In this document: piece after piece, positions 1 through 64,000 of the stretch
Layout of the letters: the number at the start of each line of letters is the position of its first letter
Position numbering within the stretch: position 1 is the first letter of the stretch
Origin: Rhabdophis nuchalis
Taxonomy: Eukaryota > Chordata > Lepidosauria > Squamata > Natricidae
Length of the DNA stretch: 64,000 bases
Direction of reading: 5' to 3'
Assembly (NCBI GenBank): GCA_039707465.1
Contig: CM077658.1
Coordinates: 12,274,574-12,338,573 of the forward strand
Made by a program: the position numbers and the translations under genes
The notes under the pieces: model-generated
Seen by the model: the letters and a program-made list of their open reading frames with translations, nothing else
The model's database searches: none
What the model was told of the DNA's origin: nothing

Positions 1-173
1 CAAATGGGAGCCCAGTCACTCCTTAAAAGCCTCCAGTGATGGAGCATCTACTAAATGAAATTTATTCCACTGGTTAATTATTCTCACTATTAGGAATGTT
101 TACCTTAGTTCTAGGTTGCTCCTCTCCTTAGTTAGCTTCTATCCATTGTTGCTTGTCCTGCCCACAAGTGTTT
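1..173 (-). mobile_element. CR1 LINE fragment, ORF2 3' part
   Basis: Read on the minus strand this matches the C-terminal ORF2 region of the fuller CR1 copy at 33326-34436 (the stretch encoding the NGWKL..., RRNFLTVRTIN...W motifs). It is 5'-truncated and carries indels, so nothing is translatable. The window edge cuts it, so its real extent is unknown. Confidence 0.75.
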
Positions 174-978
174 GGGTAAATACGTTGACCCTCCCTATAG
201 CAGGAAGAAAAGCAAAAATTGACTCAAGAAAAGAAAGTTTCACCAGAGAGCCTTTAAATAATTGGGGAATAAAATCACTTTTCCCAGGTGCTTCTCCCCT
301 CCTCTTTTTCCTATAGCAAGCAAAAATATCAATCATCTGATTCTCTGGGATAACAATTTATTATCCATGCAGGAGGCCTCTGATTCAATCTGTACAGCAT
401 TCTGGTGTGTAGTGTCAGATAGTAGCATGTGTCATCAGTCTTTATCAAGGAAATCATTCTGTTCTTGTCATCTATTCCTATTAATAAGGCTATTTATTAC
501 TTGGGTAATTAATTATGGCAAGGAGGCAGCCATTGACAGAATAAATATTGATGAATTGCTCGGTGAATATATGCCTCGTGTTCTCTAACTAGCTTTTAAA
601 AAAAAGGAGCATTATACTAAAGTATTAGGAAGTCTGTGGAGATGGTCGAAAGGAAGTGAAAATTACAGGAACCCCTGTCTCAATATTAATCCTCATGGAA
701 TTAATGTCTATAGAAGAAGTCATGTTTCCCAGTGCTAAAACTATCAGAAAACCATCAAACTATCCTTGGGGATTCATTTTAGCCTCCATTCTTTCTAACA
801 TCAAGAAAGGAATTAATACAGGTCTCTTCATATGGAACCCTACTATTTTAAACCATTTTTGGTTTCAGTGGTATGTATCGCATTTGGGGTGGTTGCTGGT
901 ATCTTCTGCTGTGCAGAAATGAACCTACACTTTTCTAATGTAAAAAAAACAAATTTATCAATTAAAGATAGGCTAGAT
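174..978. other. No recognisable feature
   Basis: AT-rich sequence. Short open frames here lack family motifs and codon structure. I see no repeat ends, RNA gene or exon. Confidence 0.5.
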
Positions 979-1722
979 CAGTGATGGCGAACCTATGGCA
1001 CGCAGAGCCGTCTCTGGGGGCACAGGGCACATGCGCCATCACCAGCTGCTGTTCTCAGCTGCGGTTTTTCAGACCGTTTTAAGGCTGGTTTTGGGGGGGG
1101 GGGAAACAGCAGAAAAACAGCCTGAAAATGTCCCCCAAATGGCCTGAAAATAGCCCCCCAAGAAATAGGCCATTTTGCAGGCCATTTCAGCCCCCAAAAC
1201 AGCAGAAAAACTGCCTAAAAACTGCCAAAAAAACTGGCTAAAACAGTCATGTGTGCACCGGGCAACTGGTCTTCGGGTTTTTGTTTTTGTTTTAAATAGT
1301 CTTTATTAATATAAATATAAAATCAAACACTTAGCAACTATAGGATAGGGGTAATGGGAGAGACATACATAGATAGAGGAAAGAAAGGAAAAGAGAGAGA
1401 AAAGAAGGAGAAAAGGACATACCGGGGGTATAACTACTCCTCTAATTTAAGAGATATGTTTGTCCCAGTCTAACATCAATTATTATTTATAATTGTGCTT
1501 AGATGTCTACATATATATCTATGAAATTATCTCAAGTTCACTGTTACCTTGTTTATTCCTCGTATATATTTCACCATTATTTTATCTAATTAATTTCTTT
1601 GGTATCCATTATTCTCTTATTATACCATATATACCATTTTTCTCCTGGTCTTCGGGTTTTTGATGCTCATGCACACACGTTCTGGTTTGGGCACTCAGTA
1701 CCAAAGCAGTTCGCCATCACTG
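979..1722. mobile_element. hAT-type non-autonomous DNA transposon
   Basis: The ends are perfect 14-bp inverted repeats, CAGTGATGGCGAAC and GTTCGCCATCACTG, and the element is flanked by a perfect 8-bp TSD, GGCTAGAT (971-978 and 1723-1730). An 8-bp TSD with CAGTG ends is the hAT signature. No transposase frame is present, so it depended on an autonomous relative. The interior is split by a later retroposon (1284-1644). A decayed relative lies at 41010-41150. Confidence 0.93.
1284..1644 (-). mobile_element. Retroposon nested in the hAT element
   Basis: Flanked by a perfect 18-bp direct repeat CTGGTCTTCGGGTTTTTG (1266-1283 and 1645-1662). The left edge is T-rich, so on the minus strand it ends in a poly(A)-like tail preceded by an AATAAA-type signal. 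Long TSD plus A-tail indicates target-primed reverse transcription. The body has no coding motif I can place; a LINE 3' UTR or retroposed transcript are both possible. Confidence 0.85.
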
Positions 1723-2480
1723 GGCTAGATATTTCATGAATAAATATTCAAATATTGTTGGGCCTTGGAACAAACTTTGGCGAGATGCCTCCAACAAGGG
1801 TAGGCTGTGTTTCAAAATGAGAAAGATTGGCCAATAGTAAAAACTGGTATTTTGGTTTTCAAGTTTAATGTGATCTAGCCCTTATGCGATCATTACTTCT
1901 TGAGTGCCTTTGCTTAAACTAGCTGGAATGCATCATTTACTTTTCCAGGCAAATAATAGCAACTTCTTTTCGCGAAGAGACAGTGATGAATCTTTTACAT
2001 TATTTGCATTAGATTGGTCATTTAAACAAAACAACAACAAAAACCCCACATAATTTTGTTTACTAACTGACATTAAGATAGAGAGCTTTCAAAACCATTG
2101 GGCAAGATATAATTAAGAATCAGTCAGACATGTAATTTAATCAGTAAAAGAGGAAATCTGTGAAGGCAGTAAGTGACTTTACAAATGGTTTTTGGTATGC
2201 TTCTTAGGTCTTATTCTGGAAGAGTAATTGTTTCTGGAAATATAGAGTGCAACTAATGGGAACTTTGCAGAAAAATAATCATTATATAATACTGAAATTC
2301 TTTATATTGATGACATTAAAAGTGAATGTAATTAAATGTATAGTCTGGACCTCAAGAAATGTGTGTGACCAGGCGCCATGGGCCCCAAACTAATGGTTTT
2401 GCTGATTAGGCACAAGTTTGCCTAATTTACCAAATATTTCATCATATTGACTTATGCTCCCATTAACACTCTCAGTAGGT
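1723..2480. other. No recognisable feature
   Basis: AT-rich unique-looking DNA without repeat termini, long frames or RNA signals. Confidence 0.5.
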
Positions 2481-2616
2481 TTCCTTCCTTCCTTCCTTCC
2501 TTCCTTTCTTCCTTCCTTCCTTCCTTCCTTCCTTCCCACCCTCCTTCCCTCCCTCCAACAAAAACTGTGCAATTTGAAATAATAGAAAGAGTAAAATGCA
2601 CCCCAGAAATTGAGAG

Positions 2617-2669
<53 letters not shown>

Positions 2670-2685
2670 CAGAGAGACAGAGAGA
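2481..2685. repeat. Compound microsatellite (TTCC)n ... (GA)n
   Basis: A TTCC/TCCC tract at about 2481-2555 and a GA/GACA tract at about 2611-2685. The open frames over it encode only Ser/Leu or Arg/Glu runs and are artefacts of the repeat. Confidence 0.95.
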
Positions 2686-2916
2686 ATGAATGAATTATGT
2701 TGGACTTTATCAACCAGTAAAAAACTAGCATTGCAATGATTGAGTTTGGCCATCTGTCAAAAGTCGCCACTGGGAAAGCTGAAAATTGCTGTGGACTTAT
2801 TTGGACAAGCAGGAACAAATCTTAGCTATGTTCTCCGTGCAATGAGAGGCTTAATTGGCTGCAAAAAAAAAAATTGTGATCCTTCCATTCATTTCTCTGT
2901 GTTGCAATATACAATT

Positions 2917-3435
2917 AGCAGAATAACGGAGTTGGAAGGTACCTTGGAGGCAGTAGTGGGATTCAAAAACTTTTACTACTGGTTCTGTGGGCTTGGCTTG
3001 ATGGGCATGGCTTGGTGGGTGTGGCAGGGGAAGGATACTGTAAAATCTCTATTGCCTCCCCACACCAGGGGAAGGTTACTGCAAAATCCCCATTTCCTCC
3101 TGATCAGCTGGGACTCGGGAGACAGAGAAGAGAGGGGTGGGTGGGCTGAACTACTTAAAATTTCCACTACCGGTTCTCCAGAAGTGGTCAGAACCTGCTG
3201 AATACCACCTCTGCATGGAGATCTTCTAGTCAACCCCCTGTTGAAACAGGGATTCTTATGCCAGTTCAGACAAACGGCTGCCCAATTTCTTCTTTAACAC
3301 TTCAGTGTTGGAGAACCCAAATCTTCTGGAGGAAAGTCTTTCCATTGATTAATTATTCTGTCAGGAAATTTCTTCTTAATTCAAGGTTGGCTCTCTCCTT
3401 GATTAGTTTCTATTCATTGCTTCTTATTCTGCCTT
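2917..3435 (-). mobile_element. CR1 LINE 3' end, interrupted by a hAT element
   Basis: The two outer parts (about 2917-2950 and 3214-3435) join into one minus-strand CR1 3' region: UTR text with 'ttggaaggtaccttgga', 'cttctagtcaaccccctg' and the ORF2 C-terminal region. The hAT element at 2951-3213 separates them, so the CR1 is older. Confidence 0.85.
2951..3213. mobile_element. hAT-type MITE inserted in CR1
   Basis: Ends are imperfect inverted repeats, CAGTAGTGGGATTCA and TGAATACCACCTCTG. Flanks CTTGGAGG (2943-2950) and CATGGAGA (3214-3221) are a decayed 8-bp TSD (6 of 8), and CR1 text resumes directly after it. The interior has the 'tgtgggcgtggcttgg' type sequence also seen at 52880-53059. 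Non-coding. Confidence 0.82.
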
Positions 3436-3581
<146 letters not shown>

Positions 3582-4665
3582 AGTTGGATAATCTCTTATG
3601 TTTATCCAGGGTTCCAATTTCCAAAACCATAATCTATCTTCCATTTGAGAAACATATTTCTCCCCTCCTATTTGCATTGTTCATTTTCTAGTGATCCTTC
3701 AATGTTGGATATCTAATTGCTAAGAATTTTACTATTGGGTTTAGTGTTTGATAGTATATTTGCAAGCTATCTGCTTCTATATTTGATATTAAAGCCACAA
3801 CTGCTTTTATTCATTTTGCTTCGAATTTGGTGGATTATATATTGGGGCGGTACATTTGCATTTTTATCAGGAATAAGATTTTTCTCATCATCGTGCTTGG
3901 CACATGGAATACCAAATAATAACTGTCAAGCTTTTGACATTTAGTTCTGCATTTCGGTGTCTATATATGTTGCATTTTATGTGTAGAGTGAAAGGCAGAT
4001 GGTCCACTACATCACTTCTGAGGCCAAAATATTTCTCAGCCCTTTATAAGATGCCGGTATTCATCAAGGCAAAACATCGAAATGTGTTTGAGGCATCCAA
4101 TTATAGATCTCCATTAAAGGGACAGAGTTTGGAATATTAAGAGCTATTTAATTCCAACATAAAACTTCTTGACACTTCACTGGTAATAGTGAAATAATCT
4201 TTGCTAGTTACCTGAGTTTGATGGGGGGAAAGAAACTTTTGATTGCAAACTCAATGGCTTTTTTTTTTTACAAATATTGCCCTTTAGTCACATCAATATG
4301 CCATCCAACATCTCTTATTTCTTTTGTATTGCTCTTTAATTAAGAAGATACAACAAGGTACAAATGATGGTGTTAATAATTTATATTGGGCTCAGGGCTT
4401 TTTTAGCTAGGAGGCTGAAAACAGAGCCCTTTGGAACATTAGATATGACTTACTGCAATGTAACCTATACCCTGAAGCCCTGCTCATATAGTTATTTATA
4501 TAGCAGAACAAAATTGAAAACTTCAGAAAAATAAAATATGTGATATTTTTCCCCCAGATCGGGGTGGGGGTGGGGGTGAGAATTCATGTCAAAATAATTA
4601 AGGCAAATGAAAAAAAAAAGCTTCACATATTTATTACTGTTGTGCTGTTTGTATTTCCATTAGGG
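3582..4665. other. No recognisable feature
   Basis: AT-rich DNA with homopolymer runs (for example T10 near 4261). No motif-bearing frame or identifiable repeat end. Confidence 0.5.
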
Positions 4666-4800
4666 CAGGGGTCTGCAAAGTTGGCTCTTTTAAGACTGGT
4701 GGACTTCAACTCCCAGAGTTCCCCAGCCAGCTATGCTGGCTGGGGAACTCTGGGAGTTGAAGTCCACCAGTCTTAAAAGAGCCAACTTTGCAGACCCCTG
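4666..4800. mobile_element. Perfectly palindromic hAT MITE
   Basis: Two 66-bp arms that are exact reverse complements around a 3-nt loop (TAT) make up all 135 bp. The arms start CAGGGGTCTGCAAAG. The TSD is a perfect 8-mer, CATTAGGG (4658-4665 and 4801-4808), so it is a hAT-mobilised foldback MITE. Relatives are at 7379-7491 and, as one arm, 51296-51361. Arm identity suggests youth or gene-conversion-like repair. Confidence 0.96.
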
Positions 4801-5461
4801 CATTAGGGAATCATAGTGACATATTTGACAGTGTTGGTGTTGTGGCTAATGCACCCATATAAAGTCTTTGCTCCTAAGATTCAGAACAATAATATGCACC
4901 ATACATCTTCAAGGGTGTGATAGTCTTTGGATAGCTTACTAGTTCAGGATCTACTCTTCAAAAGAAAATTGGATGTGCAAAGGATGTGCAAAAGTTCCTC
5001 TGAAAGCAAAATGAAACATATTGACTTGCAAATATTACTTGCACTTAGCACATCCTTTCTCCAACTTTTCTGTTCTCTCTTAAGAAATAAATAACTGAAC
5101 AAAGCATAATATGGTACATAAGCATGACCATTTCAAGTGACTGATTTCATGTATTCACCGAAACCCCTTATGGTACAAAATTGCCAGTGCACATTAAATC
5201 CAGATGTGCGGTGCTGCCACAATTACAATATTTACAGCTCTTCCCTGCTGATTTCACAAATAGGCCTTGTCAATCAGGTGGATGCTGTTTTATAGTCAAA
5301 TGCATTGCAAAATAAATGAGAAAAAATGAGGGCCTTCAATCAGGTATGGCAGGTTCATTCCTTTGTCCTTTGTTTTACAGAACAGGGCAAAAGGTTCTTT
5401 TTTTAAAATCTGTCTTCTTTCCCATCTCTTGTTGGACATGGATGTCATTTTACAAGCAGTG
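4801..5461. other. No recognisable feature
   Basis: Apart from the TSD at 4801-4808 this is unassigned AT-rich DNA; nothing coding or repetitive stands out. Confidence 0.5.
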
Positions 5462-5503
5462 AACACACACACATACACACACACGTGTGTGTGTGTGTGT
5501 GTA
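5462..5503. repeat. (CA)n(TG)n palindromic microsatellite
   Basis: CA repeats switch at ACGTGT into TG repeats, making a self-complementary tract of alternating purine-pyrimidine. Confidence 0.9.
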
Positions 5504-5504
5504 T

Positions 5505-5640
5505 GCTGGTCTTGTTGTATTCGGGTCTTTTCCCATGTAAGATTGAGATTGTCTTTGCAACATTTCAGCGAGGTCTCACTCGCAATCTTCAGGCTGGCGT
5601 TTGTGGTTTTGCAGCTGCTGTCTTTCTATAAATCTTGGGG
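5505..5640 (-). repeat. Unclassified interspersed repeat, copy 1
   Basis: Shares 'tatgctggtcttgttgta', 'aagattgagattgtct' and 'gcgaggtctcactcgc' with 32165-32245, so it is dispersed. On the minus strand both copies have CTGAAGA, a short hairpin, then an A-rich AAA core, reminiscent of a hammerhead-type motif. A Penelope-like origin is conceivable but unproven. The sequence to about 5830 may belong to the same element. Confidence 0.6.
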
Positions 5641-5830
5641 GGGGGGGGTGGAGTGCTGGCTTTGTTGCTGTGAGTGGGTTGATTGCCTGTGTAGTTGTAT
5701 CATGATTGGTAGATTGGTGCTGATTGGTGCTATCTCTGTGTTCATTGTTCTTTTGTATTGTAACGGCCTGGATGGTGGGTGGAGTTCGTCTGTTGGCCAG
5801 TGCTGGTTTCCAGATATCTGGTAGGGGGGA

Positions 5831-6949
5831 GGTGTGTGTGTGTGTGTATGTATTTCCATTCTTTCACTAACAAAGCAATAAAGTTATCAAAGTTTGTAGT
5901 TTCCCAATTTTTTAATACAGACAAAACACAAGCTAATATCAATTTTTTGAGAAATTCTTCTATAGATGAACTTATAAATGGGAATAGGTGTGTTGGCTTT
6001 AAATATGGATAAATTTAACTCAGTTTATTCTTCAAGATAGAAATATTGTGCCGATTTTCCATGTATGATAATATAATAGTAGCAACCAACAAAAATCACA
6101 AATCTGTGTGTTCGTTGTGTTTTGATGTATGTGAGATAATCACACACACACATAAAACATTCATAAATCTTACGTTAATTAGATTAATAAATCTTGCTTT
6201 AGTGCAGTGATTTTTGTTTTATCTCTGACTTGTTCAAAAGTCTGCCACCCACAACGTTTGATTAGATTTGATTGGTGTAGCCATTTAGTTTCCCATTTAA
6301 ATTGATTAATACTTGTAGTTCCCCAAATTAGGAAGTCCATTACTTAGGGTGCAATTTAGAGTAAAGATTCCATCCTGCTTCTTAAAGTCAAAATCAACTC
6401 AGAGTCTTTCCTTATATTTAAAACCAATATGTCACATGGACAGGCATGGAGACTTTTTCCTCTTCTCACACACTCAGAATTTTTTCCTCCTCCTTCCAAA
6501 CAAACTTCCTTTGGCATCTCATTGTTTTTAAAGAGCTGAAAGCTGACAGCCCCAGTAGTTATGTACCATTGTTAGATTGCTGCCAACCTGTTAAGCATGA
6601 CAAGTCATGAATGGCAGCCCGTATCTTCCTTGGCTTACACTGACTAGTCAGTCTTTGGCATTAATCCTAAATGTACTTTTTTTGGGAATAGGGTTTTTAG
6701 AACTGTGAAACTTACTTCGACAAAAAAGAAGTTCCATCTGTGTGCAGCCCGGTGCTTCTGCCAATGCAGAACAGAATGGCTGCTTGTGCACACCAAACCT
6801 CTTTTTCAATACTAAAGAGCATTGGCTAGCTGCAATCTCCAGCCACAGAAAGTTAGACTTCATAAAGGTGTGCAAATCTTTCAAAGGGATGAACAGCTAA
6901 TAACTGCACATATATACATATGCAGAAATAGTCAGGCTTCCGACTATGG
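5831..6949. other. No recognisable feature
   Basis: Begins with a short GT run (5833-5850), then AT-rich unassigned DNA. Frames of 60-78 codons have no family motif. Confidence 0.5.
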
Positions 6950-7525
6950 AAGGGATATCAAACTGGATTTCTTCGAGGGCCAGATCAGCATGGCAGTTCT
7001 CCTCTGTGGGCTGGTGGCGCATGGCCTGTTTTGAGCCCGTTTTTTGGCCTATTTGGGCCCGTTTTTCAGCCCCTTTCTTGGCTGGTTTTAAGTCTCTCAC
7101 TCCGTATTAAAACACAGGACACAGGTTGTATCTCCGAGGACACAGGAGCTGGTTTGGCGCCTGTTTTTCAGCCCATTTTTTGGTCTATTTTGGGCCCATT
7201 TTTCAGCCCAGTTTCGGCTGGCAGAGTGCTGCAGGAGACCATTGAGAGTGAAAACGAGGTGTGAGAGTCCATTTTAGATTGCAGAGGCCCTGCGGGCCAG
7301 TCCCTTCATATTTCCAGGACGTCTTCTCAGACTGGCCCCTTCATATTTCCAGGTCGGTCCCGTGGGCTGGATTTAAGCCAGGGGTGTCCAAACTTGGGAG
7401 CTTTAAGACTTGTGGACTTCAACTCCCAGAATTGGGAATTCTGGGAGTTGAAGTCCACAAGTCTTAAAGTTCCCAAGTTTGGACATCCCTGATTTAAGCA
7501 CTGGACCTTGAATTTGACATCCCTG
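6950..7525. mobile_element. Probable hAT element carrying a nested MITE
   Basis: The left end AGGGATATCAAACTGG mirrors the right end TTGAATTTGACATCCCTG. Flanking 8-mers GACTATGG and GATTAGGA agree at 5 of 8 positions, a plausible decayed TSD. The interior repeats 'gcccgttttt / cagccc' blocks. The MITE at 7379-7491 inserted later. No transposase. Confidence 0.62.
7379..7491. mobile_element. Foldback hAT MITE
   Basis: Arms CAGGGGTGTCCAAACTTGGG... and its near-perfect inverse ...GTTTGGACATCCCTG surround a GGG centre. The TSD is a perfect 8-mer, ATTTAAGC (7371-7378, 7492-7499). It shares the 'ggacttcaactcccaga' core with 4666-4800 but differs at its tips, so it is a sister subfamily. Confidence 0.94.
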
Positions 7526-7721
7526 GATTAGGACTTCTAAATCACTCATACCATCCTGGAGAAAGCTATGGCTGCTGGAATGATATAATAGGAGGTGCTT
7601 CATAAACTTCCCGAGCATTCTTCCTTATTAACAATTGTTAACTCTGGAGTGGGAAGAACTTGTTCGTTTGAATTCTAAGGTCCCAGAGCAATTTAGTCCC
7701 TTCATTTCCTATTACTTTATT

Positions 7722-8199
7722 TTATGGTTCCACAAGTTTTTGCTTGCAGGCAAATGGTATTTCTTGCAGATCTTCCAATGCACTGTTGTTGCTATTTTGT
7801 TGTTGTTTGTACTCAGGCTGCGGGATCTTTTTGCAACAAGTCACAAGGTGATCCACTCTTTCTTCAACTTTTCCGCAGAGACCTTTGCTTCGATGTTGCT
7901 GTCTTCTCAATTCTGACTTGTATGCATTTGTTCATTATTATGATTCATTTACACAGTCAGCCCAGCCAGATGTTCAGACTGGGTTTGGCATGTTTTTCTA
8001 CCTATCAACTCCTTTCTAAGGACTTGGGATAGGCAGATGTGGGTGTTTGATGGTGTTACACATATTGTTGCAGAATGGAAGCTGTTCTGAGTAAAGCTAC
8101 CATTTGCAATTGACTGATGGTGAATTTGTCAATGCCGATGGTGTTCAGATTGTGCCCTAGTTGTTTCAGTATTGCACCCAAGGTGCCTATTACTATAGG
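7722..8199 (-). pseudogene. Decayed LINE reverse transcriptase C-terminus
   Basis: Two minus-strand blocks are recognisable. Residues from 7725-7910 include CGKVEERVDHLV...CCKK, a Cys/His block found in the C-terminal part of some R2/R4-like LINE polyproteins. The second block, 8056-8199, reads PIVIGTLGAIL...LQMVALLRTASIL and ends in a stop, like the conserved last segment (VIGALG...LQK..LLGTA.ILRK) of those proteins. The sequence between is broken by frameshifts. Clade assignment is from memory of the motifs and stays uncertain. Confidence 0.6.
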
Positions 8200-8438
8200 T
8201 TAATTTATTATTTTTGGGTCATATAATGCATTGGATGACAACCTAACCATGCTGGTTGGCAAAATATAACAAGGTACAAATCAATAAGACTGGATTAAAC
8301 CTAATCAAGCTGTTCATAGTGTAGACAGATGGACAAAAACTTCATTTCAGTCATTGACCAATAAAGTACAATCAACAAAATGACCAACACAAAAATATCC
8401 CCTAACAACAAGAACTATTCCTCATTTGTAGGTAAAGC

Positions 8439-8440
<2 letters not shown>

Positions 8441-8531
<91 letters not shown>
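8441..8531. repeat. (AAT)n microsatellite at an L2 tail
   Basis: About 30 AAT units directly abut the 3' end of the minus-strand L2 copy at 8532-9191, so the array probably grew from the LINE tail. Confidence 0.95.
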
Positions 8532-8532
<1 letters not shown>

Positions 8533-9191
8533 TTAATATTTGTATAACCGCTCCCTCTCCCCATAGGGACTCGGGGCGGTGCACAGGTAGAATAAAAACA
8601 ATAAAAATATACAGACATTTCTTAAAAACAAATTAAACCTAACCTGCGCTAAAATTCCCCATTAAAACTAAACTATACTAAAAACTACCCAATAAAACCC
8701 CAGAGACAGAGAGACTATCCCAGGCCGGCCAGACAGAAAAGATGAGTTTTTAATTTAAGACGGAAGGAGCGGAGGTCCGTGGTCGTCCTAATATCGGGGG
8801 GAAGGTCGTTCCAGAGGGCCGGGCCCGCCACAGAGAGAGCCCTTCCCCTGGGCGTCGCCCGCTGACAAAGTCTAGTGGACGGCACCCGGAGAAGTCCCTC
8901 TCTGTGGGAGCAAATCGGCCGTGAGGATGTATGAGGCAGGATCCGATCCCGCAGGTAGCTAGGTCCCGAGCCATGGAGCGCTTTAAAGATGATAATTAAC
9001 ACCTGAAGCGCACCCGGAAGACGACAGGTAGCCAGTGCAGCTCGTGCAAGAGCGGTGTTACATGGGTAGACCTAACGGTTCCCATAATTGCTCTCGCGGC
9101 TGCGTTCTGGACTAGCTGAAGTCTCCGGGTGTACCTCAAGGGAAGCCCCATGTAGAGAGAGTTACAATAGTCCAGTCGGGATGTCACGAGC
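8532..9191 (-). mobile_element. L2-type LINE, 5'-truncated 3' end
   Basis: Read from 9191 down it encodes the end of an L2-like ORF2: TSRLDYCNSLYMGLP, LVQNAAARAI, LHELHWLPV, then after a frameshift near 9000 FKALHGSGPSYLRDR...GPALWNDLPPD...LKTHLF, followed by a UTR with 'cgccccgagtccctatgg' type sequence. These match the conserved C-terminus after the RT domain in L2 LINEs. One frameshift makes it a dead copy. Confidence 0.85.
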
Positions 9192-9494
9192 ACGAGAATT
9201 ATGCATTTTATGTATTACAAATTTTGCTACTTTTAGATAAATACATTTATCTTGCTTACTTAACAGATAAGGTAAATAAAAGCCATCAAAATATCCTAGA
9301 AATTTAAATAAAAGATAGATAATTCACTAGTGGCAAATGGTCCTGTAGAACTTTGCATCTTGTATAAAGAGAATAAGATTTTAATTTATCTTGTTAGCTT
9401 GACTATCAAGACAATCTCTATGTAACATATGAATTTCATTCATAACCAATTTCATTGTTTAGCCAATGAGCTTAGCCAATGAGTAAATGCATTT

Positions 9495-9690
9495 TAGAAT
9501 TTTAATTGGGATTTTTAGCACAGGTTTTTAGTTTAATTTATTCTTAACTTTTTTGTATTTATTGTTATTTATTGATTTTAATTGCCCTGGGTCCATTTCA
9601 ATGGAGAAGAGCGGTTCTATAAATCTAAATAATTTAAATTAAATTAAAAATTGTATTTATTTTGTACAATGACAATAAAGGCTATACTAT
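9495..9690 (+). mobile_element. Decayed L2 3' UTR and second retroposon tail
   Basis: The 'tttttagcacagg...attgccctgggtcc...gagcggttctataaat' series matches the 3' UTR of the other L2 copies. It is followed by 'ttgtacaatgacaataaag', the tail type also found before the ATT array at 3471. Confidence 0.6.
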
Positions 9691-10749
9691 CCACTACTAT
9701 AAATATCCTCTCTACAATATAATATGTAATTGGAAATTAACCTAAGGAACATTTGATTATGCTTACCGTAAATCTGCAACCTTCATGCATCAAAGGACAA
9801 TTGCAACATTTGTATTGTTTTACTTCATTGCAGCTTGATGAATTTAGGGTAGTGCAGAGGAAGAAAAAAATAAGGTGGGGGGTGAGAAAATACTGGTGGT
9901 TTTCACTTGGGACCGTTCAGAACGAAAGCTCACAAATCCCAAACACAACTATGTCCACATGTTGTGATGTCCATGGCAGCTGACTCATCAACTTCCACCA
10001 GCAACACTGCCGTTGTATGTCACCAAGTGGTAATAGTTCAATCGATCACTATGATGAGGCAGAGTATTGGCTTCTTGTGACAGCCAAATGAGAAATGAGG
10101 CTCCAGAACGGAACTCTGAAAATTTAATAGAACAGTAACTGCAGGTTCATTCACAGAGAAAGTGATGAACGGATTTTGTAAAAAGAGGACACAATTGATC
10201 TATGAAACCCTTATTAAAACTGTCTTTTTGATTAACTTCAGCCTAAATGTCTGAGCCACTTGTCCGGGCGGATTCTTAGAAATGAGAAAGACAGCAGAAA
10301 CAATCCGTGCTGATGATTATGAAGAGGGAAAAGACAGGTGACATTATAGGAGGAGAAACAACAATTGATCCATGGAGTGATCTTTCTTTAGTAGAAAATG
10401 CTTTATGCAAAAAAAAAACAACCAACCAACCCTCCTCCTTATTCTATGAAATCTTCTATGAAGATTTATCTATCAGTCAAATCCGTCACAAATCATGGTT
10501 CCAGTAATTTTTTTTTTTACCATTCCAAAACTTTGGAGTATGAGTCAGTATGCATCTGCTTCCTAGCTAGTGGGTGCAGGCAATAGCAACAATAATCTCT
10601 GTATTATAGTTTCTCTCTTGCATTGAATAGTATAAACATGTCTGGGATGAGCTTTAGTTGAGGTTGTGGCCTAAAGGCCAAATTGTATCAAGATTGACTA
10701 ATAATTCCTATCAGCTAATTTCCATAGCACTGTTTTAATCCCAAAGATA
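9691..10749. other. No recognisable feature
   Basis: Unassigned AT-rich DNA with A and T runs near 10409 and 10508. No repeat termini or exon-like frame. Confidence 0.5.
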
Positions 10750-11028
10750 TTTACCCATGTAGTATTGCTATTATCCTCATCTTCTCATATTTCCCATCTT
10801 CTCATTTTTCATCTTTCCTACTATCTTCTCCTATTGGTATCTTATGATTTATCATTTGTATTTTATGATTAATGATTGTAACTATGATTTATGACCTATC
10901 ACTTGTTGTTTGTATGTACACTGAGAGCTTCTGCACCATACAAATTCCTTGTGTGTCCAATCACACTTGGCCAATAAAGAATTCTCTTCTCTTCCCTTCC
11001 CTTCCCTTCCCTTCCATTCCATTCCATT
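10750..11028 (+). mobile_element. Retroposon 3' end with CCAATAAAG tail
   Basis: Shares 'actgagagctt.tgcacc', 'gtccaatcacacttggcc' and 'aataaagaattct' with 32246-32498. Both end in a pyrimidine-rich microsatellite, here TTCCC/TTCCA repeats at 10984-11028. This is the 3' UTR and tail of a LINE or LINE-dependent SINE; I cannot fix the clade. Confidence 0.7.
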
Positions 11029-12013
11029 CCTCACAGTTACCAAGAAATGTTGCAGGTGGCACAGCTGCAACTAAGATTAATCTACTCTACTCCTTTTCCT
11101 TAAAGAAAATAATTATATAAAATTAATTAAATAAAGTCACATGTAAGATCTGAGTCTATTGTAGTAGGGACCATGTTTCTCAGATTAGGCAGAAGCATTT
11201 CAAGGAAGGATATAGCTACATTTTCTCTGACTTAAAAAGGAAGAAATTAAATCCTGATGTGTGCATATATGTGTATGTCAGCTGTCTTCTAGGATGTTAA
11301 TGAAGATCACTTTTAATTCAGTTCAACATTCACTAAGATAATAATGAATTCTTCAAATATCACAAAAGGGCCACTATCGGCTATAAAAGAATGGAGTCTG
11401 AATCAAGTTTCCAGCAAAAATTCAAGACTTAGGAATGTAGATTGTATCAAAGAAAACAGTTTTATTCATATTTGACCAAGAAATTGAGCAAAACCTCATC
11501 AGGATAATTATCTGAACATACAGAATCTCCAAATGCCTGGAGCAGATGGCAAAACTATTATACATGTGCCGTCTTTCTCCATTAAACCATTTCCTTTGAG
11601 GAAACAAAGGTTTATTGGTATGTAAAACTGTGTTTTGTGATCATACAACTCATTTTATGAAGGGGAAAAAAAGGTAATTCATTCCTGGAAAGAATCATAA
11701 TGCCTCCGCTGCTAGATTTTTCCCTCCTCAATTTTATAATAAAAAACAATTGCATGCCACCATTGGCATCTTAACTTCAAAGATAGAAAATATCCGCCAC
11801 TATAAAATGCTACTGTTTGATCACTGCAAAACTTGGTGCTTCAGCTGTGAAATCCCGAGTAGATAAAGAAATCATCAGTAAGCTCTTCCACTTTGAAAAT
11901 AGGATCGATGCGCCATGGACAAATGTATTATTATGCTGCGCTTCTATGAAATTGCATTTCTGCAATTGTCTAACATGCTGAAGCAATATCCGTCTGTTGA
12001 GGCTTAATAGATT
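11029..12013. other. No recognisable feature
   Basis: AT-rich DNA without identifiable repeat ends or coding motifs. Confidence 0.5.
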
Positions 12014-12021
12014 GAGGCATT

Positions 12022-12458
12022 GAAGGGTGGGCTGCTGGGGGTTCACAAAGGTTCTGGAGAACCTCTAGCTAAGATTCTGTGTAGTTCAGAGAAGCCCCAA
12101 ATCCCACTCCTGGCTGACCCTGCCCACCTGGCCCCTCCCAGGAGTCCCCACGTGACCCGTTTTAGGAGCAGGTAAGTGCAGGGCATATGCAGAGGCTTGA
12201 GGAGGGCAAAAAACAGGCCTACTGGAAGTTTGGGAAGGCTGGAAACAGTCCTGTTTCTGTCCTTCAGAGAGTTTTCAGAGCCTAGGGAGGCCTTTGCGGC
12301 CTCTGGAGGCTCGAGGAAAGCCTCCGGAGCCCATGGAGGGCAAAAACGCCTCCCCCTGCTGTGGTGCAGAAGGCTGACTAGGCCACACCCACCATGGTCA
12401 TGCCCACTCAGCAACCAGGCAGACAGGCCCTTGCTAAAAATTTTGAAGCCCGCCCCTG
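12022..12458. mobile_element. Probable hAT-like non-autonomous element
   Basis: GC-rich island in AT-rich DNA. Its right end ...GAAGCCCGCCCCTG mirrors the left end GAAGGGTGGGCTGC. Flanks GAGGCATT (12014-12021) and ATGACATT (12459-12466) match at 5 of 8. The 140-codon minus and 100-codon plus frames are by-products of GC content with no domain. Confidence 0.5.
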
Positions 12459-12724
12459 ATGACATTGGTATACTATGAACTCTCCTGGCAACCTTGTACC
12501 TAAATACATTTCTAGTTATTTGGAGTGCTATGCAGTTTCCATATAAACCGAATTTCTATTTTGAGCCCCACTCTTAGGGTGCTTGACTTTGCCCCATCCA
12601 TCCATCTATCCATCCGTTATCTATCTTGGCCTTTTATGAAGACTGACTTTATTGTGGTAGAAAGAAAAGGTGCCACCATTAGTGTCCTTTTTTTTTGTAC
12701 TCTATTCTTTCCATCACTTTAAAG

Positions 12725-13358
12725 CAGGGGTGTCAAACTCAAAACCCACAGGTCAGATCCAGCCCATGGAGTTCTTAATTCTGGCCTGCAGGGCTGCCCT
12801 GGAAACATTGAGCAACCGGCCCACGGTACCTCTGCCAGCTAAAACAGATCTCAGGAGAGCCACATTTTAAAACAGAACAGAACAGAATAAAGTAGAACAG
12901 AATATAATATAATAGCAGAATTAGAAGGAACCTTGGAGGTCTTCTAGTTCAACCCTACACCACTTCAGACAAATGGTTATCCAACATCTTAAAAACTTCC
13001 AATGTTGGAGCATTCACAACTTCTGGAGGCAAGTTGTTCCACTGATGAATTGTTCTAACTGTCATGAAATTACTCCTTAGTCCTTAATTTGCCTCTCTCT
13101 TTGATTAGTTTCCACCCTTTGCTTCTTGTTCTACCCTCAGGTGTTTTGGAGAATAGTTTTTCACTGGCAGAAAGCTGCAATAGGCCATTGCAGCCAATAA
13201 TCGAGCACAAAGGGCCACTCACAGCCCTCCAGGGCTCTGTTTTTACTGGCAGAGGGCTGCCGGATATCAAGCTGGCCATGCCCAGTCAGCCCCCCCCCCC
13301 CCCAAGGTCAAACACAATCCAGATACAGCCCTTAAAGAAACTGAGTTTGGCACCACTG
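12725..13358. mobile_element. hAT element interrupted by CR1
   Basis: Ends CAGGGGTGTCAAACTC and GAGTTTGGCACCACTG are imperfect inverted repeats. Flanks CTTTAAAG (12717-12724) and CTCTAAAG (13359-13366) form a 7-of-8 TSD. The interior includes a C-run near 13291 and a CR1 insertion at 12871-13157. Non-coding. Confidence 0.85.
12871..13157 (-). mobile_element. CR1 3' end nested in the hAT element
   Basis: A CAGAA-type tail on the left leads into 'ggaaccttggaggtcttctag' and the ORF2 C-terminal region on the minus strand. It interrupts the hAT, so this CR1 is younger than its host, the reverse of the order at 2917-3435. Confidence 0.85.
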
Positions 13359-14449
13359 CTCTAAAGCCTTCCTGCGTGAATTTACTCCCCTATCTTAAAA
13401 AGATTCGTGGGATCCTTGCCAAGTGTCCTTTCATGCACAAGAAGGCAGGGTGGTTGCAAACCATGGGCAAATAGATAATGGATTCTGTCCTTAAGCGTAA
13501 ATCTTCTCTTTCAGAAATACCTTATTACTAAACACAAGAATTCTACATCTCCATTTGTCAGAGTTTTACCTCCTTTTTTTGGTGTGTGTCTTCTATGGAA
13601 AGAAAATATCTTTTACCAAGACTGTAAAAAATAATGGACATGATAGCTGATATTAGGTGATGGAGTGTGCATTCTATCTAATTATCCTCGGACTTAAAAT
13701 GCATTGTACAATTTATTTTCTGGGTAAAAAATATTTTATCTACTTACTACAGAATGCTCAGAAAACAAAACAACATGCCTAATATTAACATTGCAACAAT
13801 GAGATAATATTAAAGCACATTTTTGGAAGTTACTTATAGTGACTTCTGGCTTAATGCATATAATATTGAAATGGAGACAAAATAGATGGCTACGGATCAG
13901 TTCTCGGTGGCATCTTGCAAGAACATGCAAAACAGCCAGTAAAACAAGCCTCTTCCTCGATACCTCTGGATTACACGCAGTAGCAGAAGCACAGCTTGCT
14001 GAAGAGCTGCAGTTAAAAAGAACTTAATTAAAATCAGTGAGCAGAATTAGATGTTGGTCATGATTAAAGTTGTGAGAATGGGGAAAAAATAAAATAAAAC
14101 TAGAGAATTACATAGTTACATGATAACTATAGTGTGCAAAACGTTATAGAATTTGTGGAGCATGAAGAGAAATTGCAGATTCTGGAACCATGAGATTAAA
14201 TATGATGAATTATTATCCTGCTCACCAACTGGATACACTCACGAAATGCTTGCTAAAGAAAGACTTTACAATCTGATCATAGGATTCTCGATGAATCCAT
14301 TTTTTTTAAAGTGCAATCAAGCATAGGATAAAGAAAACCAAAACCCAGCATGTGACATCAGGATGCCCAAAGCCCTACTTATTGTGTGAGTTGCCAAGAA
14401 CAATAGAAAGAGCAAGCTCACGTAGGCATTTGTGAGATGTCAAGAAAAA
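13359..14449. other. No recognisable feature
   Basis: Unassigned AT-rich DNA; no motif-bearing frame or repeat end. Confidence 0.5.
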
Positions 14450-14628
14450 ATAGCAATAGCAATAGTGCTTTACAGCCCTCTCTAAGCATTTTACAGAATC
14501 AGCATATTGCCTCCAACTATCTGGGTCCTTATTTTACCCACCTCGGAACGGTGGAAGGCTGAGTCAACCTTGAGTCAGTCAGGATCAAACTCCTTGCAGC
14601 GGGCAGAATTAGCCTGCAATACTGCATT
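14450..14628 (-). mobile_element. tRNA-derived SINE fragment
   Basis: Contains 'aatagcaatagtgc', 'ttacagccctctctaagc', 'ggctgagtcaaccttgag' and 'cctgcaatactgcatt', shared with 27820-27945, 52579-52790 and 58548-58795 and, inverted, 29393-29622. The tRNA-like head is missing. Confidence 0.75.
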
Positions 14629-14724
14629 AGATCAATACATATTAATGCATAAATTAGATTAATAAACAAGATAAATAACATAATTTCCCCTGTAGTAGCA
14701 TCTAAGATGGAGAGTCCATCCTTG

Positions 14725-15109
14725 TGTGAGGATTTCAAGTAACACCCCCAATGTATGAAGACTCCAAGGCTAAGCATTCCTCAAAGTTCCATTTTATTTA
14801 GAGATGTCATATTGGCACATCTGGGAAAACTCGAATCTGAAAGCTTCCAGGTTTTCCCCACCCAAAATAAAGTCCAAGTCCCTGCCCCATCACTCACAGG
14901 TCCATCACATGGTCCAATCAATGCACAGTCCTAACTAGAGATACTCCCCAGTCGTACACCTCCAGGTGCAGGACAGAGTGGCCTTGACTCTCGGAGAAAG
15001 GAATGTTATTTTGACTATATGTCTCCTCAGTTCCATACAACAGTTTCCTACAACACTAAATGTGGCAGGCCTGAAGATCCAATGACCAAGATGGCTTCCC
15101 GGCCTGACA
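14725..15109 (-). mobile_element. Solo LTR with 5-bp TSD
   Basis: A 385-bp segment starting TGTGAGG and ending CCTGACA, flanked by a perfect 5-bp repeat CCTTG (14720-14724 and 15110-15114). TG...CA ends plus a 5-bp duplication mark an LTR left by recombination. On the minus strand an AATAAA signal lies about 70 bp from the 3' end, hence the strand call. It is not the same family as the chromovirus LTR at 58817, nor the one at 21351. Confidence 0.85.
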
Positions 15110-15114
15110 CCTTG

Positions 15115-15970
15115 ATTTTGGCTGCTTCATACCTTGATATGAAAGACAAGCTTTCAATTCGACATTTTCAGATGTAACATTTGTGCAGCGTGACAAATTT
15201 GAAAGGGATATCAAAGCCAGTAGCTTTGGAAACATGAAATCATCAGTTCTGAGCCGCTTCTGTTTTCACCTTCATAAAATTAGATGCTTGCATATGCTAT
15301 ATAATTAAATATAGTCACAACAAAAACGCCAGTCTCCATGTTCATTAACTCTTAGCTGGTATTTCATCAAAGATGCAGAAGTTTCCCAGGACTGTTTTTC
15401 TTTATATTGGACAAAATTAGCCATTCATCAGTGGGAATCAGCGGCATGAAAAGTGGCACAGTAAAGAAAGCCACTGTTTTACTGTTAGGGTAGGGAAGTA
15501 AATAAATTTGACCTGTAGCTTCTCAGTACCTCTTATCCTTTTCCATACTTTTCTGTCTGGCTTCCATATATTTCAACATCTTCTAGTCAGATTTAACCTT
15601 TCATTTCTTCAATTTGACCTTTCCTTCCTTCTATTTGACCTCCGAAGCTTTCGCCTATTGACTTCTGCCTTCTTATAAAGATTGGTGTTGTATCTTTGCT
15701 CCTGGTTAAATTCTCATTTGTTCCCTGGTACTTATTCTTTTGGCCTGAATTTAAATCCTCCTCCATCCCCTTTCTATTTCCCCACCACACACACACTTAT
15801 TTTTGGTGTCCTTGCATTTAACGTTCTAATAATGGGAAACCTTTATCCTGACCAGAATTTGAAAGCAGTGTGAATTTCACTTATCACCTGGTCAGTATCT
15901 TTTGTGGTGGGAACACTGGCTGCAAAAATATACAGACTTTCAAGATAAATGAAGAGGAAAACTATATAAG
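15115..15970. other. No recognisable feature
   Basis: Unassigned DNA with pyrimidine-rich patches near 15590-15650. No repeat ends or domain-bearing frames. Confidence 0.5.
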
Positions 15971-15971
15971 T

Positions 15972-16412
15972 TGTCATCTTCAAAGCGCTCCATGGCTCGG
16001 GACCTAGCTATCTGCGGGATCGGATCCTGCCCCTTACATCCTCACGGCCGATTCGCTCCCACAGAAAGGGACTTCTCCGGGTGCCGTCCACTAGACTCTG
16101 TCAGCGGGCGATGCCCAGGGGAAGGGCTTTCTCTGTGGCGGGCCCAGCCCTCTGGAACGACCTTCCCCCCGACATTAGAACAACCACGGACCTCTGCTCC
16201 TTCCGTCTAAAATTAAAAACACATCTTTTCTGCTTGGCCGGCCTAGGGTAGTCTCTTTTATTATGGGATTTTAGTAATTTAAATTGGGAATTTTAGCGCA
16301 GGGATAATTGTTTAATTTGCCTTTTAGTTATTTATGTATATTTATTGTATTTTTAACTTCCCTGTGCACCGCTCCGAGTCCCCCCAGGGAGAGGGAGCGG
16401 TCTATAAATTAA

Positions 16413-16443
<31 letters not shown>
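15972..16443 (+). mobile_element. L2-type LINE 3' end with (ATT)n tail
   Basis: Encodes FKALHGSGPSYLRDR..., RGRAFSVAGPALWNDLPPD and LKTHLF in one plus frame (5'-truncated), then a UTR ending in ATT repeats at 16414-16443. Close relative of the copies at 8532 and 49676. Confidence 0.87.
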
Positions 16444-16444
<1 letters not shown>

Positions 16445-16887
16445 CCTTAAAGGTTTAAAATCTGATTCTTTCCAGATCCTTCGCACTACAACTGCAGTCA
16501 CTTGCAGATGGCAGGGGCTGTTCTTAATTTTATTCAAAATATCTGGACTTTTTTTTTTTTACTTTCCAAAAGTTTACTTATCTTTACATTCAAATATTAA
16601 TACATTTCGTTTCTCCCGGGGGGGGGGGAATCCATAAAGATGGTATCTTCAGTTTCCCCTTCCCAAACTGCTTCAGTTTCATTCCTTAAGGATTAGTTGG
16701 ATCTTTTTTAAAACTTTTTTTTTTGTAAAAAGCAACTTTTATTTCCATTAGGAAAAACAGATGGAACGTGCCTAAATAAATAAGTAGGGTGGAGAATTAC
16801 AAAAGCACTTTTGGGGATAAAAAGAAGCCAATTCCCAAGCTGTATTGCCAGTGTATTCATGACTTAAAATGGACACCTAACATTTAA
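16444..16887. other. No recognisable feature
   Basis: AT-rich DNA with homopolymers (T12 near 16549, G10 near 16619). Nothing identifiable. Confidence 0.5.
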
Positions 16888-17158
16888 AATGTCATCAAAA
16901 AAGCACAACAAAGAATGTTCTTTCTGCACCAACTCAGAAAGTTCAAACTGCTCAAGGAGCTGCAGATTCTGTTCTACAGAGGGATGATTGAACATGTCAT
17001 CTGCACCTCCATAACTGTCTGGCTTGGCTTTGCAACCCAACAAGACAGACACGGACTTCAACGGATAATTAGAACTGCAGGAAAAACAATGGCTACTAAC
17101 CTGGCTTCAATTGAGGATCTGTACACTGCACAAGTCAGAAAGAGGAAATATACGAGGT
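16888..17158 (+). pseudogene. LINE reverse transcriptase C-terminal fragment
   Basis: A single plus frame reads KKAQQRMFFLHQLRKF...FYRGMIEHVICTSITVWLG, then QDRHGLQRIIRTA and IEDLYTAQVRKR. This is the post-RT segment of a jockey-superfamily LINE (KKAQQRL.FLR.LRKF...FY...IES.LT..I..W). It is truncated at both ends and distinct from the CR1 and L2 copies here. The 180-codon frame starting at 16915 continues into the adjacent mariner MITE by chance. Confidence 0.75.
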
Positions 17159-17200
17159 CGGGAAAAAGAGTGAACAACAATATCAACATCAACACCAATA

Positions 17201-17659
17201 CAGTGGTACCTCGGACCACGAACGCCTCTCATCACGTCCAATTCGCTTCACGACCAAAAATTTCCCAAAAAATGTGCTCCGGTTCACGAACACCGTTTCG
17301 CTGCACGAACGGAAAAGTTCGTAAAAAATGCTCCGCTGCACAAACTCTGCCTCGCATCACGAACTCCGCCCTCGCATCACGAACGGAAAAGTTCATAAAA
17401 ATGCCCGGATTCACGACCTCCGTTTCGCTTCACGAACCGGAGCCGCGGACATTTTAAAAACAAGGTCAGAACGGATTAACCGGATTTACATTGAACCCTA
17501 TGGGAAACTGTGCCTCGCATCACAACCAAAAAACAAGGTCGGAACGGATTAATCGGATTTACATTGAACCCTATGGGAAATTGTGCCTCGCATCACAACC
17601 AAATCGGATCGCGACCAGAGTCATTTCACGAATTAAGTTCGTGATCCGAGGTACCACTG
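17201..17659. mobile_element. Mariner/Tc1-type MITE with internal tandem repeat
   Basis: Ends CAGTGGTACCTCGGA and CCGAGGTACCACTG are inverted repeats flanked by TA on both sides (17199-17200, 17660-17661), the mariner/Tc1 pattern. The interior is CpG-rich and rich in 'cacgaac' words. A unit of about 72 bp is duplicated in tandem at 17460-17603. No transposase. Confidence 0.9.
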
Positions 17660-17661
17660 TA

Positions 17662-18987
17662 TCAGGATCATAAATGTCTGAATTTAACTCTTTGATTAAC
17701 AGCAAATGTATGCATTTGAGCTTTAAGACTTCTTTCAATCACCAAGAAGACAAACCAAAATAAGCCTTTAAAATATAGATTGAAAATAGAGATTTCTTTG
17801 CTTTATTTTAAGTTGTGGTTGAGGAGTAATGACTCCACATCATTAAGTATTTGGATGAGCAACCTAGCGTGAAATAATAGAAATATAAGTCTGGTATTTT
17901 TATTTTATTTTATAAATCATAGTTTTTAGAGAAATATTGACAGATGATGGTGATGATGATGATAATGTCAGTGCACTTAATTATTATATTTTTTATCATT
18001 TAGGGTTGTCTTGTGACATGTACAGCAGATCTGAACTCTTCAACGTCTAGTGATCAGTAAGTAATTTTTTTTCTCTATGAATATAATTAAGGACAGTACC
18101 CTACATAGATTTTTCTCTTTTTTAATCTCCGAGAATTCAGATTGCTCTTTTATTGTTGAACGATGTGGAATCCTTTTTGCTACTGGCTTTCATGCCTGCT
18201 CATTCCGAAGCAAGAACTCATAGAAAAGAAGTGTAAATTAATGTTCTTCTCTCTGCTGGTACCACTTTATTAAAAATATAATTTCCTTGCAATTTAGTGA
18301 TAATTGCTTCAAGCTAATGAGGAGAGAGGAGGTTTCTATGGATCAGAGAATGCTGTTAATTAATAACATAACAAATTAATATGGATCTGTCTATATGCTT
18401 TGATTTATAGTTGAAGTATATTGTATCAACATATGGTTTTAGTATGAGCTTAATTCTCCTATTCACTGGAGTGTGTTTTCAAAAGGAGAATGCTGAGACA
18501 CAAGGCTAACAAAAACCCTAATTCTCTATTATTAGAGTTTGAAAAGTCCCAGCTGTCCCAATTGGCAGTTCTTATAACCAATTGATCCTCCAATTTTGTA
18601 GCACCCATTTCAAACGGTTGACCCAGAAGTTGCCTCCTCTTCTTGGTGGAAAATCACAAGTTTGATGATCTCAAGATTCCTTCTTCCAACAGCTTCTGAT
18701 TTTCCATTTCATATTGCAAGATGATCTATTTCATATTATGGTCTGCCTTATTTGTATACATTAAAGCTGAATATAAACGTCCTTTCAAGATTTTTATCTG
18801 AACTTATGGGAGGGAAAAACCTGAGTGAAAGCTTCCTTGAATTTCTCCCAAAGAAAGAGGAATTGGTGATAATTTGTCAGGGGAAGGACTTTGTTTACAC
18901 CGTTCCTTTCTGATGTCTTCCTGTTGGTTTGAATAGAAGTGTAGAATGTAGGGATACAATAAACTACTGGAGAAATGCTAACCCAAG
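17662..18987. other. No recognisable feature
   Basis: AT-rich DNA with a short GATGATG run near 17945. No coding or repeat signal I can name. Confidence 0.5.
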
Positions 18988-19215
18988 GAAAGACAGGGCC
19001 TTATTTTCTTTGGGCCCCCGAAATAAGCACTTGGCCTTATATTCGGGGAGGTCTTATTATTTTGAGCTACAGGAGGTGGTGAGCGTGGTCACCTCATGGC
19101 TGTTACTGAGTTGCAATATTTTCGGGGGAGGGCTTATTTTAGCACATGCGCTCAAAAGCCCAATTGGGCTTAATATGTGGAGATGTCTTATTTTTGGAAA
19201 AAACAAGGTATTGAC
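18988..19215. repeat. Unclassified MITE-like repeat
   Basis: Repeated 'cttattttc', 'cggggagg' and 'aataagc' words in both orientations, opening with 'acagggccttattttc' and closing with 'gatgtcttatttttgg', suggest a non-autonomous DNA element. TIRs and TSD are not clean enough to define. Confidence 0.4.
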
Positions 19216-19919
19216 ACACCCACACACCTCTATCTGTTGATCAGCTTTCACTAAAAAAAAAAAAAAGAATAGTCAACTTCACCTATAAAAAGTTTTCTTA
19301 TTTTTGAAAAATAATTCTAAGGGAAAAAAATCTTCATCAGACTGAATTGAACTAACGGATATATATTGTACATGTAATTTTTTCCAGATTTAAACAAAAG
19401 AATTAGTATGCATGTGGGCTTGCATGTAAGACTTCCAAACTTTCTTTAAAAAATGGGCAATTGAGAAATCAGCCAAAGGTGGAAAGCAAAACCTCAGAAA
19501 GTAATCTTTTCTTTATGACTACTGAATTTGTTGTGACAATGTAAAGCTCAGCAGCATGCGGGTGAAGGTGTATTCATTTTTATCAATGACATATTTTATC
19601 TGCCAGCCGTCACAATATAATCCATTGGCCCTGCACTTTTGCCAAACTCTTTTTTCATTATGTCAGGCAAAAGAGTTTTCATCAAGTCCCCGTTCCTCTT
19701 CTGTTCTGTAATCAAACCATATTTTAATCAAGGCCCTTCAGGCTTTTCATCAACTCAAGGTAGCAAAGCGAGGCTTCCTACTCTCTGCCTCCTCCCTCTA
19801 CTGCTGTCCCTAAATTCTAACACTTCACAACAGGGTCCTAAAGTTATCTTTGAGAAACAATAGGCATGTTCCTCATACATACAAGGTTGAAAATACTCAA
19901 GGCAACATCTGCCTCTGAT
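19216..19919. other. No recognisable feature
   Basis: A-rich run at 19252-19266, otherwise unassigned DNA. Confidence 0.5.
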
Positions 19920-20565
19920 TGTTCTAACCAACGCTTCCCAGGAGCATGAAGCAAACTCCTTGTCCCAACAAAAACCCTTTTGATTAATTTACTGTGAACT
20001 CTGCTCATTCACAGTCTTTCAAGGGTGGATTTACAGTCACAGACCTTATCTGGCTTGGAGAGCTGCCAGGCCAATATATGCAAACTTGGCCAGGAGTCTC
20101 CTAGAGTCACAAACCAATTCAACTAACTAATTTTCTCCTGCAAACTCCATTCCCCTTTTGCTCCTCTTTTATTTCCTCTGGGAGGGCCATTCATTGTCGA
20201 CTTGTGGCCTTCGTCCCAAGTTGACCCCTGTTCTTTAGCTGTAACGCAACCCTGTGCATGCACAGACTGGGAACAGGCTCCAGCTGTTCGTCTGCCTTAC
20301 TGATGTCTGACTCCGAAGGCAGCTGATAACTATCAAGATGGCTCTGCCTCCCTCTCTGCCACCGGCACAGTTATAGTTATAGTTTATTAAATTTGTATAC
20401 CGCCCTTCTCCCTTGCGGGACTCAGGGCAGTGAACACCAATAAAAACTACAAAGAACATCAATATATAAAAATACAGAGCCCTCATCAGAGCCTTCCCCA
20501 GACTCCAGGACTGGCCCATGTTCCTCCCCAACCTCCTCACTGTCCGAATCTGCTGCCAGCTCTGA
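19920..20565 (-). mobile_element. LTR copy 1 of a three-copy family
   Basis: The minus strand carries the same LTR as 21351-21911 and 36481-37033, ending ...GGTTAGAACA at 19920. Its beginning is lost near 20565, where 'ctgctgccagctctg' stops matching. An L2-like tail interrupts it at 20368-20473. No TSD can be read because one end is missing. Confidence 0.8.
20368..20473 (-). mobile_element. Short L2-type 3' UTR nested in LTR copy 1
   Basis: 'accgcccttctcccttgcgg' and 'gactcagggcagtgaacacc' match the minus-strand L2 3' UTR. LTR text stops before it and resumes after it, with 'acag' at both junctions. Confidence 0.75.
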
Positions 20566-21345
20566 TTGGGTACCAGGAATCAATCAATACGTCCTTGATT
20601 AATCTACTTTAAAGAGTGATTGATTGGTTGGGTGAGAAAAAATAGAGGGGGGGGGGAAATACTTCTGTGTTCTGAAGTTGGAAGGAAACCGCAAAGAAGA
20701 CAGATACAGCAATAAATGTCTCTGGCTTTTGTCAGTACTAATTTTTATCCACATGTAAGTATCGAGTTCCTCTTTTATCCAGGATGTCAGAAAGACGCTA
20801 GACATAGAAAAGATGCAGTTCAGAAAAGTTTTAAATGTCAAGCCTTCTGATCTCAGAGTGAACATAAACTGAGGTTTGATGGGATTGTTGAAATTATTTA
20901 TGGTTGCTAGGTTTTGCTTTTTTTTAAAAAAAAGGTTGTGTGCTTTTCATGATGACGGCTTACTAAGGCATGCCCCCTGTCATTGATTTTGGGTTCTTTA
21001 GCCTATGCTGAAATGTAGCCAAAACAACTTCCATTAAAGTCTGAAAATTTAAGATAATCTCTAGACAATTTCCCAAACTAGGCTAATTCATGTATCTTTA
21101 TTAAGGAATGCTAATAAATCACCTAAACACAAATGAGAGTTTTCTGTCTGCATGACCGTAATATCAGGGAGCTAGAATTTGGTAAGATAGAAAATGTTTA
21201 GCAATAGAATGGTTTGACCACTGATGAGTGATTACATTTTAACATCAGTCTGAAAGGGCCTCTCCTGTACCCCTATATTCATCTCTATATGGGGAGGGGA
21301 CAGTTGCAACAGCTCGTTAATGAAATACAATATTTAATAAATAAT
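20566..21345. other. No recognisable feature
   Basis: Unassigned AT-rich DNA with a G-run near 20648 and an A-run near 20925. Confidence 0.5.
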
Positions 21346-21350
21346 ATGAT

Positions 21351-21911
21351 TGTTGTGGCCCGGCAGCAGCCAACGGAACTGGCAGCAGATTCAGACAGTG
21401 AGGAGGCTGGGGAGGAACATGGGCCAGTCCTGGAGTCTGGGGAAGGCTCTGATGAGGGCTCTGTGTCGGAGGCAGAGAGCGGGCCAGAACCGTATGCCAA
21501 CTATCAGCTACCTTCAGAGTCAGACATCAGTGAGGCAGATGAACGGCTGGAACCTGTTCCCAGTATGTGCATGCACAGAGTTGCCAGACGAAGGGAACAG
21601 CTAAAGAACAGGGGTCGACTTGGGAGGAAGGCCACAAGTGGACAATGAATGGCCCCTCCCAGAGGAAATAAAAGAGGAGCAAAAGGGGAATGGAGTTTGC
21701 AGGAGAAAATTAGTTGAATTGGTTTGTGACTCCTTACCAAGTTTTGCAGATATCGGCCTGTCAACTCTCCAAGTCAGATAAGGTCTGTGACTTCAAATCC
21801 ACCCTTGAAAGACTTTGCTGGATGTGAATGAGAAGAATTCACAGTAAATTAATAAAAGGGTTTTTTTTGTTGGGACAAGGAGTTTGCTTCATGCTCTTGT
21901 GTGTCAGAACA
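21351..21911 (+). mobile_element. Solo LTR, copy 2, near complete
   Basis: Begins TGTTGTGGCCC and ends CAGAACA; flanks ATGAT and GTGAT are a 4-of-5 TSD. It has LTR architecture: a TATA-like 'aaataaaagagg' near 21665 and an AATAAAA poly(A) signal near 21851 followed by a T-run. The upstream part is open for 80-plus codons and encodes an acidic peptide (EEAGEEHGPVLESGEGSDEG...) ending in a stop at 21646-21648; copy 3 keeps the same frame. No internal gag or pol remains. Confidence 0.85.
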
Positions 21912-22083
21912 GTGATCACATCACTCTCATTGGGTACCATAAATCCCTGGGGGGATCGCTTTAAAAGAAATGGCCCAGTTTTATTCTTCCAAGAATACTG
22001 AAATCTTCAAAGCTTTTGAGCAGGAATATGTCCAAATAGCTCAGATGTGTGAGAATTGTGAGTTGTGGAGGTAGCATGTGACT

Positions 22084-22259
22084 CAGTGGTGGGTTTCAAA
22101 TTTTTTAGAACCTACTCTGTAGGTGTGGCCTATTTTGTGGGTGTGGCTTGGCAGTCATGTGACAGGGTGGGAGTGGCCACCTTTTAAAATGTGGTGCAAC
22201 TCATTTAACAACGCTCTTGCTTAGCAACCAAAATTTTGGACTCAATTGTGATGATAAAT

Positions 22260-22303
<44 letters not shown>

Positions 22304-22480
22304 TCCTTCCTTCCTTCCTTCCTTTCTTCCTTTCTTCCCTCCTTTCCTTTCCTTCCTGTTGGGTCCCTGGCAGCAGCAGGCCAGATTTACTTCCAGGTAC
22401 GCTGGTGGAACCCCCTCTCACCGGTTCTCTAAATTTCACCCAACCGGCTCTCGCGAGTAGGTTGCAGAAACCCACCACTG
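22084..22480. mobile_element. hAT MITE with internal (CTTT)n, copy A
   Basis: Ends CAGTGGTGGGTTTC and GAAACCCACCACTG are perfect inverted repeats; the TSD ATGTGACT is perfect (22076-22083 and 22481-22488). A microsatellite of CTTT/CTTC units occupies about 22260-22350. The segment before it (about 22200-22256) resembles the terminus of the mariner MITE at 36003-36318. Sister copy at 31306-31731. Confidence 0.96.
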
Positions 22481-22488
22481 ATGTGACT

Positions 22489-23525
22489 GCAACTATTTTT
22501 TTTAAATAGCCATCAGATTCTGAAAAAAATTCAGACTCTTGGATTTGAGCACATTCCCCATCTTCCACTGCTTATGGGCCATGGGAGGAATCTTCAGTTA
22601 TGGAACACCTGTTCATGCAATGGAGCCTGGTAGTGTTGTCTCAAAGTCCGTCACCCTGCTTTTGGAGGTAGAAAGTGCTTTATTTTAGAAAAATGTGCAT
22701 GCCCTCCTTGAAAAGTAGAACATAAGAAAATCCATATGGAGTAACACTTAAAAAAAAAAAACATACCCCCAAAGACCTACGCACCTCTCTGCAAAGAATG
22801 GGATGAAATATATTAGAAAAATGATTACTGGAGAAAGATTCAATTTGGGTGGGAAAGGGGGGCTTATCTCTAATGTTAAATGCTCCTGAATTTTTTCTCC
22901 TCCTCCTCCCTCTGCATTCAAGCACAAATCTGCAATGACAATGATGCCCTGCTCGTGATGAAGAGTGGGGAAAAAATGCTCTGGTAAGACCAAGAGCTCC
23001 CAGAAAGAAAGAAAGATTTAAAAAAAAAACCCTCATTGGGATTCCTTTCACATGCTGATATGTATCAGTGCAAGTCACCTTTTAGTCTTCTTCATAAATC
23101 ATTCATGTGGCATACAAAGCCTTCACACTAAAAGGTCTTTGAGAAACTCACACATTGCCTGTTCTGATTTGGCTGGTTTGTTGGTATTAATGCATGAACC
23201 CCCCCTGAAATTAACATTTGACTGATAGATTTGTGCCGTAAAATATTTCTCGCAGGAAGAAAACAACAGCATGTCCCTAACCCTGGGATGGTATATGGAT
23301 TCATTTTATAGCTAGAGCAGTGAGGAAATGACATGGGCAAGTACAGCTTTGCAAGCATTCTTTAGGGCCAGATCTTAAATCAAAGGTCTGGCAACTAAGA
23401 AGCTCAAGTTTTGCCAATTTGGCACAGGCCATGTCTTTATTCCCTGTTCAAAGTATTCTGCAGGTTATGTTACCAAAAGAACAAGTATTTCTGCAAGGTA
23501 GAAGAATTCAGAAACACAGAGCACA
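22489..23525. other. No recognisable feature
   Basis: Unassigned DNA. The 132-codon minus frame at 22680-23078 has no domain, and an 81-codon minus frame overlaps it. Confidence 0.5.
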
Positions 23526-24052
23526 GAATAACAATAGGGTTGGAAGAGATCTTACAGGTCTTCTAGTCCAATCCCCTGCTTGAGAAGGAGACCGTACACC
23601 ATTCTAGACCAATGGCTTTCCAGTCTCTTCTTGAAAACCTCCAGCAATGGAAAACCCACAACTTTGGGAGGCAAGTGGTGCCACTGATTAATTGTTCTTA
23701 TCTCTCCTTAGTTCTAAGTTAGATCTCTCTTTGACAAGATTCTTGTCCTGCCCTCAGGTGCTTTGGAGAATAAGTCAACTGGTTCTTCCTTGTGGTTGTC
23801 CTTCAAATTCCAGAAAACTGCCATTCTTTCATTTCTAGTCCTTATCTGTGTTAGACTAGACGTACATAGTTCCCTCAATCATTCATCATATAGTTTAGCC
23901 TGAAGACCCTTATCATTTTTGTTGTTGTTCTCTGCAGTCTGTTTAGGGTCTCACTCAAAACGTCATTTTTTTGTATTGTGGTGACCAAAACTGGATTCAG
24001 CATTGCAAGGGTGTTCCCACCAGTATAAAGTGGTACTATCACTTCATGTGAT
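23526..24052 (-). mobile_element. CR1 LINE 3' region
   Basis: Minus-strand CR1: 3' UTR at left ('ttggaagagatcttacagg', 'cttctagtccaatcccctgc'), then ORF2 C-terminal sequence running to 'tggtgaccaaaactgg' and 'cttcatgtgatc'. Many indels; not translatable. Confidence 0.85.
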
Positions 24053-24054
24053 CA

Positions 24055-24440
24055 GATTAACAGAGTTGAAAGCAACCTTATAGATCATCTAATCCAAACC
24101 CCCACCCAAGCAGGAGACCCTACACCATTTCTGACAAATGGCAGTCCAATCTCTTCTTGAAAGCCTCGAGTGATGAAGCTCCCACAACTTCCAAAAGAAA
24201 GCTATTCCATTGGTTGATTGTTCTCACTGTCAGAAAGTTCCTCCTTATTTCTAGGTTGAATCTCTCCCTGGTCAGTTTCCATCCATTATTCCTTGCGTGG
24301 CCTTCAGGTGCTTTGGAAAATAGCTTGACCCCCTCCTCTTTGTGGCCCCTCAAAGATTGGAAGATGCTCTCATGTCTCCCCTGGTCCTTTTCTTCACTTC
24401 TCTTCCCTAGATCTTGAAACGATTTCTCTGTTGGTAACAA
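24055..24440 (-). mobile_element. CR1 LINE 3' region, second tandem insertion
   Basis: A separate CR1 3' end abuts the previous one in the same orientation. Its minus frame still reads VKLFSKAPEGH, NGWKLTRERFN, RRNFLTVRTINQWNS and LDCHLSEMV, ending at the normal CR1 stop. Confidence 0.87.
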
Positions 24441-25227
24441 CCTAAGTCTTTATATTTTAATATTTAGAAATATGCTTGATATTTATACTGTACATAATTT
24501 TAATATGTGGATACCTGTTCAAAAGCTGAGCATTTTCGTTTCACACACACACACCCTCCCCTCTTGTGGATTCTTCGGAAGTTGCTGCCAATTTTTACTC
24601 TGGGAAGAAGGAAGAGTAATTGGATATACAGTGAGCAATCGTATTAATTCTATTTAATTACATTAATTGCATTTCAATGGAAGAAGTTTTGTCAAGATAA
24701 ACCTTGTGAAGTACATTGCACTGAAAAGATTGTGAGTCATTGAAAGCTACTTTTAAGTTTATGTGGCTGAGGCTAAAACTTCCCAGGCGGTATATATCTC
24801 TGACTTAAAGAAGTGAGAGAATTTGCAGAACAAAATGAGTTAACACCAATTTGCTCCACTGATTGATTTTAGTGATTTGCTTAGCCCAGTTAGTTAATGA
24901 CCAAGCAGCTGTATTTGTGAAAAATGATAATCTTGGTTAAATTTAACTTTGGCTACGGTACACTCCATCTGCTTACTGTATGATTCAGTGTGCAAACCCA
25001 GCAAGTTAAACACATTGGGTGACTCCAGCTACTCAAAAAAAGTTTGTCTGTACCAGTTAGACACTTATGAGAACTTTTACATATGTACTAGCATATTCAG
25101 ATGGAAATGTGCACATATTGATGCTTTGCTCAAATCTTCAAACTGATTCCAATGCAGTCAGAAGCTTATCAGGTTACATATTTCTGCTTTAAAGGGATAA
25201 TTAATATAGTGGACATATTTATGGTAG
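24441..25227. other. No recognisable feature
   Basis: Unassigned AT-rich DNA with a short CA run near 24544. Confidence 0.5.
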
Positions 25228-25455
25228 AAAATGGCACAGTGGCCTAGAGGTGAAGACCCTCACCTCCCACTCGGAAAGTTGAGAGTTCAATCCTAGGGAG
25301 TGACAGATGATTCTTTATCTGGATGGAAAGAGAAGATATCTGCTGTGAACTCCACGTAGGCATCGGGAAGAGCATTTGGCCAGTAAATGCTCAGCTTCAT
25401 TCAGTTGTCCTGACCCCAACCTGAAGCAAGAGATTACAGGATCATAAAAAGAAAG
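25228..25455 (+). mobile_element. tRNA-derived SINE
   Basis: A tRNA-like head carries box A-like 'gtggcctagaggt' (about 25239-25251) and box B-like 'agttcaatcct' (about 25284-25294). The body reads 'ctgctgtgaactccacg' and 'gggaagagcatttggccag' and the tail is A-rich. Boxes, body and A-tail fit a Pol III SINE of a different family from 29393. Confidence 0.8.
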
Positions 25456-27815
25456 AAAAATGGTAAAAGAATAGGTCCTTTCATTTGAAAGTCCAGTAAG
25501 GGTTCAATTGCAAAGCAATCCTGAAATCATGTGTATTGGGTAGAACAGGAAGATGGACAAATCTGTACTTTTACACAGACTTGATGAGATTCTGCAAAAC
25601 TATGGAGTTTAAAGAAGAAAAGTCGATTATGAAGTGGTACCTAACAGAGAAGGAGGGAAAATAGCAGTGAATAGTGATTTGATGAAGATTTAGCTGTTTC
25701 CTTAGCCTTTCTGTTTCATAGTCCATTTAGTGCTATGCACAATATTGCTTATCTCACAAGAGGTGATTGTGATGGGTATATAGGTATGCATGAAAGTCCA
25801 AAGTCAAGGTAATATTTCCGAATCGAATGACTCCTCTCAACATTAATATCTCATGTACCCTTCTGCCAAAGGGCTCCTGGTTCTGATCCCCTTAATCTTT
25901 TCAACCACATCGCATGGAAATACGCAAAGATTTATATCATATCACAGCTCCCACATTTAGGAGAGCTTTAACCTTAGTTTGATTCAATGGTTTCTCCCTA
26001 GCTGTCCTGGAAATATAGGAAAACCCATAGGAAACCCAACACTATCCCTGTGATAGGGAAGCCATAGAAACCAGAATCCATGTTCTCTTGTATTGCCAGT
26101 TCTACAGGAATATTTTCATCCGGTTGATTACTCCTTTTTTATTTACATTGTTGGGGCCCTCTAGTAATTTTCTTCTGCACTATCTGCTAAACAATCAAGG
26201 TAAATTTATTTATCTAAAAGTAGCATGCTACATTCTGTGCAAGCTTCGCCCACATATGGTCGCTAACAGCTCTTGTTGTTTGGGGAGAGTTTTTGTGTTG
26301 TTCACGTTTCTGATTGTCTTTGTATTGGCCAATGACCAAAATAAAGTTCCATTTGTCTATTTCAGTAACATTGCCGTACATGAAAAGCAGTCTCTAACAG
26401 AATGAGTAACGTCAATCTGTCTCTCTAGTCCTCTTCCTTCCTCTTCTTCCCTCATCCATGTAAGGGATGAACTGATGTGCAGTTTTTGTTGACTAGTTCA
26501 TCATGGAGGACCAAGCGTTGTTATTAGCTGGGAAATTAGAGCTGACAGTATTTATTTTGGGAGCCAACTAATTAACTGCTTTTCTTGCCACATCCATTAA
26601 TGGCTACATGGCATGGCATTTTTATTGACACAGTGAGAGAAATTACTTGCTGCAACAGTCCGTTGACAGCAGAGTGGAATGGTGGATCATTAGCAACTTG
26701 GTGCCGAGCTGGTTCTCCTATCAGGATTATTCAAAATGACAGAATTGCTAAGTGACAACAGAAAAGGATGAAGTATATACGTTCAAGTTAAGGGTTCAAC
26801 ACAACCCATTATTTAGTAATAATTTCAGACAGAGCTCAAATGTTGAATGTTAAAAATGTTTTGGTCTTGTTTTTAAATGTTTTTTTTTTAAACTGAATAC
26901 ATCTCAATTGTTTTCCATAACTATTTCCTCTACTGAATAAGAAAAAGGAATGGGTAAAAGGGAAAACAAAATTAGCTTTATAAATGTATGTCCCTTTCTT
27001 TGAATGATATATGATTTTATTGTTGCACGCCTATATCTACACAGACATTGTATTATAAAAGTTTCCCATTTGCAAAAGGAAAAAGGAAAAAAAAAAGAAC
27101 CCTTTAACATTTTAACTCAATATCTGGGAGTTGTAGACTTTCTCTTGGTGATTACTATACTTCATTTTATTGATTTTTTTTTCTGTGAACTGTTTCTTTT
27201 CTAAAATAAATGGTATTAAAAATGTTAAAGACAACATAAAAAAGATATCATAAACGGACATGAAATAGGCAGCAAAGAAAGAGAAGGAAAATATGGTTAT
27301 CATGATACTTTTTTAAAAAACTTTTCTAATGCATATGGTGATGTTGTTCAGATAGTGCTGCCTTTAGTTCAAACTAGATCTTTGTCATTGATTCTGTCTC
27401 TTTTTCATTCACTTATTCATTCATTCAAGCAGAGTGCCACTGCATTTCAGAAAAGGATAAAAATCGCATACATAATTTTTTTTTTGAGGCTTAAAGCTAA
27501 AAGCCTGTAAAACACTTGAATGGCTACTCATGAAGAGAGAGGCACAAGACACTTAAAGAATTATTTAACCACAATGTTTATGAAACCATTGAGTTCCACT
27601 GTTCATCATTTGTTTACTTGCCATGGAAACTTGGAAAACATGAAAAAGGGATGGTGGCTTAGGTCAACTTTTCTTTTTATTTGTAAATTTAATTGAAAAT
27701 AGACAATATCTTCCCTGTGTGCTATTAAAAATAGTGTGATTGATTATTGATTTCCTAAGGATGTTTGACATCTTTTCTGCTTGAGTATCCCAACTGAGAT
27801 TAATGTGAGATTAAT
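25456..27815. other. Mostly unassigned; candidate conserved non-coding stretch
   Basis: No repeat ends or domain-bearing frames. About 26490-26765 is low in simple repeats, mixed in composition and has TAATTA-type homeodomain sites, unlike the AT-rich background. See findings. Confidence 0.4.
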
Positions 27816-27819
27816 TTGA

Positions 27820-27945
27820 GACTGGATGGAAGGCTGAGTCAACCTTGAGCTGGTGAGACCTGAACTGCCAAACTGCTGGAAGCTGGGAGTCAGCAGAAGT
27901 AGCCTGCAATACTGCATTCTAACCACTGTGCCACTGTGGCTCTTC
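27820..27945 (-). mobile_element. tRNA-derived SINE fragment
   Basis: 'ggaaggctgagtcaaccttg', 'cctgcaatactgcattctaa' and 'ccactgtgccactgtggctc' mark the head half of the SINE family at 58548-58795, minus orientation. Confidence 0.8.
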
Positions 27946-29392
27946 ATTCATATAAATGAATAAATAAATGCATTTATTGTTTAGCAAGCACTACTCCAAT
28001 GAGAACCTATGGAGAGCATAACAGCACTCTTTGATGATTAAAATATACACCCAAAATAATATTTCCCCCCTGAGAATAATAAATGACAACTTTGCATCCA
28101 TTAAACTATTCCATCTCCAGTGCCATTCCAGAGATTATAGTTGGAGGAGATTGTCCATACAAAAAAGTTAGGGAAAATGTTTTGGAAAAATATATTTACA
28201 TACATACATACATACTTTAGAATGGTTGACAATGGTTTACAATAGTTACCAAGACTTGATAGAGAAAAGTAAGGGAATTTAAAACCATAACAATGCCTGT
28301 CTGCTTTGTTATTCAGCAATGTGTTGTGCATCACTCTGTTGATGCAAACAAAAATGGTAATTATTCACTTTTTAAAAGCTAAAGAAAGTAAAGTTAATGA
28401 AAGTTCTAAGATCAGTCCCAAGAGCCTTGCCTGCAGAGAACAGAACAGAATCACAAATTTCTTCTGAAGTTGCTTTGCATTAAGGCAATTCTGAATTAAT
28501 TCAGATATATCAAATTGTATAATTTTCTTTTTCATCTTCCCAAGTCTCCTGGAGTGGGGAATGTAGAGATTCAAAATGATAATTTAAAGAATATAAATCT
28601 GAAGAAATAACTTTGAAAAATAATTGTGCCTCCCCTTAGAGCATTTAAGGGAACACAAAAAAAAATAATTCAGTCATGTAACAAATGACACTGTGCATTC
28701 TAAAATTCATGGTCATACCTTCAGGACTTTAATCCTGTACATGATATCTCATTACACAAAATTAAGTACTGCCATGAAAGCAACTGGTATTTTAAGGCTT
28801 AACAGATCAGCACGACAAGATCAAGAATTGAAGAAATATACAATGGGGAGTCCTGATGTGTGGCCCATGCTACTACAATCTTTGAGCATTCCTACATTCT
28901 CCTGAATGTGTGATTAGAGTTTTGTAGGCTGTGGAAATGTTGCAAAGACTTTAAAGAAAACCTGATTTTCACTTCAAGCATGATGAAAATAGGATTTGTA
29001 TTATTTAAAGAGGATGTGGGACAAATAACAGCTTCCAACTAATACATAGTGCTGAAAATCAGCTTTTTCATAGTTTGACTTTAATATTAATTGAATGCAT
29101 CTAAGCTCTAATTGTGTCGTGAGGTTTTCATTAATTTAATAATGATGTTATCTAGAGAAGCTTCCAAATGGGGCTACTGTCTGGGTTGATTTGAGCAAAT
29201 AGTGTGATATTCTTGGCTGATACACAAGTTGCCTATTTGTCTAACTACAGTGACTAAAGAACATTGTTCAACTATGGGATGTTTTTCAGCATAGGTGAAC
29301 ATGAATTATGGACTCCTCTTGATTTATCTATGAAATGCCTTATAGGTGTCTTGCTTTTCTGTGTATTATGATAAATGTTGTTTTGTTATTTT
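27946..29392. other. No recognisable feature
   Basis: Unassigned AT-rich DNA; a short (CATA)n run at about 28197-28215. Confidence 0.5.
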
Positions 29393-29622
29393 AAGAGCCA
29401 TGGTGACGTAGTGGTTAGGCTGCAGTACTGCAGGGCTAACTCATTGCTCATTCCAAGAGTTCGATCCTGACCAGCTCAAGGTTGATTCAGCCTTCCATTC
29501 TTGTGAGGTTAGTAAAATGAGGACCCAGATTGTTGGGGGCAATATGCTGACTCTATGAACCAGGGCTGTAGAAACACTATGAAGTGGTATATAAGTCTAA
29601 GTGCTATTGCTAAGTGCTATTT
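29393..29622 (+). mobile_element. tRNA-derived SINE, near full length
   Basis: The plus-strand head begins 'gagccatggtgacgtagtgg' with box A-like 'gtgacgtagtggttagg' and box B-like 'gagttcgatcc', then 'ctcaaggttgattcagcc' and 'ggacccagattgttgggggc', ending in 'aagtgctattgc' repeats. This is the sense copy of the family seen inverted elsewhere. Confidence 0.83.
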
Positions 29623-29735
29623 ATACATGTGTGTGTGTACTCACACACACACACATGAATATATGGATATATGAATATATAGATATACAGATATAGACAT
29701 ATTGTCTCAATACATATTGTCTGATATAGACATAT

Positions 29736-29845
29736 ACATATTTGTCTGAAGTGGTTTAGGGTTTCCTGCCTAAGCAGGGGGACTAGAAAATCTCCAAGGT
29801 CTCTTCCAACTCCATTATTCTATATTCTGTATTCTATATTCTATA
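29736..29845 (+). mobile_element. CR1 3' UTR with ATTCT tail
   Basis: 'tgtctgaagtgg', 'cctgcctaagcagggggact' and 'aggtctcttccaactcc' are the CR1 3' end, finishing in a degenerate (ATTCT/ATATTCT) array. Confidence 0.83.
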
Positions 29846-29965
29846 CACACACACACACACACACACACACTTACATACACATATATACATAAACATATAC
29901 ACACATATACAGAGAGAGAGAGTGGGCGAGGCAGAGGGACAGAGGGACAAAGAGAGAGAGAGGGA
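29846..29965. repeat. Microsatellite patch (CA)n, (TATACA), (GA)n
   Basis: A pure CA run at 29845-29871, then imperfect ATAC/ATAT and GA/GGGACA tracts. They follow the CR1 tail directly. Confidence 0.85.
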
Positions 29966-31005
29966 GACTATTGAATCCTGGCTTTCCTTGAACATGTGAT
30001 ACTTAAAGGGCCAACATGAAGCAAAATCAAAGCAAGAATAAAATTAAAACACAAATTAAAAACAGAATTAAAACTCATTAAGAAAACTATAAAAATAACA
30101 AAACACCAATACGCTCCAAACTTCATCAGCTAAATCCCATTTACATGTTAAAGGTCTGCCTTAATAAAAATGTTTTCATCCGCCAGAGGCAGCACAGCCG
30201 AGCGCCACTCATCTGACCTTCCTTGAGAGGGATTTCCCAAGCCTTGGAACTACTAGTGAGGATAAAACTTCTTTTGTGTTCAAATCAGATAAACCTCTCA
30301 AGTTTGTGGAATTCCAGAGAGGCTTCTGGGAGCTTAATGGCTGGACAGTCAGCCATATGGTTCCTGCTGGGTGATACTTTGCATATAATTATGCATATCT
30401 ATGCGCTACATAAATTACCTAACATGTCATTCAATAATACCATTCATTTTTCAGAGGACTTACCGTATTTGCTCTCTTTCGCCCAACCTTCTTTTCGTTC
30501 AGGCTATCAATTTGTTTTATGGCAGGCAGCGAGAATGCATGCCGTCGAAACCCCAAGCAAGATTTGGATTGCATTTGTTGCTCTATCACTCCCAAACAGT
30601 TTCCTTGTAATTGTCTTCTTAAACAGGCCCATGACAATTCTTTGTAGGAATTTCTGTTTTGAGGGGGAACAATAAATTTAATTAATGCCCATAAAGCAAT
30701 TGTACACATTTGCAATGCAGCTTACCGAAAACACTAAGAAGATACTTTCCCCTGGAAAAAAAATATATATGAATATTTAAACATTTAGAGATGATTCCAT
30801 GAGCATTATTATTTTTCTTGTGCAGAAATGCGAGGCACATTTTGTTGCTTTTTCAATGTGCCCAAGTGTGCTTAGTTTAGATGAAGATATGAGACTATAA
30901 TGAGCCGTCCTCTCCCTGTGCAACATGCTTAGTATGTAATTGCTTCACATTTTTTCCTTGGGAGCTCCTTGAAAAGTTGAAAAGTAACACTAACACCTTC
31001 AGTTA
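29966..31005. other. No annotated gene; complex unique sequence
   Basis: A 150-codon frame at 30223-30675 is the longest non-repeat frame in the window but shows no domain, and overlapping frames on both strands are also open. About 30190-30720 is of mixed composition and could be conserved non-coding DNA rather than an exon. Confidence 0.35.
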
Positions 31006-31062
31006 AGTGTGTGTGTGTTTGTGTTGTGTGTGTGTGTGTGTGCGCGTGTGTGCACGCGCTTG
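31006..31062. repeat. (TG)n microsatellite
   Basis: Interrupted TG repeat of about 55 bp ending in 'gcgcgtgtgtgcacgcgc', alternating purine-pyrimidine. Confidence 0.92.
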
Positions 31063-31305
31063 CACTCTCATATATAGCACATAGCATTGCATTTAGCATT
31101 TTAGACTTATATAGCATCCCATAGTGTTTAGATTACCCTTTGGGACATTTACAATGTAGAAACATTATGTTCATATTGTCCACAACAATCTCATTTTGCC
31201 CACTTAAGCCCTGCCAGGATGATATATATATATATTAAGGGGGTACTGAGCAGAGGTGGGTTTCTGCAGGTTCACTCTGGATTGGGCAAACTTATAGGGG
31301 CAATG

Positions 31306-31481
31306 CAGTGGTGGGTTTCAAATGTTTTAGAACCTACTCTGTAGGTGTGGCCTATTTTGTGGGCATTGCTTGGCAGTCATGTGACAGGGTGGGAGTGGCC
31401 ACCTTTTAAAATGTGGTGAAACTCATTTAACAACGCTCTTACTTAGCAACCAAAATTTTGGACTCAATTGTGATGATTAAT

Positions 31482-31556
<75 letters not shown>

Positions 31557-31731
31557 CTCTCTCTCTCTTTCCTTCCTTCCTTCCTTCCTTCCTTTCCTTT
31601 CCGTTGGGTCACTGGCAGCGGCGGGCCAGATTTACTTCCAGGTACACCGGTGGAACCCCCTCTCACCGGTTCTCTAAATTTCACCAACCGGCTCTCGCGA
31701 GTAGGTGCGAGCCTGCAGAAACCCACCACTG
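31306..31731. mobile_element. hAT MITE with internal (TTTC)n, copy B
   Basis: The same element as 22084-22480: starts CAGTGGTGGGTTTC, ends GAAACCCACCACTG, with perfect TSD GGGCAATG (31298-31305 and 31732-31739). A TTTC/TCTC/TTCC array spans about 31482-31600, at the same internal site as in copy A. Just upstream, 31252-31290 resembles another end of this family. Confidence 0.96.
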
Positions 31732-31899
31732 GGGCAATGGCAGAAGGCTCCATCCACCCGCCCACAAGCGAAGCAATAGTAAAATAAATTGAAACCTACC
31801 ACAGGTACTGAGCATAGTTTAATGTGAAAACCAATGACTTTTTAACAACTGTACAATCAGGCTGTGGCATAACAAAATTGACAAAAGTTAAGGGGAGTC

Positions 31900-32120
31900 T
31901 GAATACTTTCTGAATGCTCTATACATATACAGTATATACATATACAAAGAGTATGTATGTGTGTGTGTTTGCATGTATGTCTATACACACATTTACACAC
32001 ACATATATATACTATATATAAATGCATACACACAAATACACAAACACACACATATATCTATTGTGTATGGAAATGTACTATATATGGATATGTACTATAT
32101 GGATACACACATACATAAAA
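31900..32120. repeat. Degenerate TATA/CACA low-complexity tract
   Basis: Alternating AT and CA dinucleotide patches ('acacacatatat', 'gtatgtatgtgtgtg'). Frames here are repeat translation. Confidence 0.8.
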
Positions 32121-32164
32121 TGCACAAATATATAGATTTCATAGATTTTCATGGGTGTGGTGTA

Positions 32165-32245
32165 GGTATGCTGGTCTTGTTGTAAGATTGAGATTGTCTT
32201 GGCAACGTTTTGGCGAGGTCTCACTCGCCATCTTCAGGCTGTATT
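32165..32245 (-). repeat. Unclassified interspersed repeat, copy 2
   Basis: Matches 5505-5600 but lacks about 18 bp after 'tgctggtcttgttgta'. The minus strand has CTGAAGA, then a 6-bp hairpin GGCGAG/CTCGCC with a 6-nt loop, then AAAACG. Confidence 0.6.
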
Positions 32246-32498
32246 ACTAGTCTTCTTCTCATCCTCCCTATTACCTACCTCCTTGTACTTATGACTATAA
32301 TCTTGTTATCTTTACAATTTACATTGTTTTATCTAGTTTCCTACTATGATTTTGCTTGTTTATTTAGTATCCTATGACTCTCACTAACTGTTGTATCTTA
32401 TGATTTACAATGAATGTATTTTTATGTTGACTGAGAGCTTATGCACCGAAGACCAATTTCTTGCATGTCCAATCACACTTGGCCAATAAAGAATTCTT
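32246..32498 (+). mobile_element. Retroposon 3' end with CCAATAAAG tail
   Basis: Second copy of the family at 10750-11028, ending 'cacttggccaataaagaatt'. It abuts the unclassified repeat at 32165-32245, but the 10750 copy has no such neighbour, so the two are probably separate elements. Confidence 0.7.
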
Positions 32499-33325
32499 AT
32501 ATCTCCTGGGGTTTAATTCTAGCACCCATTAACCAATTATCTCGAGTTGCATAGACTTACAACTGGAAACCATATGAAGCTACATAAAGAACGTAAGTTC
32601 TTCATATGGAATTCTCATTTTTCCTAGGTTTCTGATACCAGCTTCTAGAGTTATAACACCCACAGATCTATTTTCTCTGTCTCTTTCTCCTTGCAAATCT
32701 TATTTCCATTCAATAGCTTTCATCTTCACTGATATGTGTCTTGCATTCAAGCGCAATCACCTTTCTGACTGCTTGTCGTCCCTGGAACTGGCCTTATTTC
32801 TCTGACTCTGCTTAGTCCTGCCCTTGTGAAGTTGACTCTGATTGTTTACCCGTCTTTGCTTTTTCCAATATATTTCCCAATATATTTGGCATCTCCCTCT
32901 CCTATTTACTTCTCAACTATTTTGCTGCCGTTTTAACTCTGTGTCTTAATTCTGGTTTTGGCTCCTAAGTCCTTCTTGCATGGTCCATTTGGCTTTCATT
33001 TCTTCTTCTTTGGCAACGTTGTCATTTTATTTCTGAATAAGTCAATATTCATGCTGATAGGTCTTTGATACAGCTTCCACAAAGCTTTTCTCTTACTTCC
33101 ACTTTGAGCAAACTCTTCTGGTCCTCTTTTAGTTTGAATACTAATTTACATTCATCTTCATCAACCTTTGTAATCATTATTTTGTGATTTAAGATCATGC
33201 CTACACACAGATGCAAATACACACACACACAACGCTTTCTCTCTCTGCTTCTCTCTCCATCATCTCTATCTCTATCTAAATACTCTCACATATGCATACA
33301 CGTGTACACACACACTCACACACAT
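32499..33325. other. No gene; (CA)n near its right end
   Basis: Pyrimidine-rich unassigned sequence followed by CA and TCTA microsatellite text at about 33200-33330. Confidence 0.55.
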
Positions 33326-34357
33326 ATGTTTCAGTTAAATATGGAACATGTTAATTATCTGCAAAACAGCAGCACCACCAAATGGATTTGCAACTGGCTG
33401 ACCAACCGCACTCAACGTGTAGTCCTCAATGGAACTGCATCTACATGGAAGGAAGTATGCAGTGGAGTCCCCCAAGGCTCTGTTTTAGGCCCAATACTCT
33501 TTAACATCTTCATCAACGATTTGGATGAGGGGATAAATGGGGAACTCATCAAATTCGCAGACGACACCAAGCTGGCAGGAATAGCCAACACTCCAGAAGA
33601 TAGGCTTAAGATACAGAAGGATCTAGACAAACTTGAACATTGGGCACTGTCTAATAAAATGAAATTCAATTGTGAAAAAAGTAAGGTCCTACATATAGGC
33701 AAGAAAAACCAAATGCACAAGTACAGTATAGGTGGTACCTTGCTCAATAGTAGCAACTGTGAGAGGGATCTCGGAATCCTAGTGGACAGCCATTTAAATA
33801 TGAGCCAGCAGTGTGCAGCAGCTGCCAAAAAAGCCAACACAGTTCTAGGCTGCATCAACAGAGGGATAGAATCTAGATCACGTGAAGTGTTAATGCCACT
33901 GTATAGTGCCTTGGTAAGGCCACACTTGGAATACTGCATACAGTTTTGGTCGCCACGATGTAGAAAAGACGTGGAGACTCTGGAAAGAGTGCAGAGAAGA
34001 GCAACCAAGATAATTAGAGGACTGGAGACTAAGACATATGAAGAACGGCTGCAGGAGCTGGGTATGTCTAGTTTGATGAAGAGAAGGACCAGGGGAGACA
34101 TGATAGCAGTGTTCCGATATCTCAGAGGGTGCCACAAAGAAGAGGGAGTCAAACTTTTCTCCAAGGCACCTGGGGGCAGGACAAGAAGCAATGGGTGGAA
34201 ACTAACCAAGGAGAGAAGCAACTTAGAATTAAGGAGAAATTTCCTGACAGTAAGAACAATTAACCTCTGGAACAGCTTGCCTCCAGCAGTTGTGAATGCC
34301 CCAACCCTGGAAGTCTTTAAAAAGATGTTAGACAGCCATTTGTCTGAAATGGTATAA
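33326..34357 (+). pseudogene. CR1 LINE ORF2, 5'-truncated reverse transcriptase
   Basis: Best preserved LINE frame in the window, 343 codons from the in-frame ATG at 33326 to the natural stop. It codes for the C-terminal half of CR1 ORF2, the reverse transcriptase that copies LINE RNA at a nicked target. Visible motifs in order: SGVPQGSVLGPILFN (RT fingers/palm), KFADDTKLAG with the catalytic DD near residues 78-80, the primer-grip and thumb region DLGILVDSHLNMSQQC, LYSALVRPHLEY, and the CR1 C-terminus ERVQRRATK...FLTVRTINLWNSLPPAVV. The endonuclease and RT N-terminus are absent. The frame extends upstream to 33197 only through CA-microsatellite sequence, so the real junction lies at about 33340. 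Dead on arrival through 5' truncation, but with no internal stop it is a recent insertion. Confidence 0.9.
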
Positions 34358-34436
34358 GGTTCCTGCCCATGCAGGGGGTTGGACTAGAAGACCTACAAGG
34401 TCCCTTCCAACTCTGCTATTGTATTGTATTGTAAAA
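33340..34436 (+). mobile_element. CR1 LINE, 5'-truncated, intact 3' end
   Basis: Contains the ORF2 remnant plus a short 3' UTR ('cctgcccatgcagggggttg', 'gaccctttccaactc'-like) ending in (ATTGT)n at about 34420-34434. The UTR matches the minus-strand CR1 pieces elsewhere, so this copy is the local reference for the family. Confidence 0.9.
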
Positions 34437-34449
34437 CAATTAAGGGTAG

Positions 34450-34926
34450 TATATTTTATTATTATTATTTATTGGATTTCTAGACCGCCCCCTCTCCCCA
34501 AAGGGACTCGGGGCGGTGTACAGGTAAAATTAAAAATTATCACAATCAACAATACATATAAACTAAAACCAAATTAATAACCCTCTGTACAAATTTATAA
34601 AAATTAAAAACTTAACCTTAAAACCGAATAAATAATTTAAAATCACAAACTGAGGCGGGAAGCGTGGAGTTAGGCCAGGCCGGCTAAATGAAACAGGTGG
34701 GTTTTGAGTTTCTGGCGGGAGGAGCGGAGGTCCGTGGTCGTTCTAATGTCAGGGGGAAGGTCATTCCAAAGGGTCAGGCCCATCACAGAGAATGCCCTTC
34801 CCCTGGGCGTCGCCCGCTGGCATTGCCTATTGGACGGCACCCAGAGAAGTCCCTCTCTGTGAGAGCGAATCGGCCGAAGGGATGTATGGGGCAGGATACG
34901 ATCCCGCAAATAATTAGGTCCTGTGC
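34450..34926 (-). mobile_element. L2-type LINE 3' end
   Basis: The minus frame reads RDRILPHTSLRPIRSHREGLL, LTLWNDLPPDIRTT and LKTHLFHLAGL, followed by the shared UTR and an ATT/ATTT tail at 34456-34470. 5'-truncated near 34926. Confidence 0.86.
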
Positions 34927-36002
34927 CATTTTAGAACTGTCCAGTGAAAGATGTCAATGAATATTCTCAGCCATCCAAGAAGAGGTATCATGGAAGTTGA
35001 GTCATGGCAACTGGGTTTCTTAGCTTGTTGATTTGAAACATTTTGCTGCTTATCCAGGTAGCTTCTTCCATTGAGTGGACTGTCCAGTGGAATCATTTAA
35101 CAATGTTCACAACATTGTATTTCTTTGAGAGTTATGTTATAAATGATTATAATTAACAGTAACCCTTACATGCACAGAGTATATGTTTGTGTGTATATAT
35201 CATGCTTGAGGCTATATATTCTTTTTTACACTATATAGATGCCAAAGATCCATTGACAGGCTAACTACAATATTACGGTGCCATCTAGTGCTTGCTGTTG
35301 TCCTGATGGATAACAACTCTTGAAACAGATATTTCTCTCTGCGTTCATTGAAATCTGTATCTACATGGCTGCACTAACACAGAGAGATCCTGGCTGTATT
35401 TACACAACATGCTAGGTAATCAACACACACACACACACACATGTTCAAAGCTGATATGGTTAGTATGTAAATGTAGCTGTTAAATGTAGCGGTTGCCTGG
35501 ATGTGTGTTTTGGGAAGCCATCCACTACATTTCCAGGATTAAGAAACGAACTACTAGAAAGGAAAACAGACACATGATTTGGGACATTCCCATTAATAGA
35601 AGTCTCTAAAAAGACCCCGCCTGTTAAAATCATTGTCGGAACAAGAGACTACACCTTGGTACACAATAAATCAAATTGCACAGGAAAATGAATGTGATCG
35701 AGAACAGTTCCAAATGTATGCCTGAATTTGGACAAAAGTGAGATTTTTCTGAAGGAGTCAGAATTGCAAGTTTCTGCAAATAGTTTCCACTAGCTTTATA
35801 TAATTGGCTATCTTTACAGGTTTGGGCTATTTTGATTGTTGTAAATGGATGCTTCAAAGATGAGTTGGGAAATACACAATCCAGAACCCGTTTAAAAATG
35901 CACCTGTTAATGGTTAAATCATTTTCATTCTCCTTTGGAATAAAGATTGATCTTCAGAAAAGGATCTGTGCTAAATTTAGGGACTGGCTAGATTTTCTAT
36001 GG
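34927..36002. other. Mostly unassigned
   Basis: 34960-35090 contains 'ccatccaagaag' and 'ttgctgcttatccaggtagcttcttc', which resembles a widespread vertebrate repeat motif also hinted at near 46590-46640. A CA run lies at 35411-35430. No gene. Confidence 0.45.
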
Positions 36003-36318
36003 CAATCATTTGCAGTTTACTTAGTGACCGTCTGAAGTTAAAAATGTCACCTAGGACCATTTTTCACTTAGGACCGTTGCAACATCTCCATGGTCACGTG
36101 ATTTACGTTCAGATGCTTGAAGTCATGTGATCCCCTTTTGACAAGAAAAGGCAATGGGGAAACCAGTTTCACTCAACTACCCTGTGAGTAACTTAACAAT
36201 GGCACTTAACAACGGTGGCAAGAAAAATTGTAAAATGGGGCAAAACTCACGTAACAAATTTCTCACTTAGCCACAGAAATTTTGGGCTCAATTGTGGTCG
36301 TACGTTGAGGACTAACGG
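36003..36318 (-). mobile_element. Mariner/Tc1-type MITE, partly decayed
   Basis: The right end, read inverted, is CCGTTAGTCCTCAACGTACG next to TA. Interior words 'ctcaattgtggtcgta', 'gtcacgtgattt' and 'cttaggaccgttgcaac' belong to a common squamate mariner MITE. The left end is degraded near 36003-36020, so that boundary is approximate. Confidence 0.72.
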
Positions 36319-36480
36319 TATTATGCCCTAATAGACACACAGATTAGGAAATGCCTGTAACTGGGAATGAAGTCCTGTGAGGCAAGATTGGGAGAGTCGA
36401 GTAAGTTTAGATTTGAGCAAAGACTACAGAGAAATGGTGTCACATGCTCAAGACTTGACTTTGGTCTATTCAGGCATAAT

Positions 36481-37033
36481 GGTTGTGGCCCACCAGCAGA
36501 GCTGGCAGCAGATTCGGAGAGTGAGGAGGTTGGGGAGGAACATGGGCCAGTCCTAGAGTCTGGGGAAGGCTCTGATGGGGAGTCTGTGTCAGAGGCAGAG
36601 AGGGGGCCAGGACCATCTGTCAGTTATCAGCTGCTTTCAGAGTCAGAGATCAGGCAGCTGGAGCCTGTTCCCAGTGTGCGTATGCGCAAAGCTGCCAGAC
36701 AAAGGGAGCAGCTAAAGAACAGGGGTCAACTTGGGAGTGAGGCCACAGGTGGACGATGAATGGCCCCTCCCAGAGGAAATAAAAGAGGAGGGAAAGGGGA
36801 GTGAAGTTTGCAGAAGACAATTAGTTTGCTTAATTGGTTTGTGACTCTTCAAGACTTCTTCCCTAGTTTTGCAGATATTGGCCTAGCAGCTCTCCAAGCC
36901 AGATGAGGTCTGTGACCGTAAATCCTCCCTTGAAAGACTTTGAATGAGCAGAATTCACAGTAAATGAATAAAAGGGTTTTTTTGTCAGGACAAGGAGTTT
37001 GCTTCATACTCTTGGGAAGCCTGGGTAAGAACA
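36481..37033 (+). mobile_element. Solo LTR, copy 3
   Basis: Same family as 21351-21911. Starts GGTTGTGGCCC (first base mutated from T) and ends AAGAACA, with a perfect 5-bp TSD ATAAT (36476-36480, 37034-37038). TATA-like 'aaataaaagagg' near 36776 and AATAAAA near 36968 mark promoter and poly(A) signal. The acidic open frame is conserved: ELAADSESEEVGEEHGPVLE... through to a stop at 36757-36759. Confidence 0.9.
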
Positions 37034-37038
37034 ATAAT

Positions 37039-38455
37039 GTTCTGGGTATGTATAAAGTTAAATTCTGCTTAAATCCTTGGGATTTGTTTGGGGTATGAGC
37101 ATTTTGAGAATCAAAACAATTGTCAAGGGACAGAGAAGTTCCCCTTTCCCCGAGGATGTTCCAACAAAGTTTGATTAGACAGCTGTCTCTTGTAGATTTC
37201 TTTAATTTCTTTTGCTGAACAGATGGCTGGATGCAGTGACCTAAATAACCCCTTAGAAATCTTTTATTTATTCATTTTATTTGCACATATGCCATATCAT
37301 CACCACCACCATCATCAGGATCTCAGTTCTTCTAAGGATGGATCCTTTTGAAAGGGAACACAAAATAATAATAATGAACGCATGTATAAAAACGCTAGAG
37401 AAACCTGCCTTGTGTTATGCAACACGAACAAAGTAACAAACAAATAAATAAATAAATCCCGGGCTATTCTTTAGTGAAATCAGACTGACGCGTGATTGGC
37501 GCTTAGAGAAAGCTGTCAGGTATTTGCATCATTCTCCTTTAATTTTTTTTTTTGGGGGGGGAACCCTCAGGAAGTGTTTCAAACAGCAAAATGCGAAGCA
37601 AGGCACTTCAGCAAGCAAAATGTTGTTGCTGCCACCAAGAGTGCCAAAGAATGGGTTTTGTAGAGAGGTGAAGTGACAGCAGGTGATTTCCATAAGCATC
37701 TTGTAATAGGTGGGTCTAAATTTCACGATGCCGTGGATTGCAGTAACAATTCAGCAACAAAAGCACCATTCAAGTGTGTTGAAAGACAATGCACACACCC
37801 TCGCCTACAAAAGGGAGAGAATCGAGAAGCGTCTATGAGGGTTTTGGAATTTGCTCTTCATTTTGTGTGTGTGTGTCACATTAATATTTAAGGGACAGTG
37901 GCACCTGTTCTGGAGTGTCTTCGGGGAGCATTTGTGTGGCACTTGGCTCTTATCTCTAAAATTCTAATCCGGGTAAGCAACGGTATTTATGGAAATAGCT
38001 AGTCAAGTGCAATCAAGGGTATGTTTACGGGAAGAGAAAAGAAAACGATTCATGGAAAGCCCTTTGCTTGCTACAGTGAACGAAGATAGTTCTTTTCATT
38101 GTGAGTAAACTTGATTTTGCTCTTTAGCAAAAATTATTCAACACGAAGCATCAAGCCTGCACTCATCATGCAAAATTCAGATTATATTAATGGTGGCAAT
38201 AATGTTGACGAAGCTCAGATCAGGCCCTGGTCATAGAAGCTGACTGTGTGACTTTGCTGGTCATTGACTGAATAAATATTATTGACTGATCAGCTGTGCG
38301 GCTCAGAGTCAGTTGCATGTTCTCTCGGCCCTGCCTACTTCATGGGAGGAAGGAGCATGTAGAGATAATAATAGAGAAAGGGATGCAATTTTAAAAGTGC
38401 ATTTCATACAGAAATTCAAATTTTGAATTAAACCTGTCAATCAAGCAGAAACTTT
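37039..38455. other. Unassigned; candidate conserved non-coding DNA
   Basis: No repeat ends. About 37460-37540 is of mixed composition with an octamer ATTTGCAT at 37522-37529. No exon-like frame. Confidence 0.4.
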
Positions 38456-38459
38456 GAAG

Positions 38460-39035
38460 TCCTCTCCTGCGCGAGCTGCACTGGCTCGCTTCAAGGTGTT
38501 GATAACCATCTTTAAAACGCTCCATGGCATGGGGCCTAGTTATTTGCGAGACCGTCTCCTACCCCATACATCCCTTCGGCCGATTCGCTCCCATAGAGAG
38601 GGACTTCTCCGGGTGCCATCCGCCGGGCAATGCCGGTTGGCGACCCCCAGGGGAAGGGCCTTCTCTGTGGCAGGCCCGGCCCTCTGGAACGGCCTACCTC
38701 CCGAACTCCGGACTACCATGGACCTCCGCCTCTTCCGCCAACGTTTGAAGACTCATCTTTTCCATCTAGCCAGCCTAGCCTAGTCCCCGAGACCACTTTC
38801 GTAGACTGGGTTTCAAATTGTCTTATTGGATTTTAATGTGTTGGTAATGTTTTAGGGAATTTTTAGCACAGGGCGCTTTAAATTTAATTAGATTTTATTC
38901 TGTAGTCTTATTTATTATACGTCCGTTTTATTAATATATTTGTATTTCCGCTTTTAATTTCCTGTGCACCGCCCTGAGTCCCTTTGGGGAGATAGGTGCG
39001 GTATACAAATTAAATAAAATAAATAAATAAAATAA
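38460..39035 (+). mobile_element. L2-type LINE 3' end
   Basis: Plus frame ALARFKVLITIFKTLHGMGPSYLRDR, then GPALWNGLPPELRTT and LKTHLFHL, a stop, and the 3' UTR 'cctgtgcaccgccctgagtc' ending in (AAATA)n at about 39010-39035. The frame is open from 38454 to the natural stop at 38781. Confidence 0.88.
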
Positions 39036-40611
39036 AGTCATTTATGAGTCATGTTGTGTTTCTTTGGAAATATGTATCTAACTCTGATTTAAACAAAATG
39101 AAGCATATTTTCTGATATTATTTTAAAGCATTCTTCCTCAAACTCAATTTTTTTCTTCCATCTTCACTGAAACTTCCTTTGCACCATAATATTTTTAAAA
39201 AAATATCATCATCACCCTCACCCTCCTCCTCATCAATCTCTTTTGTAGAAGTCTAAAATTAGTTCTACCTAATGGAGCAAAGAAAATTAATATATTTGAA
39301 ATATTTTGTTTGAACCAAAAAGGCACTTGTTCTCACTACCCATTTTCAAATCCAAAATGATGATCATCATATTTAGAACTAGGTTTTCAGCATAATTTAT
39401 TAATATATTCATTCTCTGAGCACTGCTGACTTATCTTAGCAACTAATTTGAAGTCCCTGCATTTAGAAGTTTCAATATCCTTCCACATTCAATACTCAAA
39501 CCTTGTGGTGTGAGAGAGTTCAGTTTTGCCTATTCTCAAAGGCCAACCACAAATGTCACAACACATTTCTGCCCTGGCCCCACGCAGTACATAATTCATG
39601 TGCATTCTGACAACCAGAACAATGCAATGTGTCAATTTTGCTGCAATCAAAGAGACACGGGAAAACACTGCAGGAATGCTGAACTGTGCCACTCATCTTA
39701 TTTTATTGGGTGATTGAAATACTGCCCAACTCCAAAAGGTTGATAGAGGTCAGATAAATGGCAAAAAGAGAAGAGTTTTGGTGTTTTTTTTGTGCTAAAT
39801 TTCATGATTGGCATGAAAAAACCTCTCACTGCCCCAAGGATAATTAAGAATTCACTTGGAATTGAAATGTATAAAGCTGGAGGAAAAAAATATCTAATCG
39901 CTTTCCATACCATAGTAATATGGAAAGGCAGAATCACGGAGAGTAGTAGCAGCAGAATGTCCTAATAAGAATAATAGTAGTAATACTGATATAGTATAAA
40001 TCATTTATGTTTTGGATTGTTACAGTCTTCAGCCATATAGTTAATGTTTTATGTCACTTCTTTGTGTAACCTGTAATACTGATTAATATCTATCTCAAAG
40101 CACAATTGTTTTGCACAGGACACTTCCCCCGTAAATATTATTCCAATAGTTTCCTTTAATAAGAATAAAATCATATTGCAATGAAATATGATTTTGAAAA
40201 GTATTATTATTATTTCCAAAGCTCATTGGGTTTTAGCATTATGACCAGGTTGAGATTGGTATTTAAATTAATTGTGACAGCCATATCAATTAGATGTGTG
40301 ACTTTTAAAGCTAATTAGAGTATTAGGGGTTTTAATTGGGTGTCTGTCTTAGTGAAATATCTAATTTATGCATTAAATTAATGAAATTAAGATGGAATCA
40401 TTATAAATTTCCACTTTTATAGTTCCGGAAGCTCTACAGTTGCATGTCATATTTAAATAAATTGTTTCATCTCTGCCACCTTTTTTTTTGGTATTCAAGA
40501 TGTTATTTTCTTTTTCTCCAGTTTCAAACTAGGTAGGTTTTATTCTCAAATCCTTCCAAAAAACCAGTGTAGGCTATTAAGCAAAACAAGTGTGGTATTA
40601 AAACCATTTGA
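39036..40611. other. No recognisable feature
   Basis: AT-rich unassigned DNA. Confidence 0.5.
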
Positions 40612-40746
<135 letters not shown>

Positions 40747-41009
40747 GCAATTGATAAATGACTAGCTGCTTACAATCATTTTTCATTCAATCAAAACTGT
40801 AACCATTGGCTGCATATTGGTTAGATAATAGGTTACAAAAACCATTTCAAGGAACATGTGATGAAGCCTGTTGTCTAACATGACACATCTTTTCAAGTCA
40901 TTAGGGCAACTACATTTTCTGAATGGTTTTTATGGCTCGGTGCCTTGAAGTTCTTCCCAAGGTGTCTATGCATTCATGTATATGTGCAGAAAACAATTAA
41001 TCTATGACC

Positions 41010-41150
41010 ATGATGGCGAACCTATGACACGCATGCCAGAGGTGGCAAACAGAACCCTCTTTGTGGGTATATGTGCCATGATCAGCTGCTCTTCTGGGTT
41101 CCATCATGGCCAGACCAGCTAGCTGACATGCATGCTGGAGAGGAATTCCC
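41010..41150. mobile_element. Decayed hAT fragment
   Basis: 'gatggcgaacctatgacacgc' matches the left part of the hAT at 979-1722, then 'gtgccatgatcagctgct' follows its interior. The right end is missing. Confidence 0.65.
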
Positions 41151-41154
41151 TTTA

Positions 41155-41227
41155 ACCTAAATAAAAGGGTTTTTTTTGTCAGAATGAGGAATCTGCTTCA
41201 TGCTCTTGGGACGTCTAGGTCAGAACA
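41155..41227 (+). mobile_element. 3' fragment of the LTR family of 21351/36481
   Basis: 'aataaaagggtttttttt', 'tctgcttcatgctcttggg' and terminal 'gtcagaaca' equal the last 70 bp of the LTR. The rest is absent. Confidence 0.75.
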
Positions 41228-42142
41228 GGATTGTCCTAAATTGCAACATTTGTGCATATATGAGTGTGTGCATGTTTCTGTTGAAGCAGAAGCAAGCATT
41301 TTGAAATAGCATACAATCTCATATGCATAAACAATTGAAAAAAAAGAATTAATTTACATAGAAATAGGGCTATCACATATTATGTGTGAAGATCATCACC
41401 CCAGCTAAAAGATTTGCATTTGACATTTAAGTTTTAACAGGCAATTAAATTTCAATTTGGGCTATGATGGAAAGCAAATCTTGTATCCCATGCTTGCCAT
41501 GGAAAATAAGTATACATTGTTATATCAAATGGCATTGTTGTTAAAGGCTTTGGGTTATAATAACTTGAAGAAAATTGCTAATATGAACTTTGTTAAATTT
41601 ATGAGAGCAATTCTTTATGAGCATTTCCAAACAGATCCTAAGCTACAAGTTCCAACAGTGTCTATGCTATATTTGATATAGTAATTGTCAAAAGATCATC
41701 ATTGGAATATGGTAATTTGACGCAACATAATAGATGGGCATGGTGGAAAAGAAGGTGAACCCTAACAGGTATTTGTTCTTGATCAATTAGCTTGAAAATA
41801 ACCTGGTTGCTTCTTCAAATTGACAGGAAGATTGTAACCATCAAGGGATTTGCCTCAAAGAGAAAAGGTTGCTCATGGATGTTTGACATTTCTTCTCTTT
41901 TTAAATGTCTTCCTCAAAAATAAAACTTCAAGGATTAATTATATGGGTGACATAGTTTAGCTGTCCCAACCCTATCACAAAATACAGCAGAAACAACCAT
42001 TCTCAGGAAAGCATCTTTTTTCTTCTCTCACCACTGTACAGAAATTTGAATAAATAATTACATCTTCAGCTGATAAGTTTGTCAAACATATACAAGATAG
42101 CAGGTAGAAGTATAAATGTGGACATGAACAAAGGAAATGAGT
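41228..42142. other. No recognisable feature
   Basis: AT-rich DNA; the 74-codon plus frame at 41457-41681 has no motif. Confidence 0.5.
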
Positions 42143-42149
42143 ACAAATG

Positions 42150-42722
42150 AATGAGGACAGTAGGACAGGGACGGTCGGCATGCTGTTGCGCTTATGCACG
42201 CCCCCTTAATGGACCTCTTAGGAATGGGGTGAGGTCCACGGTAGACAGTTTAAGGTTAAAACTGAGAGAATGTAACAAGGAAGTCAGGTACTGCATTCCA
42301 GGTGTTGAGCACTCTGTTGCTGAAGTTGTATTTTCTGTTTACTGGTTTACCTTGAGTTTGTATCTATTTGCTCATGTATTATTGAGGTTGAATGATTATT
42401 GACGTAATCATTGACAGGTAGGATGTTGTAGCAGACAATTTTGTGCACTATGCTTAGGTCCGACTGCAGGAGGCATAATTCCAGGTTGTCCAAGCTCAAA
42501 ATTTCGAGCCTGGTGACATAAGGGATTCTATTGTGAGCAGAGGAGTGGCGGACTCTTCTCATGAAATACCTCTGGACCCACTCAATTCTATTAATGTCCA
42601 ATTTCAGGCAGACGAGATGTATTGGAGAATTGGTCTGGCAAAGGTTTGGTATGCCCTAGTTTGCAGTACAAGGTTAGCGGAGAAGAAGCTTCACAAAATT
42701 AGGTTAACAACTCTTAATGACT
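42150..42722 (-). pseudogene. LINE reverse transcriptase C-terminal fragment
   Basis: The minus frame (42347-42601) reads NRIEWVQRYFMRRV...IPYVTRLEILSLDNLELCLLQSDLSIVHKIV, the C-terminal segment of a LINE ORF2 (typically IE.VQRRFTRR...Y..RL..L.L..LE.RRL..DLI..YKI). Flanking sequence probably belongs to the same element but is frameshifted. Not CR1 or L2 as represented here; clade unresolved. Confidence 0.65.
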
Positions 42723-42734
42723 AAGGGTTTTTCT

Positions 42735-42965
42735 TTGGTGACTTTGATTTTATTATTTGTTTAATTTGTATCTCGCCTTCCTTATTTTTACAATAACTCA
42801 AGGAAGTGAATACATCTAACATACTATTTTCCCCACAACTCTGTGAGATGAGTTGGGTGAGAGAGTGACTGGCTCAGGGTCAACCAGTTGGCCTTCATGG
42901 CACAGGTGAAACTAGAACTCATGATCTCCAGCTCTATAGCAAGTTGCTGTCACCACTAGACCAAA
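42735..42965 (-). mobile_element. tRNA/MIR-like SINE
   Basis: 'ttccccacaactctgtgaga', 'ggctcagggtcaaccagttg' and 'gaactcatgatctccagc', then 'accactagacca' at the head end. This is the standard layout of CORE/MIR-like tRNA SINEs read in reverse. A weaker relative lies at about 57225-57370. Confidence 0.7.
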
Positions 42966-43534
42966 CTTTTCAGAAGTGGTTGGTCCCTGTCTTCTTCCTA
43001 GACTTGGGAGGTTCTGGTAGGGCCCAAGGTCACTTACCTGGTTTTGTTCCTAAGGCAGGACTAAAACTCACAATCCTCCAGCTTCCAGCCACTTTACCAG
43101 CCTGCCTCTCTGATAAGCATAGTAATAACTTATCTCCATTACATATATTGAAAACTGATTTATATTTACATATTCTTTATTTACTCCCTTCATTTATGTG
43201 CAGTGTCGATTGTGCTCCTCTTGGTAGCTACTTTCTCGAAGAGCAAGCTTGCGTGTGTATATATTCATACATGCAGCTACCCACACCCACTCATTCATAC
43301 ATATGCACAGAAAATGCAAACAACAGAAACAAATAAATTAAATATGAAAAAAAATGAAAAATAAAATCATTGACCTTTAAAGGTTAAAGAGATAAAGAGA
43401 TTTGCAAATGTTTTTAAAAACGGAAATGTCAAAGCTAAATGCAATACCTGGTGTAAGTATTTCCTATCCTGGAAGCAAAGCAATACAAATTTTCATCAGC
43501 ATGGCTGAAATTCTATAGGAGAATGCTTCAACCG
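42966..43534. other. No recognisable feature
   Basis: 'ggcccaaggtcacttacctgg' near 43021 may be one more SINE scrap; otherwise unassigned. Confidence 0.45.
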
Positions 43535-43579
43535 CAGTCTTAACTACAAATGAAGGCAAGTATAGATGTCCCGGGATAA

Positions 43580-43919
43580 TGTTGCAAGATCCAGTCTGGG
43601 TCAGTCACTTGGACCAGAGGTTTAGTCTTCTGACCTTTCGGCTTTGTGCTGGAGTCCATCCAAAAGGTGTACTTTGGGCTATTCTATGCGGAGTATTTAC
43701 ATGGTGCTTTCCTATTGGTTGACTGGTGTGATGATGACCGGCGATTGGCTGCTGTTTTCTTATGCTGCCAAGTCCCTTGTGCTGGCAAGGAAACAACAGC
43801 CAATCGTCAGCCAACAATATGCCAATCAACCAATAGAAAGGCACTATGTAAAAATGGCACAGAGAATAGCCCAAATCCCTGAGAGTCCGAAAACTCAGAA
43901 GAGACTGACTCTTGCAACA
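43580..43919. repeat. Foldback repeat with long imperfect inverted arms
   Basis: Starts TGTTGCAAGATCCAGTCTG and ends CAGA-like ...GACTGACTCTTGCAACA; the inner arms (about 43692-43768 and 43788-43862) are also near-inverse and each carries CCAAT-box text (CTATTGG/CCAATAG, GATTGG/CCAATC). An 11-bp direct repeat CAGTCTTAACT flanks it at 43535-43545 and 43918-43928. A foldback MITE or an LTR with internal inversion are both possible. Confidence 0.6.
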
Positions 43920-44244
43920 GTCTTAACTCTTACACAGATTTGTAAATGCAAAAGAAATCTGATTTTATTTATATGTCACCTTAAGGGACCTCATTTGTCC
44001 CCCTTTTGACTTAGCTTCACCCACTTCTTTGGCTAGGTCCCATTCACCAAAATGTGATGCCTAGACTTGGTCCTCAAAATCCAAATATGGCTGGAACAAA
44101 ATAGTGCCTCTGAGGTATGTATGTTTTATGCGATGCCAAAGGTACAAGCAACTTTCCTAAGATTTTTTTTCCTGTCATCTCTTTGTTAAAATCACATAGC
44201 CTGGGTAAGAACCACCAGAGTAGATCCCTTGCCAAGGTCACAGC

Positions 44245-44745
44245 TGATAGAAGCACCTGGTGATCAAAGCTATATTCACGACCGCCTCCTGCCCCATACA
44301 TCCCTTCGACCGATCCGCTCCCACAGAGAGGGCCTTCTCAGGGTACCGTCGACCAGGCAATGTCGGTTGGCGGTGCCCAGGGGAAGAGCCTTCTCTGTGG
44401 TGGGCCCTGCCCTCTGGAACGACCTACCCACCGATCTATGCACAATCGTGGACCTCCGCCTTTTCCACCAACGTCTTAAAACTCATTTATTTCATCAAGC
44501 CGGCCTAGCATAATCCCCCATTCTGACTTTATAGGGATAATTTTATAGGGATAATTTTTAAATTTTAGCGTTTTATTAATTTTAGCACAGGGAATATTTA
44601 ATTAGTTTTTAACAATTTTGGATTTTTGTATTTTTGTATGATTTTAATGATGCCTGTGCGCCACCATGGGTCCTTTTTTAGGAGAACGTCGAGGTATAAA
44701 TTTAATAAAAGAAAAGAAAAGAAAAGAAAAGAAAAGAAAAGAAAA
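44245..44745 (+). mobile_element. L2-type LINE 3' end with (AAAGA)n tail
   Basis: The plus frame YIHDRLLPHTSLRPIRSHREGLL, ...GPALWNDLPTDL, LKTHLFHQAGL ends at the L2 stop (44513). The UTR runs to 'aggtataaatttaataaaa', then AAAGA repeats at about 44707-44744. Confidence 0.86.
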
Positions 44746-45884
44746 TCAGTCCCTTTTAGTATGTTTCAGCTAAAGACACTTTTTGTTCAGCCATAGTTGC
44801 ATGTTAATTGCACAACACATACATGCACATTTCCCTCCTTATGGAATCCATAGACAAGTCCAATCCCATCAATGGATCTAATCATGATTCTACATTGGTT
44901 GAATAATAGAAAAGAGTTAACCTTCTTTATCATCCATTGTGACAAGCAGCTGAAATTTCCATCCTAAACACAGTGGATTCCTTCTTTCATCCCCACTTTT
45001 TAAACTTTTTTTTTAAATCCTTTCATGAAATGCTATTAACTGCATTTCAAGACATTAGGTAGGTGATCCACCCTTCCTTCCTCCAGTTTGCTAAATGACA
45101 ACTGTTAAATGCAAGAGTAACTGCATGACAAGGGTATTTCCATGACATCAAAAGAGAGAAAAGGGATTAAAGTGAGTTTATTCAACATTGTGATTGTCAG
45201 TTTTCCTCTTATCACGGGGCAGCTTTAAACATAAACAGAGCTCTAGCCCCTCTCTGGAATAAGTTAATGCGCTGTTATATTCTTAAGAAAACTACTGAAG
45301 CCTATCTCTTATAGACAGCCATCCCAGGAAGATTCTCTGCATTTATATGGTCAGCTGCAAGGTGTCATTCTCTTTTCACCAATCCTCCTTTTGATCAGCT
45401 CGCAAGTCTTGACAGCTTAAAGTTCCCTTTGAACGGCAGCTGTGTGCGGTACTATATAGACATTTCCATATGACGGATTTCTCTCCAGCCTTCTTGGATT
45501 TACAGTCAAATAGAGATTTGGGCTCCCCAAAGTCTCTCACCCTCTCATATTCCAGAGTGACTAATCATCCCATTTGATACTGCAAATGTTCCCTCTTAAG
45601 TAAGAGAGTCTGCAACTCAGAGGGAATGTACCCAAGGATTTTATACATGTCAGTATAATATAATGAGAGGACGCAGGTATTCTGTAAGCAGGGATTTAAA
45701 ATTGTTTAGTATGGGAGCATCTGGGATGCCATCTTTTTATTTTTATCCCTTCCGTATCATGCCATATTCTATGGGTCAGCACTCTGTCATATCCTTTCAA
45801 ACAGGATACACCCCTAATACCTTTCTCTTTATCTCTTTTTCTTTCCTTTTACTTTTAGTAATCAGGGTCTGCTTAAACCCAGAG
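44746..45884. other. Unassigned; candidate conserved non-coding DNA
   Basis: 45230-45490 has mixed composition with TCF-like CCTTTGAA and CTTTTGATC words. No exon-like frame or repeat. Confidence 0.4.
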
Positions 45885-46197
45885 GTCAGAATAACAGAGT
45901 TGGAAGGGACCTTGGAGGACTTCTAGTCCTATCCCCTGCTTAGGCAACAAAGCCTACACCACATCAGACAAATGGTTATCCAACATCTTCTTAAAAACTT
46001 TCGGTGTTGGAGGATTCACAATTTCTGGAGGCAAGTTGTTCCACTGATTAATTGTTCTAGCTGTCAAAGCTAGAACAATTAGTTCTAGTTCTAAGTTGCT
46101 TCTCTCTTTGATTAGTTTCCACCCATTGCTTCATGTCCTACCCTCAGGTGCTTTGGAGAATAGCTTGACTCCCTCTTCTTTGTGGCAGCCGCAGAAA
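45885..46197 (-). mobile_element. CR1 LINE 3' end
   Basis: 'cagagttggaagggacctt', 'acttctagtcctatcccctg' and 'acaaatggttatccaac' are the CR1 3' UTR and ORF2 end in minus orientation. A local inversion-duplication of 'ttgttctagct' occurs near 46043-46080. Confidence 0.85.
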
Positions 46198-47204
46198 ACG
46201 GTTGTATTTCTGTGAAGGTTGGTATTATCCCGATCATATTATTTTGACAATTAGGTTGAAATAATTTCCCATTTTGCCTTACTAATTGTAGCAGGATTGT
46301 CGATTGCCCACATGTTTTATGTGATCTTCCAAAATGGTCAGGCGGTTCCCAGTCTAAAGGGGGAAAATGTAAGAATTTTAAGACAAGCTCTGTGGGATCT
46401 TGGATTGCATCTGGTGAAGAACCCAATTTGGATTGCTCCCAATTCAGGTAAATTGTGAAACTAATCCTCAACTGAGCAGTTTTGGAAAGATTATTTAATA
46501 AAAATCGAATTCCTCAAAGGTCCCAAAGGAGCTTTTTTTCTGAAAGGCAACTGGATTTCATGTTGTTGTCGTTTTCTTGGGAAATGTTTCACGTGTCATC
46601 CAAGAAGCTCCTTCAATTCTGAAGAACGAAATGAGCTTCTTGGGTGAGGACTGAAATCTTTTCAAATAAGAAAAAGAAAGAAAGTCAAGTTGCTTTTTGG
46701 CAAAAGCTCCTTTGGGACAACCATGACCTGGATTGTTGAGAATCTCTACAGACAAGCCCTCAAAGGGTTTCCATTCAGCCTCTGCACCTTCTTGAAGATT
46801 CATGAGAGATTTGAGCGTTCACAGGATGTTTGAAAGACATGCAAGTTTTATGTACATGAGCATGCAGTTTGATTTTTTGGGTATGTGAGTTTTCTTCAAC
46901 TGAGAAGAGATTTGAGTAAAAGTGCTTTGCTTTGTGTCTGTTGAATTATGAAATGCCTGAGTATGTGAGATAGTCTTGGCTTTTCTTGTACAACCTTCTT
47001 TCCATTTCCTGCAGCTCCTGCTTATGTTAAGTCCCAAGGAATCATTCTATTACCAGGAAAGAATTTGTCTGATGGGGGTTTCTTAATAGTCATTATATGG
47101 TTGCAATTTAAGGGAGATTTGCACCCGAGAAAATTTTGGGAAAATGTCCATTTCCCTTGAAGCAACTCATTCAGTTTTCAGTCCAACCAAGCTCCCATGG
47201 AGTG
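46198..47204. other. No recognisable gene
   Basis: 46550-46640 has 'gtcatccaagaagctccttc' and its partial inverse 'gagcttcttgggtgagg', a short imperfect inverted repeat. Remaining sequence unassigned. Confidence 0.45.
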
Positions 47205-47701
47205 GAGCATTATTATTATTTATTCAATTTATATCCCGCCCTTCTCCAACAGGACCCAGGGTGGCGCACAGGAATTTAAAACAACATACAAAAATAGTAC
47301 CAAATATATAAATTTAAAAACCTATTAAATGACAAAGAACCTGCGCTAAAACCAAATTAAAATCCCCATTTAAATCTGTCTAATATTTGTCCCAGCGGAG
47401 GCTATGTTAGGCCGGCTTGATGAAATAAGTGTGTTTTTAAACACCGGCGGAAGAGGCGGAGGTCGGTGATAGTGCGGAGTTCAGGGGGTAGGTCGTTCCA
47501 CAGGGCAGGGCCCGCCACAGAGAAGGCCCTTCCCCTGGGTGTTGCCAGCCGGCATTGTCCGGCCAATGGCACCCTGAGAAGGCCCTCTCTGTGGGAGCGT
47601 ATCGGTCTAACGGATGTATGGGGCAGGAGACGGTCTCGCATATAACTAGGCCCCGAGCCATGGAGCGCTTTGAAGATGGTCGTCAAAACCTTGAAGCGCA
47701 A
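47205..47701 (-). mobile_element. L2-type LINE 3' end
   Basis: Minus frame LRFKVLTTIFKALHGSGPSYMRDR..., GPALWNDLPPELRTI, LKTHLFHQAGL and stop; UTR 'ggcgcacagg' region and ATT tail at about 47211-47222. The frame upstream of 47701 (189 codons in all) is adjacent non-LINE DNA that happens to be open. Confidence 0.87.
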
Positions 47702-48248
47702 GAGCATTATCAAGAGCATTTGTGTTGTGAAAGGAGAAATATATCCATTGGAAAGTTGCAGGTAATAAGGTCTAGGAGTGGTCTTGCAGGCCTCATTGAA
47801 CCAAAGTTTTAAATTAACAGAATTGCAAAATGCACCAGACATATTTCTGATGTGCTGACTTGTGCGCCGCCTTTTCTGCGAAGTAGGTAATTGTATGGAT
47901 GTATTTGGAGCAGGAAGAATGAGATGGTGGGAAATGAGGAATTGAAAGTAACAAGTGTCCGAGAGCTTCAAATGTATATGGATGTTTACAGAAAGTGACG
48001 GTCAGTAAGAAAGTGAGAAAATACAAGGAAGAGAAACTATGGAGTGCATAGGTCAGTAAAAATGAAGGTATAAGAAATGTGGCTTGAGATGGAATGGGAT
48101 CCTTTGCCCAATAGCAGCCCTGGAATGATCTGCTATCTGTCATTGGACCCCATTGCAATGGTATAATAGTGTAAGGTTTGTTGTGGAGTTGGATTGCTAT
48201 GTTAGCTATTCATGTTCCAAATTGCTCATGAAACAATAAACCTCTGAT
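47702..48248. other. No recognisable feature
   Basis: Unassigned DNA between two oppositely oriented L2 ends. Confidence 0.5.
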
Positions 48249-48249
48249 C

Positions 48250-48712
48250 TTACATCTGCCCCATACATCCCTTCGTCCGATCCGCTCCCACAGAGAGGGC
48301 CTTCTCCGGGTGCCGTCGACGGGGCAATGCCGGTTGGCGACACCCAGGGGAAGGGCCTTCTCTGTGGCGGGCCCGGCCCTCTGGAACGACCTACCCCCCG
48401 ACCTTCGCACTATCTCGGACCTCCGTCTCTTCCGCCAACGTCTTAAGACGTATTTATTTCAACAAGCCGGCCTAGGATAGCCCCCTGTTCCTGACTTTTT
48501 TAAAAAAAATAAAATAAATAAATTATAATTTGGGAAGGTTTTTAACATGGGTTTTAGCACGGGTTAATCTAATTTAATATATTTTAAATTGATATTTATT
48601 GTATTTTTGTGGTTTTAATAATGCCTGTGCGCCGCCCTGGGTCCTAACAAGGAGAAGGGCGGGGTATAAATTTAATAAAATAAATAAATAAAATAAAAAA
48701 AATAAAATAAGA
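48250..48712 (+). mobile_element. L2-type LINE 3' end, strongly truncated
   Basis: Begins within the conserved C-terminus ('ctgccccatacatcccttcg'), continues through the codons for GPALWNDLPPDL and LKTYLFQQAGL, then the UTR 'gcgccgccctgggtcc' and an A/AAATA-rich tail at 48675-48710. Confidence 0.86.
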
Positions 48713-49674
48713 TTTATTGCTTGTGGTTTCCCTTTGTTGTTTTTTTATTGGGATATTTTTATGACAGTGTCTAGCATTAAGCAAGTAGTGGTAAAGAAAT
48801 TGTTTTCTGCACTTTTGTAATGGCATTCTCTGCTTTGTAATAGCACCACAACTTTCAGAATAAGTTGCTAACATCGAAGCCTTCGTTTCCAAAATTGAAT
48901 GCATCATATCAGAGTAATTCTTGAAATCTATTCATTCCCTTTCTTTTTCTCTTCCTACTTTTCTCCTACATGTGGCTTTTTTTCCCCAAACCTGCCCCCC
49001 ACCCCACCCCCACAGCAGCTGTAGCAATTAAATTTTGTCTTTAAAGCACATTACAACCATTCTTTCTTCCTTTGAAGCTGGCTTGGTTCCCTGTGGGAGG
49101 CTGCATGTTTAGAATGGCAAGGCCTCTGAACTGCGGTACAGAACGGTACAATCGCAAAGGCCCGAGGCTTTCGGTGGGTTTTTGACAATGAAAGAAAGAC
49201 ATGAAGAGGTCACACAATAAAGATTTAACCTTACCTAGGGAGTGACAGAGTGAAGGTGTCAAGCTCACTTTGCTTAACAACTGTTAGACTTCTATTACCA
49301 GAACACAACACCTGTAGACAATGGAATTTTAAGGAGAGAAAGGGAAATAACTTGATAGAACTTTTAGTTGCAATCGAAAGTCACAATGTTTTAAGGGTGT
49401 CATAACTTTTTTTTTAATTTTAATTGCCTTGGGGTTCCATATTTTGACTGTTGAGCATAATCCCAAAGAAAGGATGCAGTTTACATGATAATAAGATATC
49501 CACACACAAAACTCCCCCAAAGGTACATAAGCCCCATGTAGAGAGTAAGAAAGTTTGTCCTGATAGGGATAATCAGAACCATATTTATTGTTTTAATGTC
49601 TTTCAAATTGTTTTAGAATTATAGAATTGTAATCTGCCTAGAGAGGTTGAGATGGGTCACTACAAGAAATGAAT
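48713..49674. other. No recognisable feature
   Basis: Unassigned; C-rich patch near 48993-49011. Confidence 0.5.
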
Positions 49675-49675
49675 A

Positions 49676-50345
49676 ATAATAATAATAATATTTAATTTCT
49701 AGACCGCTCCCTCTCCCCAAGGGGACTCGGAGCGGTGCACAGGGAAATTAAAACAATAAATATACATAGATATACAAAACAGTTAAAAAACACATTAAAC
49801 AATAAGACCCTGCGCTAAAATTCCCCAAAACCAATCACTAAAACCCTAAACCCTATAATACTATGGTAAGAGGCTACCCTAGGCCGGCCAGGCAGAAAAA
49901 GTGCGTTTTCAATTTCAGACGGAAGGAACGGAGGTCCGTGGTAGTTCTAATATCGGGGGGAAGGTCATTCCAGAGGGCAGGGCCCGCCACAGAGAGAGCC
50001 CTTCCCCTGGGCGTCGCCCGCTGACAAAGTCTAGTGGACGGCACCCGGAGAAGTCCTTCTCTGTGGGAGCGAATCGGCCGTGAGGAAGTATGAGGCAGAA
50101 TCCGATCCCGCAGATAGCTAGGTCCCGAGCCATGGAGCGCTTTAAAGATGATGACTAGCACCTTGAAGCGCACCCAAAAGACTACAGGTAGCCAGTGCAG
50201 CTCATGCAAGAGCGGTGTTACATGGGTATACCTTGTGGTACCCATTATTGCTCGCGCGGCTGCATTCTGGACCAACTGCAGCCTCCGGGTGCACCTGAAG
50301 GGGAGCCCCATGAATGGATGAATGAATGAATGAATGAATGAATGA
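49676..50345 (-). mobile_element. L2-type LINE 3' end, longest uninterrupted frame
   Basis: Minus frame of 145 codons (49874-50311): MGLPFRCTRRLQLVQNAAARAI, LHELHWLPVVFWVRFKVLVIIFKALHGSGPSYLRDR, GPALWNDLPPDIRTT, then stop and UTR. It supplies the intact reading that is frameshifted in the copy at 8532. An (AATG)n run at 50313-50345 marks the 5'-truncation point; AAT repeats mark the tail at 49675-49690. Confidence 0.9.
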
Positions 50346-50480
50346 AAAGGTTAAAGCATTTTTGAAATTCTAGAACTACAAAATAACATTTTAAAAATGG
50401 CTCGAGCAGGAGCCTTCCAAATCATTGAGCAGATACATATACTTTAGAGTTTAGATTATTTCCTGGTCAAATCTATATAA

Positions 50481-50803
50481 GGTAAAGGTAAAGGTTCCCC
50501 TTGCACATATGCGCTAGTTGTTCCCAACTCTAGGAGGCAGTGCTCATCTCCATTTCAAAGCTAAAGAGCCAGCGCTGTCCGAAGACATCACCCTGGTCAT
50601 GTGGCCAGCATGACTAAACACCAAAGGCACACGGAACGCTGATACCTTCCCACCAAAGGTGGTTCCTATTTTTCTACTTGCATTTTTACAGGCTTTGGAA
50701 CTGCTAATTGGTCGCAGCTGGGATAAGTAATGGGAGCTCACTCCATTACGCAGCACTAGCAACTGCCGACCTTTCTGATCAGCATCTTAGTCACTGAGCC
50801 ACC
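50481..50803 (-). mobile_element. Sauria-type tRNA SINE
   Basis: Reads inverted from a tRNA-like head ('cttagtcactgagcc', the box A region) through 'ctgggataagtaatgggagc', 'cttcccaccaaaggtgg', 'gtcatgtggccagcatgact' and 'gccagcgctgtccgaaga' to the 'ggtaaaggtaaagg' tail. This is the well-known squamate SINE body with a Bov-B-like 3' end, one of the best clues to the host lineage. Confidence 0.85.
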
Positions 50804-51295
50804 TATCTATCTAGTGTGACTAGTAAAATAGATTTTGCTCTAGGTCTTGGGACCATTTGTTGATGGAGAAGATATGGGCTGTTTAAGTGGAAGGATGGAA
50901 GCATTTGCAGGAAATGTTCTTCTGTAAGAGAAAAAATACAGTAACCATTTAATCAATATAGATTTCAGTGGCCTCTGAATTTAAAAGTAATTGACTCTGA
51001 ATTGTTATTCATTCTTTCATGACTCCTTGAAATATGTATATTTGGATTGGTATGACAAGGCTGGGGGCGAGATAGAAAGATTTAAATATAGATAATAAAA
51101 TGAAAAAATATATATTCTTTGTTTAAAAATAGGTTCAGATGTATTGATCAAAGCAGATATTAATAAAAATAATACCAGCCCAATTCTTTCAGGATCTTTT
51201 CTTCTCTCCTTCCTTCCCTTTTGGAAACTGATTTTACCTTAGGAGGTAAAAAGAAAAATTTCTTAACGTTGTTTTCTAATTGTTTTGGTTTAGTC
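50804..51295. other. No recognisable feature
   Basis: Unassigned AT-rich DNA. Confidence 0.5.
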
Positions 51296-51361
51296 CAGGG
51301 GTCTGCAAAGTTAGCTCTTTTAAGACTGGTGGACTTCAACTCCCAGAATTCCCCAGCCAGC
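51296..51361. mobile_element. Single arm of the palindromic hAT MITE
   Basis: About 66 bp equal to one arm of 4666-4800 with few changes (GTTAGC for GTTGGC, GAATT for GAGTT). The second arm is absent: after 'ccagccagctt' the sequence becomes unrelated. Confidence 0.85.
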
Positions 51362-52578
51362 TTGTGCCTGCAGAAGAAATGATTAGCTTTTTAAAGGAAA
51401 TCTAAAACAATCTGCCCTCACGATGCTTTTAAGAATGTAGTTGCGAATTGATGTTTTGAAAGTCGGAGCTTTCATATTTAATCCAAATTAATTTTCTTTT
51501 GGAAATTTGGTCAGACTTCCACTTGCAAAGCTTTTTGCATGTGTGTATTTCATATAATTCCAGTCTCTACTGTAAGTGATAGCTTGTTCAGGTTTTTTTT
51601 CCCCCTTCTCATTTTATTTTGCTTTGACAAGAGAGAGAACAATAATCAAAAGCTTCTAATCTCGGCCTTCCTGCTCCATTAGAAGGGAATTTAGTCAAAG
51701 AACAGCTTCAGCGTCATGGCATAATATTTATACTGGCTGCCTAGAGCCTTCATTCTTTTCCAAAGTTTAACATTTATATAAAGAAAAAGCTTTAACATTA
51801 TCAAAGAAAAACAGTCACACTACAATCAGAGCTGTCAGCCTGGATTGCTTTAAAGTCCTAAATGACTAAGATGAATTACTTAGTCAGTGCATAAATCATC
51901 GCTAATCATCGTTTGTGTACATTCTTAAACATCACAATCAAGGATGACACCACTAAAGCCTGTCCCTCCGTAATTGCTAGAAATGTGCCAAAATGTAAAA
52001 ACCTGGACAGATCTTTTCTAAACATGGTGAGTCACGCAAGCTAGGTGCATGAATTCATAGTACCTTCGGTATTTCTGAGGCTACAGGTCAAAGAAATGTA
52101 ATAAATATAGAGAGCTTTTATTAATATTGTAAAAGGTTATCTTCTACTGCTTTGGAGGATCCTTCCTTATGCAGAAAACCTAATAAAGTGTATTTAGAAA
52201 TGGCATTGGTATGCCTTTACAAAGGCCAAAGGTCTATGGAAACATTCAGAACTGAGAATTAAATTACAGTGTGTCTGATGCCATATAATGAAGCTGTACT
52301 CCCATTATGGATAGGGGAAACTTACTGAATTTGCATCCAGCAATAAATCGGATTACTTAAAGAATATAAAGCAAGGAATAAAAAGACAATAATTATTTTG
52401 GGACTAGTTTTTCACTTTGAGGAGGATGCCTTATGATTGGGGATATCCCTTCAAATCATCCCCAAGGAACTGTGAATTTTGGTGAGAAGGCTTGGATCTG
52501 AACCTATTTCTCTTCAGACCTAATTGAACATCTTAGCCACTTCCCAAGATGTGTCAGATATCCTCTTTGCCTTTTAGC
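51362..52578. other. Unassigned; candidate conserved non-coding DNA
   Basis: 51620-51985 is non-repetitive with several ATAATC/TAATCATC homeodomain-like sites. No frame or repeat. Confidence 0.4.
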
Positions 52579-52862
52579 AATAGAAGTAGCAATAGCACTT
52601 ACTTAAATACTGCTCCATCGTGCTGCACAGCCCTCTCAGAGCACTTTGTCAGTATATTGCCTCCACCAATCCCGATCTTATTACTGACCTCAGAAGGATG
52701 AAAGGCTGAGTCAACCTTGAGCCAATTAGGATTGAACTCCTGGATGTGGGCAGAGAGCTAGCTTGCAATACTGCATTCTAACCACTGCACCAAGGACCAT
52801 GGTGGCTTGTGTGGTTAGGACACTGGGTTGGAGGTTAGCAAGCCCACATTTGAGACCAATGG
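52579..52862 (-). mobile_element. tRNA-derived SINE plus an adjoining tRNA-like head
   Basis: 52579-52790 is a minus-strand copy of the 58548-58795 family. Next to it 52797-52862 reads as a plus-strand tRNA-like head ('gtggcttgtgtggttagg', 'tttgagacc'), so two SINE heads face each other. Confidence 0.7.
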
Positions 52863-52879
52863 CGAACTTCATTTTTTTT

Positions 52880-53059
52880 TACTAATGGTTCTGTGGGCGT
52901 GGCTTGGTGGGTGTGGCAGGGGAAGGATACTGCAAAATCTCCCTTCCCTCCCAATCAGCTGGGACTCAGGAGGCAGAGAATAGATGGGGGTGGGGCCAGC
53001 CAGAGGTGGTTTTTGCCAGTTCTCCAAACTATTTAAAATTTCTGCTACTGGTTCTCCAG
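52880..53059. mobile_element. hAT MITE fragment
   Basis: 'ggttctgtgggcgtggcttg', 'ggaaggatactgcaaaatc' and 'actggttctccagaa' follow the interior of 2951-3213. Both termini are missing. Confidence 0.75.
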
Positions 53060-53957
53060 AAAGAAGGACATGCATCTTTGCCTCTTATAATATATACAGT
53101 TATACTCATGAATAAAGTAATGGATTTATAGGAATATTTGGTTGGTCAACTTTATGCAACTTTAGCTGGTTTTAAACTGGCCTTCTTGCCTGAGAGTCAG
53201 GCCCTTTGCCATCATCAAACATCACTTGGTGAGGCATTTCATCCTCAGGCATAACTCTTGACTTGATATCTTCTGAGAACTTCTGCGTAGTGTCTGAACC
53301 TTCCTTACTATCAAAAGCTGTCTCAATGACTTATTTAGCATTTTGCTATGACTTGTAACAAGTCATGTTGATTTGTGTTTGCAGAGATTTGCTCCTAATT
53401 ATAGACTTTCTTGATTACTGGTGTATCTCATATCAATTTAATCACAGCACCATCTTGAAATGTGTTAAAAGCTTGAGCTGCACAAACAACAACCAGATGG
53501 CAATGGGCAGAGATGCCAAAGAAAAACATCCTGCAAGAGTGGCATTAAAAATCTTTAGAAACTTAAGGTTCTCCTGTCATGTCAATTACAGGGTCACAAC
53601 TAGTATGGAACACATTGTGCTGAAGAGTTTTCAGTTTAAACAACTTGCCGCAATACTACCGGCTGTTGGTGAACACCGTGATATACACTGTGCATTGGAA
53701 AACAAACAGTTCTCAGCTGTGAAGTGGAATAAGTAGCCTTTAAGGTTGAATGGTTGCAAAATAAAAATGGGATTGGTCACACGGAATATGCTTGAAGTTG
53801 TCTCTCAACCCACCATACAATACATTTTTTCTAGATTTACATACCACTGTGAATCACATCCTAACCACAGAAACTGAGCTCACATTACATGCCAGGCTAA
53901 AATAAGTTTTCTAGTTTCCAATTCATTGTGTTAGAACAACACAAATATAAGAGATAA
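53060..53957. other. No recognisable feature
   Basis: Unassigned DNA; the 123-codon plus frame at 53365-53736 has no domain. Confidence 0.5.
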
Positions 53958-54517
53958 CAGATTAACAGAGTTGGAAAAGACCTTATAGGTCATCGTCCAA
54001 CCCCCTGCTCAAACAGGAGACCCTACACCATTTCTGACAAATGGCAATCCAATCTCTTCTTGAAAGCCTCCAGTGATGAAGCTCCCACAACTTCCAAAGA
54101 AAAGCTGTTCCATTGGTTTATTGTTCTCACTGTCAGAAAGTTCCTCCTTATTTCTAGGTTGAATCTCTCCTTGGTTGTTTTCCATCCATTATTCCTTGTC
54201 TGGCCTTCATGTGCTTTGGAAAATAGCTTGACCCCCTCCTCTCTGTGGGAACCCCTCAAATATTGGAACACTACTGGTCCTTCTCTTCACTAGACTAGCC
54301 ATGGCCAATTCCTGTAACCGTTCTTCATATATTTTAGTCTCCAATCCCTTAATCATCCTGGTTGCTCTCCTCTGTACTTTTTCTAGAGTCTCAACATCTT
54401 TTTTATAGTGCGGTGACCAAAACTGGATGCAGTACTCTAGGTGTGATCTTACTAGGGTTTTAGTACCTCATTTGATTTTGATTGTGTTAATGTTAATACA
54501 ATTTAGGATTGCATTGG
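53958..54517 (-). mobile_element. CR1 LINE 3' region
   Basis: The minus frame at 54023-54271 reads [34 protein letters not shown] and LDCHLSEMV with the natural CR1 stop. Upstream ORF2 sequence ('gtgaccaaaactggatgcag') continues with indels to about 54517. Confidence 0.87.
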
Positions 54518-56048
54518 ATATGTAGTATCTAATTTTGAATTGAACTGAATCAAATAATTTTCCCGTATACATTTGTAGAAAAACATGAATTCCTTACAAA
54601 CACAAAGAGATCCTACTGTGAGTTTCAAGAAGACCATTCTACAAATTTGGGAATGGCAGGGCTTCTTGAATGATGACATAGCCTCCAAGTGACATTTCTT
54701 AGGCACAATGTCTGATTAAGACAACGTTTTCCAAGGGCACTTTGAGAAGTATAGGTAGTGCAATTTATTTCTGAAGAAGCAGACTGAGACTTTTCAAAGC
54801 TTCTATGAACAACTAAGTGTTTGGTTAGATGGACCTTTGGTTTTTACCTGACAGGATTTCCTTTTTGCCTTCTTTCCCTATTTCAGCTTTATTCCTTGCT
54901 TTCGTTCAGTCCAATGATATTTTTTGACTACATTCTAATCTTTTTAAATGCCACTCTCAGCATGTTGGCCCAACAAAAAGGAAGGAATATTTTGCAATAG
55001 AAAAAAAAGGGAAAAAAAGCCATAATTCTTGAAGGGCAAAGCCTTAAATAAATTTGAAGTGACTGCTGGGCCTATATGTTTTGAAATTAGGGGTTACAAG
55101 GCAAGAGAGAAGATGTCACGAAGTCAGTCTTGATATCTGAGATCAGAAGAAAAGAATAATCCTTTTTAATTTTACCTTCAGTTGAGGGGCTTTTTATTTT
55201 TAAAAAAATGAACCGGTGGTTTGCATATTGAGATCACACTGAAAAAGTGATATGAAAGGAATATGACAGAAACAATAAAAATCCAGAAATTCATGCAGGA
55301 GATCAATGGTGCCCAAGGTTCTCTAATATGATGTATATTCACAACAGGGTGCAGAGAGGAAATCATTAAGATAATCTCATGTTGTGCCTTGTTTTGAGAG
55401 CATCTGGAACTTTTCTGTTTAATCTACACAGAATGTTCATCTTGTTCTCGCAAAAGTTTGTCTGATTCCAAGTTTCCTTTATCACAATCTTGTTTCTTTG
55501 GGGACGTGATTGAGTCAGAAAACAAATTCTCATTCTGTATTTTTTTTTAAAGAGGGCAAAATTGGCATAAAGCAGCTACATGTAAATTAGTTTTCAGGGA
55601 TGTGCAGTTCCCCTTAAAGCTTGTTACAGGTTCTACTTTGAGGATATGATGAGTAGCTGGCATATCACTTCCATAGGGTATGGAGTATGGATTTATATAC
55701 AGTTGTTAGCCACAAAATAATAATATCCAATAAAAAATGAGGGTTTTTTTTAATGCATGGGGGAAATTGTTATTTTAATAACTTTGTTTTCTAATTTTCA
55801 AATATCCTTACTGACATCTTTACTTATCAATATAATTTTACTCATTACCTATACATGAGTAAGAAATTCAGTGAATTTTTTAAAAGTTTATTTAAAAAAA
55901 GCAGTTCTACTTTAAGTTTTTATCTTCTAATGCTGGTACTACTATAGCCTTAAAATATCAGTTTTCTTCTAATGGAATATGTGTATCATATCACTGAATT
56001 TCTTATACTATTTCCTTTTAGCAATGAGATCAGACACTTCTAGAAGTT
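54518..56048. other. No recognisable feature
   Basis: AT-rich DNA; no repeat ends or motif-bearing frames. Confidence 0.5.
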
Positions 56049-56358
<310 letters not shown>

Positions 56359-58547
56359 CACAGGAGGGAATTCTGAAGATGTTTTTAAGGAATTAAGATT
56401 ATTTGAATTTTCTGAGAGAACCAACTTTCCACAATCTTCTTAAAAAAAGTTGGACAATGAGAACAAATCACTAACATGCCTAAGTCTATATTTCCACCAT
56501 CAGAACACAGAATGCATTATTTTGAAATTGAGGGGATTTATTTTCAGATACTGTGCTTATATTTAACTATATCGGGGGGATAAGTGACAAAAAGTGTTAT
56601 CTCTTGGACATCTCAGTTCTTCACTTTTAGACATTTTCACTATTTTCTGATCATTCAGAATCTTGAAATGAAGAGTATAAGAATCCTGTAGAAGACAATT
56701 TGCAATTAACAACCTATCACACCTTGGATTGTGTATAAAACAAAATCGTTCCCTCTGAGCCCTTTCATGATTATAAAGCACCATTGGAGGAATTTAATTC
56801 CTTTATTTTTCATCACACGTGTGGAGTTTTGCAAGACCAATCCAGAGTGACATTAAAATAGCACTCTCATTGACATCTCAGCCACTTGGATTGACGAGAT
56901 AATGACTCCTATGGGGCCGTTATCATGTCAATGAAAGTGTGTGAGACATTTCATTGACATCGTAACTGTTCCAGTTCTTGCTTTGCAATGGTAATGGGTC
57001 CCAGGGGAGTGTTACCAGGCAATTTGAACTTCATGAGAAGCTGTCACCGGGATTAAGGCAGAATTTTCACTAATAAATGCAGAAAAATGAAGAAGTGCAG
57101 AAAAATGAAGAAGGTTTAATGGGCAATGAAAACTTTACAGGGTCAACGAAAGGAATAGATAAATTGTATGTTAGGCTGCTAAATAAGCATTTTATTCTCT
57201 AGTCTGTACTTTGTTTTACAAGTAATTATTTATTTATAAAAACTCAAGATGGTAAGCATACATATCCAACACACTTCATCTAATTTTCCCCACAACAACA
57301 ACTTGGTGTATTGAGTTGGGCTGAGAGAGAATAACTGGTCGAAGATCATCCAGTAGTCTTACACTTTTATAGTTAATATCAAGGAATGGATGAGTGAACT
57401 GCACACTTATGCCTCCTATAAATTTCAATGAAATGAAGGATTTAAGAAGACTACTATTATAACGATAGTCTTCTTCTAGTCCACACCAAGACTGCATTGG
57501 TTCAAATTTGTTTACATTAATTTCTGCCGTTTTTTAAAAGATTTTTCTCAAGCCTTTGATTTAAATATGTCTTTTTGCAAAATATGGATTTTAAAAATAT
57601 ATTTTCTCTACTCCTACATTGAAGACGTTCCATGAGTTTTGCTTGCTTCTTTAAGAACATCTACACCAGGACTTTTAAAATGTAAGCAAGTGCAGGATGA
57701 CAAAATTCTTATCTGTTCACTGATCTAGAATTGAAGATAAGATTGGTTCAGATTTCTCAATTCCTGAAGCATTCCATTTAGAAGCAGAACAAAATAACTT
57801 TTGAAGGTTATATTTTCTAAGAATGAGAACAGATCTTGTCTTATAGCATTATTTCCCACTGTACTATCTCAAGATGGTTGCACTGTAATTCCCATCATGG
57901 TTCTTGTTCATCAGTTTGCTGATGAAATATAAAGAGATTCTGAGAGTAAATCTAGGCCACAGATGGTCTTATGGGCTATAGATTGCCCAACCGTAGCTTT
58001 AGTAAGGACACTTTGATACCACCAGTGCATCCACCTCCAAACATTCATCAAATAGTTTCAAAGTAAACAACAATCTTAACTCTTGCTAACCTCAAAGCCC
58101 CAAAGAAAACACATGGAACATCACAATCCATTATTGCAAAAACCTTATTTAATCTTTGTTCTGCCCCACGAGTTACCACCAGTCCACAAGTAATGAAAAT
58201 GTCCTCATGTTTACTCTACATCAGAAGGATGGAAAGTAAACTGCTAGTAGGCCCTAATCAGTTTAGTAAATTAATTTTAGTTCATTTGATGGGAGATAAA
58301 AGGAAATAACAATATCAGAGGGGCAGGCTGATTGCTGCAAAATTTCTAGTAAGCTATCTTTTTCTTAATTCCACAGCTCACGAAGATGACAGATAGGCAG
58401 TTTTATACATTAAAATTAAATTAAATGCAATAAAGACATAGTTTCAAGGTCCCTTTAGAATATTTCAGTATTTGGGGTTTTTTAAAACATTTTTGGAATT
58501 GGACATTACCTCCTAGTACTTCAAAAAAATTGGAAACATAGAAATGA
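56359..58547. other. Mostly unassigned; candidate conserved non-coding element
   Basis: 56780-57070 contains three copies of one 10-bp word (see findings). 57225-57370 has weak SINE similarity ('ttttccccacaacaacaact', 'ttgggctgagagagaataac'). No exon found. Confidence 0.45.
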
Positions 58548-58795
58548 TAGCAATAGCAATAGCACTTAGACTTATATACCACTTCACATTGCTTTTGCAG
58601 TCCTCTATAAGCTGTTTACAGAGTCAGCCTATTGTCCCCAACAATCTGGGTCCTCATTTTACACACCTCGTCAGGATGGAAAACTGAGTCCACCTTGAGC
58701 CTGGTGACATTCAATCTGTCAAATTGCAGGCAGCCGGCAGGCAGCAGAAGTAATCTGCAGTACTGCATTCTAACCACTGCGTCACTGTGGCTCTT
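58548..58795 (-). mobile_element. tRNA-derived SINE, near full length
   Basis: 'atagcaatagcaatagcac', 'tttacagagtcagcctattg', 'aatctgggtcctcattttac' and 'gtactgcattctaaccactg', ending at 'gtggctctta' (tRNA head). The chromovirus target site lies 17 bp beyond this end. Confidence 0.82.
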
Positions 58796-58816
58796 ATGAT
58801 GTGGCCATTGACATAG

Positions 58817-59181
58817 TGTCAGGCCTGTTTCTTCGTTGACTCAGGAAAGATCACACTTAGACATTATTTTGAAATGTTAAGACTACTTTTACTAAGTTAC
58901 GAGAGCGTACAGACCAAGTAAAGCTGAGAATGAATAGTTTAGGCGCGAACAGAAAGTATTAAGCTTAAGCCCATCCCAATCCCCAAACCCCCCCTGTGCA
59001 TTGTCCAATATGCAGCCATCTCCAACATCAGGTGGGCAGGTCTTCACCATCCTGGAATGCAGGTCCGTTAGCAGGAGATAACACGAAACATCAACATTGT
59101 CCACCAGCAGAACACATTCACCCCAAACCCCCCACCCTCCCCGTTTCCATGGCAGCGAAACCAGAAATAGCGAGACTGACA
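58817..59181 (-). repeat. Chromovirus LTR (3' LTR)
   Basis: 365 bp, TGTCAG...CTGACA, the same length and, by eye, the same sequence as 63478-63842. In this copy the predicted R start is position 58931. Confidence 0.97.
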
Positions 59182-59198
59182 TCCGGACCTCCTCCAGG
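59182..59198 (-). other. Possible polypurine tract
   Basis: The minus strand next to the 3' LTR reads GGAGGAGGTCCGGA. Position is right for second-strand priming, but the tract is short and interrupted. Confidence 0.4.
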
Positions 59199-59296
59199 AA
59201 CAGCGGGAAATCTAGGGCAGCAATAGGCAGACGAGGGGCTACACCTGAAAGAGAAGAAGGGAGAGACAAAACAACGGAGAGGAGAAAGAAAAAGAG

Positions 59297-60562
59297 TCAA
59301 GGTTTGTGTGGATACTTGGCATAAAACTGGCGTACCAGTTTAGGAGCTTTGAGATGCTCCCTATCCACCCATTCGTTGTGAGAAGGGGGGAAATCTTTCC
59401 ACATGACTAGGAACTGAGTTTTATTTCTGCGAATCCTGGAGTCCAAAATGTCCCGCACCTCGTAATGATGATGACCATCCACCAAGGTAGGCGTAGGAGC
59501 ATCAGGCAATCTTTTGCGGAGATGAGAGGTACGAGCAGGTTTCAGTAAGTGAACATGGAATACAGGGTACAGCCGCCGATAGGTCTTGGGGAGATCCAAA
59601 CGGACCGACACAGAGCTGATAATTTTGGTGATCGTGAAAGGCCCAATAAATTTGGGACCCAGCTTTCTGCATTTTTGGGGGCTATCCAAATTTTTGGTAG
59701 ATACATAAACCTGATCACCAACTTTGTAGGAGGGAGGTACTGCCCGTTTCCTATCAGCGTACAATTTGTGCGAGTCATGGGCATCGTTTAAAGTTTTCCG
59801 GAGAAGCGGCCAAACAGAAGATAATCGAGAGGACCATTCAGACAGAGAGGGAACTGTCACCGAGACGTGAGGCAGTTCGGGTATGGGTACAAAGTCCTGT
59901 CCGTAGATGATTTTAAAGGGGGTCATATTCGTACTGGAGTGAACAGAGTTATTATACGCAACTTCGGCGTGTATGAGAAGATCAGCCCAATCATCTTGCT
60001 GGAAATTAATAAAACAGCGTAAGTACTGTTCGAGGACGGAATTAACCCTCTCACAAGATCCATTCGTCTGAGGGTGGTAGGCGGAGCTTAAGCTTTGGGC
60101 GGAGCCAATTAGTCTCAGAAACTCCTTCCAAAAATGGGAAGTAAATTGGGTTCCTCTATCGGAGATGATGCGTTGCGGGACCCCATGAAAACGATAGATA
60201 TGGGAAACGAAAAGTCTAGCCAGAGATTTGGAAGAAGGAATCTTAGTACAGGGGACAAAATGAACTTGTTTAGAAAACAGATCGGTAACTACCCAGATAA
60301 CGGTATAACCCTGACTGGGTGGAAGATCAACTATAAAGTCCATTGAAATTTCCTTCCAAGGCCTTTCCGGGGTAGCCACAGACTGGAGAAGACCCTGTGG
60401 CTTACCCGGCGCACGTTTTGAGGCCGCACATACAGGGCAACTGGCAATATACGATTCAACATCCTTCTTCATTGATGGCCACCAGAACTGTCTCTTGACA
60501 AGATGAATAGTTTTAACGAAGCCGAAATGACCAGCTAAACGTGAGTCGTGTGCTCGTTGCAA
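59297..60562 (-). CDS. Chromovirus integrase with chromodomain
   Basis: 421 codons from a TTG codon; the frame is open upstream to about 60645, so there is no genuine start, and in an intact element this is the C-terminal part of Pol. HHCC zinc-binding N-terminus (H5, H12, C42, C45), catalytic core D75, D135 and E171 with 35 residues between the last two, then the GPF-type motif (LGPKFIGPF, 301-309), and a chromodomain at about 367-417 (YEVRDILDSRI...FLVMWKDFPPSHNEW) with cage-type aromatics Y367, W388 and W398. It inserts element cDNA into chromosomes; chromodomains of this family bind methylated histone tails and steer target choice. It is one frame off the upstream RT ORF because of the RNase H deletion. 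All catalytic residues are kept. Confidence 0.93.
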   Translation of the reverse strand: MQRAHDSRLAGHFGFVKTIHLVKRQFWWPSMKKDVESYIASCPVCAASKRAPGKPQGLLQSVATPERPWKEISMDFIVDLPPSQGYTVIWVVTDLFSKQVHFVPCTKIPSSKSLARLFVSHIYRFHGVPQRIISDRGTQFTSHFWKEFLRLIGSAQSLSSAYHPQTNGSCERVNSVLEQYLRCFINFQQDDWADLLIHAEVAYNNSVHSSTNMTPFKIIYGQDFVPIPELPHVSVTVPSLSEWSSRLSSVWPLLRKTLNDAHDSHKLYADRKRAVPPSYKVGDQVYVSTKNLDSPQKCRKLGPKFIGPFTITKIISSVSVRLDLPKTYRRLYPVFHVHLLKPARTSHLRKRLPDAPTPTLVDGHHHYEVRDILDSRIRRNKTQFLVMWKDFPPSHNEWVDREHLKAPKLVRQFYAKYPHKP

Positions 60563-60596
60563 GACAAAAGGACGTAATGTAGCAGGAACATATATT

Positions 60597-63440
60597 TTAG
60601 AACCAATCCAGGGAAGATCGTCTCTGAGATTTGCCTTCGCCTTTTGTTTTCAGAAGGTTTGTAATGGGCAAGGCAATATCAGCGAATGACGGAATAAATT
60701 GGCGGTAAAAATTCGCAAATCCTAAAAAACTTTGCAATTGTTTACGGGTACGGGGAGGGGCCCACTCCGTCACTGCCTTGACTTTAGCAGGATCCATTTC
60801 AACTCCCTCAGAGGAGATACGGTAACCCAAATAGTCAATTCTTTCCTGGTGAAATTCACACTTAGAGAGTTTGGCATAAAGTTCAGCGGAACGCAACTTA
60901 TTTAATACGGAGCGCACCAGTTTAACGTGCTCGTCATGGGTTTGCGAGTAGACGACGATGTCATCAATGTAAACAATTACTCCCTTGTAAAGGTGCTCGT
61001 GGAGAACCTCATTGATCAGTTGCATAAACACTGAAGGGGCACCTTGAAGACCGAAAGGGAGGACTTTGAACTGGAAACATCCGAGTGGACAGTTAAAAGC
61101 TGTTTTCCATTCGTCCCCCTCTTTGATCCTGACCCTGTAATATGCTTCACGTAAGTCCAGCTTCGTAAAAATCCTACCGGTAGCCAGGTGAGCAAGCATG
61201 TCCTTCATGAGCGGAAGGGGGTAAATATTGTGTTCACAAATGGTGTTGAGATATGAATAGTCCTGTATTAATCTTAGAGTGCCATCTTTCTTTTCTCTAA
61301 ACATAACTGGTGCAGCTACACGGGGCCTAGCTGGTTCAATGAAACCCCTTTGAAGGTTTTTATCGATGAAATTACGTAATTCCTCCATCTCCCGTGGGGT
61401 CATTGAATACATACGAGGTTTGGGTAATTGAACCCCAGGAAGAAAATCAATTGAACAGTCAGTAGCCCTATGAGGAGGAAGGGAATCACAAGATCTTTCA
61501 CTGAAAGCATCCTTTAGGTCCCAATATTCTTTGGGAATTTTCTCTTCACCTGGTATGACCTCGGGTGTTGGGAAATCCAATAAATGCGCAGCAGATTCAA
61601 TATGGGGGGGTGGCTGATGGCGCGGGGGTTGATCAGTTTCTGATGGAAGAGAGGTATCTTCCGGGAGGGATAAAGGAATGCGCACCCAACCTTCCTTCCA
61701 GTTTATCAGAGGATTCCATTTTCGAAGCCAATTGACCCCCAAAATTACAGCATTATCGGCAATGGCAGTTACAATAAAGTTGATGGTCTCAGTATGGCCT
61801 GTGCCTATAGAAACATGAATTGGTTCGGTGATAAAAGATGCTGGGGTTCCCCCAGCTACAGAACCATCCATTTGGCAAAAGGCTATGGGAGTTTTCAGGG
61901 TCTTAAGGTGAAACCCCATCGAAGACACGATGTCTTGGCTTATGAGGCATTTTGAACACCCAGAATCAATGAGAGCCTGCACATCGCATGTACGACCAGT
62001 AGATGGTGCTAAAAGCTTTAAATTAATATAAAGGGGCCCGGAGCGATGACTCACCAGATTGTCGTCAGAAGAGTCTGAAGACGCCTCCCAATCGTCAGGG
62101 CCAGCAGCTGGCTGGTCAGCAGAGAGGTTGGTGGGCTCCACCCCACTCATAGCCGGTTTGGCGCGCACAGTTGGCGTTCTAGGTTGTTTCCGGTCCAAGG
62201 AAGAAAATGGGCGTGGAGGTGGTTTTGATCGGCATTTGTCTGCCCAGTGCCCCTCCTTCCCACAGCGATAACAGCTGCCTGAACGAGGCTGGGTTGTTCT
62301 CCCCTCCCCCTGTTGCATGCGTTTCTCCCTCGCAGGGGGGTGAGATTTGGGGCTATCTTCCTGTGCTTTTTTCTCCAAGCGGACCGGATCCTGCAAGTGG
62401 GCATGATCCAACTCGACATCCGAAGCTAGATCTATCCAGTCATTCAAAGTTTCGGGGCGAAATCTGTTCACACATGTTTGATAAATATCTTTATTCAGCC
62501 CTTCAATATAAATGTCCATTAGGGCTTGTTCACTATAACCAACCATAAACACTGATAGCTCCTGGAAAATTTGCGTGTAAGCCTGAATAGACATGTTCCC
62601 CTGCTGCAAACTTTTTAGTTTCATTTTTGATTTCCTCTCAACACGGGGGTCTTCAAAACGCCTTCTAAGAGCATTCATGAAACGATCGAAATCGTGTAGT
62701 GCCGGTGAACGACAATTATGTAATGAAACTAGCCAATTAGAAGCTTGATCTTCTAGGGTCATAGATACAATTCTGATTTTGATTTCATCGTCCAAATCAG
62801 CTGCGTAAAACTGCATGTAATTATCAACGTGAATTAGAAAAAACGCCAGTTTGTCGGCACTTCCGTTGTATTTCACACCCAAAGGAGGCAGTTTTGCAAG
62901 TCGGCGGGGGTTAATGGGGTTGGCTTCCCTTCCAGCCTGAGGGGTGGGGGAGGGAGTTGCTCTCCTGCTTTGCCTGGCAGAAGCTGCCTCTCTTCGCAAT
63001 TTCCTGCCGGCCTGAGGAGGGGGGGATGGTGTTGAAACCCTGCTTCGTCTGCCCGGAGCTGCCTGTGAACCTCTTGGCTGTGGGCGATCCGCCTCCCTCC
63101 CCCGGATTTTTTCCAGGGCTAAATTTTTCTCATCTGCCTGGCGGAGTAGGTCCTGAGCCATCTCCCTTAGTTCCCGTTCCTCTCTTAGGAGCTCCGGAAT
63201 GACTCTCTTTGGGGAAATTCGACGCCTGGAGACGTTTACCCCACTCATTCCAACCCCTTCAGACCAACGTTTAGGTTTGACTGATTCTTCAGCAGGCAGA
63301 TTTAGATCTAGGCCAGCCAAACCTTCCATCACTGACCTGATCCCTTCAGATTGAGCAGGAGGATGCGATGCCTCAGCTCCCAAAATGGTTTCAGGCAGGA
63401 CCTCCACCAACGGAGGCTCCTCTTGTGAAGGGTCCGTCAT
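60597..63440 (-). CDS. Chromovirus gag-protease-reverse transcriptase
   Basis: 947 codons from the first ATG after the 5' LTR, 37 nt from it. Gag: charged, proline-rich N-terminus (residues 1-180), capsid-like region about 185-350 (LPPLGVKYNGSADKLAFFL...), CCHC nucleocapsid knuckle C390-C393-H398-C403. Protease: ALIDSG with catalytic D492 and the ILGVNWL motif at 566-572. RT: about 660-930 with catalytic D762 (KLDLREAYY) and YIDD 824-827, then FLGFANFYRQFI. Gag and pol share one frame, with no stop or frameshift between them. The protein ends at 947 with a 13-residue out-of-frame tail after LLKTK, where RNase H should begin; the stop at 60597 results from the deletion. Cytoplasmic particle assembly, polyprotein cleavage and reverse transcription are the family's roles. 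Confidence 0.95.
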   Translation of the reverse strand: MTDPSQEEPPLVEVLPETILGAEASHPPAQSEGIRSVMEGLAGLDLNLPAEESVKPKRWSEGVGMSGVNVSRRRISPKRVIPELLREERELREMAQDLLRQADEKNLALEKIRGREADRPQPRGSQAAPGRRSRVSTPSPPPQAGRKLRREAASARQSRRATPSPTPQAGREANPINPRRLAKLPPLGVKYNGSADKLAFFLIHVDNYMQFYAADLDDEIKIRIVSMTLEDQASNWLVSLHNCRSPALHDFDRFMNALRRRFEDPRVERKSKMKLKSLQQGNMSIQAYTQIFQELSVFMVGYSEQALMDIYIEGLNKDIYQTCVNRFRPETLNDWIDLASDVELDHAHLQDPVRLEKKAQEDSPKSHPPAREKRMQQGEGRTTQPRSGSCYRCGKEGHWADKCRSKPPPRPFSSLDRKQPRTPTVRAKPAMSGVEPTNLSADQPAAGPDDWEASSDSSDDNLVSHRSGPLYINLKLLAPSTGRTCDVQALIDSGCSKCLISQDIVSSMGFHLKTLKTPIAFCQMDGSVAGGTPASFITEPIHVSIGTGHTETINFIVTAIADNAVILGVNWLRKWNPLINWKEGWVRIPLSLPEDTSLPSETDQPPRHQPPPHIESAAHLLDFPTPEVIPGEEKIPKEYWDLKDAFSERSCDSLPPHRATDCSIDFLPGVQLPKPRMYSMTPREMEELRNFIDKNLQRGFIEPARPRVAAPVMFREKKDGTLRLIQDYSYLNTICEHNIYPLPLMKDMLAHLATGRIFTKLDLREAYYRVRIKEGDEWKTAFNCPLGCFQFKVLPFGLQGAPSVFMQLINEVLHEHLYKGVIVYIDDIVVYSQTHDEHVKLVRSVLNKLRSAELYAKLSKCEFHQERIDYLGYRISSEGVEMDPAKVKAVTEWAPPRTRKQLQSFLGFANFYRQFIPSFADIALPITNLLKTKGEGKSQRRSSLDWF
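60633..60645 (-). other. Deletion junction removing RNase H and linker
   Basis: The RT frame follows family sequence up to LLKTK (about 60650). The other frame already reads integrase-linker sequence (LRDDLPWIGSKIYVPATLRP) from about 60630. A short AAGGCGAAGGC direct repeat at the seam could be microhomology. About 200 residues expected from related elements are absent. Confidence 0.8.
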
Positions 63441-63464
63441 CAGGGCAGGTTTTTGGCTTTGTTG

Positions 63465-63475
63465 ATTCTCAGCTT
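63465..63475 (-). other. Primer-binding site of self-priming type
   Basis: Two nt inside the 5' LTR the minus strand reads AAGCTGAGAAT, complementary over exactly 11 nt to LTR positions 63592-63582 and mismatched on both sides. I see no TGG-type tRNA 3'-end complement here. Tf1 and sushi elements prime first-strand synthesis with the first 11 nt of their own mRNA at such a site. Confidence 0.8.
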
Positions 63476-63477
63476 AA

Positions 63478-63842
63478 TGTCAGGCCTGTTTCTTCGTTGA
63501 CTCAGGAAAGATCACACTTAGACATTATTTTGAAATGTTAAGACTACTTTTACTAAGTTACGAGAGCGTACAGACCAAGTAAAGCTGAGAATGAATAGTT
63601 TAGGCGCGAACAGAAAGTATTAAGCTTAAGCCCATCCCAATCCCCAAACCCCCCCTGTGCATTGTCCAATATGCAGCCATCTCCAACATCAGGTGGGCAG
63701 GTCTTCACCATCCTGGAATGCAGGTCCGTTAGCAGGAGATAACACGAAACATCAACATTGTCCACCAGCAGAACACATTCACCCCAAACCCCCCACCCTC
63801 CCCGTTTCCATGGCAGCGAAACCAGAAATAGCGAGACTGACA
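63478..63842 (-). repeat. Chromovirus LTR (5' LTR, promoter copy)
   Basis: 365 bp with the 6-bp inverted tips TGTCAG/CTGACA. From the PBS complementarity, U3 would be 63842-63593 and R-U5 63592-63478. Confidence 0.97.
63592..63625 (-). promoter_or_regulatory. Predicted LTR core promoter and transcription start
   Basis: On the minus strand a TATA-like CTTAATACTTT lies about 25-33 bp upstream of 63592. The first 11 nt from 63592 are ATTCTCAGCTT, exactly the complement of the PBS. In self-priming elements this 11-mer is the mRNA 5' end, so start site and TATA-like box support each other. Inference only; no transcript data. Confidence 0.6.
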
Positions 63843-63847
63843 CATAG

Positions 63848-64000
63848 CAATTTTAATGGGATGGGACATGGTCAGTACATTATTAGATAATGTACTTGCT
63901 CTATAAAACATATTACCATAATTCCTCGATTTTATACAGAATAGACATAGAGTGGATAGCCAGATTCAAGTCCATATGTGGTCCTGGATGTTACCAAATG
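63848..64000. other. No recognisable feature at the right edge
   Basis: AT-rich flank after the chromovirus TSD; too short to classify. Confidence 0.5.

What the first reader, a model, noticed from the sequence alone, without database searches (positions are those of the whole stretch)
63465..63592. Self-priming reverse transcription in a reptile chromovirus
Seen: 11 nt beside the 5' LTR (63475-63465) are exactly complementary to 11 nt inside the LTR (63592-63582), mismatched on both sides, with a TATA-like box 25-33 bp upstream of the LTR 11-mer. Known: yeast Tf1 and fish sushi use the first 11 nt of their mRNA as primer instead of a tRNA. Inference: this element does the same, which also predicts its start site to the base. 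A chance 11-nt match within a 365-bp LTR is unlikely.
Basis: partly seen in the sequence, partly recalled or inferred. Interest (0 to 1): 0.8.

Follow-up and report, generated by a model that had tools for sequence, protein, structure and literature searches.

The report
Self-priming jumping gene in a squamate
A young LTR retrotransposon in what looks like a snake or lizard genome carries the hallmark of copying itself with the start of its own RNA as primer instead of a tRNA, a mechanism already reported for its group in yeast and vertebrates, so it is a good new example rather than a new mechanism.

Summary
On the minus strand, an element with identical 365-bp LTRs (63842-63478, 59181-58817) and a 5-bp target duplication has, 2 nt past its 5' LTR, AAGCTGAGAAT (63475-63465), the exact complement of LTR 63592-63582, mismatched on both sides. 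Chance of such a match there: about 0.0004-0.001. No TGG (tRNA CCA complement) occurs in the first 68 nt after the LTR. The predicted transcript start, A63592, lies in a perfect initiator, but the claimed TATA box is poor. The leader folds into the 11-bp helix plus a U5 stem (z -3.7). 58 of 59 junctions found in the genome keep the PBS, but the family is too young to show covariation. One distant relative (L001) with a clear Gag has its own 12-nt match; a second (L003) is uncertain. Nearest named relatives are snake proteins. This copy lost about 667 bp including RNase H, kept by 18 of 20 sampled sister copies. Best reading: a Tf1/sushi-like V-clade chromovirus using self-primed reverse transcription, a mechanism established for the group: a new member of a known kind.

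The parts
63478..63842 (-). 5' LTR, 365 bp, TGTCAG...CTGACA
   Evidence: Identical to 3' LTR, 0 of 365 differences
58817..59181 (-). 3' LTR, 365 bp
63843..63847 (-). 5' copy of 5-bp target duplication CTATG
58812..58816 (-). 3' copy of 5-bp target duplication CTATG
63465..63475 (-). Primer-binding site AAGCTGAGAAT, 2 nt from the LTR edge
   Evidence: Perfect complement of 63592-63582; same 11 bases in 58 of 59 genomic matches of the flank pattern, the window's own included
63582..63592 (-). Self-primer ATTCTCAGCTT, predicted first 11 nt of the RNA
   Evidence: A63592 is +1 of initiator matches YYANWYY and BBCABW; no substitution among 38 insertions told apart by flank
63570..63576 (-). 5' arm (GGUCUGU) of U5 stem next to the primer helix
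   Evidence: Minimum-energy fold
63483..63489 (-). 3' arm (ACAGGCC) of the U5 stem, at the LTR end
   Evidence: Minimum-energy fold
60597..63440 (-). ORF for Gag, CCHC knuckle, protease and RT in one frame, 947 aa
59297..60562 (-). ORF for integrase (H2C2, rve, SH3_Tf2-1) and chromodomain, 421 aa
60597..60630 (-). Junction of a deletion of 667 bp that removed the RNase H region; the pol frame is broken here in this copy
   Evidence: RT tail then integrase without RNase H; 18 of 20 sister copies carry the missing stretch

Best explanation
This is a recent insertion of a vertebrate (V-clade) chromovirus of the Tf1/sushi kind. Its RNA most likely starts at 63592, so that its first 11 nt fold back on the PBS just past the 5' LTR; RNase H cuts after nt 11 and the freed 3' end primes minus-strand DNA synthesis in place of a tRNA. 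Shown here: the pairing, its place, the absence of a tRNA CCA complement, the initiator, the predicted fold and the protein relationship. Inferred from Tf1 (the 11-nt primer length and the cut are recalled): the RNA start, the cut and the priming. This copy lacks RNase H, so self-primed copying of it would depend on sister elements that keep it.
For: 11/11 pairing at the PBS position, chance 0.0004-0.001. No TGG in the first 68 nt after the LTR. A63592 matches both initiator consensuses, as do only 2 of 365 LTR positions (consensuses recalled). Fold of the leader -38.3 kcal/mol against -25.7 (sd 3.37) in shuffles, 0 of 200 as good, with the 11-bp helix and a U5 stem. Chromodomain, Tf2-1-like SH3 and chromovirus Pol; integrase groups with snake and Anolis sequences. 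The contaminant contig L001, whose next ORF is a Pfam-recognised Gag, has its own, different 12-nt match at offset 2 (12 of 20,000 resampled upstreams do as well), and its 11-mer starts at a perfect initiator. 37 of 38 insertions told apart by flank keep 11/11 pairing. Tf1/sushi elements are described as self-priming (PMC10085805, PMC6317226, PMC4600332; passages read).
Against: The RNA 5' end is not measured. The TATA box is poor. The third duplex of the Tf1 'pretzel' was not found: 91% of shuffles pair as well. The shuffle test includes the 11-bp helix itself, so it is not independent; in the centroid and in a longer fold the outermost pair opens, leaving 10. Copies are too young to show covariation, and 1 of 59 has a PBS change that loses one pair without a change in its primer. 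The matches in L001 and L003 were found by a scan of six loci that is expected to give 0.88 places by chance, with 2 or more in 9 of 60 random runs, and 1 place in each of two controls. L003's match follows pol, its next ORF has no Gag match and it has no initiator, so I no longer count it. This copy has no RNase H.
Confidence: 0.85

Rival explanations
1. The 11-nt match is chance, and reverse transcription is primed by a host RNA without CCA complementarity, such as a half-tRNA.
For: A match of about 1 in 1000 to 1 in 2500 can arise when many features are read. Half-tRNA primers exist in some Ty1/copia elements (PMC6317226, passages). Tests against half-tRNAs were not run.
Against: The match sits in the one place where a PBS must be and its partner starts at an initiator; L001 repeats the layout with another sequence. 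In that plant survey half-tRNAs were used only by certain Ty1/copia lineages.
Confidence: 0.08
2. The pairing is real RNA structure (packaging, dimerisation or translation control), but not the primer.
For: The leader folds better than shuffles, and structured leaders serve several roles (general knowledge).
Against: One paired arm is at the PBS position and the other at the predicted RNA start, and no CCA-complementary PBS is present.
Confidence: 0.05

Closest known systems
Tf1/Tf2 of Schizosaccharomyces pombe
   Same: Self-primer at the RNA 5' end paired to a PBS next to the 5' LTR; chromodomain integrase; single ORF (PMC10085805, passages). The 11-nt length in Tf1 is recalled.
   Different: Has a CCHC knuckle in Gag, absent from fission-yeast elements; no third pretzel duplex found.
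sushi-ichi and fish/amphibian V-clade chromoviruses (Butler et al. 2001, seen only as cited in papers read)
   Same: Vertebrate chromovirus with chromodomain; self-priming reported for the Tf1/sushi group.
   Different: No frame change between Gag and RT here, whereas -1 frameshifting is described as predominant outside fission yeast (PMC10085805). In 5 of 6 contaminant loci (two of them, L004 and L005, nearly identical) the pol ORF overlaps a preceding ORF in the -1 frame.
Amn-ichi, Anolis chromovirus (Piskurek et al. 2009; only part of a title seen, in a reference list)
   Same: A full-length chromodomain Ty3/gypsy element of the first reptilian genome (title); Amn-like elements belong to the V-clade, present in sauropsids (PMC2774666, passages). 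That the Anolis element is Amn-ichi is recalled.
   Different: Sequence not available here; whether self-priming was described for it was not seen.

Membership tests
Tf1/sushi (V-clade) chromoviruses | Chromodomain at the C-terminus of integrase | tested here: met
   PF00385, 48.4 bits, residues 367-414 of 421
Tf1/sushi (V-clade) chromoviruses | Pol belongs to the fungal/vertebrate chromovirus clade | tested here: inconclusive
   Integrase groups with squamates (support 0.998 with Anolis, 0.986 with snakes, only 0.529 with Pseudonaja), then frogs and fish; midpoint root, no labelled Tf1 or plant-clade sequence in the tree
Tf1/sushi (V-clade) chromoviruses | PBS within 0-5 nt of the LTR complementary to at least 10 nt of the element's own LTR (criterion of PMC6317226) | tested here: met
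   11 nt, offset 2
Tf1/sushi (V-clade) chromoviruses | PBS not complementary to a tRNA 3' end | tested here: met
   No TGG in the first 68 nt past the LTR; half-tRNAs and a host tRNA set not tested
Tf1/sushi (V-clade) chromoviruses | Self-primer is the 5' end of the RNA | not testable with these tools
   Only indirect: initiator at A63592
Tf1/sushi (V-clade) chromoviruses | Three-duplex 'pretzel' leader (PMC10085805) | tested here: inconclusive
   Primer helix and U5 stem in the fold; third duplex no better than shuffles
Tf1/sushi (V-clade) chromoviruses | RNase H to cut the primer (Levin 1996, title seen only) | tested here: inconclusive
   Absent in this copy; present in 18 of 20 sister copies sampled, no match in the other 2

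The most novel reading that the evidence does not exclude
The RNase H-less copy in the window was itself made by self-priming with RNase H supplied in trans by sister elements that keep it, so that primer cutting in this group need not be done by the element's own polyprotein; combined with a single gag-RT frame this would be a variant of the vertebrate sushi life cycle. The deletion may equally have arisen during or after that copying.
Probability: 0.3. Interest if true: 0.4.

Novelty: new member of a known kind. Interest (0 to 1): 0.27.

Why it matters
It gives a very young family, apparently squamate (59 junctions found, LTRs almost identical in the 38 compared), in which the self-priming prediction is exact to the base and can be checked in ordinary RNA data. 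The mechanism and the presence of chromoviruses in reptiles were already known, so the gain is a clean example rather than a new principle.

Tried and rejected
Two scans of viral contigs with RT found no relative. Rfam had no match in the window at gathering scores, and ARAGORN (bacterial code) no tRNA. No other copy or solo LTR of the family was found in the window by blastn or tblastn. A TATA box was looked for and not found. A third pretzel duplex was looked for and not found. The test that mattered most, the PBS of other chromovirus families in the same genome against their own LTRs, could not be run: the whole-genome search answered two requests and no others on this question.

Literature: passages were read in PMC4600332, PMC10085805, PMC3601003, PMC6317226, PMC2774666, PMC3899998, PMC4340606 and PMC7472051 (the last two add nothing here). 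Levin 1995 and 1996, Lin & Levin 1997 (RNA) and 1998, and Butler 2001 are not held; I know them here from titles and citing sentences. I saw no report of self-priming in a squamate in the listings of searches, which cover open-access papers only; Butler 2001 may hold one.

Full report
What is there. The element lies on the minus strand, 63842 to 58817, flanked by CTATG on both sides; its two 365-bp LTRs are identical. One ORF holds Gag, a CCHC knuckle, protease and RT, a second holds integrase with a Tf2-1-like SH3 and a chromodomain. Between them no RNase H region was found.

The finding. The 11 nt at 63475-63465, 2 nt past the LTR, are the exact complement of LTR 63592-63582, with mismatches on either side. 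Three null models give 0.0004 to 0.0011 for a match this long at this place. In the window as a whole such inverted repeats are not rare (20), so it is the location that carries the weight. There is no TGG in the first 68 nt after the LTR.

Start site. But A63592 is the +1 of both initiator consensuses tried, YYANWYY (4 matches in 365 bp) and BBCABW (5 matches); only one other LTR position meets both (consensuses recalled).

RNA fold. The leader from 63592 folds at -38.3 kcal/mol with the 11-bp helix enclosing a 7-bp U5 stem, and 0 of 200 shuffles fold as well; in the centroid, and in a fold with more downstream sequence, the outermost pair is open. This resembles two of the three duplexes described for Tf1 (PMC10085805, passages). 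The third was not detected: 91% of 1,000 shuffled downstream pieces pair as well.

Other copies. The genome (1.92 Gb, 348 contigs) holds many copies. A pattern fixing only the PBS flanks gave 59 matches, 58 with the same 11 bases (the window's included) and 1 with a change in the base farthest from the LTR; that copy's primer is unchanged, so it pairs 10 of 11. Among 38 insertions told apart by their 5' flanks (39 loci given, one duplicate dropped), 12 of 424 sites show substitutions, none in the primer and one in the PBS; indels were not counted. The family is too young for covariation to show, so this neither proves nor refutes the pairing.

Distant relatives. Six contaminant contigs in bacterial records carry chromoviral RT. 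A scan of all six for an 11-nt match near a CA found two places: 12 nt at offset 2 in L001 and 13 nt at offset 1 in L003. At those places alone the chance is 12 and 1 of 20,000, but the scan as a whole is expected to give 0.88 places, with 2 or more in 9 of 60 random runs, and each of two controls gave 1 place. L001's place lies 90 bases before an ORF that Pfam recognises as Gag (54.8 bits) and its 11-mer starts at a perfect initiator, so I count it. L003's lies after pol and before an ORF with no Gag match, and has no initiator, so I do not. In the other four loci an ORF already runs from within 14 bases of the contig's start, so no LTR/gag junction could be read.

Kinship. Among the best 120 of 841 protein matches, the nearest named ones are from Pseudonaja (66%), Crotalus, Micrurus and Anolis, then frogs and fish; the tree puts the window among squamates. 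Tf1/sushi elements as a group are described as self-priming (PMC10085805, PMC6317226, PMC4600332; passages), and a full-length chromodomain element of Anolis is published (title), with Amn-like elements forming part of the V-clade. So the kind is known.

The deleted copy. In 18 of 20 sampled sister copies the two sides of the junction are separated by a further 667 bp that encodes RNase H; the other 2 of 20 gave no match in the fetched stretch. The window copy therefore carries a deletion that those 18 lack. Both its LTRs share a base at 63821 that the 37 other insertions compared lack, which fits one recent copying event. Whether the deletion came before, during or after that event cannot be told.

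Verdict. Observation confirmed, interpretation well supported but not proven; ordinary for its group. Confidence 0.85, lowered from 0.87 when L003 was dropped.

Noticed in passing
G000:C7:1648885-1654617: Two copies of the LTR/PBS junction lie 5,329 bp apart on the same strand, close to the 5,328 bp expected between the LTRs of one undeleted element (4,661 + 667), which suggests a tandem array sharing an LTR.
   Followed up: no
window 63821 and its 3' LTR counterpart: A base present in both LTRs of the window copy differs from all 37 other insertions compared.
   Followed up: partly
window 63440-60597: Gag, protease and RT share one uninterrupted frame, unlike the overlapping -1 layout of 5 of 6 contaminant chromovirus loci, two of which are nearly identical.
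   Followed up: partly
window 58716-58796, 27865-27944, 29392-29433, 52764-52788: The 3' flank of the element resembles three other places in the window (85-96% over 25-80 bp), so it probably landed in another dispersed repeat.
   Followed up: no
L001-L006: Contigs filed under bacterial genomes carry what look like eukaryotic chromoviruses, that is, probable contamination of those records.
   Followed up: partly
window 59182-59200: The stretch before the 3' LTR is only a short, interrupted polypurine tract (GGAGGAGG then TCC).
   Followed up: no
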